From NCBI RefSeq assembly GCF_000423645.1, contig NZ_AUIJ01000012.1, forward strand, positions 1-64,000: DNA of 64,000 nt. The letters run 5' to 3'. This stretch comes from Sediminimonas qiaohouensis DSM 21189. Its GTDB lineage: Bacteria; Pseudomonadota; Alphaproteobacteria; Rhodobacterales; Rhodobacteraceae. Positions 1 through 64,000 of this stretch are shown here, one piece after another. The notes below the pieces were generated by a model that saw only the letters and a program-made list of their open reading frames with translations, was not told the DNA's origin and did not search any database. A program made the translations under genes and the position numbers. The number at the start of each line of letters is the position of its first letter. Position 1 is the stretch's first letter.

Positions 1-329
1 AAAACGCCAAGCCGTGGAAGACCGTCACCGCGGGTGCAATGGCCAGAAACGAGGCCCTGCGAGCTTCGAAATACCTCGGCCGCGCGATCTGGCGAAACTG
101 GAGTGGATACCACCGCCGAAGCCGCGTCGAGACCAAAATGCACTGCGTGAAAATGCTGGGCCAGCGCCTCATGGCGCGGGACTTCGATCGTCAGGTTGCG
201 GAAGTCCAAGTCCGCATCCTCGTCATGAACGGCTATACCGCGCTCGGCATACCCATAACTGAGCCCGTAGGATGAGTCTGTCTGGGGAAAGGGGGCGTCT
301 GGCCTTCAACCAATTTGTGCAACAGAGTC
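1..329 (+). mobile_element. IS5-family insertion sequence, right-hand part
   Basis: The window opens inside an insertion sequence. It holds the C-terminal part of the transposase and then about 50 noncoding bases ending in a terminal repeat of the IS5 type (AATTTGTGCAACAGAGTC, 312-329). IS5 elements of this type typically end in the sequence CTCTGTTGCACAAA when read inward. The left half lies outside the window, so length and target duplication cannot be checked. The bases immediately after 329 continue as a broken reading frame, which marks the insertion point. Confidence 0.8.
3..275 (+). CDS. IS5-family DDE transposase, C-terminal fragment
   Basis: This open frame enters from the left edge and ends at the stop at 273-275. 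About 90 residues are visible. They contain the typical IS5 transposase tail: a WSGYHRRSRVETKMH stretch with the conserved glutamate of the DDE triad, followed by GQRLMARDFDRQ and a short LNGYTALG-like end (here MNGYTALGIP). The protein would catalyse cut-and-paste movement of the element. The N-terminal part, with the first two catalytic aspartates, is outside the window, so activity cannot be judged. The 54 bases after the stop run into the terminal inverted repeat, as expected for an intact right end. Confidence 0.85.
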   Translation, partial: NAKPWKTVTAGAMARNEALRASKYLGRAIWRNWSGYHRRSRVETKMHCVKMLGQRLMARDFDRQVAEVQVRILVMNGYTALGIPITEPVG

Positions 330-419
330 ACGCGCAATCCGAACCTCGCGCCGGACCTGTCGGCCGTGATCGACGCCGTGCTTGCAGCGGAGCGCCGATT
401 CGAAAAGGACATCGCATGA
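330..419 (+). pseudogene. 3' remnant of a gene cut by the IS5 element
   Basis: Directly after the IS end, a frame of 29 codons runs without a start codon to a TGA at 417-419. Its product ends in ...DLSAVIDAVLAAERRFEKDIA. The stop overlaps the ATG of the following permease gene by ATGA, the tight coupling seen between genes of one operon. This suggests that an intact gene once stood upstream of the permease and lost its 5' part to the insertion. The fragment is too short to name. An ArsR-type regulator would fit the context but cannot be shown. Confidence 0.55.
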
Positions 420-1474
420 CAACCGAAACACATGACACCAGCACGCCACGTGGGCTGCCGGATTGGGCGTGGTACGCGTGCGTTCCCCTGGCCGCGATCA
501 TCTGGTGGGCGCTCTACAATCAGCTGATCCCGTTCTCGGAATGGGCCACGTCCCTGTTCCCGGTCGCACGGAATAGCCACACCGGCGAAGCCATTGTCTT
601 TTTCATCTACGACGTGCCCAAGGTGCTCTTGCTGCTGACGGGCATCGTCTTTGTCACCGGCGTGCTGCGCAGCTGGTTCAGCCCGGAAAAGACGCGTGCG
701 ATCCTTGCGGGCAAGCGTGAGATCCTTGGCTACCCACTGGCTGCACTGCTGGGCGTGTTCACACCGTTTTGCTCGTGCTCTTCCGTGCCGCTGTTCATCG
801 GCTTCGTCTCGGCCGGAATCCCGTTGGGGGTGACATTCTCTTTCCTTATTGCCGGGCCTCTGGTGGGGCCCGTGGGTCTCGGGCTGCTCTATGGCCTCGT
901 CGGTTGGCAGATCGCCACGATCTACCTCGTCTTCGGTTTCACCATCGCAACGGTCGCGGGGTTCGTCCTCGGGCGCATGGGGCTGGAGCGGTATCTGCAG
1001 GACTGGGTGCGCGAGCTGAACGCGGGCCCGGTGGGCGATCTGCCCGAGGAGCAGTTGACGCTGGTGGACCGTCTGAAGATCGGTATCGACCAGGTGCGCG
1101 AGATCGTCGGCAAGGTCTGGATCTGGGTGCTGGTCGGCATCGGCATCGGCGCAGCGATCCACGGCTACGTTCCCGAGGCCATGATGCTGCGGATCATGGG
1201 TGGCGAGGCGTGGTGGTCCGTGCCGGCGGCGGTCGTGGTGGGAGTGCCCATGTACACCAATGCAGCAGGCGTCATCCCGATCGTCGAGGCGCTCTTGGGC
1301 AAGGGGGCCGCACTCGGTACTACGCTGGCCTTCATGATGAGTGTCATCGCGCTCAGCCTGCCCGAGATGATCATCCTCAAGCAGGTGCTGACCTATCGCC
1401 TGATCGCGATCTTCATCGCAGTCGTGTCGGCGGGCATCCTCGCCACCGGCTTTTTCTTCAATATCATTCTGTAA
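416..1474 (+). CDS. ArsP-like permease (COG0701 / DUF318 family)
   Basis: The 352-residue product is an integral membrane protein of the COG0701 permease family, which includes ArsP, an exporter of trivalent organoarsenicals. It has about eight to ten hydrophobic segments and the family hallmark FCSCSSVPLF in an early membrane segment, where the CxC cysteines could bind a thiophilic substrate. A second signature, VPMYTNAAGVIP, lies in the C-terminal half. The ATG at 416 was chosen because it overlaps the upstream stop and starts the conserved region; an earlier in-frame ATG at 272 would begin inside the IS. A thioredoxin-like gene and an MBL gene follow at once, so the three appear co-transcribed. 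Substrate is not known: organoarsenical, sulfur or selenium compounds are all possible. The IS insertion upstream may have changed its promoter. Confidence 0.85.
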   Translation: MTTETHDTSTPRGLPDWAWYACVPLAAIIWWALYNQLIPFSEWATSLFPVARNSHTGEAIVFFIYDVPKVLLLLTGIVFVTGVLRSWFSPEKTRAILAGKREILGYPLAALLGVFTPFCSCSSVPLFIGFVSAGIPLGVTFSFLIAGPLVGPVGLGLLYGLVGWQIATIYLVFGFTIATVAGFVLGRMGLERYLQDWVRELNAGPVGDLPEEQLTLVDRLKIGIDQVREIVGKVWIWVLVGIGIGAAIHGYVPEAMMLRIMGGEAWWSVPAAVVVGVPMYTNAAGVIPIVEALLGKGAALGTTLAFMMSVIALSLPEMIILKQVLTYRLIAIFIAVVSAGILATGFFFNIIL

Positions 1475-1494
1475 CCCCCCAAAAGGAGACGCCC

Positions 1495-1731
1495 ATGAAA
1501 ACCGTCAAGGTCTACGGCCCCGGCTGCAAACGCTGCGAGACAACCGAAGCCATGGTCAAGGAAGCGGCGCAAAAGCTGGGCCTCGACGTGGAGGTCGAAA
1601 AGGTGACCGACCAGAAATCAATCGCGATGGCTGGCGTCATGTCCACGCCGGGCATCGCGGTCGACGGCAAGCTTGTGCATGCCGGCGGAGTGCCGGATGC
1701 GGTGAAGCTGGAAGGATGGCTCAGCGCATGA
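1495..1731 (+). CDS. Small thioredoxin-like protein
   Basis: A 78-residue cytoplasmic protein with a glutaredoxin/thioredoxin-like fold of the short MTH895 type. The redox pair is C11 and C14 in GPGCKRCE, and a cis-proline signature STPGIAVDG follows at about residues 54-62. There is no signal peptide. A Shine-Dalgarno AGGAGA lies just upstream of the ATG at 1495, 20 bases after the permease stop. The stop overlaps the ATG of the next gene (ATGA). Such small CxxC proteins often stand beside COG0701 permeases and may pass reducing power or a metal(loid)/thiol-bound substrate to them; that role is inferred from context only. Confidence 0.85.
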   Translation: MKTVKVYGPGCKRCETTEAMVKEAAQKLGLDVEVEKVTDQKSIAMAGVMSTPGIAVDGKLVHAGGVPDAVKLEGWLSA

Positions 1732-2639
1732 TTCGTGGTCTTTTTGCCTTCGCCGCGCTTGCTGCGCCGACCGTCGCCGCCGCAGACGTCCTCGATATCC
1801 AGCCCGTCACTGACGATGTCTGGGCCATCGTGGGCCCGACCGAACAGCGCAGCCCCGAGAACCTTGCCAACAACGCGACCTTCGGGCTGGTGGTGACGGC
1901 GGAGGGCGCCGTGCTGATGGACCCGGGCGGGTCCTACACGGGCGCCGAAATGCTGCACGATGCGGTGCGCAGCATCACCGATCAGCCGGTGGAATACGTC
2001 ATAAACACCGGTGGACAGGACCACCGCTGGCTTGGCAACGGCTATTGGCAGGCGCAGGGTGCCACGGTGATCGCCTCCGACGCGGCGGTGGAAGATCACC
2101 ATGCGCGTGCCGAGGAGCACATGATCGCGCTGTCGCGGTTTCTGGACGACGGGCTGGCCGGGACCGAGCCAGCCTATGCCGATGTGACTTTCGAGGCCGA
2201 CTACACGCTTGATATCGGCGGGCTGACCTTCGACATCATGCATCGCGGCGCCGCCCACACGCCGGGCGACAGTTTCGTCTGGCTGGAAGAGCGGGACGTG
2301 ATGTTCACCGGAGACATCGTCTATGTGGACCGCATCCTCGGCAACGGTCCGGCACGCGATACCGACAGCTGGATCGCGGTGTTCAAGGCGATGGCGGCGT
2401 TTGACCCGGCGCATATCGTGCCCGGTCACGGTGGTGCGACCGATCTGGCCACCGCCACCCGCGACACCCACGACTACCTCGTGAACCTTCGCACGCAAAT
2501 CGGGGCACTGATCGACTCGGGCGGTGACATCATGGATGCGCCGCAGATCGACCAGTCAGCCTGGTCTTATCTGAAACAATTCGACGCCCTCGCTGGGCGG
2601 AATGCACAAGCCACCTATGAAGAAATGGAGTGGGAATAG
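1728..2639 (+). CDS. Periplasmic MBL-fold hydrolase with an atypical TGGQDH motif
   Basis: A 303-residue metallo-beta-lactamase-fold protein with a predicted signal peptide (residues 1 to about 19). The usual THxHxDH zinc motif reads NTGGQDHRWLGN (residues 93-104): the first two histidines are gone, while Asp98 and His99 remain. Later ligands are kept: His in AHTPGDS, Asp in MFTGDIVY and His in VPGHG. A site for one metal is therefore likely, with the second site altered. The start at 1728 gives an ATGA overlap with the thioredoxin-like gene; an ATG at 1716 is possible but has no spaced ribosome site. A close paralogue lies at 17805-18758. Substrate unknown. The gene belongs to the permease/thioredoxin operon. 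Confidence 0.85.
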   Translation: MIRGLFAFAALAAPTVAAADVLDIQPVTDDVWAIVGPTEQRSPENLANNATFGLVVTAEGAVLMDPGGSYTGAEMLHDAVRSITDQPVEYVINTGGQDHRWLGNGYWQAQGATVIASDAAVEDHHARAEEHMIALSRFLDDGLAGTEPAYADVTFEADYTLDIGGLTFDIMHRGAAHTPGDSFVWLEERDVMFTGDIVYVDRILGNGPARDTDSWIAVFKAMAAFDPAHIVPGHGGATDLATATRDTHDYLVNLRTQIGALIDSGGDIMDAPQIDQSAWSYLKQFDALAGRNAQATYEEMEWE

Positions 2640-3178
2640 GAGGGGGGTTGCGTTGCGATCGCCTGCTGTCTTGTATCATCCGCACTTACGTTGCCCGGCG
2701 CTTCAGTCGCAATAAGTGGTAAGCAAGCCTTCCGTTTACCTGATTGCAATCTGCGCAGTGAAGGCCAGCTATTACAAATTTTGATCAAGAGTTGACGGGC
2801 CGCTTCGGGGCTGGGAGCCGCCGCTAAACGCGTCCTGCGTCAATGGCCGGTTAAGGCCGTTCGCAACGCCCTGCACGAAGGGTGAATTCGTGACGTTCAC
2901 TGCATGTTTCACCCACGTCAGCACAGCCTCTGAAGCGGATATTGCAGAGAGTTCCCTATCGAATATCGCCCCGCGTCGCCGGTTAACCGCTCCGATCGTT
3001 TTACTGCGCACGCTGTCGCTGGGGCTATGCCGCCGAAGCATCCTCGGCACCGGGAGGCCCCCGCTTTCAGAATCTCCGCCGCTGCTCCGCTATCCGGCGT
3101 GGGGGAAAAGAAAAAAGCGGCAGGTGGAGGCGGCTCCAATGCCTTGCTTCTCAGTATTATTTCATTTATTCACGAAAT
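2640..3178. other. Intergenic region, 539 bases, without a convincing gene
   Basis: No recognisable gene or RNA is seen. Both strands have small open frames, the longest being 92 codons on the minus strand at 2772-3050, but none has a ribosome site or a familiar sequence. The last 25 bases are AT-rich and hold a likely operator for the arsenic operon. The region separates the permease/MBL operon from the arsenic operon. Confidence 0.5.
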
Positions 3179-3179
3179 A
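3158..3179 (+). promoter_or_regulatory. Inverted repeat, likely ArsR operator
   Basis: TATTTC (3158-3163) and GAAATA (3174-3179) form a 6-bp inverted repeat with a 10-base spacer, touching the first start codon of the ArsR-ArsC gene. AT-rich dyads of this size are common ArsR-family binding sites, and the surroundings are the only AT-rich stretch here. Autoregulation by the ArsR domain is inferred. Confidence 0.4.
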
Positions 3180-4024
3180 TGGAAAAAATGATTCCCTCCC
3201 GCCTCGCGACACTCGGCCACCCGCAGCGCCTGACCATCTTTCGGCTGCTCATGCGCCGGTATCCGGACCGCTTGCCGGCCGGGGAACTGGCCGAGGTGCT
3301 GGGCCTGAAGGCATCGACGCTGTCGGCCTATCTATCCGCTCTGATGCAGGCCCGGTTGGTGACGCAAGAGCGGGTGGGAACCTCACTGCGCTACGCCATC
3401 GATATGACAGAGGTGCGACACACCTTCGACTACCTCCTCCTCGACTGCTGTCGCGGTCGACCGGAGGTCTGCTCGCCCGTCTCACTCCCACAGGTCACAG
3501 GAACAACGGCCATGTCCGACCCAAAGTACAAGGTGCTTTTCATCTGCACCGGCAACTCCGCCCGCTCGATCTTTGCCGAATCCATCCTTCGCAAGGAGGC
3601 CGGCGACCGCTTCGATGCCTATTCGGCGGGCACGAAACCTTATTCGGAACTCAACCCCTTCGCGCTCGAAGTTCTCGAACAGAAGGGGCATGACATTTCC
3701 GCCATGCGGGCCAAAAACGTATCCGAGTTCCACGGCGAAGACGCCCCGAGGTTCGATTTTGTATTCACGGTCTGCAATCAGGCTGCGAATGAGGACTGCC
3801 CGGCTTGGGAGGGGCAGCCCGTCAGCGCTCATTGGGGCATGCCCGATCCCGTGCAAGTGGAAGGCACCGATGCACAGAAAAGCCTTGCTTTCCACCAGGC
3901 CTACGGAGCGCTACAAAACAGGATCAAGGCGTTCACCGCGCTTCCGGTCTCCTCGCTCGACCGCATCTCGCTGCAGCGGGCAGTAGACGACATTGGCGCA
4001 GCGCAAACGGGAGCGTCGGCATGA
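3179..4024 (+). CDS. arsC: ArsR-ArsC fusion: arsenic-responsive repressor joined to arsenate reductase
   Basis: A 281-residue two-domain protein. Residues 1 to about 100 are an ArsR-type winged helix ([15 protein letters not shown], then the recognition region around [15 protein letters not shown]) ending in the cysteines C90, C91 and C98 ([10 protein letters not shown]), plausible arsenite ligands. Residues 115-270 are a low-molecular-weight phosphatase-type arsenate reductase with the P-loop CTGNSARS (C123 to R129) and the DP acid motif in MPDPVQVEG. One polypeptide would thus both sense arsenite and reduce arsenate. A start at 3188 is equally possible. The TGA overlaps the ATG of the next gene, so this is the first gene of a three-gene arsenic operon. 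Confidence 0.9.
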
Positions 4025-5019
4025 CCGTATATGCACTGAACGGACTCGGCCGAGTCGGCAAGCTGGCCCTGCGTCCCTTGCTTGAGCGGGGGGCGGAGAT
4101 CGCCTGGATCAACGATGCGGTGGGAGATGCGCAAATGCATGCGCATCTGCTGGAATTTGACACGGTGCATGGGCGTTGGAATGCCTCCTTCGCGGCGGAT
4201 GACGACAGCGTCACCATCGACGGCAGACGGCTACCCTTCATCGGCACAAAAGACCTCTCGTCTCTTCCGCTGGACGGCGTGGACGTGGTGATCGACTGCA
4301 CCGGCGTCTTCAAGACCGAGGCAAAGCTTGCCCCGTATTTCAAGGCGGGGGTGAAAAAGGTGGTCGTCTCGGCGCCGGTCAAGGACGGGCCGACGGCAAA
4401 CGTCGTCTTTGGCGTCAACGACGACGCCTACGATCCGACCCTGCACAGCATCGTGACGGCGGCCTCCTGTACGACGAACTGCCTCGCCCCGGTGGTCAAA
4501 GTGATCCACGAGAATTTGCGCATCCGTCACGGGTCGATCACCACGATCCATGACGTAACGAACACACAGACCATCGTAGACCGCCCGGCAAAGGATCTGC
4601 GCCGCGCGCGTTCGGCGTTGAATTCGCTGATCCCGACGACGACCGGCAGCGCCACGGCGATCACGCTGATCTATCCGGAACTGAAGGACCGCCTGAACGG
4701 CCATGCCGTGCGCGTGCCGCTGCTGAACGCGTCGATCACCGACTGCGTGTTCGAGGTCGAGCGCGAGACCACGGCAGAAGAAGTGAACGCTCTTTTCAAG
4801 GCGGCCGCCGAAGGGCCGCTGAAGGGCATCCTCGGCTACGAGGAACGGCCACTGGTGTCCGCCGATTACGTGAACGACGCCCGTTCCTCAATCGTCGACG
4901 CGCCCTCGACCATGGTCGTCAACGGCACGCAGGTGAAGATCTACGCCTGGTACGACAACGAGATGGGCTATGCGCACCGGCTGGTGGACGTGGCGCTGAT
5001 GGTGGGGGCATCTCTGTGA
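4021..5019 (+). CDS. ArsJ-associated glyceraldehyde-3-phosphate dehydrogenase
   Basis: A 332-residue GAPDH-family enzyme. It starts with the NAD-binding motif [12 protein letters not shown] and has the catalytic cysteine C150 in [10 protein letters not shown], then the usual D-N-E-M-G-Y end ([14 protein letters not shown]). In characterised ArsJ operons this enzyme uses arsenate in place of phosphate to make 1-arseno-3-phosphoglycerate. The gene overlaps its neighbours by four bases on each side (ATGA before, GTGA after). That arrangement supports a pathway role in arsenate resistance rather than glycolysis. It is about the same length as housekeeping GAPDH. Confidence 0.93.
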
Positions 5020-6284
5020 GCCAGCATCCAGAAGGCCTTTCGGCCTATATCGCCGTCACTGCCTCCTACTGGGCCTTCATGCTCACGGATGGAGCGCTCA
5101 GGATGCTGGTGCTGCTGCACTTCCACACGCTCGGCTTCACGCCGGTGCAGCTTGCCTACCTCTTCGTGCTTTACGAGATCGCGGGGATGGTGACGAACCT
5201 GTCTGCGGGCTGGATCGCGGCGCGTTTCGGGTTGACCTCGACGCTCTATGCGGGGCTCGGCCTACAGGTCGTGGCGCTGCTCGCATTGGCGCAGCTCGAC
5301 CCGGGCTGGGCGGTCGGGCTGTCTGTGGCCTTCGTCATGGTCGTCCAAGGCGCATCGGGCGTGGCCAAGGACCTCGCCAAGATGTCCTCCAAGTCGGCCG
5401 TGAAGATCCTTGCGCCGACAAACGCCGGCGGGCTCTTCCGTTGGGTCGCGCTCCTGACGGGATCGAAAAACGCGGTGAAGGGGCTGGGCTTTCTGCTCGG
5501 CGCGGCCCTTCTGGCCATTTTGGGCTTCGTGTGGGCGGTGCTATCGATGGCGGCCGTGCTGGCCGTCATCCTCGTGGCCGTCCTGATCGCCATGCCGCCG
5601 GGGCTGCCCAAAGGACGCAAGGGCGCCAAGTTCTCCGAGGTGTTCTCCAAATCGTCCAACGTGAACTGGCTCTCGGCCGCCCGCGTGTTTTTGTTCGGCG
5701 CACGGGACGTCTGGTTCGTGGTGGGCATCCCGATCTACTTCTATGCGGTCCTTTCGGACGGGTCGGAAGAGGGCAACCGCGCCGCCTTCTTCATGGTCGG
5801 CGCATTCATGGCGATGTGGGTTATTCTCTACGGCATCGTGCAAGCAACAGCCCCGAGGCTTCTGCGCGCGGCAACCCGGCCCGAGGGCGAGCTCGTCACC
5901 ACCGCGCGCGGCTGGGCGTGGGCGCTCGCGGCGATCCCGGCGGCCCTGACCGCGGCGGCGCTGACGTCGCCCGAGCCGCAGCCCTGGCTCACCGTCACGC
6001 TGATCGCGGGGTTGCTCGTCTTCGGCGCGGTCTTCGCGGTGAACTCCGCGCTGCACTCCTACCTGATCCTCGCCTTCACCAAGGCCGAGCGGGTGACGAT
6101 GGATGTCGGCTTCTACTACATGGCGAATGCAGGCGGGCGCCTCCTCGGCACGGTTCTCTCTGGCCTCACCTACCAAGTGGGCGGTCTTGGCCTAATGCTT
6201 GGCACGGCGACCGCGATGGTTGCGCTTTCGGCACTGGCGTCCGGCCGCCTTGACCCCGAGCACACGCAGGTCACCACGCAATGA
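5016..6284 (+). CDS. arsJ: ArsJ organoarsenical efflux permease (major facilitator family)
   Basis: A 422-residue MFS transporter with about 11-12 membrane segments, beginning [20 protein letters not shown] and carrying the inner motif [19 protein letters not shown] between early helices. ArsJ exports the unstable 1-arseno-3-phosphoglycerate made by its GAPDH partner; outside the cell this breaks down to arsenate. The start is a GTG at 5016 overlapping the TGA of the GAPDH gene. The family is distinctive in its pairing with the dehydrogenase, which makes the assignment strong. It is the last gene of the arsenic operon. Confidence 0.92.
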
Positions 6285-6712
6285 GTGTCTTCGCACGATA
6301 ACTGTCGGTCCGGGTCGCCCTCGCCGCAAGGCGCTCCCGGATGATCGACAGGTCCAGGGAAAGACACGCGTCAGGTCGATCGGGATGAGGGTGAGGTCAC
6401 ACCGGAAAGCCATGCGGCACCAACCCAGCGAATGGTCGATCGGTGTTAGAGTCAAACCACCCGAGAACTGGTGATCATCATATGACTATATGAATGGAAC
6501 AGCGCTTTCTGCGTGCGGATGCAGGTGATGGCGGTCACCCCGGGGGGTGTCCGGCGCCTCCACGCCGGACTGCCGCGTTCAAACTGTGGACTACCGCAGC
6601 GCGAAAGTGCGTGCCTTTACACGGTTTCGGAATTGCGACACCATGCCGCGCATGACCGGGCCGATCATGCGCACAGACGCAGAAAACGGCCCTGCGAAAT
6701 AGGGAGACACCG
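6285..6712. other. Intergenic region, 428 bases, with two imperfect direct repeats
   Basis: No gene is recognised. Two copies of a ~35-base sequence begin with GGTCGATCGG at 6374 and 6434, exactly 60 bases apart, and stay similar for about 25 further bases. The pattern looks like the end of a decayed mobile element, but the family cannot be named. A small palindromic AT-rich stretch (CATATGACTATATG) follows at about 6480. A ribosome site (AGGGAG) for the next gene lies at 6700-6706. Confidence 0.4.
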
Positions 6713-8251
6713 ATGAATACATTACAAACAATAGCAACTGCGGCCGCGGTTGCCATAGGGACGGCCACAATGGTCCCGGCCCAGACCCTGAACTTCGCCT
6801 ATGACGCCGATCCGGTATCGCTCGATCCACATGAGCAGCTATCGGGCGGCACCTTGCAGCTGTCACACATGATCTTCGATCCGCTGGTGCGCTGGAACAA
6901 GGATCTGGGCTTTGACGCGCGCCTTGCAGAAAGCTGGGAGCGGATGGACGACACAACGATGCGCTTTCATCTGCGGGATGGCGTGACGTTCCATTCCGGC
7001 AACGAGATGACAGCCGAAGACGTGGTCTGGACCATTGAGCGACTGAAATCTTCTCCCGACTTCAAGGGTGTATTCGCTGGCTGGACCTCGGCCGAGGCCA
7101 TCGACGAGGATACCGTCGAGATCAAGACCGACGGCCCCAGCCCGCTGGTTCTGCACACGGCGACCTACGTGTTCCCGATGGACAAGGAGTTCTACGAGGA
7201 AGGCGGCGCCGAGATCGCCAAACATGGCGACAGTTTCGCCAGTCAGAACGTATCGGGCACCGGCCCCTTCACCATCGTGAGCCGCGAACAGGGCGTGCGC
7301 GTGGTGTTCAAGCGCAACCCCGACTACTGGGACGAAAGCAGCCCGGGCAACGTACAAAAAGCGGTCCTGACCCCGATCAAGGAAGCGCCCACTCGCGTGG
7401 CGGCCCTGCTGTCGGGCGATGTGGATTTCATCGCGCCGGTGCCCCCCACCGACCTGGAGCGGATCAAGAACGACCCCGACACCAAGTTGGTGACAGAGAC
7501 CGGCACGCGCATCATCACGCTGCAACTGAACCAAAAGCGGCATGAGGCGCTGGCCAACCCGAAGGTGCGTCAGGCCATAGCCTATGCCATCAACAACGAA
7601 GGCATCGTGCAGAAAATCATGAAGGGGTTCGGCACCGTCGCGGCGCAGCAATCGCCCAAGGGCTATGTCGGTCACAACCCCGACCTCGAGCCGCGCTATG
7701 ACGTCGCCAAGGCACAGGCGCTGATGGAAGAAGCGGGCTATGCCGACGGGTTCGAGGCCACGATGATGTGCCCCAACAACCGCTACGTGAACGACTTCAA
7801 GATCTGTGAAGCCTCGGCCGCGATGCTGGCCAAGATCGGGATCGAGATCGACCTCACCACCATGCCCAAGGCGCAATACTGGCCCAAGTTCGACGAACGC
7901 GCGGCCGACATCATGATGATCGGCTGGCATTCGGATACCGAGGACAGCGCCAACTTCAACGAGTTCCTGACCATGACCCCGAACCCCGATACCGGGCGCG
8001 GGCAATACAACTCGGGCAACTACTCGAACGCCGAAGTTGACGAGCTGACCATAGCCTCGCTGACCGAAACCGACCCGGAAAAGCGGGCGGAGATGCTGCA
8101 GCGGGTCGAGGAGATCCTTTACAACGAGGCGGCCTTCATCCCCTTCCACTGGCAGGACCTGGCCTGGGGCGCGCGCAAGGGCGTGATGATCGAGGATGTC
8201 GTCAACGTTATGAACTTCCCCTACCTGGGCGATCTTGTGATCAAGCAGTAA
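6713..8251 (+). CDS. Dipeptide/oligopeptide ABC transporter, periplasmic binding protein
   Basis: A 512-residue solute-binding protein of family 5 (DppA/OppA type). It has a signal peptide ending near VPAQ (residue 24) and family motifs VSLDPHE, then RDGVTFHSGNEMTAEDVVWTI (residues about 86-106) and LADSWE-like text (LAESWERMDD). Length is normal. It captures the ligand in the periplasm for the permeases encoded downstream. Ligands of the family include peptides, opines and nickel; the sequence does not decide. It heads a five-gene operon and is followed by a hairpin that could favour its expression over the membrane genes. Confidence 0.9.
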   Translation: MNTLQTIATAAAVAIGTATMVPAQTLNFAYDADPVSLDPHEQLSGGTLQLSHMIFDPLVRWNKDLGFDARLAESWERMDDTTMRFHLRDGVTFHSGNEMTAEDVVWTIERLKSSPDFKGVFAGWTSAEAIDEDTVEIKTDGPSPLVLHTATYVFPMDKEFYEEGGAEIAKHGDSFASQNVSGTGPFTIVSREQGVRVVFKRNPDYWDESSPGNVQKAVLTPIKEAPTRVAALLSGDVDFIAPVPPTDLERIKNDPDTKLVTETGTRIITLQLNQKRHEALANPKVRQAIAYAINNEGIVQKIMKGFGTVAAQQSPKGYVGHNPDLEPRYDVAKAQALMEEAGYADGFEATMMCPNNRYVNDFKICEASAAMLAKIGIEIDLTTMPKAQYWPKFDERAADIMMIGWHSDTEDSANFNEFLTMTPNPDTGRGQYNSGNYSNAEVDELTIASLTETDPEKRAEMLQRVEEILYNEAAFIPFHWQDLAWGARKGVMIEDVVNVMNFPYLGDLVIKQ

Positions 8252-8259
8252 TGTGATAC

Positions 8260-8286
8260 AGGCGGGCCGGTCCACCCGGCCCGCCT
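8260..8286 (+). terminator. Hairpin between binding-protein and permease genes
   Basis: A perfect 11-bp stem (AGGCGGGCCGG / CCGGCCCGCCT) with a 5-base loop lies 9 bases after the stop of the binding-protein gene and 19 bases before the first permease gene. There is no T-run. It is more likely an mRNA-stabilising or attenuating element than a full terminator, giving more binding protein than permease. Confidence 0.7.
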
Positions 8287-8304
8287 GACAAATAGAAAGA
8301 CCCC

Positions 8305-9291
8305 ATGCATATTCTCGCATTCCTCCTTCGTCGCGGCGTTCAGGCTGTCGTCGTGATGTTCGTCATCTCGCTGATCGGGTTTTCCATTCAGGACAACCTC
8401 GGCGATCCGCTGCGCGAATTGCTCGGACAATCCGTGTCCGAAGAGGTCCGCAACGAAATGCGCGAGGAGATGGGGCTGAACGATCCCTTCGTCGTGCAAT
8501 ACATCCGCTTTCTAGGAGACGCGGTACAGGGCGACCTAGGCGATTCCTATTTCTTCAAACGTCCCGCGCTGGGCGTGATCATGGACAAGTTCTCGGCGAC
8601 ATTCGAATTGGTCCTCGGCGCAGTTTTCATCTTTCTTTCGCTATCGATCCCGGCAGGGATTTATTGCGCCATCCACCGCGACAGCCTTGTCACGCGCATC
8701 ATCATGTCGGCCTCCATCATCGGGATTTCGGTTCCTGTTTTCCTGACGGCGATCGGCATGGTTTGGCTTTTCGGCGTGGAACTGGGCTGGTTGCCGGCAT
8801 TCGGTCGCGGCGAAACAGTCGAGATGCCTTGGGGCTGGGATACCGGCCTTCTGACGTGGGACGGCATCAGCCACCTGATCCTGCCCTCGATAACGCTCAG
8901 CTCGATCATGCTGCCGCTTTTCATCCGCCTGATCCGGGCCGAGATGATGGAAACGATGAGCACTGACTACGTCCGCTTTGCCAAGGCAAAGGGGCTCAGC
9001 ACCGCGCGCGTGCGCTATGTGCATGCCTTTCGCAACACGCTGTTGCCGGTGGTCACGGTGGGCGGGCTGATGATCGGCACACTTATCGCCTACACCATCC
9101 TGACCGAAACCGTCTTTCAATGGCCCGGCATGGGGTTCCTGTTCCTTGAGGCGGTAAACCGCGTCGATACCCCCCTGATTATCGCTTATATCATCGTCGT
9201 CGGCCTGATCTTTGTCGTGGTCAACACGCTGGTCGATTTCCTTTACACGCTCATCAACCCGATGGTGAAGCTCCCGGGGGGCAAGTCATGA
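8305..9291 (+). CDS. Peptide-type ABC transporter permease, DppB-like
   Basis: A 328-residue inner-membrane permease of the DppB/OppB group with about six helices. The N-terminus HILAFLLRRGVQAVVVMFV is the usual first helix. The EAA loop contacting the ATPases lies around YVRFAKAKGLSTARVRYVHA (about residues 226-245). Its stop overlaps the ATG of the next permease gene. It forms the channel with the DppC-like protein. ATG 8305 follows the hairpin region after a weak AGAAAGA ribosome site. Confidence 0.9.
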   Translation: MHILAFLLRRGVQAVVVMFVISLIGFSIQDNLGDPLRELLGQSVSEEVRNEMREEMGLNDPFVVQYIRFLGDAVQGDLGDSYFFKRPALGVIMDKFSATFELVLGAVFIFLSLSIPAGIYCAIHRDSLVTRIIMSASIIGISVPVFLTAIGMVWLFGVELGWLPAFGRGETVEMPWGWDTGLLTWDGISHLILPSITLSSIMLPLFIRLIRAEMMETMSTDYVRFAKAKGLSTARVRYVHAFRNTLLPVVTVGGLMIGTLIAYTILTETVFQWPGMGFLFLEAVNRVDTPLIIAYIIVVGLIFVVVNTLVDFLYTLINPMVKLPGGKS

Positions 9292-10196
9292 TCTCACTCA
9301 AGGGCTTCATCACGCGCTTCCTGTCTGATCCGGTTGCCATCGGGGCTGGCTCCGTGCTGCTTATCCTGGTGCTGATGGCGATCCTCGCGCCGTTTCTCGC
9401 ACCGCAGAATCCCTACGACCTGATGCAGCTCGACATCATGGACAGCGAAATGCCCCCCAGCTGGAAACCCGGCGGAGATGAGCGTTTCCTGCTGGGCACC
9501 GATGCACAGGGGCGCGGGGTGCTGTCGACGATCATGTACGGCACCGGCATTTCGCTGCTGATCGGGATCGGTGCAGTGATCGTGCAAGGGGTGCTTGGCG
9601 TCACGCTGGGCCTGATCGCGGGCTATCGCGGCGGCTGGATCGACGCGTTCCTGATGCGGCTGGCGGATATCCAGATGTCGCTTTCCACGCTGATGATCGC
9701 GATCATCGTGCTGGCGATCTTTCAGGCGGCATTCGACGCCAATACATATGCCGATTACGCCATCTTCATGCTGATCGTGATCATCGGCGTGGCGGAATGG
9801 CCGAAATTCGCGCGCACGGTGCGCTCATCCGTTCTGGGCGAGAAGAGCAAGGAATATGTCGATGCCGCCCGGGTGATCGGCCTGCCACCGCGCAAGATCA
9901 TGGTGACACATATCCTGCCCAACACGCTGACGCCGGTGCTTGTCATCTCGACCATCCAGGTGGCCGAGGCGATCATGACCGAGGCCGCGCTGTCGTTTCT
10001 CGGGCTTGGCATGCCCACGGACCGGCCCTCGCTCGGCTCGCTCATCCGATCCGGGTTCGAATTCATCTTCTCTGGCTCATGGTGGATCACGCTTTACCCG
10101 GCCATCGTGCTGGTTGTCCTGATCCTCGCCCTGAACCTGCTGGGCGACTGGTTGCGCGATGTGCTCAATCCGAAACTGCGCCGGGGGGATGACTGA
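9288..10196 (+). CDS. Peptide-type ABC transporter permease, DppC-like
   Basis: A 302-residue permease of the DppC/OppC group. It has the N-terminal DPVAIGAGSVLLILVL helix, the periplasmic segment FLLGTDAQGRGVLSTIMYGTG typical of the family, and an EAA loop around EYVDAARVIGLPPRKIMVTH. The start ATG overlaps the previous stop by four bases, and its own stop shares a base with the ATG of the first ATPase gene (TGATG). It is the second half of the membrane channel. Confidence 0.9.
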   Translation: MISLKGFITRFLSDPVAIGAGSVLLILVLMAILAPFLAPQNPYDLMQLDIMDSEMPPSWKPGGDERFLLGTDAQGRGVLSTIMYGTGISLLIGIGAVIVQGVLGVTLGLIAGYRGGWIDAFLMRLADIQMSLSTLMIAIIVLAIFQAAFDANTYADYAIFMLIVIIGVAEWPKFARTVRSSVLGEKSKEYVDAARVIGLPPRKIMVTHILPNTLTPVLVISTIQVAEAIMTEAALSFLGLGMPTDRPSLGSLIRSGFEFIFSGSWWITLYPAIVLVVLILALNLLGDWLRDVLNPKLRRGDD

Positions 10197-11164
10197 TGGC
10201 GATGCTTGAAATCAAGGACCTGCACGTCGCCTTCCCCAAGGGCAAGAAGTCCGAGGTCGAGGCGCTGCGCGGTGTCAACCTGACGCTTGAAAAAGGCGAG
10301 CGCCTTGGTGTTGTTGGGGAATCCGGCGCCGGAAAATCCATGCTGGCCTTCGCTATTCTGAACCTCATCGCCGAGCCGGGGCGCGTCTCGCAAGGAAGCA
10401 TTGCCTTCCACGGCGAGAACCTCCTGGAGCTTTCCGAACGCGATATCCGCAGTATCCGCGGCAACCGCATCTCGATGATTTTCCAGGACCCGATGGTCAC
10501 GCTCAACCCGGTGCTGTCGATCGGCACACAGATGGTTGAAACGCTCAAGGCGCATCGACGTATATCAGATGCCGAGGCGCGCAAGCTATGCATCGCCAAG
10601 CTCAAGGAGGTCGCGATCCCGTCAGCCGAAAGCCGGCTGGACGCCTACCCGCACGAGCTGTCCGGCGGGCTGCGCCAAAGGGTTGTGATTGCCATTGCGC
10701 TTTTGACCGATCCGGAACTTATCATCGCCGACGAGCCGACAACCGCCCTCGACGTGACCATCCAGGCCGAGATCATGGCCCTGATCCTCAAACTTTGCCG
10801 TGACAAGGATGTGGCCCTGATCCTCATTACCCATGATCTTGGCGTCGTGGCCGAGGTGACCGAGCGGATCATGATCATGTACGCGGGCCTGTGCGTTGAA
10901 ACCGGCGCCACCCAGCAGATCATTCAAGCCCCGCACCACCCCTATTCCGCCGGCCTGTTGAAGGCGCTGCCGCAATTCGCGGGGCGCGGTACGCGGCTGT
11001 ATCAAATCCCGGGGTCGATGCCGCCCATCACGGCGCTGCCACCGGGGTGCGCCTATCATCCGCGCTGCGAACGCGCGACCGATATGTGCAAGGCGCAGAT
11101 CCCTCCGCTCGAACATGGCTGCGCCTGTTTCCACCCGCTCGATCAGACCGAGGCCGCCTCATGA
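10196..11164 (+). CDS. Peptide-type ABC transporter ATPase, DppD-like
   Basis: A 322-residue ATP-binding protein. Walker A is GESGAGKSM (residues about 41-49), the signature is LSGGLRQRV, Walker B is [12 protein letters not shown], and the H-loop is ITHDLGVVAE. The C-terminal oligopeptide-transporter domain has the cysteine cluster CAYHPRCERATDMC...C expected to bind an iron-sulfur cluster in some homologues. It pairs with the following ATPase. Stop and next start overlap by ATGA. Confidence 0.9.
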   Translation: MAMLEIKDLHVAFPKGKKSEVEALRGVNLTLEKGERLGVVGESGAGKSMLAFAILNLIAEPGRVSQGSIAFHGENLLELSERDIRSIRGNRISMIFQDPMVTLNPVLSIGTQMVETLKAHRRISDAEARKLCIAKLKEVAIPSAESRLDAYPHELSGGLRQRVVIAIALLTDPELIIADEPTTALDVTIQAEIMALILKLCRDKDVALILITHDLGVVAEVTERIMIMYAGLCVETGATQQIIQAPHHPYSAGLLKALPQFAGRGTRLYQIPGSMPPITALPPGCAYHPRCERATDMCKAQIPPLEHGCACFHPLDQTEAAS

Positions 11165-12129
11165 CAGACGCCATTGTCGAGACAAAAGGCATCGAGGTCC
11201 GTTTCCCGCTGCCCACCCATTTTTTGGCCAGGGAAAAACCCGTGCTTCATGCGCTCAACGGTGTGGATATCGCGATCCAGCCGGGCGAGTCGTTCTGCGT
11301 CGTGGGCGAATCCGGCTGCGGTAAAACCACACTGGGCCGCACCATCATGGGGCTTCAGTCCCCCACCGCGGGCGAGATATATTTCAACGGCCAACGCATA
11401 GACCAGATGGACGAGGCCGCGCGCAAACCCATCCGCCGCGATATGCAGATGGTGTTTCAAAATCCCTATGCGTCGCTCAACCCGCGCCGCAACGTGTTCG
11501 AAACGCTGGCCGAACCGATCCGCCACCTCATGCCCGAAAAGACGGGCCCGGAGGTGCGCGCGCAGGTCGAAGAGGTGCTTGCCGCCACCGGGTGCGATCC
11601 GTCCTGGCAGCGCAAGCTGCCGCATGAGTTCTCGGGCGGTCAACGACAGCGTATTGCCATCGCCCGCGCGTTGGTGACCAATCCCGCCTTCATCGTCGCG
11701 GACGAGCCGATCTCGGCGCTCGATGTCTCGATCCAGGCGCAGATCCTCAATCTGCTTGATGATTTGCAGGCCGAGCGAGGATTGACCTATCTCTTCATCA
11801 CCCACGACCTGAGCGTGGTCGAACATTTCGGCACCCGCGTCGCGGTGATGTATCTGGGCCGGGTGATGGAACTGGCTGAAACCGACACGCTCTTCTCGGC
11901 GCCCAAGCATCCTTATACAAGGCTGCTGTTGGATGCGATCCCCAAGATCGAAGGTGGCTCTTTCGACAATCCCCGCGAACCGGGTGAGTTGCCCGATCCG
12001 GTCAACATGCCCCCCGGCTGCCCCTTCGCGCCGCGCTGCCCGATGGCAGAAGCGCGATGTCGGACCGAGCGGCCCGAACTGCGCACCCTGGACAACGGCA
12101 CGCAGGCCGCCTGCCATTTCGCGGAGTGA
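11161..12129 (+). CDS. Peptide-type ABC transporter ATPase, DppF-like
   Basis: A 322-residue ATPase with Walker A GESGCGKTTLGR, signature [15 protein letters not shown], Walker B FIVADEPISALDVS and ITHDLSVVEHF. The C-terminal cysteine-rich segment (CPFAPRCPMAEARC) is also present. Start is the ATG at 11161 overlapping the preceding stop; a longer frame to 11047 would run inside the neighbour. It is the last gene of the operon. A weak inverted repeat follows at about 12140-12160. Confidence 0.9.
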   Translation: MTDAIVETKGIEVRFPLPTHFLAREKPVLHALNGVDIAIQPGESFCVVGESGCGKTTLGRTIMGLQSPTAGEIYFNGQRIDQMDEAARKPIRRDMQMVFQNPYASLNPRRNVFETLAEPIRHLMPEKTGPEVRAQVEEVLAATGCDPSWQRKLPHEFSGGQRQRIAIARALVTNPAFIVADEPISALDVSIQAQILNLLDDLQAERGLTYLFITHDLSVVEHFGTRVAVMYLGRVMELAETDTLFSAPKHPYTRLLLDAIPKIEGGSFDNPREPGELPDPVNMPPGCPFAPRCPMAEARCRTERPELRTLDNGTQAACHFAE

Positions 12130-12371
12130 TTTGGGACCGACGGATTGATCGACGGTCATCGCAGTTTCACTAATTGGAAATGTGTGTTTTCCGCAGGTCA
12201 AAATACAAGAGGGGCACGGCACACCCGGCCAAGCCGACGATCCGACGCAAGCACAACCCGCTGCAGCGGCCGGGCCACCTGCTCCTGAAGCTGGTTACAA
12301 ACCCGGCGACCTGGCTGACCGGCATCTTTGTACCTGACGGCGAACATCACCGGGTTGGACCTGTTGACGGT

Positions 12372-12401
12372 CGCGTGGGCGCCTGTCGTGGCGCCCACGC
12401 G
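12372..12401. repeat. Perfect 12-bp inverted repeat with 6-base loop
   Basis: CGCGTGGGCGCC at 12372-12383 and its exact complement at 12390-12401 flank TGTCGT. There is no T-run on either side, so it is not a typical terminator. The possible cydD remnant ends inside this stem, so the palindrome may mark a deletion or rearrangement joint. Confidence 0.65.
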
Positions 12402-12547
12402 ATGCATGCGGCCTGCGCCGGCCAGATCGCTCCGCCCAGCACGACCAGCCAGCCAACCTTTCGCATATCGGCGGCGACCGGTGCGATGATCCTGTCTTTC
12501 TTGCGCGCCCATTGTCCGTCGGCGCGATCGCGTCCGGTGTCGGCCAT
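12392..12547 (-). pseudogene. Possible N-terminal remnant of cydD
   Basis: A minus-strand frame starting with ATG at 12547 codes for about 52 residues that read like the first part of the thiol exporter subunit CydD: a charged start, then a helix VGWLVVLGGAIWPAQAACI resembling the first membrane segment of that family (LWP-QAA pattern). The similarity stops at the palindrome at 12372-12401 and the frame then ends after 14 unrelated codons. If correct, the rest of cydD was lost. The match is by eye and short, so the name is tentative. Confidence 0.35.
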
Positions 12548-12710
12548 GCCCGCGCATTAGCACTATTCGGCGCGCGGTTTCCATTCATCATCATGTGTCA
12601 AATGGCAGCGACAACCGCGCGCGGCGCGAGGCTTGCAAGACAACAGGCCTTTGGGTGTGGCCGATGTGGAGGCTGGCCAGCCTAACCAATGCAAAGTAAA
12701 GAAAAAAGAT

Positions 12711-12738
12711 TCGACAAAACCGGATTTTTGGTTATATT
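12711..12738 (+). promoter_or_regulatory. Sigma70-like promoter of the ArsR gene
   Basis: TCGACA (12711-12716) and TATATT (12733-12738) are spaced by 16 bases, a good sigma70-type pair in the only AT-rich part of this region. Transcription from it would begin almost at the ATG at 12745, implying a leaderless message. An imperfect dyad AACCGGATTTTTGGTT sits between the two boxes and could be the ArsR operator. Confidence 0.45.
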
Positions 12739-12744
12739 AGAGGT

Positions 12745-13062
12745 ATGACAACGACAAGCCCCAATGCCCGCGCACTGGCCGCCCTTGGCCATGATGCCCG
12801 CCTCTCGATTTTTCGCCTGCTGGTCAAGGCCGGGGAAGACGGCCTGCGCGTCAGCGACATCGGCGCGCATCTGGGTTTTGCACCATCGACGCTGGCGCAT
12901 CACCTGTCGACACTGGTCGATGCGGGCCTTGTGGTGCAGCACAAGGAGGGCCGCGAAGTCCTTAACAAGGCGGACTACCCGGCGATGCAACGCGTGTTGG
13001 GGTTCCTGACCTCGGAATGCTGTACCGGCGTGAGCCTCAGTCCCGAAGGGGACGCGGCCTGA
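12745..13062 (+). CDS. ArsR-family transcriptional regulator
   Basis: A 105-residue winged-helix repressor. It opens with ALAALGHDARLSIFRLLVKAG and has the recognition helix region HLGFAPSTLAHHLSTLVDAG. Near the C-terminus is a vicinal cysteine pair (TSECCTG), similar in place to the DCC motif of the ArsR domain at 3179. The classic ELCVCDL motif is absent, so sensing of As(III)-like ligands through the CC pair is only a suggestion. It lies 58 bases ahead of an ArsP-like permease gene in the same direction and probably controls it. Confidence 0.88.
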   Translation: MTTTSPNARALAALGHDARLSIFRLLVKAGEDGLRVSDIGAHLGFAPSTLAHHLSTLVDAGLVVQHKEGREVLNKADYPAMQRVLGFLTSECCTGVSLSPEGDAA

Positions 13063-13120
13063 TTAGGTCGCTGGGTCAATTTTTTTGATCCTAAATAACT
13101 AAAAAACTAGAGGTGCAGAT

Positions 13121-14167
13121 ATGTCAGATACCAACCTAACCCCTACCGCAGCCGCCGGTTTTGCCCGCTCCTTGTGGCGCGATCACCGCGTATGGCTGGC
13201 TTCGGGGCTGATCCTTGCCGGTGTCGGCGTTGTCGATCCGGGGCAGGCGCGCGATAGCGTGGCCTTCACCGCGACCGCGTTGCTGAACACGGCGCCGTTC
13301 CTGTTGCTGTCTATCCTTGTCGCCGCATGGGCGATGGCAACCGGCGCCGATAACCTGATCGCCAAGGCGTTCACCGGGGCGCCCGCGGTGATGATCTTCA
13401 TGGCGGCGCTGGCTGGCGGGCTGTCTCCGTTCTGTTCCTGCGGGGTTATTCCGCTGATCGCCGCGCTGCTGGCGATGGGCGTGCCGCTGTCGGCGGTCAT
13501 GGCCTTTTGGCTCGCCTCTCCGGTGATGGACCCGTCGATGTTCGTTCTGACGGTCGGGGTGCTGGGCCTGGAATTTGCCATGGCCAAGACGCTGGCGGCC
13601 GTGGGCCTTGGCATTTTCGGCGGTTGGGCGGTTCATCTTCTCGCCCGCGTCGGGGGCTTGTCCGCGCCGCTGCGCGACGGGATCGGCGGCGGTTGCGGCG
13701 GTGGCAAGCTGCGCGAGCCCAAGCCGGTCGTCTGGCGGTTCTGGCAAAGTGCGGACCGGCGCGCGCAATTCGGGCGCGAAGCGCTGAGTGTCGCGCTGTT
13801 CCTGGCAAAGTGGCTGACGCTGGCGTTTCTGCTGGAAAGCCTGATGATGGCCCTCGTCCCCGCCGAAACGGTGACGTCGGTCCTGGGGGGCACGGGGCTT
13901 GGACCGATCGCGCTTGGCACCCTGGTGGGCGTTCCGGCCTATCTCAACGGCTATGCGGCGCTTCCGCTTGTTGGCGGCCTGATCGAGCAGGGCATGGCGC
14001 ATGGCGCGGGGCTTGCCTTTCTCGTGGCGGGCGGCGTTACCTCGCTGCCTGCGGCCATCGCTGTCTGGGCGTTGGTCAAGCCGCGGGTGTTCGTTCTCTA
14101 TCTTGTGCTGTCGCTCTCGGGGGCTTTCGCGGCCGGGCTGCTGTTCCAGCTTTGGATCGTCGCATGA
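13121..14167 (+). CDS. ArsP-like permease (COG0701 family), second copy
   Basis: A 348-residue membrane protein of the same broad family as the permease at 416, with the hallmark FCSCGVIPLIAALLAMG, a later VPAYLNGYAALPLV signature and about eight to ten membrane segments. A glycine/cysteine-rich cytoplasmic loop, GIGGGCGGGK at about residues 188-197, adds a further cysteine and may help hold a thiophilic substrate. It is closer in layout to characterised ArsP than the first copy. An ArsR gene lies directly upstream. The pentaheme cytochrome gene follows in the opposite direction, with stops 14 bases apart. Confidence 0.85.
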   Translation: MSDTNLTPTAAAGFARSLWRDHRVWLASGLILAGVGVVDPGQARDSVAFTATALLNTAPFLLLSILVAAWAMATGADNLIAKAFTGAPAVMIFMAALAGGLSPFCSCGVIPLIAALLAMGVPLSAVMAFWLASPVMDPSMFVLTVGVLGLEFAMAKTLAAVGLGIFGGWAVHLLARVGGLSAPLRDGIGGGCGGGKLREPKPVVWRFWQSADRRAQFGREALSVALFLAKWLTLAFLLESLMMALVPAETVTSVLGGTGLGPIALGTLVGVPAYLNGYAALPLVGGLIEQGMAHGAGLAFLVAGGVTSLPAAIAVWALVKPRVFVLYLVLSLSGAFAAGLLFQLWIVA

Positions 14168-14181
14168 CCACGTCCTGATCG

Positions 14182-15291
14182 TCAGGGACGAGGCCGCCCG
14201 CGCAGGTCCACGTCGATCACTTGCCCGAGGTCCTCAAGGCTGTCGTGAAGCAATTGCAGCAGATAGCGGGGATTGTGCGCGAACCCGCCGGGGTCCTTCT
14301 TGACCATTTGGTAATTGTAGGCGGCCCTGAGCAGACGCGGCGTCCAGGATTGATAGCGGTTGGGATAGCCGCCCTCGTCCGGGCCGATCCGCCCGTCGCC
14401 ATCGGCGTCGGCAAAGAAATAGGGGTATTGCCCCGGCGCATAGGCAATCGGGACACCGATGCTTTGGGCGGCATAGGTGCGGATCGCGGCCTCCAGCTGT
14501 TTGTGCAGCCCAACGATTTCCTCGTGAATGCCGCCCGATATATCGCCGTCGCCGTCGAAATCATCGTGCTGGGTGCGTATGTCGCGGACGGTATCGACGC
14601 CGCGATGGCAGCTCAGGCATCCGTCGGGATCCACCTGTGTGCTGTGCGGATCGTGGCAGGCGGTGCAACTGCTGGCGCTGGGGACATGGGCAAAACGCCC
14701 GGCATAATCCTTGCCGGGATAGTGATAGCCGCCGCGCACCTCCGCGCCGCCCATCACCGCTGCGGCAACTGCGTAATGGATATTGATAAACTGCAGGTCG
14801 GCCGAGACGGTGTCGGCATCGATCCCGGTTGCCGCGCTATCGACATCTTCGCCCGATTGCCGGCCACTGTGACAGACCGTGCAAACGGCTGACGCGTCCA
14901 GCCCGCCAACCGAGGCCCCGGATGGGAACGTGACGCTATCCAACGCCTGGGCCGCCTCGTTATGGCACGATGCGCAGCCAATGGGTGCATTGATGGCTGC
15001 GGCGTGGTCGATCACACCGGGTTGCGATTCGTCCGCGCCCAGGTAGTCCAGGAACCCGGGCTGCGAATGGCAAGCGGCGCAATCGGGCGGCACGGCGCCG
15101 TCCTTGTTCCAGTAGGTGAAGGCCAAGGCGCCGTAATCGCTATGGGGGGCGCTCAGCCAATCATGCACGATCGCGGGTAGCTCACCCTTGTCCGGAGACG
15201 ACGTGCTTTGCTGCGCCAATGTCCCGGCAGGGGTGAAACCCCAGGCAAACAGTATCATGACGATGGTCAGGGCCAAGTGGCGCGGTGTCAT
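14182..15291 (-). CDS. Periplasmic pentaheme c-type cytochrome
   Basis: A 369-residue exported protein with signal peptide (about residues 1-26) and five CxxCH heme-attachment sites: CAACH, CASCH, CTVCH, CTACH and CLSCH, all in the first two-thirds. Two aspartate-rich loops resembling EF-hands follow, DFDGDGDISGG and DADGDGRIGPDEGG, which suggests calcium binding. The protein could act as an electron carrier or reductase outside the inner membrane. Ribosome site GAGGG precedes ATG 15291. It is transcribed divergently from the transmembrane flavoprotein gene at 15430, sharing a 138-base promoter region, so the two are likely partners. I do not recognise a named family. Confidence 0.85.
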   Translation of the reverse strand: MTPRHLALTIVMILFAWGFTPAGTLAQQSTSSPDKGELPAIVHDWLSAPHSDYGALAFTYWNKDGAVPPDCAACHSQPGFLDYLGADESQPGVIDHAAAINAPIGCASCHNEAAQALDSVTFPSGASVGGLDASAVCTVCHSGRQSGEDVDSAATGIDADTVSADLQFINIHYAVAAAVMGGAEVRGGYHYPGKDYAGRFAHVPSASSCTACHDPHSTQVDPDGCLSCHRGVDTVRDIRTQHDDFDGDGDISGGIHEEIVGLHKQLEAAIRTYAAQSIGVPIAYAPGQYPYFFADADGDGRIGPDEGGYPNRYQSWTPRLLRAAYNYQMVKKDPGGFAHNPRYLLQLLHDSLEDLGQVIDVDLRGRPRP

Positions 15292-15429
15292 CTTGAATTC
15301 CCTCGCTCATATCGAAGTTGCCTTATAGGAAAGCATACCACACATTTTCCCCGTCTCCATTGCGCAGGATCAACGCACGGACGACAAATGCAGCTCAGTG
15401 TGCGACGGCAAACCGGAGGTATACCAACG

Positions 15430-16899
15430 ATGGCCACGCGGACCCAATCGCAAGAGCTTCGGCCAACCGATGACTGGCCGGTGTTTTCGGCGCGTGCGAT
15501 GGCTGCGGCTTACCTGTTGGTCTGTTTGCTGCCGCTGGCATTGGCGGGGGTCTCGCGAAGTGCGCCGCTGGACCCCATTGAGGCGATCGGCGCGGGGCTG
15601 GGCCTGTCGGGCATGGCCGCCATGGTGGTGCAGGTGGTGACCTCGGGGCGGTTTCGGCATGTCTCTGGCGGCATGGGAATCGACCGGATCATGGCATTTC
15701 ACAAGATCGCCGCGTACTGGGTTCTGCTGGTGCTGCTGCTGCATCCCCTGGCCTATGTCCTGCCGACATTTCTGGACGATCCCGCGCGCGGTGTTGAGCG
15801 GTTGCGCGCCTACCTGCTCCTTCCCGACTACCGGACTGGTGTTGCCGCGCTGCTGGCGCTGGTGGTTCTGGTCGTGATGGGCGTGGCGCGCGCAGTGTTC
15901 AGATACGAGGCATGGCGCGGCAGCCACGTCATCCTGGCGCTGATAGTGCTGAGCGCCGGGATGCATCACGCGCTGACCGTCGGACGGCTGAGCAGCATCG
16001 GCCCATTGCATTGGGCCTGGTGGGCGGCGGCCGGGGTTGTGGTGGCAGCCTTTGCCGTGCTTTACGGCTGGCGTTGGTTCGCTCTGCTCCGCCGACCCTG
16101 GCGCCTGCACGCGGTCAACAAGAAGGCCGACCGCACCTGGGAGCTTGATATCGAGCCCGTGCCGGGCACCTCGCCGCTGCGCTACCGGGCCGGGCAATTC
16201 GTCTGGATGACCGAGGGCGCGCGCCGCTTTCCCCTGTTCGATCATCCCTTTTCGATCGCAAGCAGCCCGCAGCGCGAGCAACTCAACCTGATCATCAAGG
16301 AGGCCGGGGATTTCACCCGAAAGATCGGCGATCTGGCGCCCGGCACGCTGATCGGGATCGATGGCCCCTATGGCACCTTCACGCTTGACCGTCATCACGG
16401 CGATCACGTCGTGCTTATCGCGGGCGGGGTGGGCATTGCGCCGATCATGGGATTGCTGCGCGATCTGGTCGCCCGGCGCGATCCGCGCCCGGTTCGCGTT
16501 GCCTATGCCGCCGGCCGCCCCGAGAACATGGCCTGCCTTGACGAGATCGAGGCGGCGAAAACGGTGCTGGACCTCAAGGTGATGCTGATCAGCGAAGAAC
16601 CGGCCGAGGGATGGACAAACCCGACAGGCCTGCTTGACCGTGGAAAGCTGACCGAGCTTCTTGGCGGGCTTGATCCGGAACGGACGGTGGTCCTCATGTG
16701 CGGGCCGGGCGCCATGGTGACGCAGGTCTCGGATATGCTGCTGGACGTGGGGGTGCCGATGAACGGCATCGTCTACGAGCGGTTCGACTACGGCGGCGGC
16801 CTGTCCGCACGGCAGGACCGTCAACGCACGCACGCGTTTCTTGGCCTGTTCATGGTGTTGAGCGTATCCGTCATAGGGTTGTCGGTGTTGCTCTTCTGA
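15430..16899 (+). CDS. Ferric-reductase-like transmembrane flavocytochrome
   Basis: A 489-residue membrane oxidoreductase of the NADPH-oxidase/ferric-reductase superfamily. The first ~220 residues form about six helices with histidines on two of them (HKIAAYWVLLVLLLHPLAY; GSHVILALIVLSAGMHHAL), positions suited to two b-hemes. From about 225 on is a ferredoxin-reductase module: FAD motif around PFSIASSP, NAD(P)-binding GGVGIAPIMGLLRDL and the end motif LMCGPGAM. Unusually, one more hydrophobic helix sits at the very C-terminus. A strong GGAGG precedes the ATG at 15430; a longer frame from 15208 would overlap the divergent gene. It would carry electrons from NAD(P)H across the membrane. Confidence 0.88.
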   Translation: MATRTQSQELRPTDDWPVFSARAMAAAYLLVCLLPLALAGVSRSAPLDPIEAIGAGLGLSGMAAMVVQVVTSGRFRHVSGGMGIDRIMAFHKIAAYWVLLVLLLHPLAYVLPTFLDDPARGVERLRAYLLLPDYRTGVAALLALVVLVVMGVARAVFRYEAWRGSHVILALIVLSAGMHHALTVGRLSSIGPLHWAWWAAAGVVVAAFAVLYGWRWFALLRRPWRLHAVNKKADRTWELDIEPVPGTSPLRYRAGQFVWMTEGARRFPLFDHPFSIASSPQREQLNLIIKEAGDFTRKIGDLAPGTLIGIDGPYGTFTLDRHHGDHVVLIAGGVGIAPIMGLLRDLVARRDPRPVRVAYAAGRPENMACLDEIEAAKTVLDLKVMLISEEPAEGWTNPTGLLDRGKLTELLGGLDPERTVVLMCGPGAMVTQVSDMLLDVGVPMNGIVYERFDYGGGLSARQDRQRTHAFLGLFMVLSVSVIGLSVLLF

Positions 16900-16932
16900 G
16901 GGCAGGTCGAAGTCAGACAGGAGGCGTATCGC

Positions 16933-17778
16933 ATGAAATTCGTAGTGGCGCTGGCTATCGTGTTGGCTGTCGTTTTGGCTGGCCTGATCTGGCTTGCGCT
17001 ATACGACAAACGCGCCGATGCGGCGGAATGGCGGCGTTTGGCCGCGCTTCAACCCGAAGATCCCCGGCGCTTTTCCGACTCCATGGTCGCGGACCTGCCA
17101 GAGCCGGCCCGGCGATACTTCGGCTACACCATCGCGCCCGGCACGCCGCTCTTGCCGGTTGTCCAGATCGACATGACCGGGCGGTTCAGCCTCGGAACAA
17201 AGGACGATCCGCGCTATCAGCCCATGCAAGCACGCCAGATCCTTGCCGTGCCCGAGGGGTTCGTCTGGTCGATGCGAACGCTTGGTGGACTGCCGCTATC
17301 GGGGTCGGATACCGGGCGCTGGACCCGCTTTCGCATGCTCTGGCTGATCCCGGTCGCGCGAATGGGCGGCACGTCCGATCACGAAAGATCGGCCTTTGGC
17401 CGGTACGTGGCCGAGGCGGCGTTCTGGTCCCCCGCCGCGCTGCTGCCGGGGCCGGGGATCACATGGGCGCCCGTGGATGGCGACACCGCCCGCGTCACCG
17501 TCAGCCACGAGGCGCTGACGCAATCCGTTGATATCACCGTCGATACTGAAGGGCGGCCCGTTCAAGTAGCGTTTCAGCGCTGGAGCAACGCGAACCCGCA
17601 AAAGGTGCACCGGTTGCAGCCGTTCGGCGGATACCTCTCGGACTTCCGCAAGGTTGGCGGCTACCGCCTTGCCCACCGGGTCGAGGCGGGCAACATGTTC
17701 GGCACCGACGACTATTTTCCGTTCTTCATGGCCGACATCAGCGCGATCCGGTTCCCCGGCAGCCATGACGCGCCCTGA
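16933..17778 (+). CDS. Membrane-anchored DUF6544-like protein
   Basis: A 281-residue protein with one N-terminal membrane helix (about residues 3-25) followed by a soluble, probably periplasmic domain. The text PEPARRYFGYTIAPGTPLLP and later YLSDFRKVGGYRLAHRVEAGN matches what I recall of the uncharacterised DUF6544 (formerly DUF6920) family. No catalytic motif is evident. It begins 34 bases after the flavocytochrome gene with its own GGAGGC ribosome site, so the two are probably co-transcribed. It ends tail to tail with the second MBL gene. Confidence 0.7.
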   Translation: MKFVVALAIVLAVVLAGLIWLALYDKRADAAEWRRLAALQPEDPRRFSDSMVADLPEPARRYFGYTIAPGTPLLPVVQIDMTGRFSLGTKDDPRYQPMQARQILAVPEGFVWSMRTLGGLPLSGSDTGRWTRFRMLWLIPVARMGGTSDHERSAFGRYVAEAAFWSPAALLPGPGITWAPVDGDTARVTVSHEALTQSVDITVDTEGRPVQVAFQRWSNANPQKVHRLQPFGGYLSDFRKVGGYRLAHRVEAGNMFGTDDYFPFFMADISAIRFPGSHDAP

Positions 17779-17804
17779 GCGCCGGTCGCGGCGGGCAGCG
17801 GATC

Positions 17805-18758
17805 CTATTCCCACTCCATCTGTTCATAGGTGGTTTGCGCGTTGCGCCCCGCCAGGCTGTCGAACTGCGCCAAATAGGAAAAGGCCGTCTGGTCCACCTT
17901 CGGTGCCTGCATGATGTCGCCGCCCTCGTCTATCAGGGTGCCGATCCGGGTGCGCAGGTTCACCAGGTAGTCGTAGGTGTCGCGGCGTGCCTGCTCAAGC
18001 GTCGTGGCAGGGCCGTGCCCCGGCACAACATGGGCGGGGGCATATGCCGCCATCGCTTCGAAGGCCTTGATCCAGCTCCGAACATTGGATTGGCTGCCGA
18101 CCCCCAGTATGCGCTGGACATAGACGATGTCCCCGGTGAACATCACGCTGCGATCTTTCAGCCAGACGAAACTGTCGCCGGGCGTGTGCGCCTGGCCGCG
18201 ATGCATGATCTCGAAGGTGAAACCGCCGACATCAAGCGAATGATCGGTGTCAAAGGTGACATCGGCATAGGCCGGCTCGGTCCCGTCCAACCCGTCCCCG
18301 ATCAATTGCGCCAGCGCCGTCATCTGCATCGAGCCACGATCCTTGTGATCGGCAACCGCCGCCTCGGACGCGATCACGGTCGCGCCCTGCGCCTGCCAAT
18401 ATCCGTTGCCAAGCCAGCGGTGATCCTGCCCGCCGGTGTTGATGACATAGGTCACGGGCTTGTCGGTGATTGTGTCAATGGCGGTGTCGATCATCTTGGC
18501 CCCCTTCCACGATCCGCCCGGATCGATCAACACGACGCCCGCGCCGGTGACGACCACGCCAAACGTGGCGTTGTTGCCAAGGTTCGCTGGATCGCGCTGC
18601 GTCATCGGGCCGACCAGAGCCCAAACGTCTTTGGTGACGGCTTGGATTTCAAGAGTACCCGCATGCGCCGCCCGTGGCACGGCGGCCGCGACGGCGCAGG
18701 CGACCAGGACCATAAAGGCACCTAGACGCCCGGCGGTGGCAGTCAGTCGTGTTTGCAT
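17805..18758 (-). CDS. Periplasmic MBL-fold hydrolase with TGGQDH motif, second copy
   Basis: A 317-residue paralogue of the protein at 1728, with long identical stretches such as NTGGQDHRWLGNGYWQAQG, QAHTPGDSFVWL, VMFTGDIVYV and the tail YEQMEWE. By eye about two-thirds of residues match. It has the same loss of the first two zinc histidines and a signal peptide ending near RAAHA. The ATG at 18758 is preceded by GGGAAGGG at good spacing; an upstream GTG at 18785 is less likely. It lies at the end of the locus with ArsR, ArsP-like permease, pentaheme cytochrome and flavocytochrome. Confidence 0.85.
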   Translation of the reverse strand: MQTRLTATAGRLGAFMVLVACAVAAAVPRAAHAGTLEIQAVTKDVWALVGPMTQRDPANLGNNATFGVVVTGAGVVLIDPGGSWKGAKMIDTAIDTITDKPVTYVINTGGQDHRWLGNGYWQAQGATVIASEAAVADHKDRGSMQMTALAQLIGDGLDGTEPAYADVTFDTDHSLDVGGFTFEIMHRGQAHTPGDSFVWLKDRSVMFTGDIVYVQRILGVGSQSNVRSWIKAFEAMAAYAPAHVVPGHGPATTLEQARRDTYDYLVNLRTRIGTLIDEGGDIMQAPKVDQTAFSYLAQFDSLAGRNAQTTYEQMEWE

Positions 18759-19163
18759 GGTCGCACCCTTCCCTGTGTTCCCCACATCTCATATGCGCCA
18801 TAATCGATGTGATCGAAATGTGCCCTGCCGTCGCAGGGGCCCGGCGCGCGGTTGACCCGCCGCGCGCCCCCGCCTTGGGCCGGCACTGTACGAATCGCAC
18901 ATCTCACGCCGCGAAACGTCCGTTTGCGCGCAAGCGCCAATCGTTGCCCGACCGTGCGGCGTGGTAACGATCACGCCGGTTTCGTGAGAACAGCGCCGTG
19001 CAAGACGGCGATTCCGCGGTCGATCGAATGGGCGACGAGGCTGCGTTGGCGATGTCACACCCGGTCAAGCTGACTTTGAGGCGCGGCCGGGAGAATGTTG
19101 TTTTCATGCGCTTTTTCTCGCGGCGTTTGCATCGGCGCCCCGAATAGAAGGGCGCTGGCCGGA
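18759..19163. other. Intergenic region, about 400 bases
   Basis: The region upstream of the second MBL gene shows no recognisable gene. A 9-bp GC-rich hairpin (GGCGCGCGG / CCGCGCGCC, 18843-18868) is the only clear structure. The right part borders a decayed gene region, and short open frames there look like debris. Confidence 0.45.
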
Positions 19164-19295
19164 TCATGGGCGGCGATCATGCGCATCGGCAACCTCGACC
19201 GTCTCGGCGCGCACCAGAGCCTGCCGTCCCGGCAACAGCAGCTTGGGCGGCTGCAAGGTGGCGAGGGTCAGCCGCAGGTCGGGATGGGCGCGGAA

Positions 19296-19748
19296 TTCCG
19301 GCAGCGCCGGTGTCCAGCGCCGCGCGGGCGCGCTCGGCCATCGGATAGGTGGATAGGCCGGGATTGTTCTGGAAGTAGTAGTTGCCGATCTGCGAATGCC
19401 CCGAGAGCGGCACGTGGCTGACGACCAGGAGCGGGCGATCGGCGGCTTGGGCCAGGCGCTGCAACCACAGCAGGTCGGCCTCGCGCAGAACAAAGCCCGA
19501 GTGATCGGCGCCGCGGTGGATGCGACTGTCGGCGCGCCACAGCGCGATGCGCCAGCCGCCATATCGTGGATTTCATGACCCAGCGACTGACCGAGGAGTT
19601 CCTCATTCTGCGCAACGCTCAGGTGATCGCGGTCGTGATTTCCGTTAAGGTGCCAGATCGGTTTCTCGACCGCGCGGAAGGCCTCGGCCACCTCGGCCCC
19701 GAGCCGCAGATCGGTATCGCGATCAACGTCGGAAATCCGGTCGCCCAG
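19296..19748 (-). pseudogene. Metallophosphoesterase fragment with a frameshift
   Basis: Fused in frame to the end of the solute-binding remnant is the core of a calcineurin-like phosphoesterase: LDLGDRISDVDRDTD, then WHLNGNHDRDHLS. At about 19560 the frame changes by one base; in the new frame it continues GGWRIALWRADSRI and LLVVSHVPLSGHSQ, the later metal-ligand region. After about 19296 the sequence is not recognisable, and an unassigned piece of ~45 codons (QPPKLLLPGRQALVRAETVE) runs to 19164. The start is missing and at least one frameshift is present, so this is a pseudogene. Confidence 0.75.
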
Positions 19749-21236
19749 ATCGAGCACATAAGGGATGTGGCCCGGCTTCGGTGCCCAGTTCACGTCCTTG
19801 CGCATCGCCCAGCTTTCAAACGGACGGTAAAGCGGCAGTACCGGCGGGTCCTGCTTGATGCGCTCCATCAGTTCGGCATAGGCGGCCTTGCGGGTCTCGA
19901 CATCGGTGGAGAAACGGAACCGCTCCCAGATCTCGGCGTATTCTGCGTCGGTGTTGAAGCGCCCTTCGCCCTCGGACGGTCCGTTCGGGGCCCACATCAC
20001 CCCGAAAGAGCCGAACGGGTCGGCGAAATACATCGGGTTCGACCAGTTGCGGGTCATCATCTCGGGCGATCCGCAGGACCATTTCTCGGCGATGTTCACA
20101 CGGCCGTTGATGCCGACCTCCTTCCACATCTCGGTGATGGCCTGGGCGGCCAGCAGACCATTGGTGTAGTATGTCGGGTGGGTGTCGAAGGTGATCTCGA
20201 ACCCGTCATAGCCGACCTCTTTCAAAAGCTCCTTGGCCTTTTCGGGGTTGTATTCGAAGGTTTCCAGTTCGGGTATGTAGAGTGCGCCGTATTCCTCGAG
20301 CGTATGGGTCGAAGGGACCACCGCCTTGCCCAGCCACAGCGCCTCGTTGAGCATGTCGCGGTCGATGGCCATGCTCATCGCCTGGCGAATGCGCGGATCG
20401 CGCAACTTGGGGTGATTCACGTTCATGATCATGACGTGAAACAGCGGCGTGGCGCTGCCTACCGTGCGCAGGTTGCTGTCGCCCTCGATCAGCGCCAGCT
20501 GGTCGGGCGCGATGTTGGTGATGATATCGGCCTCGCCTGTTTTCAGGGCAGTCAGGCGCGAGGCGGTTTCCGGGATGTGCTGAACGGTGACCTTTTCCAG
20601 CGGCGCCTTGTCGCCCCAGAAGCCGTCGAAACGTTCCCAGGCCACGCGCTCGCCCGGCACGAATTCGGCCACGCGGTAGGGGCCGGTGCCGACCGGGGCC
20701 AACGAGAAGGCCTCGAAATCATCATGTTCGGCCACTTTCGGGTCGCCTGTCAGGCCCTTGGTGTAGTCTTCGGGGATGATCATGACCTGCTGCAGGTTCA
20801 GCAGGGTTTCCCACAGCGGCTCTTCCTTTTCGACGCTGACGCGCACGGTCAACTCGTCGACCTTTTCGGCCTTGACGAAATTGCCAAGCCGATCGCGCGA
20901 GCGCACCACGTAGGGCGGGAAATCGGCCTGGTACATGCGGTTGAGCGAGAAGACGACGTCGTCCGCGGTCATCGCCTCGCCGTTGTGGAAGGTCACGCCC
21001 TCGCGCAGTTTCAGTTCCATGACCTTGGGCTCGACCAGCTTCCATTCGGTGGCCAGCGCCGGCACCCATTCGGTGTCCAGCGTGTCGTGGTTCTTGCCGA
21101 TCAGGGTGTCGAAAGCGTTGTAGTAGAATTGCGAGCCGACATTGGAATGGTCGCGGCCGGGGTCGAGATAGCTCGATACGTTGGCGGCGCCGACGGTGAG
21201 GGTCTGGGCCGTGGCGGCCGAGGCCAGAGATGCCGT
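19749..21236 (-). pseudogene. Family 5 solute-binding protein, truncated at both ends
   Basis: About 495 codons of a DppA/OppA-type binding protein are intact in frame, including EREGVTFHNGEAMTADDVV-like text (LREGVTFHNGEAMTADDVV) and GTGPYRVAEFVPGERV. The 5' end begins within the signal peptide (TASLASAATAQTLTVG) with an in-frame TAG directly before it, so no start codon exists. The first internal ATG (21065) lies about 57 residues inside the mature domain. At the 3' end the usual terminus after GHIPYVLD is replaced by the phosphoesterase fragment. It is unrelated to the family 1 binding protein at 25041. Confidence 0.8.
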
Positions 21237-21297
21237 CTACGAGGCGGTCGCGCTTGGGATCGGGGGCGGCTTCATGTGGCGTTTCGGAACCTACCGC

Positions 21298-21533
21298 TCA
21301 GACACCGTGCGCCGCATCAGGGTGCCTGAATTCGCGTCCACCGTGGATGAGGCCGTATTTGTCCTTGCCGACGAACGGAATTCGCTCGTTGATCTATTTT
21401 TCAACGTCGCCAGACAGCTCCGGCCAGATGTGTTGATACAGATCTGAGATTTCTTGAATGGCGGGATCTTCAATTTCTGTGCCGGCATCCCCAAACAAAA
21501 GCAACGCCACGCCTGAAATCTCCGGGAACGATG
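21298..21533 (-). pseudogene. Unidentified coding-like fragment with an in-frame stop
   Basis: Downstream of the phosphodiesterase gene, one minus-strand frame reads GVALLLFGDAGTEIEDPAIQ and ends at a TAG (21394-21396). The same frame goes on for 31 more codons (INERIPFVGKDKYGLIHGGR...) to a TGA at 21298. Both parts look protein-like in composition. No family is recognised and the opposite strand is also open here, so this is a weak call for gene debris. Confidence 0.3.
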
Positions 21534-22349
21534 TCAGTCCTGAAATGGCCAGGGTCCGGGGAAGGTGCCTGTCGGAAGGGCGTCCGAGACAAGACCGCCA
21601 TGCGCCGCGCCTTGCCAGCGGTAAACCGTCACCGCCCCCGGCTCCAGGGTCAGAGCCGCCTCGACATCCTGGCGATGGTCGGTCGCGACCGCGTGACAGG
21701 GCGCTGGGGCGATCTGGCAGGGAATGCGCCCGATCTGGCCGGTCACCGCCCGGTGGACATGACCCGAGATCATGCGGAGCTGGCCCGGGTGGGCCTCGAG
21801 CCGCTTCATCAGTGCGGCACCGTTGCGCAGGTTGTCGGCATCCATGGCCGGATTGCCGGCATGCATCCAGGGGTGATGGGTGGCCACGACCGCGGGCTGA
21901 TCGCCGATGGCGCGGAGCGAGGCGTCGAGAAAGGCGAGCGCCTCGGGCGCGAGCGCACCATGATGGGCGCCCTCGAGCAGGGTGTCGAGGGCGATCAAGC
22001 TGAAATGCCCAAAGTCCCGGGTCCAGTGGATTGGTCCCTCCGCGGGCATCCACGGCTGATCTGAGAAGGCCGCACGCATAGCGTCGCGCCGGTCATGGTT
22101 GCCCGGAATGGCCATCCACGGCAGGTCGAGGTTGGTCATCAGCGATGCAAAATGGGCGTATTCCTCCGGCGTGCCGTGATCGGTCAGGTCGCCGGTCACG
22201 ATGGCACAGTCGATTCCGTCCATCAGCGGCAGCTTCGCGTTGATCGTCCCGATCGCCCGCTGCAGGGCGGTTGCCGTGTCGGAGCGGCCATAGGCCAATG
22301 CGCCCCGGGGAACGATATGCGTGTCGGTGATCTGGATGAACCCGGGCAT
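21534..22349 (-). CDS. CpdA-like phosphodiesterase of the ABC operon
   Basis: A 271-residue calcineurin-like metallophosphoesterase with the complete metal motifs: ITDTHIV (DxH), TGDLTDHG (GDxxD), GNHDRR, ATHHPWMH and SGHVHRAV (GHxH). It resembles the cyclic nucleotide / glycerophosphodiester class III enzymes. There is no signal peptide, so it acts in the cytoplasm. The ATG shares its first base with the end of the ATPase gene region (stop and start overlap), making it the last gene of an importer operon. This placement suggests it hydrolyses the imported compound, perhaps a phosphodiester. Confidence 0.85.
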   Translation of the reverse strand: MPGFIQITDTHIVPRGALAYGRSDTATALQRAIGTINAKLPLMDGIDCAIVTGDLTDHGTPEEYAHFASLMTNLDLPWMAIPGNHDRRDAMRAAFSDQPWMPAEGPIHWTRDFGHFSLIALDTLLEGAHHGALAPEALAFLDASLRAIGDQPAVVATHHPWMHAGNPAMDADNLRNGAALMKRLEAHPGQLRMISGHVHRAVTGQIGRIPCQIAPAPCHAVATDHRQDVEAALTLEPGAVTVYRWQGAAHGGLVSDALPTGTFPGPWPFQD

Positions 22350-23380
22350 CAGACGACCTCGTCTTCGGGCAGGATCAGGATCGCTTCGGGCGCGATAGAC
22401 AGGCGCACGGTTTCGCCCGGTTGCGGGGCGCTCAGGCCACTGTGCAAGGCGAACAGCGGGCCGGGCGCGGCACCAGACAACGCGATCCGGTAGTGGGTCC
22501 CGAGAAAGGTCACAGTTTCGACGCGCGCGGCCACCGGGCCTTCGGCGTTTAACCGGATGTCCTCGGCGCGGGCGTAGGTGGCGTGCCCTTCCGCGGCCCC
22601 GACAAGGGGAAGCGAGCCGCCGTCGAGATGCAACTGGTCCGCCTCGACCCGGCCCTGCAGGCGCATGGCGTCGCCCACGAAACGCGCGACAAAGCCGGTC
22701 GCGGGCTTGCGATAGAGCGCCTCGGGCGTGCCGATCTGGACGACCTGCCCCTGGTTCATCACGGCCACGCGGTCCGCTATGGCCATGGCCTCGTTCTGAT
22801 CGTGGGTCACGAAAATCGCGGTCGTGCCGAACCGGCGCAGGAGCATCGCCAGTTCGTCCCGCAACTCGCCCCGCAGCGCGGCATCCAGCGCTGAAAGCGG
22901 CTCGTCAAGCAACAGCACGCGCGGGCGCGGCGCGATGGCGCGGGCCAATGCCACGCGCTGGCGCTGTCCGCCCGACAGCGCGGTGATCGGCCGTTCGGCA
23001 TAGGGCTCCAACCGGCACAGGGCGATGACTTCCTCGACACGCACGTCGACTTCGGCCTTAGTCAGTTTCTGCATCTTCAGGCCGTAGCCGATGTTGCCGC
23101 GCACCGACATGTTGGGAAACAGCGCGTAGGACTGGAAGACCATGCCGATCCTGCGTTGTTCGACCGGCTGGCGGGTCACGTCCTCTCCGTCGAACCTGAT
23201 TTGTGCCCCGGGGTCCGGTGCCTCAAGCCCGGCAACGATCCGCAGCAGGGTGGATTTTCCGCACCCCGAGGGGCCGAGCAGCGATACGATCTCGCCCCGG
23301 GCGATCTCGAGATCCGTCGGCAGAAGCGCCTGGGTGCCGCCGGGAAAGGTCTTGGCGATGTTGGTCAGGGTCAGTGTCAT
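22349..23380 (-). CDS. ABC transporter ATPase, PotA/FbpC type
   Basis: A 343-residue ATPase with Walker A GPSGCGKSTLLR, Q-loop VFQSYALFPNMSV, signature [15 protein letters not shown], Walker B VLLLDEPLSALD and H-loop VTHDQNEAMAIAD, followed by a C-terminal TOBE-like regulatory domain. The ATG at 23380 overlaps the TGA of the permease gene (ATGA), which is preferred over an upstream codon at 23413. It powers the importer formed by the two adjacent permeases and the family 1 binding protein. Confidence 0.9.
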   Translation of the reverse strand: MTLTLTNIAKTFPGGTQALLPTDLEIARGEIVSLLGPSGCGKSTLLRIVAGLEAPDPGAQIRFDGEDVTRQPVEQRRIGMVFQSYALFPNMSVRGNIGYGLKMQKLTKAEVDVRVEEVIALCRLEPYAERPITALSGGQRQRVALARAIAPRPRVLLLDEPLSALDAALRGELRDELAMLLRRFGTTAIFVTHDQNEAMAIADRVAVMNQGQVVQIGTPEALYRKPATGFVARFVGDAMRLQGRVEADQLHLDGGSLPLVGAAEGHATYARAEDIRLNAEGPVAARVETVTFLGTHYRIALSGAAPGPLFALHSGLSAPQPGETVRLSIAPEAILILPEDEVV

Positions 23381-24165
23381 TGCATATTCCTCTGGGCGCG
23401 TGCGCTTGCCCATTGCATGGCCATCAGAAGCGGCACGATCATCACGAAAAAGACCAGCGTGTAAGCCGAAGCAACCTCCAGCCGCATCGAGGCGTAGCTG
23501 TCGGCAAGGCCCACCGGCAAGGTCTTCAAGTAAGGTGTGTGCAGCATCCAGGTCAGGTTGAATTCGCCGATCGAAAGCGTCACCACGGTCAGCGCCCCGG
23601 CGAGGATCCCCGGCAACGCGTTCGGCACGACGATATCGACGAACCGCCGCGCGGGCCGGGCGCCAAGCGACGCTGCCCCTTCCTCAAGCGATCTCAGGTC
23701 GATGGTGGCAAGGACCGACAGGACCGAGCGCACCATGAACGGCAGCGTATAGAGGACGTGACCGACGAGAATGAAGCTCCAGTTGGTGCGGAACCCCTGG
23801 TACGTGCCGTAGAGCTGCAGCAGCGCCAGTGCCAGCGCGAGACCGGGAATGGCCAGCGGCAACGAGGTGAATTCCTCCAACACGCGCGACGCCCGGCCGG
23901 GATTGCGCGCAAGGGCATAGGCCGCCGGCACCCCGAGGATCAGGGTCACGGCCAGGCACGCCAGCGCCAGCCGGATCGACAGAAAGATGCTGCCGGAATA
24001 AAGCTCCCAAACCTCGCCGACCCACTTCAGCGTCAGGCCGGAAGACAGGCCCCTGAAGTAGTTCACAGTCAGCCCGGCCTGAACCGACTGGATGATCGGG
24101 ATCAGCAGGAAAGCACAGGCCAGAAGCGTGACGATCAGCGCGATGAGCTTGGTAGGGGTTTTCAT
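23377..24165 (-). CDS. ABC transporter permease (PotC/PhnV-like)
   Basis: A 262-residue permease with six predicted helices. The EAA loop is EEGAASLGARPARRFVDIVV (around residues 165-185). The ATG at 24165 follows an AGGAGGG ribosome site that overlaps the stop of the preceding permease gene; an in-frame start at 24186 lies inside the neighbour. It forms the membrane channel with the other permease. Confidence 0.88.
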   Translation of the reverse strand: MKTPTKLIALIVTLLACAFLLIPIIQSVQAGLTVNYFRGLSSGLTLKWVGEVWELYSGSIFLSIRLALACLAVTLILGVPAAYALARNPGRASRVLEEFTSLPLAIPGLALALALLQLYGTYQGFRTNWSFILVGHVLYTLPFMVRSVLSVLATIDLRSLEEGAASLGARPARRFVDIVVPNALPGILAGALTVVTLSIGEFNLTWMLHTPYLKTLPVGLADSYASMRLEVASAYTLVFFVMIVPLLMAMQWASARAQRNMQ

Positions 24166-24169
24166 CTGC

Positions 24170-24973
24170 TTACCCTCCTGCCGCAACGGTTTGTCCGGAG
24201 ATGCTGCGCGCCATCAGCAACATGATCCATGTCACCAGCCCCAGGGTCACGGACAGGGCCGAGGCCATGGCGATCTTCGCCGAGAGGGTGAATTCGGTGT
24301 AGATTACCATCGGCAGCACATCGATGTCGGTGGCCAGCGTAAAGGCGGTGCCGAATGCGCCCATTGCGGTGGCAAAGGCGATCGCCCCGGCCGCGGCCAG
24401 TGCCGGCGCAAGCGCGGGAAGCAGCACGTCGAGGATGATCCGGTGCGGCCGCGCCCCGAGTGTCCGCGCCGCTTCCTCCAAGGCCGGATCGATCTTCTCG
24501 GCGGCGGCCATGACGGTTAGAAGGACGCGCGGGATCGAGAAATAGAGATAGCCCAGGAACAGGCCGAAAACCGAATAGGCAAAGACCAAATGACCCGGCA
24601 CGATCTGGTTCACGAGGCCTTGCCGACCGCCAAGAAGAATGATCATGAAGCCCACGACGACGCCCGGAAAGGCCAGCGGCAGCGTCAGGATCGACAACAG
24701 GGCATTGCGGCCTGTGAAACGGTTACGGACAAGAAACAGCCCCGCAGTGGTCGAGATCACCAGCGCGGCCGCCGTGACAGCGAGCGAGACGGCAACCGTC
24801 TGCACCAGCGTCGACAGGTATCGCGGGGTTTGCAGGATCTGCAGGTAGATACCCCAGCCCGCATCGCTTTCGCTGGACGCCATGATCAGCCGCGCCAGCG
24901 GAAGCGCCAGAAAGGCCAGGGTGAAGATGGCCAGCGGCACCAGGCAGAGCATCACGAAGTGGCGCTGCGTCAT
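24170..24973 (-). CDS. ABC transporter permease (PotB/PhnU-like)
   Basis: A 267-residue inner-membrane permease with about six helices. The EAA loop is EEAARTLGARPHRIILDVLL (around residues 165-185). It is the first permease after the binding-protein gene, with a 67-base gap. The two permeases are similar in size and layout, as expected for a heterodimer of the iron/polyamine/phosphonate importer group. Confidence 0.88.
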   Translation of the reverse strand: MTQRHFVMLCLVPLAIFTLAFLALPLARLIMASSESDAGWGIYLQILQTPRYLSTLVQTVAVSLAVTAAALVISTTAGLFLVRNRFTGRNALLSILTLPLAFPGVVVGFMIILLGGRQGLVNQIVPGHLVFAYSVFGLFLGYLYFSIPRVLLTVMAAAEKIDPALEEAARTLGARPHRIILDVLLPALAPALAAAGAIAFATAMGAFGTAFTLATDIDVLPMVIYTEFTLSAKIAMASALSVTLGLVTWIMLLMARSISGQTVAAGG

Positions 24974-25040
24974 TGTTCAGTGTCCTTGCATTCTGTGAAA
25001 CGGGCGGGGCACATGTGCTCCGCCCGGTCCGGCGTGGCGC

Positions 25041-26036
25041 TTAGTCGACCTCGGAGAGGTACCGCTCACCAAAGCCCGCCTGCGCGCGTTCCATCTCGGC
25101 GTAGTCCACGGCAACCGCACGGTCGTAGTCGGAAGCCGGCAGGAACTTTTCTGCCACCTCGGCCGGCAACTCGACCGGACGCGCGGGCTGCAGATAGGCA
25201 TTCGTCCAGATCGCCTGACCTTCATCGGACATGATGAAATCCAGCACCTTCTTGCCGGTCTCTTCATGCGGCGCGTTCGCCACGAGGCTCATGACATAGG
25301 GCACGCGCACCGAGCCCTCGCAGGGCAGCACGAATTCGAAGTTGCCGTCCTCTTCGTATTTGCCGCGATAGGCGTTGAAATCGTAGTCGAAGAGGATCGG
25401 AATCTCGCCGGACACGACGCGGGCGAAAGACGTCTGCTTGGGCACGATCGGATCGTTCTCGGCCAGCGTGTTGAAGTACTCGATCGCCGGGTCGAAGTTG
25501 CCCAGATCACCACCATTGGCCATGTTCACCGCCACGGCGCCGGCATAGCCGACGAAGGCCGACGACGGGTCGAGATAGCCCACCATGCCGCGATATTCGG
25601 GCTTGGTCAGATCGGCCCAGCACTGCGGCACCGGGGCACCGGCAAGCGCATCGACGTTCACGAAGAGGCCAAGCGTGCCATAGTGCGTGGCGAACCAGCG
25701 GCCCTCGGGATCCTTCAGGCCGTCCGGGATCTCGTCGAAGCCTGCGGGCTTGTACGCCTGCGCAACGCCTTCGCTGCTCGCCTTGATGCCGGTGGTGACG
25801 CCGTAATAGGCGATGTCGGCCACCGGGCTGGCGCGTTCGGCCAGCAACTGGCTCAGGGTCTGGCCAGAGTTCTTGTTGTCATGCGGCATCTGGACGCCAA
25901 GCTCTTCTTCGACAGCCTCCAGCATCGAGGCCCAATCGGCCCATTGCGGCGGGCAGTTGTAGCAGACGGCATCTTCGGCAAAGGCCGGTGCGGTGATCGC
26001 AGTTGCGAAAAGCGCAAAAAGAACAGTATGTTTCAT
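25041..26036 (-). CDS. Family 1 extracellular solute-binding protein
   Basis: A 331-residue periplasmic binding protein with signal peptide ending TAPAFA (residue 19). The mature protein starts with a cysteine pair, DAVCYNCPPQW, and has a further single-cysteine segment VPQCWADL. It resembles the binding proteins of iron, polyamine and 2-aminoethylphosphonate importers. No iron-binding YxxY motif stands out, and the phosphodiesterase in the same operon argues for an organic phosphate or phosphodiester ligand; this is inference. The start ATG lies only five bases after the end of the LacI-type regulator gene. Confidence 0.85.
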   Translation of the reverse strand: MKHTVLFALFATAITAPAFAEDAVCYNCPPQWADWASMLEAVEEELGVQMPHDNKNSGQTLSQLLAERASPVADIAYYGVTTGIKASSEGVAQAYKPAGFDEIPDGLKDPEGRWFATHYGTLGLFVNVDALAGAPVPQCWADLTKPEYRGMVGYLDPSSAFVGYAGAVAVNMANGGDLGNFDPAIEYFNTLAENDPIVPKQTSFARVVSGEIPILFDYDFNAYRGKYEEDGNFEFVLPCEGSVRVPYVMSLVANAPHEETGKKVLDFIMSDEGQAIWTNAYLQPARPVELPAEVAEKFLPASDYDRAVAVDYAEMERAQAGFGERYLSEVD

Positions 26037-26040
26037 TAGT

Positions 26041-27129
26041 TCATCCTTGTTTGAGATCGGTCTTGAGCGAGGGAACTGACGGCGGCCAGGGGGCAACCTG
26101 GTCGTCGTCACGGTTTTCCGCGCCGGGCCGCGCGAGCGTGGCACCGGCACGAAAAGTGAAAGGGAGGGGCGGATGCTGAACGGGCGCCTCTCCCTGCATC
26201 AGGTCCAGAAGGCTCTGCGCGGCCTGGCGGCCCATCGCCTCTGGTGTTGTCTCGATGGTGGTCAGTGGCACTTCGAGCAGGCGGCCGATTTCGATCCCGT
26301 CGAACCCAACGACCGACAGGTCCCGCGGCACGCACCGGCCCATCAGGCGAGCGGCCGACTGCACCCCGATTGCGAGGAAGTCGTTCGAGGCGAAGATCGC
26401 GGTCACGCCATTAAGCGAGCCGAGGATACCGGCCAGCAGCTCCGGCGTGTTGGCTTCGGCCTCGCTCAGTTCGATGAGCGTGGGATCCGGCAGGCCACGG
26501 GCCCGGCATTCCGCGTGAAAGCCCGCATAGCGATTGCGGGACCGGTCCGAACTGGCAAAGCGCAGCGCCAGGAATGCCGTCTGCCAGTGGCCCAGTTCGG
26601 CGAAGCGCCGCGCGACCTCGCGCGCGGCGACGAAATTGTCGACGTGCGCTGTTGGCAGTCCATCTATTGGATCGTGGAACATCAGGGAAACGGGGATGCC
26701 GCGTTCACGCGCCAACCCAAGCGCACTGCTGCGCGCCGGCGCGACCATCGTCACGATCAGGCCATCGACCTCCTTTTCGACAAGTGTCGAAATCGCGTCG
26801 CTGTCGGCGTCGGCCTCATAATTCGAACTCGAAATTAGAAGCTGGTAGCCCGTGCCAGCCAACGCTTCTTGCGCGCCCTGTACCGCTTCGGCGAAGACAG
26901 GATTTGCCAGGGACGGCACGAGGCAGCCAATTGTCATGGAACGGCTGCTCTGCAGAGCGCGGCCCCTGGAGCTGAAGGAAAATCCAAGCTCGCGCGCGGC
27001 GTTCTGGACCCGCTCACGAACATCCGGGCTGGCCGGGCCAGAAGCGTTCAGCACACGGCTGGCCGTTGCCACACCGCATCCAGCCGCGCGGGCCACATCC
27101 TTGATGGTAACTTTCGGTCTCTGGGTCAT
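26041..27129 (-). CDS. LacI-family transcriptional regulator of the ABC importer
   Basis: A 362-residue regulator with an N-terminal helix-turn-helix (VTIKDVARAAGCGVATASRVLN) and a periplasmic-binding-protein-like effector domain (TIGCLVPSLANPVFAE to VPLTTIETTPEAMG). It is the first gene of the operon, four bases before the binding-protein gene. A perfect palindrome typical of LacI-family sites lies 13 bases before its start codon, so the operon, including this gene, is likely autoregulated and released by the imported compound. The last ~25 residues are an unusual acidic/proline tail. Confidence 0.92.
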   Translation of the reverse strand: MTQRPKVTIKDVARAAGCGVATASRVLNASGPASPDVRERVQNAARELGFSFSSRGRALQSSRSMTIGCLVPSLANPVFAEAVQGAQEALAGTGYQLLISSSNYEADADSDAISTLVEKEVDGLIVTMVAPARSSALGLARERGIPVSLMFHDPIDGLPTAHVDNFVAAREVARRFAELGHWQTAFLALRFASSDRSRNRYAGFHAECRARGLPDPTLIELSEAEANTPELLAGILGSLNGVTAIFASNDFLAIGVQSAARLMGRCVPRDLSVVGFDGIEIGRLLEVPLTTIETTPEAMGRQAAQSLLDLMQGEAPVQHPPLPFTFRAGATLARPGAENRDDDQVAPWPPSVPSLKTDLKQG

Positions 27130-27142
27130 GGGCCACGCTCAA

Positions 27143-27156
27143 TGGAAACGTTTCCA
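27143..27156 (-). promoter_or_regulatory. LacI-family operator
   Basis: TGGAAACGTTTCCA is a perfect 14-base palindrome with the central CG of LacI/GalR-family operators. It lies just upstream of the regulator gene start (27129), so it should control the whole regulator-importer operon. Confidence 0.8.
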
Positions 27157-27429
27157 CGCTCTTCTAACGTCGATTCTCTACAGGAATGTGACACTCACCA
27201 AGCGATGTCGCGCGGTCAAAACGACGTCGAGAAACAGATAGGTTGCCGAAATTTCGCACGCACAACGCTGTCTTGCCGGGCGCGCTGCAATGGGAGGTAA
27301 TCACGCCGAGACAACGAAAGCATCGACACAGTGGCGTCATTATTCCACCCCGCGCCACCCCGGATCGAGTTCTGCATCCCGGCAGACAGAGCCACATAGA
27401 TGGAAGTTGCCGATATTATTGAGGGGAAT

Positions 27430-27506
27430 TGGTAGCGGAGGAGGGACTTGAACCCCCGACACGCGGATTATGATTCCGCTGCTCTAACCACCTGAGCTAC
27501 TCCGCC
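27430..27506 (-). tRNA. tRNA-Met (anticodon CAT)
   Basis: A complete 77-base cloverleaf reads from 27506 down to 27430. The acceptor stem is GGCGGAG / CTCCGCT, the D-arm AGCTCAGGTGGTTAGAGC, the anticodon stem GCGGA / TCCGC around ATCATAA (anticodon CAT), and the T-arm GGGGGTTCAAGTCCCTC. The CCA end is encoded. The sequence fits elongator tRNA-Met of alphaproteobacteria rather than initiator tRNA (pairing at the first position) or tRNA-Ile2, but CAT alone cannot fully separate these. Confidence 0.93.
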
Positions 27507-27745
27507 AAAACCGGTATGCCACTTACGAAAGCTGCCCCACCCCGTCAAGGGCCAAACGCTTCCTCGTCTCCAGAAAGATGCACGCCGCGAAATGCGCGGC
27601 TCAGCCCCTGCCCCGCCGCCGCCCTTCACCCCCTGTTTGATCGGGCCCGAGTCAACCAGGGTCAATCATCAAGCCGTGGTCGCTTGCATGTCACCACATT
27701 TCCACATCATCATACGCCCAAATGACACAGACAGGAGCATGAACC

Positions 27746-29158
27746 GTGCTGGAAGACGTCAAGACCATCGTCGGCGCCACTAATGTCAGCGAGGGCGCGG
27801 ACATGGCCCGCTGGACCCACGACTGGACGGGTATCTACCACTGGCGCCCGCTGGCCGTAGTGCGCCCGGCGAACACCGACGAAGTGTCAAAGGTGATGCG
27901 CCTGGCCCATGAAACCGGAACGCCCGTCGTTCCCGTTTCGGGCAATAGCGGCCTGTCGGGCGGCACGCAGGCCGATGGCGCGTTGATGCTGTCGCTGGAC
28001 CGCATGAACACCATCCGCGAGGTCCGCGCTCCTGCCCGCATCGCGATCGTCGAGGCCGGTGTTGTCCTCACGGCCCTGCACGACGCCGCCGATGCCGAGG
28101 GGCTGATATTCCCGCTGACATTCGGCGCGCGCGGCTCGGCGATGATCGGCGGCTGCCTGTCCACCAACGCGGGCGGCTCCAACGTCCTGCGCTATGGTAA
28201 CACCCGCGATCTTTGCCTCGGGCTCGAGGTGGTCCTGCCCGATGGCCGCGTCATGGACCTGATGAGTGAACTGCACAAGGACAACTCGGGCTATGACCTG
28301 CGGCACCTGATGATCGGCGCCGAAGGTACGCTGGGCATCATCACCGCGGCGGTGCTCAAGCTGGCCCCGAAACCCCGCGCCTATGCCACCGCGATGGTCG
28401 CGGCGCCCGACCTCGATCAGGCGCTGATCCTGCTCAATCGCCTGCAAGAGGCCACCGGCGGCACGGTCGAGGCATTCGAATACATGCCCCGCACCTATAT
28501 CGAGGGCCACCTCGCCCGCTTCAACGACGCGCGCGAGCCGTTCGATGACCCCCATGACGTGAACATCCTCGTTGAGGTCGGAACCACCACCCCGCGCGAC
28601 AGCACCCCCGGCCCCGACGGGCAGGTGCCGCTGACGTCCTACCTCGAGGAGGTGCTGGGATCGATGTTCGAGGATGGCACCCTGCTCGATGCGGTTGTCG
28701 CCCAGAACGACAGCCAGCGCGCCGCGATGTGGGCCCGACGCGAGGCCGCCGCCGAGATCGCCCTTGCGCGCCGCCCGATCGTTGTGACGGACATCGCCGT
28801 GCCGCTTGACCGGGTCGCGACCTTCCTGACCCGGATCGAGGCGCGATTGCCCACGCTCGACCCCGGCGCCGAAAGTATCTCGGTCGCGCATCTTGGCGAT
28901 GGCAACGTCCACTTCACCGTCTGGCCAAGCACCGATGACACCGCCGTTCACGACGCCATCAACGAGGCGGTCGAGGACGAAGTGCTCAGGCTCGGCGGCA
29001 GCTTCTCGGCCGAGCACGGCATCGGCACCTCCAAGCTGCCCTCGATGAGCCGGCGCAAGAACCCGGTCGCCGTGGACGCGATGCGCGCCATCAAGGCCGC
29101 GCTCGATCCCAAGGGCATCATGAACCCCGGCAAGGTTCTCCCGCCCGAGACCAGCTAG
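27746..29158 (+). CDS. FAD-linked 2-hydroxyacid oxidase (GlcD/D2HGDH-like)
   Basis: A 470-residue flavoprotein of the VAO/PCMH family. The N-terminal FAD domain has PVVPVSGNSGLSGGTQADG, GGCLSTNAGGSNVLRYGN and GAEGTLGIITAAVLKL. The C-terminal cap domain has the metal/substrate histidines in VAHLGDGNVHF and ends with FSAEHGIGTSK and DPKGIMNPGKV. Relatives oxidise D-2-hydroxyglutarate, D-lactate or glycolate and pass electrons to quinone or an electron-transfer flavoprotein. The GTG start at 27746 follows AGGAG at 27733. It stands alone between a tRNA gene and hemC. Confidence 0.9.
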   Translation: MLEDVKTIVGATNVSEGADMARWTHDWTGIYHWRPLAVVRPANTDEVSKVMRLAHETGTPVVPVSGNSGLSGGTQADGALMLSLDRMNTIREVRAPARIAIVEAGVVLTALHDAADAEGLIFPLTFGARGSAMIGGCLSTNAGGSNVLRYGNTRDLCLGLEVVLPDGRVMDLMSELHKDNSGYDLRHLMIGAEGTLGIITAAVLKLAPKPRAYATAMVAAPDLDQALILLNRLQEATGGTVEAFEYMPRTYIEGHLARFNDAREPFDDPHDVNILVEVGTTTPRDSTPGPDGQVPLTSYLEEVLGSMFEDGTLLDAVVAQNDSQRAAMWARREAAAEIALARRPIVVTDIAVPLDRVATFLTRIEARLPTLDPGAESISVAHLGDGNVHFTVWPSTDDTAVHDAINEAVEDEVLRLGGSFSAEHGIGTSKLPSMSRRKNPVAVDAMRAIKAALDPKGIMNPGKVLPPETS

Positions 29159-29170
29159 CCCTGTGCCCGT

Positions 29171-29232
29171 GCATCTTCTGGCCTGAAATATCCCGGGGGA
29201 GGCGCCCATCGGGCGACGGGGGCAGAGCCCCC
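29171..29232 (+). repeat. Intergenic repeat family 1, copy 1
   Basis: This copy lies between the convergent oxidase gene and hemC. It starts CATCTTCTGGCCTGAAATA, followed by a GC-rich middle and a GGGGGCAGAGCCCCC hairpin that touches the hemC stop. The same layout is found near 47230, 47300, 53630 and 60270. The hairpin could terminate transcription. Confidence 0.7.
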
Positions 29233-30176
29233 TATCGCCAGCTGAAAAAGTCCCGCCCCGCCTGCGTCAACAGGAACGCGGCCATGGCGCGGCCGATCTC
29301 GGCGCCATCCTCTACCGGGCCGCTGCGCGCATCGCTGATCACCTCCGAGCCGTCCGGCCGCAGCACCTCGCCGCGCAGGTGCAAGGTGCCGCCCGTGATC
29401 TCGGCCAGCCCCCCGATCGGTGTCTCGCACGACCCGTCGAGCCCGGCCAGGAACGCGCGCTCGGCCGCCAGCAGCGTCGCGGTCCCGTGGTCGTGGATCG
29501 CGGCCAGCATCTCGGCGGCGCGGCTGTCATCCTCGCGCCGCTCGATCCCGATGGCGCCCTGCGCCACGGCGGGCAGCATGTCCTCGGGGGCGATGGCCGA
29601 GCGGGCCACGTGCGCCATGTCCAGCCGGTTCAGCCCGGCCATGGCCAGGAACGTCGCGCTGGCCACCTCCTCGCTCAGCTTGCGCAGGCGAGTCTGCACG
29701 TTGCCGCGAAATTCCACCACCTCGAGATGGGGAAACCGGTGCAGCAATTGCGCCCGGCGCCGCAGGCTCGAACTGCCCACGCGGGTCCCTTCTGGCAACT
29801 CTGCAAGGCTTTGATATTTCAACGAAACAAAGGCATCGCGCGCGTCTTCGCGCGGCAGGTAGGTGTCTAGGGTCAGGCCCGGAGGCTGCGCCGAGGGCAT
29901 GTCCTTCATCGAATGAACGGCGATGTCGATCGCCCCCGATGTCAGCGCCTCCTCGATCTCCTTGGTGAACAGCCCCTTGCCGCCGATCTCTTTCAGCGGC
30001 CGGTCCTGCACTTTGTCCCCTGTTGTCTTTATGACAACGATTTCAAAGGCTTCCTGATCAAGGTCAAAGGCGGATGACAACCGATCTCGGGTCTCATACG
30101 CTTGGGCCAGTGCCAGCGGAGAGCCGCGCGTGCCGATCCTGAGCGGTTGGGCGGGGGTGGGGAGGTTTGCAATCAT
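29232..30176 (-). CDS. hemC: Porphobilinogen deaminase (hydroxymethylbilane synthase)
   Basis: A 314-residue cytoplasmic enzyme joining four porphobilinogen units into hydroxymethylbilane. It has the opening LRIGTRGSPLALAQA, the active-site region VHSMKDMPS, RVGSSSLRRRAQ and the cofactor-attachment cysteine in GSCETPIGG. Length is usual. The ATG at 30176 was chosen over an upstream in-frame codon (30212) because the conserved domain begins 9 residues after it. It is divergent from hemE with about 100 bases between. Confidence 0.97.
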   Translation of the reverse strand: MIANLPTPAQPLRIGTRGSPLALAQAYETRDRLSSAFDLDQEAFEIVVIKTTGDKVQDRPLKEIGGKGLFTKEIEEALTSGAIDIAVHSMKDMPSAQPPGLTLDTYLPREDARDAFVSLKYQSLAELPEGTRVGSSSLRRRAQLLHRFPHLEVVEFRGNVQTRLRKLSEEVASATFLAMAGLNRLDMAHVARSAIAPEDMLPAVAQGAIGIERREDDSRAAEMLAAIHDHGTATLLAAERAFLAGLDGSCETPIGGLAEITGGTLHLRGEVLRPDGSEVISDARSGPVEDGAEIGRAMAAFLLTQAGRDFFSWR

Positions 30177-30276
30177 GGAAAAACCTGTAATCGCGGCAGG
30201 TTGTCCTGACAAGCACTGAGGCGCTTGACATCTTGTCGCCGGGGGGTGACGACAGCCCTAAGCGAAGGGGATTACC

Positions 30277-31305
30277 ATGGCTGAAAAGACGATATTGCGC
30301 GCGCTTGCAGGTGAAACACAAGATGTGCCACCAATCTGGATGATGCGGCAGGCGGGGCGTTACCTGCCGGAATACCGTGCCACGCGGGCGAAGGCAGGTG
30401 ATTTCCTTTCCTTGTGTTATAACAGTGACTTGGCAACCGAGGTCACGCTGCAGCCGATCCGGCGCTACGGGTTCGACGCGGCCATCTTGTTCGCCGATAT
30501 TTTACTTGTTCCCCAAGCACTTGGCGCCGACCTATGGTTCGTTACCGGCGAAGGGCCGCGGCTTTCGACGATCACGTCGCAGGCGGAGCTGGAGCAGCTC
30601 CGCCCGGTCGCCGACATCCACGAAACCCTTTCGCCGATCTACCAGACCGTGCGCAACCTGTCGCAAGAGTTGCCGCGCGACATCACGCTGATCGGATTCG
30701 CAGGCGCGCCCTGGACGGTGGCGACCTACATGATCGCCGGGCGCGGCACCCCGGACCAGGGGCCCGCGCACGCGCTCAAGCAGGAAAACAAACCCGTTTT
30801 CGAGGCCCTTTTGGACCGCGTCACCGAGGCCACCATCGAATACCTCTCGGCCCAGATCGAGGCCGGCGCCGAGGTGGTCAAACTGTTCGATAGCTGGGCC
30901 GGATCGCTCAAGGATAAAGATTTCGAAAAGTATTCGCGCGATCCCGCCGCGCGCATCGTCACCGAATTGAAACGCCGCCATCCGGGCATCCCGGTCATCG
31001 CCTTTCCGCGCGGGGCGGGTGACAAATACATCGGCTTTGCCCGCGCCACGGGCGCAGATTGCGTTGCAGTGGACGAAACCGTCAGCCCCGAATGGGTGGC
31101 AAAACACCTGCAACCCGATAGCTGCGTGCAGGGAAATCTCAAGTCATCCCATATGGTTACGGGCGGCGATGCGATGATCTCGGAGACCCGCCACATTGTC
31201 GAGGCGCTACGCAATGGGCCGCATATCTTCAACCTTGGGCACGGCATCACCCCCGATGCCGACCCCGACAACGTCCAACGCATGATCGACGCGATTCGCG
31301 GCTGA
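30277..31305 (+). CDS. hemE: Uroporphyrinogen decarboxylase
   Basis: A 342-residue enzyme that removes four carboxyl groups from uroporphyrinogen III to give coproporphyrinogen III. The signature [17 protein letters not shown] is at residues about 18-34, [12 protein letters not shown] follows, and [13 protein letters not shown] and [12 protein letters not shown] lie further on. AAGGGG precedes the ATG. It is divergent from hemC and convergent with hemF, so three heme genes stand side by side. Confidence 0.97.
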
Positions 31306-31310
31306 TGCGT

Positions 31311-31349
31311 GAGGGCGCGAAACGGACGTAGCGTACGTTTCGCGCCCTC
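31311..31349. terminator. Bidirectional hairpin terminator between hemE and hemF
   Basis: A perfect 14-bp stem (GAGGGCGCGAAACG at 31311-31324 with its complement at 31336-31349) and an 11-base loop lie six bases after the hemE stop. Its position between two convergent genes fits termination from both sides. There is no T-run. Confidence 0.75.
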
Positions 31350-31408
31350 AACTGCCAGGTTCGTACGATTGTTGGCCCTGCGCCCGTATTAGCGCGGCGC
31401 GGCGCGGG

Positions 31409-32305
31409 TCATACCCATTTCGCCAGCGGCGGCAGGCTCATCAGGACGGCGTTGGCGTCGTGCCCGGTTTCCAGGCCGAACTTGGTGCCCCTGTCATAGA
31501 CGAGGTTGTATTCGGCATAGAGCCCGCGATGCACAAGCTGCGCATCGCGGTCGGCGTCGGTCCAGGGTGTATCGCGCCGCGCCTCGATGATCGGCAGGAA
31601 CGCGGGCAGGAACGCGCGGCCGACATCTTGGATAAAGGCGAAATCCGCCTGCCAGTCGCCGGTGTTGTGATCGTCCAGGAAAATCCCCCCCACCCCGCGC
31701 GCGCGGTGGCGGTGCGGGATATAGAAATACTCGTCCGCCCAGGCCTTGAACCGGGGGTAATAGGTGGGGTCGTGGCGATCGCAATGCTGTTTCTGGACGG
31801 CATGGAAATGAGCGGTGTCCTCGGCGTATTCGATGCACGGGTTCAAATCCGACCCGCCGCCGAACCACCACGCGCCGGGGGTCCAGAACATGCGCGTATT
31901 CATGTGCACGGCGGGGCAATGCGGGTTTTGCATATGCGCCACCAGGCTGATGCCGCTGGCCCAGAACCGCGGATCATCCGCCATCCCCGGCACGCCGCGC
32001 GCGGCCATCGCGGACTGCGCCCGCTCGCCCAGGTGGCCGTACACCTCGGACACGTTGACGCCGACCTTCTCGAACACGCGCCCGCCGCGCATTACGCTCA
32101 TCAGGCCGCCGCCCGCGTCGCTGCCATCGTCCGAGGCGCGGCGCGTTTCGCTCACCTCGAACCGGCCGGCGGGCAGCGCGGCGGTGGGGCCAACGCCCTG
32201 GCTGTCCTCCAGCGCCTCGAAGGCGGCGACGATCTCGTCGCGCAGGGTGCGAAACCACGCGGCGGCGGATCGCTTCTCGGTCAGCATGTCGTTGTCTTGG
32301 GTCAC
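31409..32305 (-). CDS. hemF: Oxygen-dependent coproporphyrinogen III oxidase
   Basis: A 298-residue enzyme that converts coproporphyrinogen III to protoporphyrinogen IX with O2. Typical sequence includes NPHCPAVHMNTRMFWTPGAW, WWFGGGSDLNP, CDRHDPTYYPRFK and GRGTKFGL-like text (DRGTKFGLETGHD). A GTG at 32305, seven bases after GAGGAGG, is the best start; the ATG at 32287 is the alternative. With hemN at 48172 the cell has both aerobic and anaerobic routes for this step. Confidence 0.95.
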   Translation of the reverse strand: MTQDNDMLTEKRSAAAWFRTLRDEIVAAFEALEDSQGVGPTAALPAGRFEVSETRRASDDGSDAGGGLMSVMRGGRVFEKVGVNVSEVYGHLGERAQSAMAARGVPGMADDPRFWASGISLVAHMQNPHCPAVHMNTRMFWTPGAWWFGGGSDLNPCIEYAEDTAHFHAVQKQHCDRHDPTYYPRFKAWADEYFYIPHRHRARGVGGIFLDDHNTGDWQADFAFIQDVGRAFLPAFLPIIEARRDTPWTDADRDAQLVHRGLYAEYNLVYDRGTKFGLETGHDANAVLMSLPPLAKWV

Positions 32306-32726
32306 TCTCTTGCCTCCTCGCCCCATCTGGCGCTGCCTTGTAGCAACCCCCGTCCCCGGGGGCCAGAGGACAGACCGCCCCGCCACCTGCGCGCGCACTT
32401 AGATGTTTCTTCTGACTAGGTTCGACATCTGGCACAAGAACGGCGGTGATGGCCTTGAGCGGGCATTGCACAACCGGCTGAGAAGCCGCACATCGTCGGG
32501 CCGCGGTGCGGCGATCCTCCGCTGGTGCGGGGCACTTTATTCCAGCCAAATCCGAACAACATCAGAGCGTTGCGCGGACGTCAGCCCAATCGCCGTGCCG
32601 GGGGGCGGCCCGGCGATGCGCGGCGGCCTACGGCCGCTATTCCGCGCAGGGCGTTATATGAAATGTCCGCTCAAGGCCATTCATGCCCCCGGATCGTCCG
32701 CCGATGCGCTCTCGCTTCCGAGCACT
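32306..32726. other. Intergenic region, 421 bases, filled mainly by a repeat element
   Basis: The region lies upstream of hemF and downstream of the SDR gene. More than half of it is a repeat with terminal inverted repeats (32449-32680, listed separately). No gene is supported in the rest. Confidence 0.6.
32449..32680. repeat. MITE-like element, copy A (repeat family 2)
   Basis: A 232-base element bounded by near-perfect 19-base inverted repeats: ATGGCCTTGAGCGGGCATT at 32449-32467 and AATGTCCGCTCAAGGCCAT at 32662-32680, with one mismatch. The interior contains GGGCCGCGGTGCGGCGATCC, then a GCACTTTAT...CCAAATCCGAA segment, both also found in copies near 42265 and 50613. It has no coding potential of its own. 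Size and ends fit a miniature inverted-repeat element. No flanking target duplication is visible. Confidence 0.75.
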
Positions 32727-33527
32727 TCAATGCGCCGGGGCACCCACCGGGTCCAGCAGGGTGCGCCCGCCATCCAGCGTCAGGATCTGTCCCGTCATGA
32801 AGCGCGAGCCGTCGCTGGCCAGGAACTGCACCGTTTCCGCCAACTCGCGCGGCGAGGCGATGCGCCCCAGCGGCGTGTGCTCTTCGATCTCGCCGCGAAA
32901 CTCGCTGTTGTCCTTCAGCGCGTCCTTGAGGCTGGCCGACATGACCGAGCCGAACGCCACCGCGTTGACCCGGATACGGTAATCCGCAAGCGCCACCGCC
33001 AGCGAGCGCGTCATCTGCTCCAGCGCCGCGGTGGACACCGAATAGCCCAGCAGTTCGGGGTTCGACCGCCGCGCGGCGATCGACGACAGGTTCACGATGG
33101 TGCCCGCCGGGCCGCCATCGCGCCCCTTGCTTTGCTTGATCATCCGCTTGGCCACCGCCTGCGACAGGCGCAGCGCGGTCATCAGGTTTTGCTGCAACAG
33201 CATCTCGACCGCGTCGTTTTCGGGGTCCAGCGGATCGCCCGAAACCATCTGCCGCGAGGCGTTGATCAGGATATCGACGCTGTCGAAGGCATCGATGGTG
33301 GCCGACAACAGGTTGGCAACCGTCAGCTTCTGGCGCAGATCGCCGGCGAACCATCGGAAATTGCGGTTGTCGTCGTTCGGGCCCAACTCCTTTAGCAGGC
33401 GCGCCTCGTCCATGTCGGCAAAGACGACATTGGCGCCCTTGTCCACGAAATGACGCCCGATCGCCAGGCCGATGCCGTTGGCCGCGCCGGTGACGATGGC
33501 GGTTTTTCCGGAAATTGTGAGGGACAT
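32727..33527 (-). CDS. Short-chain dehydrogenase/reductase lacking the catalytic lysine
   Basis: A 266-residue SDR-fold protein with the nucleotide motif TGAANGIGLAIG, an acidic residue after strand 2 (ADMDE, so NAD-type) and the serine of VNLSSIAAR. The active-site YxxxK reads GYSVSTAALEQ, with threonine in place of lysine. The NAG motif is also changed (INASRQ). It may be catalytically altered or a non-enzyme. The frame is intact, which argues against decay. It lies upstream of the hemF region and downstream of the methyltransferase gene, 42 bases away. Confidence 0.85.
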   Translation of the reverse strand: MSLTISGKTAIVTGAANGIGLAIGRHFVDKGANVVFADMDEARLLKELGPNDDNRNFRWFAGDLRQKLTVANLLSATIDAFDSVDILINASRQMVSGDPLDPENDAVEMLLQQNLMTALRLSQAVAKRMIKQSKGRDGGPAGTIVNLSSIAARRSNPELLGYSVSTAALEQMTRSLAVALADYRIRVNAVAFGSVMSASLKDALKDNSEFRGEIEEHTPLGRIASPRELAETVQFLASDGSRFMTGQILTLDGGRTLLDPVGAPAH

Positions 33528-33569
33528 GGGAGGGCTCCGTTGATTCCGAAGGGGGCAGGATAAGCCAGA

Positions 33570-34574
33570 TCAGCGCCGCTGGCGAGACGGGCGCGCGGCG
33601 CTGAGCACCTTGAAGCGGCGATCGCCGTCCAGCTCGGTCACTTGCGCGAAGTGCTGCGACAGGGTCGCCTCGTAGGGCAGGTGCCGGTTGGCGACCATCC
33701 ACAGGCATCCGCGCGGCGCCAGCATCGCAGCAGAGGCGGCAATGAACGCACGGCCCAGATCCGTATCGGCGGCGCGCCCGGTGTGAAAGGGCGGGTTCAT
33801 CACCACCGCGTCGCAGGCGGCATCGGGGCGCCAGCGGGTCGCATCGGCCCAGTGAAACACAGCGCGCGGATCATCCACGTTCACCCGTGCACAGGCCAGT
33901 GCATCATAATCGGCCTCGACCAGGTCAATCCGCCGGACGTCGCCGCATTTCGCCAGCACCCGGTGCGACAGGTAGCCCCATCCGGCGCCCAGATCGACCA
34001 CATGCGCGCCGATATCGCTGGGCAGCACATCCGCCAACAGTGCCGAGGCCGGATCGACCGCATCGGCGGAAAACACCCCTGGCGCGGTGACATACCCGCC
34101 CGCGATCGGCGCGGGGCCTGCACTGGCCCAATCGGCAAAAGCGCCGGCATGGGTGGTCAGCCATATCGTCTTGCCATGTGCCTTGGAAAAGCTTCCCGTG
34201 ATCACCGCCCGCTTGCGACAATCGCGCAGGATCGAATCGATGCCGTCGGTTTTTTGTCCATCGATCACCAGGAGGCCGCCTTGCGCGGCATCCGCGGCCT
34301 GCGCGATCAGGGCACGCGCACGGGCCTTGGAGCGGGGCAGGAATACCACCGCCGCGCCGTAGGCCGTGCCATCGCGGGGCGCTTGTGTGGTGGTCCATCC
34401 GTCGGCGTTCAGCGCATCGATATCGGGGCGGAACCCTGATATCATGTCGCAGCGCGCGCGTGGCAGCACCGACAAATCCATGCCCGCACGCGGCGCGAAC
34501 ACGGCGATCCGTCCCTCATCGGGCAAGGCCAGCCCGCCATCGGTCAGGGCCAGCGACAGGCGCGCGGATGTCAT
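33570..34574 (-). CDS. RsmC-type rRNA guanine-N2 methyltransferase
   Basis: A 334-residue class I methyltransferase with two halves. The N-terminal half is a degenerate methyltransferase fold; the C-terminal half has the AdoMet motif VVDLGAGWGYLSHRVL and the catalytic NPPFHTG of N2-guanine RNA methyltransferases. E. coli RsmC modifies G1207 of 16S rRNA; RlmG is the close alternative. It begins four bases after the clpS stop, so the two are co-transcribed. Confidence 0.85.
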   Translation of the reverse strand: MTSARLSLALTDGGLALPDEGRIAVFAPRAGMDLSVLPRARCDMISGFRPDIDALNADGWTTTQAPRDGTAYGAAVVFLPRSKARARALIAQAADAAQGGLLVIDGQKTDGIDSILRDCRKRAVITGSFSKAHGKTIWLTTHAGAFADWASAGPAPIAGGYVTAPGVFSADAVDPASALLADVLPSDIGAHVVDLGAGWGYLSHRVLAKCGDVRRIDLVEADYDALACARVNVDDPRAVFHWADATRWRPDAACDAVVMNPPFHTGRAADTDLGRAFIAASAAMLAPRGCLWMVANRHLPYEATLSQHFAQVTELDGDRRFKVLSAARPSRQRR

Positions 34575-34578
34575 GCGC

Positions 34579-34932
34579 CTATTCTTCCCGTTCCATCGTG
34601 CATTGCAGCGGATGCTGGTGCCGGCGGGCGAAATCCATCACCTGCGTCACCTTGGTCTCGGCGATTTCGTGGCTAAACACACCGACCACGGCCAGACCCT
34701 TCTTGTGAACGGTCAGCATGATCTCGAACGCTTGCGCGTGATTCATGCCAAAGAACCGCTCGAGGATATGCACGACGAATTCCATCGGCGTGTAATCGTC
34801 GTTCAGCAATAGCACCTTGTAGAGCGGTGGCCGCTTGGTTTTGGTTCGCGTTTCGACCACGACCGAGGCATCGCCGTCGCCGTCGTCGCCGCCATTCGGG
34901 CTGTCGGACATCTTTTCGTAGCGCTCTGTCAT
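34579..34932 (-). CDS. clpS: ClpS, adaptor of the ClpAP protease
   Basis: A 117-residue protein that delivers N-degron substrates to ClpA. An acidic flexible N-terminus ([15 protein letters not shown]) is followed by the conserved [20 protein letters not shown] and the helix with [17 protein letters not shown]. The ATG at 34932 has AGGA upstream; the ATG at 34911 is the alternative. It heads the clpS - methyltransferase - SDR group. Confidence 0.95.
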
Positions 34933-35200
34933 GCTGCGTGTCCTGATGCGTTTCAACTCGGGGCCGGTGACTCTGTATATAACCTGTGGGCCGCCAGTGA
35001 AAAGAGGGGGGCGAACAGCGCCCTCACAGCCAGTGTTGGGGATGGCCGCGCGCGCGCCCCAAAATGTTGATCCAAGCCGCCCATGAAGCAAATTTTTATC
35101 ACAAAAAGAGTGCATTGCGCGCCATTCTTGATATGCTATTCTTTAGCATACAGGCAAGGGTCAGACCGGAAAACCGGCGGCCACAAGAGCACGAGAGGCA

Positions 35201-36649
35201 GTGATCGTGAAGGCTCGGAACAGGCAGCCGGCGCATGCTGGCATAATGATTCTGGCGGCGGCTTGGCTGCTGGTGGCAATGGTCGGCACAGGTATCGCCG
35301 CCCCTTATGCCGCGATGGTGATGGACGCCCGCACCGGCAAGGTTCTGCATTCGCGCAACGCCGACACCCGCCTTCATCCCGCATCCCTGACCAAGATGAT
35401 GACCCTCTACATCGTGTTCGAGGCCGTCGAAAACGGCGAAATCGGGCTGGATGACAAGGTGCGCATTTCGCGCAACGCCGCGTCCGAGCCGCCCAGCAAA
35501 CTGGGCCTGCGCGCCGGTCAGCGGATCAAGCTGCGCTACCTGATCCGGGCGGCGGCGGTGAAATCGGCCAACGATGCCGCCACCGCGCTTGGCGAGGCGA
35601 TCGAGGGCACCGAGGCCGCCTTTGCCCGCCGCATGAACCGCACGGCCAAGGCCCTGGGCATGACGCGCACCACGTTCAAGAACATGCATGGCCTGACGGA
35701 ATCGGGGCACCTGTCCACCGCGCGCGATATGACGATCCTTGGGCGGCATGTGATTTACGACTATCCGCAGTATTATAACCTGTTCTCGCGCAAGACCGCC
35801 GATGCCGGGGTGCGCCGCGTGCGCCACACAAACCGGCGGCTGCTATCCGACTATTCCGGCGCGGACGGGATCAAGACGGGCTATACCCGAGCGGCGGGCT
35901 TCAACCTGGTGGCATCGGCGCATCGCGGACGCGAGCGGGTCATCGCAACGGTGTTCGGCGGGCGGTCCACCGCGACGCGCAACGCGCGCGTGGCCGAGCT
36001 GTTGGACATGGGATTTTCCCGCGCGCCCACGCAAGTGGCCCTGCGCAAGCCGCAAAAGCCCGCCTATCATGGCTCCAGCCGTCGCGCGGGCAAGACCATC
36101 CGCATCGTGACCACCCTGCACCGCAGCCTGCGCCCGCGCCTGCGCCCCGCCCCCGCCACGCCGCAGGTCGCCTCCGCCGCGATCAAGGATGGCGTGACCG
36201 AGGCGCTGGCCGAGATACAGGCAACGCCGGACCTTCCCGATGACATCGTGGCGCCGCGCGCGCGCCCCGCAAACCTGACCATATCGCCCGAGGAAGAAGC
36301 CGTCATCGTGGCCGCCGCCAGTAGCCTGCCGCAACCGGGCGAGAGCGAGCCCGAGGCAGAAGGCGACAGGGACCCCGAACGCGAGGTGGTCACACGCATC
36401 AGCACCTCGGGCGGGCATGACTGGGGCATCAACCTAGGCCGCTACAACACCCGGCACGAGGCACAGGGCGTGTTGCTCAAGACCGCGCTGCGCGAGATGT
36501 CCACGCTGGAGGGCTCATTGCGCAAGGTGGTGCCGCGCGGCGGCGGCTATGACGCGCAGTTCATGGGACTGGATCGCGACTCGGCCGATGTGGCCTGCCG
36601 GCGGCTTCAGGCGCGGCAGATCACCTGCTTCATGATGGCGCCGGGCTGA
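35201..36649 (+). CDS. D-alanyl-D-alanine carboxypeptidase with C-terminal SPOR-like domain
   Basis: A 482-residue exported peptidase of the PBP5/6 class (S11). A signal segment (residues about 13-33) precedes the three active motifs: SLTK, SAN and KTG (GIKTGYTRAAG). The enzyme trims terminal D-Ala from peptidoglycan stem peptides. After residue ~300 comes a long variable linker and then a SPOR-like region (WGINLGRYNTRHEAQGVL to the end), expected to bind septal glycan. The start is a GTG at 35201. It is divergent from clpS. Confidence 0.92.
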   Translation: MIVKARNRQPAHAGIMILAAAWLLVAMVGTGIAAPYAAMVMDARTGKVLHSRNADTRLHPASLTKMMTLYIVFEAVENGEIGLDDKVRISRNAASEPPSKLGLRAGQRIKLRYLIRAAAVKSANDAATALGEAIEGTEAAFARRMNRTAKALGMTRTTFKNMHGLTESGHLSTARDMTILGRHVIYDYPQYYNLFSRKTADAGVRRVRHTNRRLLSDYSGADGIKTGYTRAAGFNLVASAHRGRERVIATVFGGRSTATRNARVAELLDMGFSRAPTQVALRKPQKPAYHGSSRRAGKTIRIVTTLHRSLRPRLRPAPATPQVASAAIKDGVTEALAEIQATPDLPDDIVAPRARPANLTISPEEEAVIVAAASSLPQPGESEPEAEGDRDPEREVVTRISTSGGHDWGINLGRYNTRHEAQGVLLKTALREMSTLEGSLRKVVPRGGGYDAQFMGLDRDSADVACRRLQARQITCFMMAPG

Positions 36650-36671
36650 TCTCGGCGGGCGCATACGCCGC

Positions 36672-36830
36672 TCATGGCTTGGGGTGATCATCCCATTCGT
36701 CGTTCAGGATGCGCCGGCTGTCGCCCTCGGGGTCGTCATACTGGTTTGAGCGGATCGTGTAGATGAACCCCAACAGGCCGACACCGCCCAATAGCAGGGA
36801 AATCGGGATCAGGTAGGTCAGGATATTCAT
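36672..36830 (-). CDS. ccoS: CcoS, cbb3 oxidase maturation protein
   Basis: A 52-residue membrane protein too short for many gene finders. It starts MNILTYLIPISLLLGGVGL, one helix, and continues GFIYTIRSNQYDDPEGDSRR with the conserved Q-DDPEGD pattern of CcoS. It is needed for assembly of active cytochrome cbb3 oxidase with its heme and copper. The ATG at 36830 lies four bases after the ccoI stop, completing ccoGHIS. Confidence 0.93.
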   Translation of the reverse strand: MNILTYLIPISLLLGGVGLLGFIYTIRSNQYDDPEGDSRRILNDEWDDHPKP

Positions 36831-36834
36831 GGCG

Positions 36835-39027
36835 TCACCTTAGCCGCAATGCGTTCAGCGACACCGTAATGGATGACGCGGACATCGCCAAGGCCGCGAT
36901 CAGGGGCGTGGCCAGACCGGCCACCGCCAGCGGCACGGCGATGATATTATAGGCCGTCGCGATGCGGAAGTTTTCGCGGATGCGCCGGGTCGCGGCGCGC
37001 GCGGTATCCAGCGCCTGCGCGATCGGCGACAGATCCCCGCCCAGCAGCACGATATCCGACGCCACCCGCGCCGCATCCAGCGCCGTCGCGGGCGAGATCG
37101 ACACATGCGCCGCCGCCAGCGCCGCCGTGTCATTGAGGCCGTCGCCGACCATCAGAACATTCCGCCCCTCCTGCGAGAGTTGCTCGATGCGCGACAGCTT
37201 GTCATCGGGCAATGCCTCGGCCAGCCAATCGGTGATGCCCAGACGGGCCGCCAGCGCCTCGACCGCCTGGGTGGAATCGCCCGATATCAGGATCACCCGC
37301 TTGCCCGCGTCCATCAGGGCACGCACGGCCTCGTCCGCGCCGGGGCGCAACCGGTCACTGAAGGTAAACGCCTGCGGCGCGCGCCCCTCCACCGACAGCC
37401 ACGCGGCAGTTTCCACCGTCGCGTGCGGCGCCTCCACCCACGAGGCGCGGCCAAGCCGCACCCTCAGCCCCTGCCAGAGCCCTTGCGTGCCGTAGCCCGG
37501 CACCTCGGTCAGGTCGGTCACCTTGGCGGGGGTAATTCCGGCCCCGCGTGCGGCCTGTGCCAACGCGCGCGACAGCGGATGCGCCGATGCCTCGGCCAGC
37601 GCCAGCGCGATTTGCAGATCGGCGCGCGCGTGGCTGCCCATGTTGGTCAGCTCCGGCGTCCCCTCGGTCAGGGTGCCGGTCTTGTCGAACACCACCGTAT
37701 CGACGGCCGCCAGACGCTCAAGCGCGGTGGAGTGCTTGATCAGCATGCCGCGCTTGAACAGGCGCCCCGACGCGGCGGTCGTCACCGCCGGCACCGCAAG
37801 GCCAAGCGCACAAGGGCAGGTTATGATCAGAACGGCGGCGGCGATGTTCAGCGCAGTGCGCACGTCCCACGTATACAGGAACCAGCCCAGGAAACTGAGC
37901 GCCGAGAGGATATGCACCCCCGGCGCATACAGCTTGGCCGCCCGATCCGCCAACGAGGTATAGCGCGAGCGCCCCGATTCCGCGATCGCCACCAGATCGG
38001 CCATCCGGTGCAGCGATGTCTCGGCCCCCACGGCCGTGGCGCGCACCTGCAATGGGCCGGTCAGGTTGACCTCGCCGGCGCTGACGGCCTGGCCCGGCGC
38101 GGCGAATACGGGCACGGTTTCCCCAGTCAGAAGCGAGCGATCCAACTCCGACGTGCCGCTGACGATCTCGCCATCGACGGGCATGCGCCCGCCGGGGCGC
38201 ACCGCCACGATATCGCCCACCGCCACCTCGGCCACGGGCAGCTGCACCTCGGCCCCGTCGCGGATGACCATGGCGCGCGGCACCTCCAGCGCGGCCAGTT
38301 CCTCGGCCGCCGACCGCGCGATGGCGCGGGTGCGGTGATCCAGGTACCGCCCCGCCAGCAGGAAGAACGTCAGCGCCAGCGCCGCGTCGAAATAGGCGTG
38401 CGCGCCCGATAGCGACGTCTCCCACAGCGACGTGATCACCGCCAGAACGATCGCCAGCGTGATCGGCACGTCCATATTGAGCTGCCCATGCCGTAGCGCC
38501 GCCCATGCATTGCGGAAAAACGGCTGCCCGGAAAACGCGATGGTCGGCAGCGTGATCGCCGCCGAGATCCAGTGGAACATGTCGCGCGTGGCGTCCGCCG
38601 CCCCCGACCAGACCGAGATCGACAGCAACATCACGTTCATCGCGGCGAACCCCGCCACCGCCAGCCGCATCAGCAGGTCGCGCCCGGCCTTGTCGGTCTG
38701 GGTGGCGGCGATGGTGCCGGGGTCCAGCTCGTGCGCCTCGTATCCGATGGCGTCCAACGCCGCGATCAGGTCTTGCGGCATTACCTCGGGCGCGGCATCC
38801 ACCTGCGCCCGCTTCAGGGTCAGGTTCACCCGCGCCTCGTGCACACCGGGATAGGCGGCCAGCGCGCGCTCGACCTTGGCGATGCAGGCGGAGCAATGGA
38901 TCGTCGGCAGCGACAGCGCGATACGCGCATCGCGCACCGCCACGTCACGTTCGGCCAGCGCCTCGGCCGAGGGAGCAGCCGAACAGGCCGGGCAGGCCGC
39001 GATCGAGGGGCGCGCCGCGTCTGCCAT
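36835..39027 (-). CDS. ccoI: CcoI, copper-transporting P1B-type ATPase
   Basis: A 730-residue pump that supplies copper for cytochrome cbb3 oxidase. It has an extra N-terminal CxxC (C12, C15), a heavy-metal domain CSACIAK (C45, C48), membrane motif TCPCALGLAVP, phosphorylation site DKTGTLTEGTP and hinge GDGLNDTAAL. The actuator motif TGE is in SLLTGETVPV. About eight helices are seen. It sits between ccoH and ccoS with gaps of three to four bases. Confidence 0.95.
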   Translation of the reverse strand: MADAARPSIAACPACSAAPSAEALAERDVAVRDARIALSLPTIHCSACIAKVERALAAYPGVHEARVNLTLKRAQVDAAPEVMPQDLIAALDAIGYEAHELDPGTIAATQTDKAGRDLLMRLAVAGFAAMNVMLLSISVWSGAADATRDMFHWISAAITLPTIAFSGQPFFRNAWAALRHGQLNMDVPITLAIVLAVITSLWETSLSGAHAYFDAALALTFFLLAGRYLDHRTRAIARSAAEELAALEVPRAMVIRDGAEVQLPVAEVAVGDIVAVRPGGRMPVDGEIVSGTSELDRSLLTGETVPVFAAPGQAVSAGEVNLTGPLQVRATAVGAETSLHRMADLVAIAESGRSRYTSLADRAAKLYAPGVHILSALSFLGWFLYTWDVRTALNIAAAVLIITCPCALGLAVPAVTTAASGRLFKRGMLIKHSTALERLAAVDTVVFDKTGTLTEGTPELTNMGSHARADLQIALALAEASAHPLSRALAQAARGAGITPAKVTDLTEVPGYGTQGLWQGLRVRLGRASWVEAPHATVETAAWLSVEGRAPQAFTFSDRLRPGADEAVRALMDAGKRVILISGDSTQAVEALAARLGITDWLAEALPDDKLSRIEQLSQEGRNVLMVGDGLNDTAALAAAHVSISPATALDAARVASDIVLLGGDLSPIAQALDTARAATRRIRENFRIATAYNIIAVPLAVAGLATPLIAALAMSASSITVSLNALRLR

Positions 39028-39030
39028 GGA

Positions 39031-39489
39031 TCACCTTTTCACATGCAGGTTGAACCGCTGCTGAAACGGTGTGCCATCCGGCGCTATGGCATCCATATGC
39101 ACCACCCAGTTGCCCCCCGCCAATTCCAGCGGCGCAACATAGGCCGAGCCGTTGAAGCTCAGATCAGGTGCCACGTCCTGCGCCACCGTTGTCGCACGGC
39201 CGACCGACACATCCAGCGCGCGCGCCTCAACCGGCACGCCCTGCGCGTCGGTGATCCGCACCACCAGAACGCCATCGCCCTGATCGGCCCGCACGGTCCA
39301 GCCAAGCGCCTCTTGCGCGGCCTTTCGCTCGTTGAAGGTCTGGCTAGCGACATAGCCGTTGCGCACCTCCAGCCCCGGAAAGGTCTTGACCGCCGAATAG
39401 GCCAGCACAAGGTTAACCCCGATGATTACGGCAAAGGCGGCGGCAAAGCCCAGGAATACATGCCGCCCGGTGAGTTTGCGTTCGGCCAT
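39031..39489 (-). CDS. ccoH: CcoH (FixH), cbb3 oxidase assembly protein
   Basis: A 152-residue protein with one N-terminal helix (HVFLGFAAAFAVIIGVNLVL) and a periplasmic domain with the FixH features KTFPGLEVRNGYVASQTFN. It helps late assembly steps of the oxidase. The ATG at 39489 shares one base with the ccoG stop (TGATG), a translational coupling. Confidence 0.93.
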   Translation of the reverse strand: MAERKLTGRHVFLGFAAAFAVIIGVNLVLAYSAVKTFPGLEVRNGYVASQTFNERKAAQEALGWTVRADQGDGVLVVRITDAQGVPVEARALDVSVGRATTVAQDVAPDLSFNGSAYVAPLELAGGNWVVHMDAIAPDGTPFQQRFNLHVKR

Positions 39490-40925
39490 CAATTGCCCTT
39501 TCCGTTAAAGATGGTGTCCTTGTAGACGCGGTCGCCGTTGGCGTTGTCCTCGACCCAGATGCGGATATCGACACGTTCACTCATCGCTGGACCGGACCGG
39601 GCCGGCGCGGTGACATAGACGCGCTGTTGCAGCGTGCTGTCGGCAGGCACCGGGACCGCGCTGTAGGGCGTGCCCTCGATCTGCAAGCGCAGCGACGGAT
39701 CGCCCTTGACCGCCAGGTTGAACATGCGTTCCTCGCCATGCTTGTTGCGCAGCCGCACGTCATAGGTGTTGCGGATCGCGCCATCGGACATGGTGACATA
39801 GGTCGGGTTGCGCACCGGCGCCACCGTCAGCCCGATATCCGAGCGCACGAACAGCGCCACGATCAGGCCCACGCCAACCAGCGCCCAAAGCACGGTGTAT
39901 AGGATCGTGCGCGGGCGGAACACGTGCTGCCAGACCGGCTTGGGCGGGTGGCCCGCGCGCTCGCGGGTTTCATCGGTCAGGGCCATGTAATCGATCAAAC
40001 CGCGCGGTTTGCCGATCCGCTCCATCACGTCATCGCAGGCATCGATGCACAGCGCGCAAGTGATGCATTCAAGCTGCTGACCGTCGCGGATATCGATGCC
40101 CATCGGGCAGACGTTGACGCAGGCCATGCAATCGATGCAATCGCCCAATTCCTCGGCGCCCTCGCCCTTGCGGTGCTTGCCGCGCGGCTCGCCGCGCCAC
40201 TCGCGGTAGCCCACGACAAGGCTATCCTCGTCCAGCATCGCCGCCTGGATGCGCGGCCAGGGGCAGGCGTAGATGCAGATCTGTTCGCGCGCAAAGCCGC
40301 CGAACAGGAACGTCGTCAGCGTCAGAACCAGGACGGTGATATACGCCACCGGGTGCGCATCCAGAGTGAACAGATCCCGCGCCAGCGTCGGCGCATCGGC
40401 GAAATAGAACACCCACGCGCCGCCCGTCGCCAACCCGATCAGGAACCACGACACCCATTTCGTCACCCGCAGACGGGCCTTGCGGAAATCCAGCTTTTTC
40501 TGGCGGTGCAGGCGCAGGCGCGCGTTGCGGTCGCCCTCGATCCACCGCTCGACCAGGATATAGAGATCGGTCCACACCGTTTGGGGGCAGGCATAGCCGC
40601 ACCACACCCGGCCAAGCGCCGAGGTGAACAGGAACAGGCCCAGCCCCGCCATCACCAACAGACCCGCGATGAAATAGAACTCGTGCGGCCAGATCTCGAT
40701 CCAGAAGAAGAAGAACCGCCGATTCGCCAAGTCGATCAGCACCGCCTGGTCCGGCAGGCTCGGCCCCCGATCCCAGCGGATCCAGGGGGTGATATAGTAG
40801 ATGCCCAACGTGACGATCATGATCGCCCATTTCAGGTTCCGAAACTTGCCTGAAACACGGCGGGGAAAGATCGGTTCGCGCGCCTCGTACAGGCTCGGCG
40901 GGGCTTCGGGTTCGGTGTTGGCCAC
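39489..40925 (-). CDS. ccoG: CcoG (FixG/RdxA), membrane iron-sulfur protein
   Basis: A 478-residue membrane protein with about five helices and two ferredoxin-like 4Fe-4S motifs (CIDCMACVNVCPMGID and CITCALCIDACDD). CcoG reduces Cu(II) for cbb3 oxidase assembly. The FixG motifs WCGYACPQTVWTDLY and CIYACPWPRIQ are present. The GTG at 40925, with GGAG upstream, is preferred to a longer frame to 41003. An FNR box centred about 71 bases before this GTG supports the choice and low-oxygen induction. Confidence 0.93.
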   Translation of the reverse strand: MANTEPEAPPSLYEAREPIFPRRVSGKFRNLKWAIMIVTLGIYYITPWIRWDRGPSLPDQAVLIDLANRRFFFFWIEIWPHEFYFIAGLLVMAGLGLFLFTSALGRVWCGYACPQTVWTDLYILVERWIEGDRNARLRLHRQKKLDFRKARLRVTKWVSWFLIGLATGGAWVFYFADAPTLARDLFTLDAHPVAYITVLVLTLTTFLFGGFAREQICIYACPWPRIQAAMLDEDSLVVGYREWRGEPRGKHRKGEGAEELGDCIDCMACVNVCPMGIDIRDGQQLECITCALCIDACDDVMERIGKPRGLIDYMALTDETRERAGHPPKPVWQHVFRPRTILYTVLWALVGVGLIVALFVRSDIGLTVAPVRNPTYVTMSDGAIRNTYDVRLRNKHGEERMFNLAVKGDPSLRLQIEGTPYSAVPVPADSTLQQRVYVTAPARSGPAMSERVDIRIWVEDNANGDRVYKDTIFNGKGN

Positions 40926-40988
40926 AGATTCGCTCCGAAATATGTGCTTGGAATTGTGCCTCTTGTCACAGGGATAAGGCCAGAGGGC

Positions 40989-41004
40989 TTTGACCTGTGT
41001 CAAA
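40989..41004 (-). promoter_or_regulatory. FNR box upstream of ccoG
   Basis: TTGAC-CTGT-GTCAA (40990-41003), flanked by an extra T and A, is a symmetric FNR-type site. If it is at -41.5, transcription starts near 40955, 30 bases before the ccoG start. It lies 15 bases after the end of the LysR-type gene. Confidence 0.8.
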
Positions 41005-41018
41005 TCTGAGTCTGATAC

Positions 41019-41915
41019 CTATCTATTCCTTTCGCCCGCCTCTTCCAACGCGGCCTGCCGCCGCAGCCACGCGGCAAAGGCCCGTGCCGGCGGGCGCAAC
41101 ACGCCGGGGCGCGTCACAATGTAATAAGCGGTATCCTCGGGCTCCTCGAACAGCAGCCGCAGACGCCCAGCGGCGATGTCGTCCTGCACCCATTGCAGCA
41201 CCGTCAGCGATACCCCCTGCCCCTGCCGCAGCCCCTCCAGCAGCAAGTTGCCGGGCACCTGCGTCAGTCCCCCGGCGCGCTGCGTCGCGAGCCCTTTCTT
41301 GCGCAGCCAATCGGTCGCCTCGGAGGTACCGTATTCCTGCACCCACGGCAGATCCAGAAGGTCCGCCGGCCCGTCGATCCGCCGATCCCCCACCAGCGAC
41401 GGCGCCGCCACCACCACCAGCGGCGATGTGAACAGCCGCTCGGCCTGCAACCCCGGCCAATGGCCCAGCCCGTGACGCACCGCGATGTCAATGCCCCCCG
41501 GCTCCAGCGCGACGCGCTGCGGGGTGGGGTTGATCATCACATCCACATCGGGGTGGCGATTGCGGAAATCCACCAGCCGCGCCATCAGCCATTGCGCGGC
41601 AAAGCTGGGCGTCGTCGTCACCTGGAGCGGGCGGCCCTCGTCGGCATCCCTCAGCGCCTCGACCGCGCGCCCGATGGCCCCGAACCCCAGGCTCAGGGCC
41701 TCGGCAAGTTGTCCGCCCTCCGCCGTCAGCGCCAGCGCCCGACCCGACCGATCCACCAGCGCCACGCCAAGGCGCGTCTCCAGGGCCTTGACCTGCTGGC
41801 TGATCGCGGCGTGGCTGACATTGAGTTGCGCGCCCGCCGCCGCGGTCGATCCCGTCTCGGCCAGGGCGGCAAAGGCCCGCAGCGCCGAAAGGGGTGGCAT
41901 ATCCAGCCAATCCAT
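41019..41915 (-). CDS. LysR-family transcriptional regulator (GcvA-like)
   Basis: A 298-residue regulator. The N-terminal helix-turn-helix spans RAFAALAETGSTAAAGAQ and LNVSHAAISQQVKALE; the C-terminal effector domain includes GGIDIAVRHGLGHWPGL, a pattern seen in GcvA-like members. The ATG at 41915 begins the conserved domain; the longer frame to 41978 would enter the divergent promoter. It lies between ccoP and ccoG in the same direction but does not look like part of the oxidase operon. A small gene (42014) is divergent from it and may be its target. Confidence 0.88.
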   Translation of the reverse strand: MDWLDMPPLSALRAFAALAETGSTAAAGAQLNVSHAAISQQVKALETRLGVALVDRSGRALALTAEGGQLAEALSLGFGAIGRAVEALRDADEGRPLQVTTTPSFAAQWLMARLVDFRNRHPDVDVMINPTPQRVALEPGGIDIAVRHGLGHWPGLQAERLFTSPLVVVAAPSLVGDRRIDGPADLLDLPWVQEYGTSEATDWLRKKGLATQRAGGLTQVPGNLLLEGLRQGQGVSLTVLQWVQDDIAAGRLRLLFEEPEDTAYYIVTRPGVLRPPARAFAAWLRRQAALEEAGERNR

Positions 41916-42013
41916 TTGTAAGCCTGTCTTACGTATTGCGTTTTTTCCTGAGTCGCATCGTTGCACGTAAAGGCGCATATGTGAAGCACGATCAAATCGG
42001 GAAAGGAACGTCT

Positions 42014-42169
42014 ATGATGTATCTATTCGCAAAATCTTTCATGACTGCAACCCGTTTTGAAGACGGCAACCCGGCCCCCGGGGCGCGACCCGGCTCACCG
42101 GAAAGCAAGCCGACCCTGTGCGCGCGCGCCTTGCGGACCCCCGCAAAGACGCGAACGGCGCGAGGGTAA
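42014..42169 (+). CDS. Small protein of 51 residues, divergent from the LysR gene
   Basis: An ATG at 42014 with a good ribosome site (AAAGGAA, seven bases before) opens a 51-residue frame: MMYLFAKSFMTATRFEDGN, then a basic, proline-rich tail. No family is recognised. The favourable ribosome site and the divergent position 98 bases from a LysR start, the usual place for a LysR target, support a real gene. The tail could be partly out of register with any homologue. Confidence 0.45.
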   Translation: MMYLFAKSFMTATRFEDGNPAPGARPGSPESKPTLCARALRTPAKTRTARG

Positions 42170-42264
42170 GGCGAGGTGTTCGGCGCCTGACAAGAGCCCC
42201 CGCGCGCCGTAGGCGGCTGCTCAGGACGTGGTTGGGACTGCTCTGTTGCTACCGTTGGGCGGTC

Positions 42265-42494
42265 GGTCGATGAGCCGCGCATCGACGGGCCGCGGTGCGG
42301 CGATCCTGCGCTGGTGCGCTGGCGCTTTATCCCCGCCAAATCCGAAAAACCTCAGAGCATTACGCAGGTGTCAGCCAACTCGCCGTGCCGTCACGCCAGA
42401 GCCGTGCCGATGAAGGGTGGCGCCCCTTCGGGGCGACGGACGTCCCGGCGATGCGCGGCGGGCTTCCCCCTTGATTCCGCGCTGGGCGCTATAT
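42265..42494. repeat. Repeat family 2, copy B, with a ~45-base internal insertion
   Basis: It shares with copy A the blocks GGGCCGCGGTGCGGCGATCC, CTTTATCCCCGCCAAATCCG, CTCAGAGCATTACGCAGGTG (variant) and the end TTCCGCGCTGGGCGCTATAT. About 45 extra bases with a palindromic GCGCCCCTTCGGGGCG core lie between the CGCCGTGCCG and CCCGGCGATGCGCGGCG blocks. The outer 19-base inverted repeats of copy A are missing. Confidence 0.7.
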
Positions 42495-42622
42495 CGAAGG
42501 CCCGTCGCCGGGCATCCTGCGCCAGGCTTGCGGGTGCTTGACGATCACCGATTTTTCGGGAGGGTAATAAATCGCACCGGCCCTCCAGGAAACGCGCGAA
42601 CAGGACGGAGAGCCGGTGCTGA

Positions 42623-42648
42623 ACCCATGGGGGTCACCCCCCATGGGT
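42623..42648 (-). terminator. Hairpin downstream of ccoP
   Basis: ACCCATGGGGG and its complement CCCCCATGGGT (42623-42633, 42638-42648) form an 11-bp stem with a four-base loop, 21 bases beyond the ccoP stop. It probably ends or protects the ccoNOQP message. No clear T-run follows on the minus strand. Confidence 0.65.
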
Positions 42649-42668
42649 ATTCTTATACCCGGGGGCGG

Positions 42669-43544
42669 TTATTCACCGCCGCCAAGTTGGTGAACATAGG
42701 TCGCCACGGCCCGGATCTCGGACTCGTCCAGACGGCCCTGCCACGATGGCATCACGCCGAACCGGGCGTTGATCACGGTTTCCTTGACGGTCGCGTAATC
42801 ACCACCATAGAGCCAGATCGCGTCGGTCAGGTTCGGCGCACCCTGGAACTGGTCGCCGGTGCCGTCCACGCCGTGACACGAGGAGCAGTTGATGTCGAAC
42901 ACCTCTGCCCCCGCCTCGACCAGCGCCGGATCCTTCGGCTCATAGCTGGGCGACAGGCTCATGACGTAGTTGACGACCTGCTCCACCTCTTCGGGCGGCA
43001 GGATTTCACCGAAGGCGGGCATCTGCGACCAGCGCGCGTCGGGGTCTTCCTCGTTGCGGATGCCGTGGGTGATCGTGGTGTGGATGTCCTCGATCGTGCC
43101 ACCCCACAGCCATGCATCGTCCAGCAGGTTGGGATAGCCCCCCGCCTGCACGCCTGCCGCGCCCGAACCGTGGCACTGTGCGCACCAGGTCTTGAACACG
43201 GCCTCGCCAGCGGACGTGGCATAGCTGTTCAGCTCGGGATCCTCCGAGATCTCCGTCAACTCGACCGACGCCAGCCGCTCGTTGATGCCGGCGTTGGCCT
43301 GTTCGGCCTGTTCGATCTCGGCCGCGACATTGGCCCGCGTGGACCACCCCAACAGGCCGGGCGTTGCGCCCTTGATGCCGGGCCAGGCCGGGTAGGCGAT
43401 GGTATAAAGCACCGCCCACACGATCGTGGCATAGAAGGTCCACAGCCACCACCGCGGCAGCGGCGTGTTGAGTTCCTCGATGCCGTCCCACTCGTGGCCG
43501 GTGGTTTCGACCTCGTTCTTCTTCTTTTGCGGTTGTTTTGCCAT
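42669..43544 (-). CDS. ccoP: CcoP, diheme cytochrome c subunit of cbb3 oxidase
   Basis: A 291-residue subunit with an N-terminal membrane helix ([18 protein letters not shown]) and two heme c sites, CAQCH and CSSCH, each with a downstream methionine ligand region ([17 protein letters not shown]). It brings electrons from the bc1 complex and cytochrome cy to CcoO/CcoN. The ATG at 43544 follows GTGAGGACC; a codon at 43553 overlaps ccoQ more. It is the last gene of ccoNOQP. Confidence 0.95.
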
Positions 43545-43549
43545 GGTCC

Positions 43550-43774
43550 TCACGCCTCCTTGGGCCGTGCGTCGCGCGTGTTGGCGGCGGTGTCGTCGTC
43601 GCCCTTGCGGGGCGCTGGTGCATCTTCGTGCCGGAACGGAATGTCCGCGACATCGCGGTACGCCTTGGTCGATCCCGGGCGGAAGGCAAAGATCACCACC
43701 CCGATGAAAAAGGCGAACAGCGCCAGCAACACCCAGCTATCGGCGAATTGTCTGAGCAGGGAATAAGTTTCCAT
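43550..43774 (-). CDS. ccoQ: CcoQ, small cbb3 oxidase subunit
   Basis: A 74-residue membrane protein, [20 protein letters not shown], with one helix continuing [14 protein letters not shown] and a charged cytoplasmic tail. The helix-RPGS pattern is typical of CcoQ, which stabilises the oxidase in air. It lies between ccoO and ccoP with very short gaps. The tail here is longer than in many homologues. Confidence 0.93.
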
Positions 43775-43788
43775 TACATCCCCCTTTC

Positions 43789-44520
43789 TCAGCGGCTTGC
43801 TTCGGGCGTGAAGGTCGAGAAATCGACCAGCGTGCCCAGCATCTGCAGATACGCGATCAAGGCGTCCGCCTCAGATATGCCGGGCTGCCCGTCAAAGTTG
43901 CGCACCTGCACCTTTTCGCCATAGCGCTCGTACAGACCGTCGATACCATCACCGAACGGATCGATCTGCGCCTCAAAATCGGCCTTGGCGTTCTCGATCA
44001 TCTCGTCAGAGTACGGCACGCCGACCAACGCATGCGTCGATAGCAGGTCCTCGATATGCTCGCCCTCGATCAGGCGGTTTTCAAGGAAGCCGTATTTCGG
44101 CATCACCGATTCAGGCACCACCGATTGCGGATCACGCAGGTGATCCACGTGCCACGCGTCCGAATAGCGCCCACCGACACGCGCCAGGTCGGGCCCGGTC
44201 CGCTTGGAACCCCACTGGAACGGGTGGTCATACTGCGATTCCGCCGCAAGGCTGTAGTGGCCATACCGCTCTACCTCGTCACGCATCGGGCGCACCATCT
44301 GGCTATGGCAGACGTAGCACCCTTCGCGCACGTAGATGTCGCGCCCGGTCAGCTCCAGCGGGGTGTAGGGGCGCATGCCCTCTACATCCTCGATCGTGTT
44401 TTCCAGCCAGAACAGCGGGGCGATCTGAACGATCCCCCCGACTGTCACGACGAGGAAGGCGAAGATCGTCAGAAGTGTGATGTTCTTCTCGAGGATCGTG
44501 TGTTTTTCCAGAATTGCCAT
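43789..44520 (-). CDS. ccoO: CcoO, monoheme cytochrome c subunit of cbb3 oxidase
   Basis: A 243-residue membrane-anchored cytochrome with helix [20 protein letters not shown], heme site [11 protein letters not shown] and methionine ligand region [11 protein letters not shown]. It passes electrons to the CcoN core. The ATG at 44520 ([13 protein letters not shown]) is the usual CcoO beginning; the longer frame upstream reads through a proline/arginine-rich stretch and is rejected. Confidence 0.95.
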
Positions 44521-44533
44521 CTCTCCGGCCCTC

Positions 44534-46138
44534 CTATTCAGCCGGGACCGCGGAATTCGTGGCCTCAACGGCCGGCGAACGCCTTACGGTCATCCAGAGG
44601 TTGTAGCACATGATGATGGCACCCAGCAGGAACAGAACCCCACCCAATCCGCGCACCACATACATCGGGAACTTGGCGGCAACCGTGTCAGCGAACGAGT
44701 TCACGAGGAAACCGTTTGCATCCACTTCGCGCCACATCAGGCCTTCCATGATGCCGGTCACCCACATGGATGCCGCGTAAAGGATGATGCCGATCGTGGC
44801 GAGCCAGAAGTGCCAGCTTACCAGGCTCAGGCTATAGAGCCGCTCGCGGTTCCACAGCTTGGGCACCAGGAAGTAGAGCGCACCAAAGGTGATCATGCCG
44901 TTCCAGCCAAGCGCACCCGAGTGCACGTGCCCGATGGTCCAGTCCGTGTAGTGCGAGAGGGAGTTGACCGCGCGGATCGACATCATCGGCCCCTCGAAGG
45001 TGGACATGCCGTAGAACCCGACCGAGATCACCATCATCCGTATGATCGGATCGGTCCGCAGCTTGTCCCACGCGCCGCTGAGCGTCATCAGGCCGTTGAT
45101 CATCCCGCCCCAGGACGGCATCCACAGCACGATCGAGAACACCATGCCCAGCGTCGAGGCCCAGTCAGGCAGCGCCGTGTAGTGCAGGTGGTGCGGACCG
45201 GCCCAGATATAGATGAAGATCAGCGCCCAGAAGTGGATGATCGACAGTTTGTAGCTGTAGATCGGCCGCTCGGCCTGTTTGGGTACGAAATAGTACATCA
45301 TCCCAAGGAACCCGGCCGTCAGGAAAAAGCCCACGGCGTTGTGGCCATACCACCACTGCGTCATGGCGTCCTGCACCCCCGAGAACACCTGCACGGACTT
45401 CGACCCATACAGCGACACCGGGATGCTCAGGTTATTGACGATGTGCAACATCGCCACCGTGATGATGAACGACAGGTAAAACCAGTTGGCCACGTAGATG
45501 TGCGGCTCTTTCCGTTTCACGATGGTGCCCAGGAACACCGCCAGGTACGCAACCCAGACGACCGTCAGCCACCAGTCAACGTACCATTCCGGCTCGGCGT
45601 ATTCCTTGGATTGCGTCGCGCCCAGCAAATAGCCCGTCGCCGCCAGCACGATCACCAGCTGGAAGCCCCAGAACACGAACCACGCCAGGTTGCCGCCCCA
45701 AAGGCGCGCGGCGCTGGTGCGCTGAACCACGTAGAACGAGGTCGCGATAAGGGCGTTTCCGCCAAAGGCGAAAATCACAGCGCTGGTGTGCAGCGGGCGA
45801 AGCCGTCCGAAATTCGCATAGCCCTGCGCCCAATCGAAATTGAGTTGCGGAAATGCCAACTGGAACGCGATCGTCACGCCGACCAGGAACCCGACAACGC
45901 CCCAGCCCGCGGTCGCGATGACCCCGGCGCGCACGACGCCATCCATGTATTGCCTCGACAGATCCACGCCCGGCGACGGCTCGTCGGTGCGGCGCAGCGT
46001 CCAAAGAAAAAAGCCACCGGCGACCAGCGCGACCGTCAGCGCGTTCACCAGATAGGCCAGATCGCGCGCGTAATTGGCCGCGATCAACGCCAGTAGCGTG
46101 ACCAGGCCAAGCGCAATCAGCTTGATGTAATTACCCAT
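44534..46138 (-). CDS. ccoN: CcoN, catalytic subunit of cbb3 cytochrome c oxidase
   Basis: A 534-residue heme-copper oxidase subunit I of the C type, with about 12-14 helices. Characteristic segments include [20 protein letters not shown] (active-site region), [17 protein letters not shown] with the copper-ligand histidines, and [16 protein letters not shown]. It reduces oxygen to water at very low oxygen concentration and pumps protons. The first gene of ccoNOQP, it has an FNR box about 105 bases upstream. Confidence 0.97.
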
Positions 46139-46235
46139 TTTGCGTCCCTTCGTCTGATCTGTGCGCGAGTCGGTATAATTCGCGCCCCTATTTCTAGATC
46201 ATGCCACGTAATGATCACATCGGCGAATTGTCGCT

Positions 46236-46249
46236 TTGATCTGCATCAA
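46236..46249 (-). promoter_or_regulatory. FNR box upstream of ccoN
   Basis: TTGAT-CTGC-ATCAA matches the consensus FNR half-sites exactly. Centred at 46242.5, it would place a class II start near 46201, giving a leader of about 63 bases for ccoN (start 46138). Confidence 0.85.
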
Positions 46250-46267
46250 AACCGCGCACGCGGTTTC

Positions 46268-46281
46268 TTGACCCGTGTCAA
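46268..46281 (+). promoter_or_regulatory. FNR box upstream of the universal stress protein gene
   Basis: TTGAC-CCGT-GTCAA is a symmetric FNR-type site 32 bases from the ccoN box. At -41.5 it would place the start near 46316, 37 bases before the stress-protein ATG at 46353. The two boxes thus serve divergent genes. Confidence 0.8.
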
Positions 46282-46352
46282 AGTAACATCATCCGATAAT
46301 AGCTAGAGTGTCCTCCATCGCCCCCAACGGAGCAGACCCAAAGGAGACCGAA

Positions 46353-47192
46353 ATGGAATTCAAATCCCTACTTTCCGTGCTGACGGACAAGGCCCTCGCC
46401 AACCCCGTGCTTGACCAGGGCATCGCGCTTGCAGATGCCAACCAGGCGCATTTCGACGTGATGTGCATGGGCGTCGACCGCAGCCAGACAGGGTATTATT
46501 ATGCCGGGGCCAACGCGATGGTCCTGCAAGAAACCATCACCCGCGCCCAGGAAGAAGCGCGCGATATCGAGGACGCGGTCAAGGCACGCCTCGGCGTCTC
46601 CGGCATTTGGTGGAGCACCGACAGCGGCGTCGCGCAAATCGCCGACCTCGGCCGCCACGTCGCCGCGCGCGCCCGGTTCTCCGATCTGGTGATCCTGCCC
46701 CAACCCTACGGCGAAGGGCGCGGCGCCGAGCTTGAACCGATCGTCGAATCGGCCATGTTCGAAGGTCACGCCCCGGTGCTGGTGATGCCCGACAACGCCA
46801 AACCGCTAACGCAACCCAAACAGATCGTGCTCGGCTGGAACGAAAGCGCCGAGGCACTGGCCGCCGCGCGCGCCGCGCTTCCCTTCCTGCGCGCGGCCGA
46901 AACGGTGCGCGTGGTCGTGATCGATCCGCCCACGCACGGGCCCAACCGCTCTGACCCGGGCGGTCAACTCTCGCAATACCTGGCCCGCCACGGCGTGCGC
47001 GCCGAGATCGACGTGCTGTCGAAGACCATGCCGCGCGTGTCCGATGTGTTGATGCGCCACGCGGACGATACCGAATCGGAAATGGTGGTGATGGGCGCCT
47101 ACGGCCACTCGCGCTTCCGCGAGGCAATCCTCGGCGGCGCCACCCGCAACATGCTGGAACAGGCAAAGCTGCCCGTGTTCATGGCGCACTGA
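46353..47192 (+). CDS. Tandem universal stress protein
   Basis: A 279-residue cytoplasmic protein with two UspA-like domains. The second ends with the nucleotide-loop pattern MGAYGHSRFREAILGGATRN, typical of ATP-binding Usp proteins; the first is degenerate. AAAGGAG precedes the ATG at 46353. An FNR box upstream and divergence from ccoN suggest induction under low oxygen. The exact role is unknown. Confidence 0.88.
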   Translation: MEFKSLLSVLTDKALANPVLDQGIALADANQAHFDVMCMGVDRSQTGYYYAGANAMVLQETITRAQEEARDIEDAVKARLGVSGIWWSTDSGVAQIADLGRHVAARARFSDLVILPQPYGEGRGAELEPIVESAMFEGHAPVLVMPDNAKPLTQPKQIVLGWNESAEALAAARAALPFLRAAETVRVVVIDPPTHGPNRSDPGGQLSQYLARHGVRAEIDVLSKTMPRVSDVLMRHADDTESEMVVMGAYGHSRFREAILGGATRNMLEQAKLPVFMAH

Positions 47193-47220
47193 TCCACCCG
47201 GGGGCTCTCCGGTCACCCGT

Positions 47221-47260
47221 GGGAGCCTCCGGCAGGAGTATTTCGGGCAAGATGAAGCAC
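47221..47260 (-). repeat. Intergenic repeat family 1, copy 2 (minus orientation)
   Basis: Read on the minus strand it gives TTCATCTTGCCCGAAATACT followed by CCTGCCGGAGGCTCC. It lies between the convergent stress-protein and fnrL genes, facing copy 3 at 47278, so the pair can fold into an imperfect stem of about 24 bases. Confidence 0.7.
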
Positions 47261-47277
47261 AAGACCATCACGCCTGT

Positions 47278-47340
47278 TTCTTCTGGCCGAAAATATCCCG
47301 GGGTGAATTGGCCGCAGGCCAAGAGGGGCAGCGCCCCTCC
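47278..47340 (+). repeat. Intergenic repeat family 1, copy 3
   Basis: It begins TTCTTCTGGCCGAAAATATC, has a small hairpin (TTGGCCGCAGGCCAA) and ends with the hairpin AGGGGCAGCGCCCCT. It lies 25 bases before the fnrL stop. Its order of parts matches copies at 29171 and 53601. Confidence 0.7.
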
Positions 47341-47364
47341 CCGCCCGGCGGCCGCGCCGGCGGA

Positions 47365-48111
47365 TCAGGCCAGCATGCCCCCGTCGGCGTCGTCGCCCGC
47401 CTCGTTCATCAGGCGGCTGAAATCGGGCACCGTCACGTGGCGCTTGCCCTGCAACTCGATCACCCCGTCCCGCTTGAGCGCCGAGATCTGGCGGCTCACC
47501 GTTTCCAGGGTCAGCCCCAGGTAATCCGACATCGCCTCCCGCGTCAGCGGCAGGTCGAACACCAGCGGCCCCTCGGTGCCGCGCAGGTTGAGCGTGGCAT
47601 CGCGCCGCGCGATGATCGACAGCAGGCTGGCGATTTTCTCGCGCGCGGTCTTGCGCCCCAGCACCAGCATCCATTCGCGCGCCGCGTCCAGCTCGTCCAG
47701 CGTCATTTCCAACAGGCGCTGCGCGATATGCGGCGTCGTTGTCACCATCGATTCGAACGGTTTCTTGCGGAAACAGCACATCACCAAATCCGTCGTCGCC
47801 ACCACGTCATAGGCCGCGCCATCGCGCCCCGGGCGGCCGACGAAATCGCTGGGCAGCAGCAGGCCCACCATCTGGGTGCGCCCGTCCTCCATGGTTTGGG
47901 TCAGCGTGGCAATGCCGGACACCACCGAGCCGACGAAATCCATCCGATCCCCGGCCCAGACCACGGTCTGACCGGCCTCGAAGGTTCGGTAGAACTTGAT
48001 CTCCTCAAGATGGCGCAGTTCGTCGGATTCGCACCGGGCACACACGGCCCTGTGCCGGATCGGGCAGTCTTCGCAATCATGCGAGACCACTGAGATTTGA
48101 TCATTTGGCAT
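47365..48111 (-). CDS. fnrL: FnrL, oxygen-sensing Crp/FNR-family regulator
   Basis: A 248-residue regulator. Cysteines C13, C16, C24 and C27 at the N-terminus and C112/C113 in the middle can hold the oxygen-labile 4Fe-4S cluster. The DNA-binding helix has ETVSRQISALKRDG, whose E-xx-SR pattern reads TTGAT half-sites like those found at 40989, 46236, 46268 and 48129. A cyclic-nucleotide-like beta-barrel lies between. It is divergent from hemN with an FNR box between them, suggesting feedback control. Confidence 0.95.
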   Translation of the reverse strand: MPNDQISVVSHDCEDCPIRHRAVCARCESDELRHLEEIKFYRTFEAGQTVVWAGDRMDFVGSVVSGIATLTQTMEDGRTQMVGLLLPSDFVGRPGRDGAAYDVVATTDLVMCCFRKKPFESMVTTTPHIAQRLLEMTLDELDAAREWMLVLGRKTAREKIASLLSIIARRDATLNLRGTEGPLVFDLPLTREAMSDYLGLTLETVSRQISALKRDGVIELQGKRHVTVPDFSRLMNEAGDDADGGMLA

Positions 48112-48128
48112 GTTTTCTCTTCGCGCGC

Positions 48129-48142
48129 TTGATCTGGGTCAA
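48129..48142. promoter_or_regulatory. FNR box between fnrL and hemN
   Basis: TTGAT-CTGG-GTCAA is centred 24 bases upstream of the fnrL ATG and about 37-42 bases upstream of the hemN start codons. For hemN it is at the right distance for activation only if the message is almost leaderless. For fnrL it would overlap the promoter or leader, suggesting repression. Confidence 0.8.
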
Positions 48143-48171
48143 GGATGACCAGTTTACCTACCCTTAAGTGT

Positions 48172-49533
48172 ATGCGCATGGAGACCAAAGAACAACTCGC
48201 AAAACTGGGGCTGTTTGACGCGAAAGTGCCGCGTTACACCAGCTATCCAACGGCGCCGCACTTCGCGCAGGGCGTTGATTCGTCGCATTTCACCGACTGG
48301 ATCGGCGCAATCGCCCCCGGATCGGAAATCTCGTTATATTTGCATATCCCGTTTTGCCGGCGGCTGTGCTGGTTCTGCGCCTGCCGCACGCAGGGCACCC
48401 AATCGGACAAACCCGTCGTCGCCTATCTTGAGACGCTCAAGGCCGAGCTGGCGATGCTGGGAAACCTTCTGCCCGAGGGCGTGCGCCTGTCGCGGTTGCA
48501 CTGGGGCGGGGGCACGCCCACCCTGTTGCCTGCCGGCATGATGCGCGATCTGGCCGGGGCCATTGCCGACGTGGCGCCGTTCTCACGCAGCTACGAATTC
48601 TCGGTCGAGATCGATCCCAACGAGGTGGACGAAGATCGCCTTGCCGCGCTGGCCGCCGCGGGGATGAACCGCGCCTCGGTGGGCGTGCAGGACTTCAACG
48701 AGGAGATCCAGCAATCCATCGGCCGGATTCAGGGCTACGAGGTGACGCGCGACGCGATCGAGGCGATTCGCGGCCATGGCGTGCACAGCCTGAACGCCGA
48801 TATCCTCTATGGCTTACCGCACCAGACACGCGAGCGAATCACCGAAAGCGTGCAAAAGCTGCTGTCGCTCAACCCCGACCGGGTCGCGCTTTATGGCTAC
48901 GCGCATGTGCCGTGGATGGCCAAGCGGCAACAATTGATCCCGTCCGATTCGCTGCCCACCCCGCAGGAGCGGCTGGAGCTGTTCGAAACCGCCCGCAAGC
49001 TGTTCTTGTGGGACAATTACGCCGAGATCGGCATCGACCATTTCGCCGCGCAATCCGACGGCCTGACCGTGGCGCAGAAGGCCGGGAAACTGCGCCGCAA
49101 TTTCCAGGGCTATACCGACGATCCGGCCGAGGTGCTGATCGGGCTGGGCGCCTCTTCGATTTCGCGCTTTCCGCAGGGCTATGCCCAGAACGCGCCCGCC
49201 ACGGGCGCCTATACGGGCCGCATCCGCGAGGGGATGTTCGCCACCTCGCGCGGGCACGTCTTTAGCGACGAGGACAAGCTGCGCGGCCGCATGATCGAGG
49301 CGCTGATGTGCGATTTCCGCATCGACACCGCCGAGTTGGTCGAGCGGTTCGCGATCCCCGCCGCGCAAGTGGTGGAGATGTTCGAGGCCGCCGCACGGCA
49401 ATTCCCCGACGTGCTGGATATCACGCCCGAGCGCCTGTTCATCCCGCCCGAGGCCCGCGCCCTGACCCGCATGATCGCGCGCAGCTTCGACGCCTACGAG
49501 ATGAGCGCGTCTGGCCACAGCTCGGCGATCTGA
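48172..49533 (+). CDS. hemN: Oxygen-independent coproporphyrinogen III dehydrogenase
   Basis: A 453-residue radical SAM enzyme that makes protoporphyrinogen IX without oxygen. The cluster motif is FCRRLCWFCAC (CxxxCxxC), preceded by LYLHIPF; other family segments are HWGGGTPTLL, EIDPNEVDEDR and RASVGVQDFNEEIQ. ATGs lie at 48172 and 48178; no ribosome site is visible before either. Expression under low oxygen through the FNR box is expected. It complements hemF at 31409. Confidence 0.95.
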   Translation: MRMETKEQLAKLGLFDAKVPRYTSYPTAPHFAQGVDSSHFTDWIGAIAPGSEISLYLHIPFCRRLCWFCACRTQGTQSDKPVVAYLETLKAELAMLGNLLPEGVRLSRLHWGGGTPTLLPAGMMRDLAGAIADVAPFSRSYEFSVEIDPNEVDEDRLAALAAAGMNRASVGVQDFNEEIQQSIGRIQGYEVTRDAIEAIRGHGVHSLNADILYGLPHQTRERITESVQKLLSLNPDRVALYGYAHVPWMAKRQQLIPSDSLPTPQERLELFETARKLFLWDNYAEIGIDHFAAQSDGLTVAQKAGKLRRNFQGYTDDPAEVLIGLGASSISRFPQGYAQNAPATGAYTGRIREGMFATSRGHVFSDEDKLRGRMIEALMCDFRIDTAELVERFAIPAAQVVEMFEAAARQFPDVLDITPERLFIPPEARALTRMIARSFDAYEMSASGHSSAI

Positions 49534-49594
49534 ACGCGCCCCGCGCCCGCGCGCCCTTGCCAGCCCCGCCCGGCGGTGGCAGCGTAGGCCGGTC

Positions 49595-50530
49595 ATGCGG
49601 ATCGCCACCTTCAACGTCCAGAACATGCGCCTGCGCCGGGATGGGCGCGGGCGGGTCTCGCTGGACGGCGCGCGCGATGCCGATGTCCCCGAGGATACCA
49701 GCCGGGGCGCGGCTGCGCTGGACCCGCTTGACCGGCGCCTGACGGCGCGGGTGCTGCACAGCGCGGATGCCGATATTGTCGCCCTGCAAGAGGTGTTCGA
49801 CCAGGCCACGCTGGATCATTTCCACGATACCTACCTGCGCCCCACCGGCGCCCTGCCCTACCCCGTGCGGCACTGCTTGCCGGGCAATGACGGGCGCGGG
49901 CTTGACCTTGCGGTGATGAGCCGCCTGCCGCTGACCGCCGTCACCTCGCACGCGGGCGCGACGCCGCGCAGCCTTGGCATCCTCGCGCCGGAGGGCGTCG
50001 ACCCCGACCGCCGCGTTTTCCGGCGCGATTGCCTTGAGGTGGACGCCGGCGCGCTGACGCTGTTCATAACCCACCTCAAAGCCCCCTACCCGGATGCCGA
50101 CGCCGTCTGGCCGGTGCGCCGGGCCGAAGCGCTGGCCCTGCGCGCCTTGATCGCGCGCCGCTTCGACGATCCGGCCGGGGCGCTGTGGATGATCCTGGGC
50201 GATTTGAACGAGCCGGTGCAGGAAACGCGCGAAAGCCGCGCCATCGCCCCGCTGCTGCCCCCGTTCACCGCCGACCTTCTGGATCGCGTGCCCGCCGATG
50301 AGCGATGGTCGTGGTACGAGCCGCACGCCCGCCTCTACGGTCGCCCCGATGCGATGCTGGCCAGTCCCGCGCTGGCGCGCCGCTTTGCCGCGGCCTGCCC
50401 CCGCATCATCCGCGCCGGCATGGGCACCGAGGCCGCCCGCGACCCCGCCCCGCGCCTGCCCGGCGTCGGCCACCACCGCCCCCACGCCAGCGATCACGCC
50501 GCGGTGGTGATCGACCTGCCGGGGCTATAG
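49595..50530 (+). CDS. Endonuclease/exonuclease/phosphatase-family protein
   Basis: A 311-residue EEP-fold enzyme. It opens RIATFNVQNM (metal-binding Asn), has IVALQEVFDQATLD with the catalytic Glu, then LFITHLKAPY, ILGDLNEPVQETR (GDxN) and ends with HASDHAAVVIDL (SDH). All catalytic residues are present. The fold includes DNA repair nucleases and phosphodiesterases; the substrate is not clear. No signal peptide. It follows hemN by about 60 bases. Confidence 0.87.
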   Translation: MRIATFNVQNMRLRRDGRGRVSLDGARDADVPEDTSRGAAALDPLDRRLTARVLHSADADIVALQEVFDQATLDHFHDTYLRPTGALPYPVRHCLPGNDGRGLDLAVMSRLPLTAVTSHAGATPRSLGILAPEGVDPDRRVFRRDCLEVDAGALTLFITHLKAPYPDADAVWPVRRAEALALRALIARRFDDPAGALWMILGDLNEPVQETRESRAIAPLLPPFTADLLDRVPADERWSWYEPHARLYGRPDAMLASPALARRFAAACPRIIRAGMGTEAARDPAPRLPGVGHHRPHASDHAAVVIDLPGL

Positions 50531-50881
50531 CGCGCGCCAACAGACACACGATATCCGGGTAACAGCCAAAGTGCCATTGAGACCGGGTCGGGACAGGGGG
50601 TATCGCCGCGGCCGGCCTGTTGCGGACATTGAGCGAACGGTTGAAGAGCCGCGCATCGTTGGGCCGCGGTGCGGCGATCCTCTGCTGGTGCGGGGCACTT
50701 TATCCCCGCCAAATCCGAAGAACCTCAGAGCATTGCGCAGGTGTCAGCCAAATCGCCGTGCCGGGGGAGCGGCCCGGCGATGCGCGGCGGTGCTATGCGC
50801 CCCTGTTCCGCGCATTGGTGTCACGCCTCCACGAACGCCCCCAACACCGGCGCCCCTGCCCTGCATCCAATCAGGCCCCAC
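50531..50881. other. Intergenic region, 351 bases, with repeat copy C
   Basis: The space between the convergent EEP gene and yejF holds a copy of repeat family 2 (50613-50824). No gene is supported. Confidence 0.6.
50613..50824. repeat. Repeat family 2, copy C
   Basis: It matches copy A closely over about 200 bases: GGCCTGTTGCGGACATT at the left end, GGGCCGCGGTGCGGCGATCC, GGTGCGGGGCACTTTATCCC, CCAAATCCGAAGAACCTCAG and GCCCGGCGATGCGCGGCGG. The left end resembles the terminal repeat of copy A; the right end differs after TTCCGCGCA, so one terminus is lost. Confidence 0.72.
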
Positions 50882-52471
50882 TCACCCCGCCAGGTCCAGC
50901 GCCGCCGCCAGCAGGGTGCGCGCATACTCGGTCTGCGGCGCGTCGAACACCTGCTCGGCCTCGCCGTATTCCACGATATCGCCGTCCTTCATCACCACGA
51001 TCCGATGGCTCATCGCGCGCACCACGTTCAAATCGTGGCTGATGAACAGGTAGGCCAGCCCGTATTTCACCTGTAGATCGCGCAGCAGATTCACGATCTG
51101 CACCTGCACCGTCATGTCCAGCGCCGAGGTCGGCTCGTCCAGCACCAGCAGCTTGGGCCGCAACACCATCGCCCGAGCAATGGCGATGCGCTGCCGCTGA
51201 CCGCCGGAAAACTCGTGCGGATAGCGGTGCATCATTGCCGGGTCCAGGCCAACCTCCTCCATCACCTCGGTGACCATCTCGTGCTTGCTGCGCCCCGGCG
51301 CCACGCCGTGCACGCCCAGCCCCTCGGCGATGACCTGCTCACAGGTCATGCGCGGGCTGAGGCTGCCGAACGGATCCTGGAACACGATCTGCATGTCACG
51401 CCGCAACCGCCGCAGCTTGCGGGTGGACCACGCGCGCACATCCTCACCGTCGAATGTCAGCCCGCCCTCGGACTGGATCAGCCGCATGATGCCCAGTGCC
51501 AGCGTCGTCTTGCCCGATCCGCTTTCGCCCACGATACCAAGGGTCTCGCCCGCGCGCAGGCCGATGCTGGCGTCGTTCACCGCCTTCACATGGCCGACCG
51601 TACGCTTCAGCAGCCCCTTCTGGATCGGGAACCACACCCGCATCCCCTCCGTACGCAGCACCTCGGGCGCGTCCCCGGCGATCGGCGCCGGTTCTCCGAC
51701 CGCGCGCGCCGCCAGAAGCTTGCGGGTATACGCGTGCTGCGGCGCATCGAATATCCGCGCTGTCGGGCCGCTCTCGACGATCTCGCCATCCTTCATCACA
51801 CACACCTTGTCGGCGATCCGCCGCACGATTGCCAGGTCATGCGTGATGAACAGAAGGCCCATGTTCTCGCTGCGCTTCAGATCGGCCAGTAGCTCCAGGA
51901 TCTGCGCCTGTATCGTCACGTCCAGCGCCGTTGTCGGCTCGTCCGCGATCAGGACATCGGGCTTGTTGGCCAGCGCCATCGCGATCATCACGCGCTGCCG
52001 CTGCCCCCCAGATAGCTGGTGCGGATAGGCGTCCAGCCGGCTCTCGGGTTCGCGGATACCCACCCGCGTCAGCAGCTCAATGATCCGCTTGCGCGCCGCC
52101 GCGCCCACCAGCCCCTGATGCAGCGCGAGGCTCTCGCTCAGTTGCTTTTCCAGCCGGTGCAACGGGTTCAGCGACGTCATCGGCTCCTGGAAGATGAAGC
52201 TGATATCGTTGCCCCGCACCTTGCGCAGCAGCGCGTCGTCGGCGCCGATCATCTGCTGCCCGTCATAAGTGACCGACCCGCTCACCCGTGCGGCATCGCC
52301 CAACAGCGACACCGTGCTCAGCGCCGTCACTGATTTCCCCGAGCCGCTCTCGCCCACCAGCGCCACCGTCTCGCCCCGCTCCAACGCAAAGCTGACACCG
52401 CGCACCGCTGGCGTGTCCTGCCCGTCCTGGCGAAATGTCACCGACAGGTTCTTGACCTCAAGAAGGCTCAT
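50882..52471 (-). CDS. yejF: YejF, fused double ATPase of a peptide ABC importer
   Basis: A 529-residue protein with two complete ATPase halves: Walker [12 protein letters not shown] and [11 protein letters not shown], signatures [12 protein letters not shown] and [12 protein letters not shown], Walker [12 protein letters not shown] and [11 protein letters not shown]. The fusion of both ATPases in one chain is typical of YejF. It powers uptake of peptides such as microcin C in E. coli. The ATG overlaps the yejE stop. It is the last gene of yejABEF. Confidence 0.92.
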
Positions 52472-53574
52472 TGAAACGTCTTTCTGGGGTCAAAGGCGTC
52501 GCGCACCCCCTCGAAGATGAAAACCAGCAGAGACAGCATGATGGCAAAGGTGAAAAACGCGGTGAAACCAAGCCACGGCGCCTGCAGGTTCTGCTTGGCC
52601 TGCAAGGTCAGCTCGCCCAGCGAGGGCGCCGAGGACGGCAGGCCAAAGCCCAGGAAATCAAGGCTGGCCAGCGTCGCGATGGTGCCGGTCACCAAAAACG
52701 GCAGCATGGTCAGGGTCGCCACCATCGCATTAGGAAGCATGTGGCGGAACATGATCACCGTGTTGCTAACACCCAGCGCCTTGGCCGCGCGCACGTATTC
52801 AAGGTTGCGCGCCCGCAGGAACTCGGCCCGCACCACGCCCACCAGCGCAGTCCACCCGAACAGCACCGTGATAAACACCAAAAGCCAGAATCCGCGCCCA
52901 AGGATCGCGAACAGGATGATGATCACGTAAAGCGCCGGCGTCGCGCCCCATATCTCGATGACCCGCTGGAATATCAGGTCCAGCCACCCGCCGAAAAACC
53001 CCTGCACCGCGCCCGCCGTGATGCCGATAAAACTGGCCAGCGACGTCACCAGAAGCGTGAACACGATCGACAGGCGGAACCCGTAGATCACCCGCGCCAG
53101 CACGTCGCGCTTGGTGTCGTCCGTGCCCAGCAGGTTCTGCGCGTTCGGCGGCAGGGGCGCCGCGCCGGGCCGGTCCACCGTGGTCTGGTACGAATACGGG
53201 ATCGGCGGCCAGATGGTCCAACCCGCCTCGATCTGCTTACCGTCCACCATGCCCGTTTCCGATTGCGCGATCAGGTCCTCGGGCCGGTCGAAACAGGCAT
53301 CCAATCCCCCAGTCGCGATCAGGCACTGCACCTCCGGGTCGCGATAGATCGCCTCGGTCTGGAAATCGCCGCCAAACGCCGTCTCGGGATAGAACTTGAA
53401 AATCGGCGCGTAGAAATCGCCGCGGTACTGCACCAGGATCGGCTTGTCATTGGCGATGAACTCGGCAAACAGCGACAGGCCGAACAGCAGCGTGAAAATC
53501 ACCAGCGACCAGAACGCGCGCCCGTTGCGCCGGAAATTGCGCCACCGCCGCTGATTGAGCGGACTAAGCTTCAT
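52468..53574 (-). CDS. yejE: YejE, permease of the YejABEF peptide importer
   Basis: A 368-residue permease. The first helix follows LNQRRWRNFRRNGRAFWSL, and a long periplasmic loop contains the YejE features FKFYPETAFGGDFQTEA and GWTIWPPIPYSYQT. The LGTDDTKRDVLARVIYGFRL segment and EAA loop (YVRAAKALGVSN) are those of DppC-type permeases. The stop overlaps the yejF start by four bases. Upstream, a repeat element separates it from yejB. Confidence 0.92.
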   Translation of the reverse strand: MKLSPLNQRRWRNFRRNGRAFWSLVIFTLLFGLSLFAEFIANDKPILVQYRGDFYAPIFKFYPETAFGGDFQTEAIYRDPEVQCLIATGGLDACFDRPEDLIAQSETGMVDGKQIEAGWTIWPPIPYSYQTTVDRPGAAPLPPNAQNLLGTDDTKRDVLARVIYGFRLSIVFTLLVTSLASFIGITAGAVQGFFGGWLDLIFQRVIEIWGATPALYVIIILFAILGRGFWLLVFITVLFGWTALVGVVRAEFLRARNLEYVRAAKALGVSNTVIMFRHMLPNAMVATLTMLPFLVTGTIATLASLDFLGFGLPSSAPSLGELTLQAKQNLQAPWLGFTAFFTFAIMLSLLVFIFEGVRDAFDPRKTFQ

Positions 53575-53600
53575 CGCGCCGCCCCCTGTGACCGCTGTGC

Positions 53601-53662
53601 TTCATCTTGCCCCAAATACTCAAGCGGGGTGAGCCCGAAGGGCGAGGGGGCACAGCCCCCTG
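53601..53662 (+). repeat. Intergenic repeat family 1, copy 4, inside the yej operon
   Basis: TTCATCTTGCCCCAAATACT begins the element, with GAGCCCGAAGGGC in the middle and GGGGGCACAGCCCCC at the end. It fills the 107-base gap between yejB and yejE, genes that usually lie close together. It may lower expression of the downstream genes yejE and yejF. Confidence 0.7.
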
Positions 53663-53681
53663 ATGGCGCCAATGCCCGCAT

Positions 53682-54767
53682 CTAACCCTCCCGCTTTTCA
53701 AAATCGATACGCGGATCGACGAACACGTACATCAGGTCCGACAGGATACCGACGATCAGCCCGATCAACCCGAAGATAAACAATGTGCCAAAGATCACCG
53801 GGTAATCGCGCGCCACCGCCGCCTCGAAGCCCAGCCGCCCCAACCCGTCAAGCGAGAAAATCGTCTCGATGATGATCGAGCCGCCAAAGAACACCCCAAT
53901 GAACACCGCCGGGAACCCCGCGATCACGATCAGCATCGCGTTGCGGAACACGTGCCCATAGAGCACCTTGCGCTCGCTCAGGCCCTTGGCGCGGGCGGTA
54001 ATCACGTAGTGTTTCTTGATCTCGTCCAGGAAACTGTTCTTGGTCAGCAGCGTCAGCGTCGCAAACGCCGATATGGTCGAGGCCGTCACCGGCAGCGCGA
54101 TATGCCAGAAATAATCGCCCACCTTGCCCAGCAGGCTCAACTCCGACCAGTTGTCCGAAGTCAGGCCCCTGAGCGGGAAAATCTGCCAGTATGACCCGCC
54201 CGCGAACAGCACCAGCAGCAGGATGCCGAACAGGAACCCCGGTATCGCGTATGCCACGATGATCAGCCCGCTGGTCCATGTGTCGAACCGCGTGCCGTCG
54301 CGCACTGCCTTGCCGATGCCCAGCGGGATCGAGATGACGTAAGCGATCAGCGTCGACCAAAGGCCCAGAGTGATCGACACCGGCATCTTCTCCAGCACCA
54401 GGTCGATAACGCTGATCGATCGGAAATAGCTCTCGCCGAAATCCAACCGCATGTAGTTCCACATCATGCCGAAGAACCGCTGCAACGGCGGCTTGTCAAA
54501 GCCGAACTCGCGCTCCAGGTCCTCGATGAACTCGGGCGGCAGGCCCCGCGCACCGGCGTATTCGCTGTCGCCCGACATCGCGGCATTGCTGCCCGCGTCG
54601 CCCGACCCGGCGAAGCCCTGGAACACGTCGCCCTGCCCCTGCACCCGCGCTATCACCTGTTCGATAGGGCCGCCGGGGACGAATTGCACCAATGTGAAAT
54701 TGATCACCATGATCCCGATCAGCGTCGGAATGATCAGCAGCAGCCTGCGCAGTATGTAGGCGCCCAT
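53682..54767 (-). CDS. yejB: YejB, permease of the YejABEF peptide importer
   Basis: A 361-residue DppB-type permease starting [19 protein letters not shown]. It has the [13 protein letters not shown] signature, a long acidic periplasmic insert typical of YejB, GRSYFR-like text ([14 protein letters not shown]) and an EAA loop ([17 protein letters not shown]). The ATG at 54767 lies ten bases after the yejA stop; a longer frame to 54794 overlaps yejA. About six helices. Confidence 0.92.
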
Positions 54768-54777
54768 CCCGGCCCCC

Positions 54778-56688
54778 TTAGCGGCGCAGCGCACCAGCGT
54801 CGATCAACGCCTGGTGCTTTTGCGGGTTGTACCACCAGATCGAGATCTCCCCCAGCCCCATCATCGGCGGGGTGTCGTCATAGGGACGCTCGAACATGTC
54901 GAAATAGGCGATGTTGTGGCTGGGCTTGTACCATTGCGGCACCCAGATATGCATCGCCCTGAGCACCCGGTCCAGCGCTGAAACCGCCACGTTCAGATCC
55001 TCGCGCGACTCGGCGTTCTCGATCGTCTTGATCAGGCTGTCCACCGCCGGGTTCGACACGCCCGCGATGTTGTTCGAGCCCTGCGCCGTGGCCGCGTCGC
55101 TGCCGAACATGCCGCGCAGCTCGATCCCCGGCGTCATCGACATGGCATAGCGCCGCGTGGTGATGTCGAAATCGAATTTCTTCTCGCGCTCCTGCAACTG
55201 CGCGCTGTCCACGCGCACGTAACGCACATCGACGCCCAACCGCTTGAGGTTCTCCACGTAGGGGTTGATGATCCGCTCGAACGAGGCGCTGTCGTTGAGG
55301 ATCTCGACGCTTAGCGGCTCGCCTGCCTCGTTGGTGCGGATGCCGCGATCGCCCACGGTCCAACCCGCCGCATCCAGCAGCCTGCTGGCCCGGCGCAGCA
55401 CCCGGCGGTCGGCCACGTCCCCCGACTTGGACTTAGCCGGGGTAAAGGCGGGCTCGGTGAACACCTCCTCGGGCAGATCATCGCGCAAGGGTTCCAGCAG
55501 GGCCAGCTCCGCCTCGCTCGGCATGCCCTCGGCCTGCAGGTCCGAGTTTTCCCAGAAACTGTCGGTGCGCTCATAGAGGCCGTAAAACAGGCTCTCGTTC
55601 GACCATTGGAAGTTGAACGCCATGGAAATCGCCTTGCGCACGCGCGGGTCACTGAATTTCTCGCGCCGCAGGTTGAACCACCAGCCCTGCGTGCCCGCCG
55701 GGCGCCCGTCGGGCAGGGTTTCCACCTTCACGTGCCCCTGCTTGATCGCCGGAAAGTTGTAGGCGGTCGCCCAGATCAGCGATTGGAACTCCTCGCGATA
55801 CGCGTAGGCGCCGCCCTTGAACGCCTCGAACGCGGTGGTGTAATCGGCAAAGTATTCCACCTTGATCCGGTCGAAATTATTCTGGCCCACGTTCACGTTC
55901 AGGTCCTTGGCCCAGTAATCGTCGCGCCGCTTATAGGTGACGGAATTGCCCGCATCCACCTCTTCAAGCATATAAGCCCCCGATCCCAAGGGCGGCTCCA
56001 GCGTCGATTCCCCGAAATCGCGGGTCTCGTAATACGCCTTGGAAAAGATCGGCAGCCCCGCCGCCGACAGCAGCAACTCCCGCAGCGCGCCATCGGGGTT
56101 GAAGGTGAATTTCACCCTGTGCTTGTCCAGCGCCTCGACCGATTTGAAATCGCGAAACAGCACCCGGTAGGAGGGCTGCCCCTTGTCGCGCAGCGCCTCG
56201 TAGGAAAACACCACATCCTCGGCCGTGACCTGGGTGCCGTCGGAAAACTCGGCTTCCGGGCGCATGTGGAAAATCACCCACTCGCGGCTTTCGGGGTATT
56301 CCACCGTGTGCGCCACCAGACCGTACATCGCGTCCGGCTCGTCCAGGCCGCCGGTCATCAGCGTGTCGAAGAACACCGTCGATAGCGCGGCGGCGTTACC
56401 CTTCAGGATATAGGGCGACAGGCTATCGAAATTGCCGAACGCCCAGGTCGAGAACTCGCCGCCCTTGGGCGCGTCCGGGTTGACGTAGTCGAAATGATCG
56501 AACCCCTCTTCGTATTTCAACTCGCCGAAGGTCGAAACGCCATGTGCCTTGATGATCGTCTGATCCCCTTCGGACGTCGCCGCCGTGGCACCCAGGCCCG
56601 CGATTAGAACCATTAGCGCGGCCAATGTGCCCCGCGCCGCGCTTGTCATGCGGCGCGCCCCGGTCTGGCTGCTGCGTGTCTGGCGCAT
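54778..56688 (-). CDS. yejA: YejA, binding protein of the YejABEF peptide importer
   Basis: A 636-residue periplasmic solute-binding protein of family 5, long as usual for YejA. The signal peptide ends near TAATS; the YejA start [20 protein letters not shown] and [13 protein letters not shown] are clear, as is [20 protein letters not shown]. Ribosome site GGGAGGAC precedes ATG 56688. It is the first gene of yejABEF. Confidence 0.93.
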
Positions 56689-56821
56689 CGGTTGTCCTCC
56701 CTCATGCGGATCGCGGCGCGTGGTGGCCGCCGCTCACGCTAATGGTGCGAGCGCCCCCTGTTCAAGCACCTATCGCCTCACATCGGGGTGATATGGCACC
56801 CCCGCCCCCAAGGACAAGCCA

Positions 56822-56853
56822 AAGGCCGCCCTTCCGGGGGGAAGAACGGCCTT
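56822..56853 (-). terminator. Two-part hairpin
   Basis: An outer 7-bp stem AAGGCCG / CGGCCTT encloses an inner 5-bp stem CTTCC / GGAAG with loop GGGG. It lies about 250 bases beyond the cytochrome cy stop and upstream of yejA; it may end transcription entering the yej operon. Confidence 0.55.
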
Positions 56854-56975
56854 CGTATCTGCAATGCGTAACAAAGGGCACCGCCCGACCGCGGGTGGGC
56901 GCGCCAATGGTATGTGCAAGGCACTTTATGGTGCCGCCACATCGAACGATGTGTTCAGAAAACCGGACGTTGAAA

Positions 56976-57038
56976 AGCGCCCACCCGTTCGGGCGGACGG
57001 GCGCTGCCCGGCGGCGCTGCGCGCCTTGATTGCCGGGC
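56976..57038. repeat. REP-like repeat (family 3), copy 1
   Basis: Two adjacent GC-rich hairpins: AGCGCCC (56976) with GGGCGCT (56999), holding CCCG-TT-CGGG inside, and GCCCGGC (57006) with GCCGGGC (57032). The sequence between, GGCGCTGCGCGCCTTGATT, resembles REP elements of roseobacters. A related copy lies at 61700. It is 60 bases beyond the cytochrome cy stop. Confidence 0.6.
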
Positions 57039-57098
57039 TGGCGCGTTGGCTGAGTGGCCGCAAGCAGCCCCAGCCAAATCACGCGTCACCGACGTGCC

Positions 57099-57620
57099 TT
57101 ATTCGGAAACGCTCTCGAGATAGGCGATCACGTTGGCGCGGTCCTCGATGTCGCCCAGACCGGCAAAGCCCATCTTTGTGCCCGGCGCATAGCCTGACGG
57201 GTCTTCCAGGAACCCGTTCAGGTTCTCGGGCGACCACACATCGGCCACCTCGACCAGCGCGCCGGAATAGCCAAAGCCATCCACGCTGCCCACGTCGCGC
57301 CCAACCACGCCATAAAGGTGCGGCCCGGTGCTGTTGGCGCCATCCTCAAGCTTGTGACAGGCGCGGCACTTGTTGAAAACGCGCTCGCCCTTGCCCGGAT
57401 CGGCCGATGCGAACACTTCGCTGAAATCGGGGGCGGCCTCTTCCTCTTCGGCGGGCGCGTCCGATTCCGCGGTTTCGATCACGTAGCCCTGGGCGTGCTC
57501 TTCGCCGTGGCCTCCGCCCATACTATAGAGCGTCTCAGCCGCCCAGTTGCCCAGCAGGAACACCAAAAGCGCCCCGCAGAACGCACCGAGGGTCTTGGTT
57601 AAGGTCATCGTGTCAAGCAT
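57099..57620 (-). CDS. cycY: Membrane-anchored cytochrome cy (c552 type)
   Basis: A 173-residue cytochrome with an uncleaved N-terminal helix (LGAFCGALLVFLLGNWAAETL), an acidic linker rich in E and A, and one heme site CRACHKLEDG with methionine ligand in GTKMGFAGL. The MLDTMTLTK start matches cytochrome cy, which carries electrons from bc1 to cbb3 oxidase; both are in this window. The ATG at 57620 fits that start; longer frames begin in the divergent gene's leader. Confidence 0.9.
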   Translation of the reverse strand: MLDTMTLTKTLGAFCGALLVFLLGNWAAETLYSMGGGHGEEHAQGYVIETAESDAPAEEEEAAPDFSEVFASADPGKGERVFNKCRACHKLEDGANSTGPHLYGVVGRDVGSVDGFGYSGALVEVADVWSPENLNGFLEDPSGYAPGTKMGFAGLGDIEDRANVIAYLESVSE

Positions 57621-57741
57621 GTCTCGCCCGTCCGTTTCCAAATCTCTTGCGCGGTATCTATCCGCTTCCCCTTGTCCAGTGCAAGGTGTAGTTTGCGCGA
57701 CCAAGCAACCAAGTGAGCAAAAACAACAGGAAATCCACCAC

Positions 57742-58575
57742 ATGACCAACCGCATCGCGTTTCAGGGAGAACCGGGCGCCTATTCGCACCAGGCCTGTCA
57801 CTCCGCCCGCCCCGACATGGAGGCGCTGCCCTGCCGCACCTTCGAGGACGCGATCGAGGCGGTACGCGAGGGGCGCGCGGACCTGGCGATGCTGCCGGTA
57901 GAAAACTCGACCTACGGGCGCGTGGCCGACATTCATTCACTGCTACCCAATTCGGGCCTGCACATCATCGACGAGGCGTTCGTGCGCGTGCATATCAACC
58001 TTCTGGCGCTTCCCGGCACGCGTCTTGAACAGGTCACCCACGCCATGAGCCACACCGTGCTGCTGGGCCAGTGCAAGGATTTCCTGCGCCGCCACGACAT
58101 CCACCGCGTAACCGGCGCCGACACCGCCGGCTCGGCCAAGCTGGTCGCCGAAAAGGGCGACCCAACGCTGGCCGCTCTGGCGGGTGATCTGGCTGGCGAG
58201 ATCTACGGACTCGACCTGCTGGCCCGCCACATCGAGGACCACCAGAACAACACGACGCGCTTTTTGCTGATGTCGCGCGAGCCGGACCATTCCCGCCGCG
58301 GCACCGCCGGAATGATGACCAGCTTCGTGTTCGAAGTGCGCAATATCCCCGCCGCGCTTTACAAGGCGATGGGCGGCTTTGCCACCAACGGCGTCAACAT
58401 GACCAAGCTGGAAAGCTACATGATCGACGGCTCGTTCACCGCGACGCAGTTCTACGCCGATATCGAAGGCCACCCCGAGGACGACAACGTGCGCCTCGCG
58501 CTGGACGAGCTGGATTATTTCACCTCGCATATCAGCATCCTGGGCGTCTACCCGGCCGACCCGCAACGGTACTGA
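57742..58575 (+). CDS. pheA: Prephenate dehydratase
   Basis: A 277-residue enzyme of phenylalanine synthesis that makes phenylpyruvate from prephenate. It opens RIAFQGEPGAYSHQACH; the catalytic TRF motif is in NNTTRFLLMSR. The C-terminal ACT domain with ESYMIDGSFTATQFYADIEG senses phenylalanine. No chorismate mutase domain is present, so it is the monofunctional form. It is divergent from cytochrome cy with a 121-base gap. Confidence 0.95.
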   Translation: MTNRIAFQGEPGAYSHQACHSARPDMEALPCRTFEDAIEAVREGRADLAMLPVENSTYGRVADIHSLLPNSGLHIIDEAFVRVHINLLALPGTRLEQVTHAMSHTVLLGQCKDFLRRHDIHRVTGADTAGSAKLVAEKGDPTLAALAGDLAGEIYGLDLLARHIEDHQNNTTRFLLMSREPDHSRRGTAGMMTSFVFEVRNIPAALYKAMGGFATNGVNMTKLESYMIDGSFTATQFYADIEGHPEDDNVRLALDELDYFTSHISILGVYPADPQRY

Positions 58576-58716
58576 AGCAGCCCCGGGAATGCACCCTTGA
58601 CGGGCGTTGCCGCGCATACCTGTTAAGATCGTTCGATACCCCGGCTCAGTTTTCCACCCGTCGCGCGGCGACGGGACGCGTCCGCCCGCCCCAAGGCGGC
58701 CGCGGGTCAATGCCCC

Positions 58717-59790
58717 TCAATGCCCCTTGGAATCGTCCGCCCCGCCACCGCGCCCGCCGCAGACCGGGCACCCCTCGCGCGGGCGCAACGCGATGTTCCG
58801 CGTCTCGGCATAGAGCGCGTCATAGATCATCATTCGCCCCCTCAGCGGCGCGCCCGCCCCGGTGATCGCCTTGACCGCCTCGACCGCCATCATCGATCCA
58901 ACCACACCGGGCAGCGGCGCCAACACCCCCGCCTCGGCGCAACTAGGCGCCAGCCCCGGCGCCGGGCGCTCGGGGAACACGCATTCATAGCACGGCCCGC
59001 CCCGCGCCGGATCGAACAGGCTCACCTGCCCTTCCCACTGCGACAATGCGCCTGAAATCAACGGCTTGCCCTGCGCCACCGCCGCCGCGTTGGCCAGGTA
59101 GCGCGCATCGAAATTGTCGGTGCCGTCGATCACCAGGTCATACTCGGCAAACAGATCTTCCGCGATCTCTTCGGTCAGGTGCCGCTGGTAGGGGCGCACC
59201 TCGACATGCGGGTTCTGCGCCCGCATCGCCGCCTGTGCCGAAGCCACCTTGGCCGTGCCGATCGCCGCGTCGGGGTGAATCACCTGCCGCTGCAGGTTGG
59301 AATTCTCGACAACGTCATCGTCGATCACCCCGATCGTACCCACCCCCGCCGCGGCCAGGTAAGTCAGCACCGGCGCGCCAAGACCCCCGGCCCCGGTCAC
59401 CAGAACCCGCGAGGATTTCAGCCGTTTCTGCCCGGTGCCGCCAATCTCGTGCAACACGATATGGCGCGCATACCGCTCTAGCTCGACCTGCGAAAACGCG
59501 CCGGGCTGCGCCCCCTGCGCGGGGCGCTCCGCCTCCCGTGCACGCGCCCGCACAAAGCGCAACGCCGCCGCGTAGCCCGCGATCAACGCGCCAAAGCCCC
59601 CCACCAGCAGCCACAATTCCACGCGTCCGCCTGTCGCCACCCGAATCGGATGCCCGAACGGCAGCACCAAATGCGCCAGAACCACCGCCGCCCACAGCCC
59701 CGCAATCATGCCCCAGCGCAGCCGCCGGGGCGCGCCCATCGCCACGCCGATGCCCCACAGGGCCGCCGCCATCACCAGAACCAGCAGCAT
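58717..59790 (-). CDS. moeB: MoeB/ThiF-type adenylyltransferase with N-terminal membrane region
   Basis: A 357-residue protein. Residues about 1-85 form three hydrophobic helices joined by basic loops. From about 100 on is a normal MoeB: YARHIVLHEIGGTGQKRL, GAGGLGAPVL, DDDVVENSNLQRQVIH, the CxxC pairs CYEC and CPVC for zinc, and DGTDNFDARY. It adenylates the C-terminus of a ubiquitin-like sulfur carrier such as MoaD or ThiS. The ATG shares a base with the dut stop (TGATG). Membrane anchoring is unusual for the E. coli-type enzyme. Confidence 0.88.
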   Translation of the reverse strand: MLLVLVMAAALWGIGVAMGAPRRLRWGMIAGLWAAVVLAHLVLPFGHPIRVATGGRVELWLLVGGFGALIAGYAAALRFVRARAREAERPAQGAQPGAFSQVELERYARHIVLHEIGGTGQKRLKSSRVLVTGAGGLGAPVLTYLAAAGVGTIGVIDDDVVENSNLQRQVIHPDAAIGTAKVASAQAAMRAQNPHVEVRPYQRHLTEEIAEDLFAEYDLVIDGTDNFDARYLANAAAVAQGKPLISGALSQWEGQVSLFDPARGGPCYECVFPERPAPGLAPSCAEAGVLAPLPGVVGSMMAVEAVKAITGAGAPLRGRMMIYDALYAETRNIALRPREGCPVCGGRGGGADDSKGH

Positions 59791-60245
59791 CAGCCCCGCC
59801 CGGTCGAGCCGAAACCGCCCGCCCCGCGCGTGCTCTCGCCCAGCGCCTCGACCGGCTCGAACCGCACCTGCACCACCGGCGCCACCACCATCTGCGCGAT
59901 CCGGTCGCCGTGGTCGATCTCGAATGCCTCGCTGCTGGTGTTCAGCATGATCACCCCCAGCGGCCCGCGATAATCGCTGTCGATGGTGCCGGGGCTGTTG
60001 GGCAGAGTGATGCCATGGGTCAACGCCAGCCCCGAGCGCGGCCGCACCTGCACCTCGTACCCCGTAGGGATCTCCAGGCGCAAACCCGTCGGCACCAGCG
60101 CCCGCGCCCCCGGCGACAGGACAATCCCCTGCCGGTCAGCGAAATTGGCCCGCAGATCGGCCCCCGCCGCCCCGTCACTCTCGTACCGGGGCAGGGGCAT
60201 CTCGCGATCGGCGCCCGCGTCCCACGTTATCCGCACCGTGACCAT
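59790..60245 (-). CDS. dut: dUTP diphosphatase
   Basis: A 151-residue trimeric dUTPase. Motifs 1 to 5 are visible: [18 protein letters not shown] (PRSGLA), [25 protein letters not shown] and the glycine-rich end [12 protein letters not shown]. It removes dUTP and supplies dUMP for dTMP synthesis. The ATG at 60245 is used; one codon upstream is a GTG. It lies between coaBC and moeB in one transcription unit. Confidence 0.96.
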
Positions 60246-60253
60246 CACCGCTC

Positions 60254-60290
60254 CTTCATCTTGCCCAAAATACTCCCGCCGGAGGCTCCC
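60254..60290 (+). repeat. Intergenic repeat family 1, copy 5 (short)
   Basis: TTCATCTTGCCCAAAATACTCCCGCCGGAGGCTCCC (given in two parts: TTCATCTTGCCCAAAATACT, then CCCGCCGGAGGCTCCC) fills the gap between coaBC and dut. The terminal hairpin of other copies is missing. Confidence 0.65.
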
Positions 60291-60295
60291 CGCCC

Positions 60296-61489
60296 TCAGG
60301 CCAGCGCCTCCGCCAGCCGCTGCGCAAGGCGCCGCGCCACCAAGGCCTTGTTCATACGCGGCCAGTCCTCGACGCCCTCGCCGGTGACCAGGTGCACGGC
60401 GTTCTCGGTGCCGCCCATGATGCCGGTCGCCGGGCTCACGTCATTGGCCACGATCCAGTCGCATCCCTTGCGCACCCGCTTGGCGGTTGCGTTGTCGATC
60501 ACGTCGCAAGTCTCGGCGGCAAACCCCACCACCAGGCCCGGCCGCCCCTCGCCCATCTGCGCCACCTGCGCCAGGATGTCGGGGTTTTCCGCGAGCTCCA
60601 GCACCGGCAGGGCGCCGGCCTGCTTCTTGATCTTGGCCTCGCTCTGCGCCGTGACGCGCCAATCAGCCACCGCCGCCGCGAACACCGCCGCATCGGCCGG
60701 CAGCGCCGTCTGCACCGCCTCCAGCATCTGCGCGGCGGTTTGCACCCGCACCACCTCCACGCCACCGGGCGGGGGCACATCGGCGGGACCGGTGATAAAC
60801 ACCACGTCCGCGCCCAGCGCCGCCAGCGCCCGCGCGATCGCGGTGCCCTGCGCCCCGGACGAGCGGTTGGCGATATAGCGCACCGGGTCGATCGGCTCAT
60901 GCGTCGGGCCCGACGTGACCAGCACCCGCTTGCCCGCCAGCGGCCCCGCCGCCAGCCGCGCCGCTATCGCCTCGACAATCTCCTCGGGCTCGGCCATCCG
61001 GCCCGGGCCATGCTCGCCGCAGGCCATGTCGCCCGCGTTGGGGCCAATCAGCGCAACCCCGTCGCCCTTCAGCCATTCGCAATTTCGCTGCGTCGCCGGG
61101 TGCTGCCACATCCGCACGTTCATCGCCGGCGCGATCAGCACCGGCGTGTCCGTGGCCAGCAACAGCGTCGTCGCCAGATCGCTCGCATGCCCCTGCGCCA
61201 TCTTCGCCATCAGGTCCGCCGTCGCCGGCGCCACCACCACCAGATCGGCGCTGCGCGAAAGCTGGATATGGCCCATCTCGGCTTCCTTTGTCAGATCGAA
61301 CAAATCCTCGTGCACCGCCTCACCGGCCAGCGCCGACACCGACAGCGGCGTCACGAACTGCGCGCCCGCCCGCGTCAGGACCGGGCTGACATCCGCCCCC
61401 TGCCCCCTCAACAGCCGGATCAGCTCCAGCGTCTTGTAGGCCGCGATGCCGCCGCCAATGACCAGTAATATCCGCTTGCCCGCCAGCAT
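60296..61489 (-). CDS. coaBC: CoaBC, phosphopantothenoylcysteine synthase/decarboxylase
   Basis: A 397-residue bifunctional enzyme for two steps of coenzyme A synthesis. The N-terminal flavoprotein decarboxylase (CoaC) has [36 protein letters not shown] and [12 protein letters not shown]; the C-terminal synthase (CoaB) has [18 protein letters not shown] and [13 protein letters not shown], plus AAVADWRV and the lysine KIKK. The ATG at 61489 has GGGGGA upstream; the ATG at 61510 is the alternative. Confidence 0.95.
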
Positions 61490-61699
61490 GATCGCCCGTC
61501 CCCCAGACATGATGCCCCGACACTAGAACCCGCCGCGCCGATTGTGAACCTCTCATGGCTACTGCAGCGCTATTCCGGCGGGGATGCAAAGCGCAAGCCG
61601 GGCGCGCGCCTGCCCGTGGGATGGCGCTGCAACGACCGAGCTGGTCACTTTATCCCCCCACATACATCCTCTCTATCAATGGCAGTGCCACACCTCCAA

Positions 61700-61776
61700 A
61701 GCGCCAGCCCGCCGGGACGGGCAGGCGCTCGCGCGGCGCCTTCGGCGCTATTCGCGCGCGCCACTCGCGCCGCCCG
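61700..61776. repeat. REP-like repeat (family 3), copy 2
   Basis: AGCGCC (61700) pairs with GGCGCT near 61724, with GCCCG/CGGGC inside; GCGCGGCGCCTTCGGCGCTATT follows in the same place as GCGGCGCTGCGCGCCTTGATT in copy 1. It lies directly after the stop of the ChaN-like gene. Confidence 0.5.
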
Positions 61777-62577
61777 CTACTGGAACGCCGCGCAGGGGTC
61801 TTCGCGCTCGGCCGGGGCGGCGTAGCGCACCGCGTCAAAGCCGCCTTCGGGCGCCACGCCCGCCTCGCCCTGGCCCAGCGCGAACACGGACACCTCCGGC
61901 CGCACCCGTTCCAGCACCGCGGGAACGCCCCAATCACGCCGCGCATGGCCGTTGCCGGTAATCACCACCACCGGCGCGCCCGCCTCATTCAGCGCGCGTA
62001 GCGCCGCGCGCGCCAGTTCCGCATCGCGCAGCCGCTGCAGGCCCACCATCCCCGGCAGCATCACCTCGGGCAGGGCATCGCAATGCGCCGCCATCTGCAT
62101 CGCCTCGCGCGCCGCCTGCTGCCCACGCGGCAGCGGATCACGCAAGCCATAGGCACCGGCATCACCGCCGAAATACGCGGCCACGCCCTCTTGCATCGCC
62201 TTTCGCGCCTGCGCACGCGGCACCGCGGCACCGTATACGCGCGCGCCCGGCGCGGCGGTGAAAATGGGATGATACATCGTGAAATCGGGCCACCCCGTCT
62301 CGGCCCAATCGAGCGCCCGCGCCAGCGCCTCCGCTTTGCCGCGATTGTCCGGCGTAACGCGCGCCGCCTGCGCCTGCGTCAGCATCTCGAACACCAGTGC
62401 CGCGGGCTGCACAGCCGCCACCGCCCCGGCCTGCGCGGCGTGATGGGCGGGATTGTCATGCACCTCGCCCAGGATCACCACCTGCGCCGCGCGCATCCGC
62501 TCCAGCATGCCAACATCCAGCCCCGCCCATACCGGGGCCGCGGTCAGCAGCGCCGCAATATATGCAAATACCCTCAT
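61777..62577 (-). CDS. ChaN-family heme/iron-regulated protein
   Basis: A 266-residue exported protein with signal peptide (about residues 1-18, ending APVWA). The ChaN-like domain (PF04187) shows LGEVHDNPAHHAAQ near the N-terminus, ALVFEMLTQAQ, FTMYHPIFTAAPG and the late motif VVITGNGHARRDWGVP. Family members bind heme or act as TIKI-like metal hydrolases. No lipobox cysteine is seen. Its ATG overlaps the rpoH stop by four bases (ATGA), so translation is coupled to the heat-shock sigma factor. Confidence 0.85.
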   Translation of the reverse strand: MRVFAYIAALLTAAPVWAGLDVGMLERMRAAQVVILGEVHDNPAHHAAQAGAVAAVQPAALVFEMLTQAQAARVTPDNRGKAEALARALDWAETGWPDFTMYHPIFTAAPGARVYGAAVPRAQARKAMQEGVAAYFGGDAGAYGLRDPLPRGQQAAREAMQMAAHCDALPEVMLPGMVGLQRLRDAELARAALRALNEAGAPVVVITGNGHARRDWGVPAVLERVRPEVSVFALGQGEAGVAPEGGFDAVRYAAPAEREDPCAAFQ

Positions 62578-63452
62578 ACGAGGAATTCATGCACCTCGCG
62601 CGCATGGCTTTCAAGCGACTTGCGCATCTTCGCGAACGCCGCCGCCTCCAGTTGCCGAACCCGCTCCTTGCTCAGCTTCAGCTCGGCGCCAAGGCTCTCC
62701 AGCGTCCTGGGCGCATCGCGCAGCTTGCGCTCGCGTACGATGAACCGCTCGCGCTCATTGAGCGCCGACATCGCCTCGACCAGCCACGCGCGCAGCGCCT
62801 CGGTGTCATGGGCGTTTTCGACGATCTCGGCGGCCTGCGTGCCCTCGTCCTCGATCGTGTCGATCCACTCGCGGCCCTCATCCTCGACCGATTGCGTGGC
62901 GTTGAGGCTGAAATCCGAACCCGAAAGCCGCCCTTCCATCATCTCCACGTCATGCAGGGGCACGCCCACCTCGGTGGAAATCGCCTGCCGCATCTGGTGG
63001 CGGTCCAGTTCCTCGCCCCGCGCCATCGCCTCGCGTTCCAGCCGCGCCTGAACCCGGCGCAGGTTGAAAAACAGGCTCTTCTGGCTGCTGGTGGAGCCGG
63101 TGCGCACCATCGACCAGTTGCGCATCACGTAGTCCTGGATGCTGGCCTTGATCCACCACACCGCGTAGGTCGAGAACCGCACCCCGCGATCGGGGTCGAA
63201 CTTGTCCGCCGCCTTCATCAGGCCAAGGCCCGCCTCCTGGATCAGATCGTTCATGGGGGCGCCATAGCGCTTGAACTTGGACGCCATGGAAATCGCCAGC
63301 CGCATGTAGGCGGTGATCAGGCGATGCAAGGCCTCCTCGTCGCGCTCATCACGCCACGCATAGGCCAGTTTCAATTCCGTCTCGGCGTCAAGAAGCTCTG
63401 CTTTCATGGCGCGGCGCGACATGCTGGTGTCGTATTGTCCGTCAAGTGCCAT
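62574..63452 (-). CDS. rpoH2: RNA polymerase sigma-32 factor, RpoH2 type
   Basis: A 292-residue sigma factor. Region 2 has LITAYMRLAISMASKFKRYG, NDLIQEAGLGLMKAADKFD and FSTYAVWWIKASIQDYVM; the RpoH box QKSLFFNLRR is present; region 4 has ESLGAELKLSKERVRQLEAAA. The start MALDGQYDTSM resembles the second RpoH of Rhodobacter, which serves oxidative and singlet-oxygen stress. A TGATCC-type promoter upstream fits control by an RpoE-like factor. Distinguishing RpoH1 from RpoH2 by eye is not certain. Confidence 0.88.
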   Translation of the reverse strand: MALDGQYDTSMSRRAMKAELLDAETELKLAYAWRDERDEEALHRLITAYMRLAISMASKFKRYGAPMNDLIQEAGLGLMKAADKFDPDRGVRFSTYAVWWIKASIQDYVMRNWSMVRTGSTSSQKSLFFNLRRVQARLEREAMARGEELDRHQMRQAISTEVGVPLHDVEMMEGRLSGSDFSLNATQSVEDEGREWIDTIEDEGTQAAEIVENAHDTEALRAWLVEAMSALNERERFIVRERKLRDAPRTLESLGAELKLSKERVRQLEAAAFAKMRKSLESHAREVHEFLV

Positions 63453-63526
63453 ATCATTACCCCCAGTCTGCAAGGCCCATGACCGTCGAAGGCGAAGGGC
63501 CTCTTTGCTAGTGTCACGCAGAATGC

Positions 63527-63552
63527 TACGCAGGCCTAGCGGGGATGGATCA
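63527..63552 (-). promoter_or_regulatory. RpoE-like promoter upstream of rpoH
   Basis: On the minus strand TGATCC (63552-63547) is followed after 17 bases by GTA (63529-63527). This resembles the ECF RpoE promoters described in Rhodobacter (TGATCC box), which include the rpoH2 promoter. It would give a leader of roughly 65-70 bases before the ATG at 63452. Confidence 0.5.
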
Positions 63553-63570
63553 CAATAAGGTGTATATTGG

Positions 63571-64000
63571 ATGTTGTCAAAATTGACCCTGGTGCTGGGC
63601 GGCGCGGCCTCGGGCAAGACGGCATTTGCCGAATCCCTTGTCAAAAGCACCGAGGCACCAATGGTTTACCTCGCCACCGCGCAGGCCCTTGATGATGAGA
63701 TGAAAGCGCGGATTTCCGCGCATCAGGCCACCCGCGGCCCCGGCTGGCACGTGGTCGAGGCCCCTTTGAACGCCGCCGATGCGCTGCGCGACGCCTCCGC
63801 CGATAGCGTTATATTGCTTGATTGCGCGACCATGTGGCTCAGCAACCAGATGGGCGCGGAAGGCAGCGATCTGGCCCGCGCGCAGGCCGATCTTCTGGAT
63901 GCGCTGACGGGGTGCGCGGCGCGGGTGGTGGTCGTGTCCAATGAGCTGGGCCAATCCGTGGTGCCCGAAAACGCGCTGGCGCGCCGGTTCCGCGATGCGC
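63571..64000 (+). CDS. cobU: Adenosylcobinamide kinase/guanylyltransferase, N-terminal part
   Basis: The frame opens at ATG 63571 and leaves the window at the right edge; 143 codons are visible of an expected ~170-180. The P-loop is GGAASGKTAFAESL, followed by the family segments YLATAQALDDEMKARISAHQ, GWHVVEAP, LLDCATMWLSN and VVVVSNELGQSVVPEN. CobU phosphorylates adenosylcobinamide and attaches GMP in vitamin B12 synthesis. It is divergent from rpoH with a 118-base gap. No cobalamin riboswitch is seen. Confidence 0.92.
   Translation, partial: MLSKLTLVLGGAASGKTAFAESLVKSTEAPMVYLATAQALDDEMKARISAHQATRGPGWHVVEAPLNAADALRDASADSVILLDCATMWLSNQMGAEGSDLARAQADLLDALTGCAARVVVVSNELGQSVVPENALARRFRDA

Follow-up and report, generated by a model that had tools for sequence, protein, structure and literature searches.

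A candidate NAD(P)H:multiheme-cytochrome conduit formed by a NOX-like flavocytochrome and a secreted pentaheme cytochrome in Sediminimonas qiaohouensis

Bacterial NADPH oxidases (NOX) such as SpNOX combine a six-helix bis-heme core with an FAD/NAD(P)H domain (PMC5676040, PMC11031084). Under argon, SpNOX can pass electrons straight to cytochrome c, and this observation raised the question of which acceptor most NOX-like flavocytochromes of bacteria use physiologically (PMC5676040). Here we describe a locus of Sediminimonas qiaohouensis DSM 21189 encoding a flavocytochrome of the same core and domain make-up (FRE), of which SpNOX is a solved relative. In contrast to SpNOX, FRE carries an additional helix at its C-terminus and has a secreted pentaheme cytochrome (CYT) as its constant neighbor in genomes. 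The locus lies in a stretch of 64,000 nucleotides (hereafter the window) on contig C12 of a 3.55 Mb genome in 67 contigs. Related contigs, among them those of Celeribacter, Sulfitobacter and Vannielia, suggest a placement in the Rhodobacteraceae/Paracoccaceae.

A redox pump of the Rnf/Nqr kind with a multiheme c-type outlet is known from Rnf-MmcA of Methanosarcina acetivorans (PMC11024163, PMC12174285), and the Nqr-type relatives of our locus probably share this design. Rnf-MmcA is archaeal and ferredoxin-driven, whereas these relatives have an NADH-driven Nqr with the NqrB-FMN segment deleted, and the window has FRE and no pump. Two-gene Nqr/Rnf-like flavinylation systems also possess an NqrB type without the flavinylation site, and a one-way path from NAD(P)H to extracytosolic FMN has been proposed for them (PMC8238504, PMC11334425); in these systems the NqrB flavin site has been lost (PMC11334425). 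They consist of a fused NqrB-NqrF-type protein and an FMN protein, whereas the relatives described here have all six nqr genes and a pentaheme cytochrome. The PCC3 and PCC4 clusters of neutrophilic Fe(II) oxidisers (PMC5566968) resemble our locus in having an inner-membrane protein with H-x13-H on TM3 and TM5 and multiheme cytochromes nearby. Unlike FRE, each of those proteins spans the membrane with five helices and has been proposed to act on quinone as part of a porin-cytochrome conduit. MsrQ has no FAD/NAD domain, and its partner MsrP is a molybdoenzyme, both unlike the proteins of our locus. The likeness of the MsrQ-MsrP pair, discussed in PMC5676040, is that a ferric-reductase-fold heme protein feeds a periplasmic redox protein. 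The CYT-FRE pair is a variation on two known kinds of system, the bacterial NOX-like flavocytochrome and Nqr/Rnf-to-multiheme-cytochrome export.

The cytochrome and the flavocytochrome

CYT (369 aa) is encoded on the minus strand at 14182..15291. Its N-terminus is a Sec-type signal, MTPRHLALTIVMILFAWGFTPAGTLAQQ, and exactly five CXXCH motifs are present, with first residues 71, 106, 137, 209 and 225. These minus-strand motifs are CAACH (residues 71-75; 15067..15081), which is kept across all intact homologues, CASCH (106-110; 14962..14976), CTVCH (137-141; 14869..14883), CTACH (209-213; 14653..14667) and CLSCH (225-229; 14605..14619). The Pfam models Cytochrome_C7 (38.1 bits, cut-off 24.8) and Cytochrom_c3_2 (30.5 bits, cut-off 25) both passed their cut-offs, with matches that span part of CYT only. 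In addition to the five proximal histidines, six further histidines are conserved (residues 50, 60, 172, 202, 216 and 339); since these suffice for every heme, all five hemes are probably bis-histidine ligated, and such a set would suit CYT as a carrier rather than a catalyst.

Assignment of CYT to the NrfA pentaheme nitrite reductases was rejected, since Cytochrom_C552 scored 20.7 bits, below its cut-off of 24.1, and no CXXCK motif was found. A catalytic NrfA-type enzyme, suggested by a C-terminal HNP stretch, was likewise discarded on the missing CXXCK and on the extra histidines being enough for all hemes. A pentaheme cytochrome of the TorC/DorC or NapC type was dismissed too, as no NapC_NirT match was obtained with Pfam or NCBIfam and the N-terminus is signal-peptide-like. 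An AlphaFold2 model of CYT made from seven sequences had low confidence (pLDDT 48).

FRE is a single-chain NOX-like membrane flavocytochrome of 489 aa, encoded divergently on the plus strand at 15430..16899. Its open frame begins at a TTG at 15208, a possible start that relatives do not back; the start consistent with the homologues is the ATG at 15430. Matches to Ferric_reduct (49.7 bits), FAD_binding_8 (35.5 bits) and NAD_binding_1 (56.5 bits) each exceeded the Pfam cut-off. Hydropathy analysis gave six core helices and one more after the NAD domain, and the helices of an AlphaFold2 model of FRE alone, although weak overall (pLDDT 47), match this count of six plus one. The closest solved structures were 8qt6, 8qq7 and 8qta, which we take to be entries of the Streptococcus pneumoniae NADPH oxidase. 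Heme ligands are predicted on TM3 (H91 and H105; 15700..15744) and TM5 (H166 and H180; 15925..15969), each forming an H-x13-H pair on the plus strand and each kept in 24/24 homologues. The preliminary description had proposed a secreted five-heme cytochrome divergent from a ferric-reductase-like flavoprotein with two-heme-type helices over 138 bases. The signal, the five CXXCH motifs and the gap at 15292-15429 confirmed the first part, and the Pfam domains with the two H-x13-H pairs agreed with the second. That description had also named loss of the four heme-ligand histidines as a sign against it, and they were found retained on sequence, the FRE model being too weak to add to this point.

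The FAD motif HPFSI (residues 272-276; 16243..16257, plus strand) fits the published bacterial NOX filter H[PSA]F[TS][LIMV], and GVGIAP (residues 333-338), which lies within the NAD(P)-binding domain (NAD_binding_1, residues 329-434; 16414..16731, plus strand), agrees with the corresponding filter (PMC5676040). FRE in fact passed all of the published sequence filters, which also comprise two H-X12/14-H pairs and 3 to 7 predicted helices (PMC5676040). The extra hydrophobic helix covers residues ~470-488 (16837..16893, plus strand). This helix was present in 12/12 CYT-linked FREs and in the FRE of genome G199 (locus L106), a 43% relative that is unlinked, the CYT of that genome lying on another contig; it was absent from 11 other far homologues.

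Linkage of the two genes among genomes

We surveyed 248 genera of the family, with one genome each. CYT homologues were found in 39 genera and close FREs (56-62% identity, E < 1e-159) in 10, including the window's own, and in all 10 of them FRE divergently adjoins CYT (Fisher p=3e-9 over the 248 genera). The preliminary description had held that rare co-occurrence would speak against the pairing, and the two genes proved to be constant neighbors in these genera. The pair recurs in 9 other genera of the 248 sampled, and the arrangement is repeated in G906 (locus L117), a second genome of the genus of G235, and in G979 (locus L129), a genome of the window's own genus. At L129, DNA identity with the window is 76% and differences fall mostly at third codon positions (change of 0.38-0.40, compared with 0.13-0.17 at positions 1 and 2), a pattern resembling that expected under purifying selection. 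Conservation in 9 other genera and in a diverged genome of the same genus argues that the pairing of CYT with FRE is not due to chance. Identities of CYT and FRE are also correlated over 12 loci (r=0.77).

FRE might instead be a bacterial NADPH oxidase that makes periplasmic superoxide, with CYT acting as a scavenger or standing beside it incidentally. It passes the NOX filters (HPFSI, GVGIAP and two H-x13-H pairs), and among solved structures it matches NOX-type entries best. Nevertheless, we consider this explanation unlikely, since close FREs are linked to CYT in 10/10 genera, far FRE homologues that lack the C-terminal helix have no CYT alongside, and CYT homologues are arranged in the same way with Nqr, a complex that is not dedicated to making superoxide.

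The genes around the pair were also compared. Across FRE-type loci of different genera, no gene family other than CYT and FRE recurred as a rule, and no recurring acceptor gene was seen near FRE-type pairs. Both the window and locus L071 have peptide-type ABC transporter genes close to the pair. Directly upstream in the window are genes for an ArsR-family regulator (12745-13062) and an ArsP-type permease (13121-14167), in an order that is kept in the same-genus genome, and on this context a role in metal(loid) reduction had been suggested earlier. That the pair works with these upstream genes as a metal(loid) or ferric reductase is nevertheless very improbable: the permease scored well under the curated SO_0444 (Cu/Zn) and SaoE cut-offs, and ArsR-ArsP adjoins the pair only in the window and at L129, beside no CYT-FRE or CYT-Nqr pair of any other genus examined. 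The suggested role was not borne out.

The Nqr-type partner in relatives

In 24 other genomes among those with examined loci, CYT stands opposite a run of nqrABCDEF and apbE that begins with nqrA, and G116 is a further CYT-Nqr genome as judged from coordinates. Altogether, CYT adjoins a module predicted to oxidise NAD(P)H, either a six-subunit Nqr or a single FRE, in 34/39 genomes; G047 has both pairs, CYT+FRE and CYT+Nqr, on different contigs. In the Nqr operon of locus L082, NqrC to NqrF scored above the curated NCBIfam (TIGR) cut-offs and NqrA reached 296.8 bits against 321, while the ApbE match is partial because the examined stretch ends inside the gene. The predicted products comprise the six subunits NqrA-F plus ApbE that mark an Na+-NQR. 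The same nqr order occurs on plasmids of Nitratireductor sp. OM-1, Shinella sp. HZN7, Pseudooceanicola algae and Paracoccus seriniphilus. An nqrM gene is also present on the Nitratireductor sp. OM-1 plasmid, and an antiporter-like gene adjoins CYT at 11 loci.

The CYT-linked NqrB is short, with about 260 residues compared to about 405. All aligned short NqrBs lack a 44-residue SGAT...GETS stretch that includes the SGAT flavinylation motif, as seen against four full-length Nqr loci of the same family, and the short protein scored 81.6 bits against a cut-off of 349.9, so that it falls outside the class of full-length NqrB with a covalent FMN site (SGAT). By contrast, nearly all of these Nqrs retain the NqrF Fe-S cysteines (84, 90, 93 and 125), the NqrD/NqrE cysteines and an NqrC flavinylation motif of the DG[IL][ST]GATxT type. 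Short NqrB was found in 34/248 genomes, 26 of which have CYT (p=8e-19), whereas full-length NqrB/RnfD showed no association (42 genomes, CYT in 4 of these; p=0.35). No multiheme cytochrome stood beside full-length Nqr at the four loci read, all from CYT-bearing genomes; where seen, apbE was the divergent gene. Against a constant link, eight short-Nqr genomes have no CYT. In one of these, G012, a different secreted cytochrome, of the tetraheme c3 type, occupies the CYT slot, and another, G108, has a CXXCH-containing EB_dh-domain protein there.

In Na+-NQR, electrons pass from NADH to NqrF, NqrD/E, NqrC and NqrB and then to quinone. On this path, loss of the NqrB FMN segment removes the step that follows the periplasmic FMN of NqrC, and we infer that electrons leave this FMN for CYT as a replacement acceptor. 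We lean towards the interpretation that alphaproteobacteria possess an unreported NADH:multiheme-cytochrome oxidoreductase, with its exit at NqrC and not at quinone, and that in the window's lineage it was swapped for a NOX-like flavocytochrome whose natural acceptor is a c-type cytochrome and not oxygen. A report of a truncated Nqr with a multiheme cytochrome was not found among the papers of an open-access library, and the modified Nqr of the relatives is the most novel part of the system. If this interpretation is true, NADH electrons would have a quinone-independent exit at alphaproteobacterial loci, some of them plasmid-borne, which current pipelines label merely as ordinary Nqr plus 'cytochrome C'.

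To place the two kinds of partner, we used a CYT tree of 47 rows. FRE-linked CYTs formed one clade with support of 100/99, made up of the 12 FRE-linked sequences and that of G199, whose FRE relative is unlinked, and this clade was nested among Nqr-linked CYTs. Mapping four partner labels onto the tree required 5 changes, compared to 15.6 in shuffles. The nesting points to a single exchange, and FRE apparently replaced Nqr one time in the window's clade. Consistent with a single exchange, an NQR2_RnfD protein (NqrB/RnfD family) is absent from 8/10 FRE-type genomes; of the other two, G047 has the short Nqr that accompanies its second CYT, and in G011 a full-length Nqr lies at another place in the genome. 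The swap from Nqr to FRE, with the cytochrome kept, offers a natural experiment on whether an Nqr can be redirected from quinone towards a periplasmic cytochrome and on whether such an Nqr would retain sodium pumping.

The proposed conduit, its promoter and its likely use

We propose that CYT and FRE act as one electron-export module. FRE would carry electrons from cytosolic NAD(P)H through FAD to the inner and then the outer b-heme, held by H91, H105, H166 and H180, and so to the periplasmic face. There it would hand them, presumably by direct contact, to CYT as a soluble pentaheme carrier, which may pass them to a periplasmic acceptor encoded outside this locus. CYT-FRE would then be a simplified form of a broader system, where CYT receives electrons from the modified Nqr along a path ending at the periplasmic FMN of NqrC. 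We consider such an NAD(P)H:multiheme-cytochrome conduit likely on comparative genomics, and the argon result with SpNOX speaks for it as well. The preliminary description had combined a transmembrane conduit with a metal(loid) role; the conduit was strongly though indirectly supported by the conserved pair, the heme ligands and Nqr in the same slot, but the metal(loid) part drawn from ArsR/ArsP was not. Energy conservation is not expected for FRE. A NOX-like clade with a fixed secreted partner reduces the acceptor question to a two-protein assay.

The divergent promoter region between the two genes (138 bases, 15292..15429) measures 137 bases at L129. It contains a degenerate Crp/Fnr-type box, TTGCGCAGGATCAA (15360..15373), which has 2 mismatches to the Crp/Fnr-family palindrome TTGAYN4RTCAA and taken alone is near chance. 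We scanned 37 divergent CYT-locus promoters for this palindrome, using dinucleotide shuffles as control. Boxes with 0-1 mismatch were present in 23/37 homologous promoters, compared to 0.7 expected from the shuffles; the same-genus relative has a 1-mismatch box at the matching position, and exact boxes precede CYT in Shinella, Pseudooceanicola and Defluviimonas. Such boxes also occur outside CYT loci: 1/4 full-length-Nqr control promoters carries a 1-mismatch copy. These data suggest that CYT and FRE are probably under the control of a Crp/Fnr-family regulator in the source strain as well, and the box likely means control by low oxygen or by nitrogen oxides such as NO. The likely use of the conduit would be disposal or respiration of reducing power under low oxygen or with nitrogen oxides.

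Multiheme cytochromes can run in either direction, and relatives of Nqr/Rnf are reversible in principle. Electrons could accordingly flow inward, with a periplasmic donor supplying CYT and NAD+ being reduced by FRE or by the short Nqr. We give this direction very little weight: known flavocytochromes of the NOX type oxidise NAD(P)H, FRE is without ion-pumping parts for an uphill reduction of NAD+, and the Crp/Fnr-type boxes suit a reductive, low-oxygen role.

Against a fixed partnering of CYT, 4/39 CYT genomes (G007, G087, G119 and G199) have neither FRE nor Nqr beside it, so that CYT may use other donors. Its chief donors could even be quinol cytochromes b, with CYT a free periplasmic carrier and FRE and Nqr supplementary. 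In G007, CYT stands in one strand run with an octaheme cytochrome of the tetrathionate-reductase family and a PhsC-like cytochrome b, and PepSY/cytochrome b/ApbE genes are close to it on a Defluviimonas plasmid (L142). With an NAD(P)H-oxidising neighbor in 34/39 genomes and a cytochrome b gene that never recurs, we judge this explanation to be highly unlikely and retain export from NAD(P)H to CYT. With regard to nitrate respiration, NapA was not enriched among CYT genomes (5/37, compared to 10/38 others, p=0.25), and none scored above cut-off in the window's genome. The gene order of G007, in which CYT is followed by the octaheme protein and the PhsC-like cytochrome b, hints that a periplasmic reductase may receive electrons from CYT.

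The divergent promoter

A Crp/Fnr-type palindrome, degenerate in the window, lies at 15360-15373, between the gene for the secreted pentaheme cytochrome CYT (14182-15291, minus strand) and that for the NOX-like membrane flavocytochrome FRE (15430-16899, plus strand). This palindrome is conserved in CYT divergent promoters, with no more than one mismatch in 23 of 37 loci.

Genes around the pair

Directly downstream of FRE lies a gene for a DUF6544/DUF6920 protein (16933-17778), an order that recurs in the same-genus locus L129 and not in other genera. The metallo-beta-lactamase-fold protein encoded at 17805-18785 has a signal-like N-terminus, and its closest families were those of the SoxH-related PQQ relay, with a score below the cut-off. 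Peptide-type ABC transporter genes lie near CYT-FRE both in the window (6713-12129) and in L071, a shared nearness that is possibly coincidence.

Partners in relatives

CYT genes in relatives (L064-L068, L079-L105, L143-L146) are divergent from six-gene Nqr operons, some of them on plasmids; their short NqrB, named RnfD by the annotation pipeline, lacks the FMN (SGAT) segment. A stop codon appears to interrupt the CYT gene adjoining one short Nqr (L104:6036-6542, genome G013). In two short-Nqr loci that lack CYT, the divergent slot is taken by a small tetraheme c3-type cytochrome (L131:1169-1510) and by an EB_dh-domain protein carrying a CXXCH motif (L132:1367-2752), respectively.

In L091:3563-7249, genes for an octaheme cytochrome of the tetrathionate-reductase family and for a PhsC-like cytochrome b come after a CYT homologue, all three in one orientation. 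On a Defluviimonas plasmid (L142:6464-17099), two two-component systems flank CYT, and PepSY, cytochrome b, DUF2271 and ApbE genes lie nearby.
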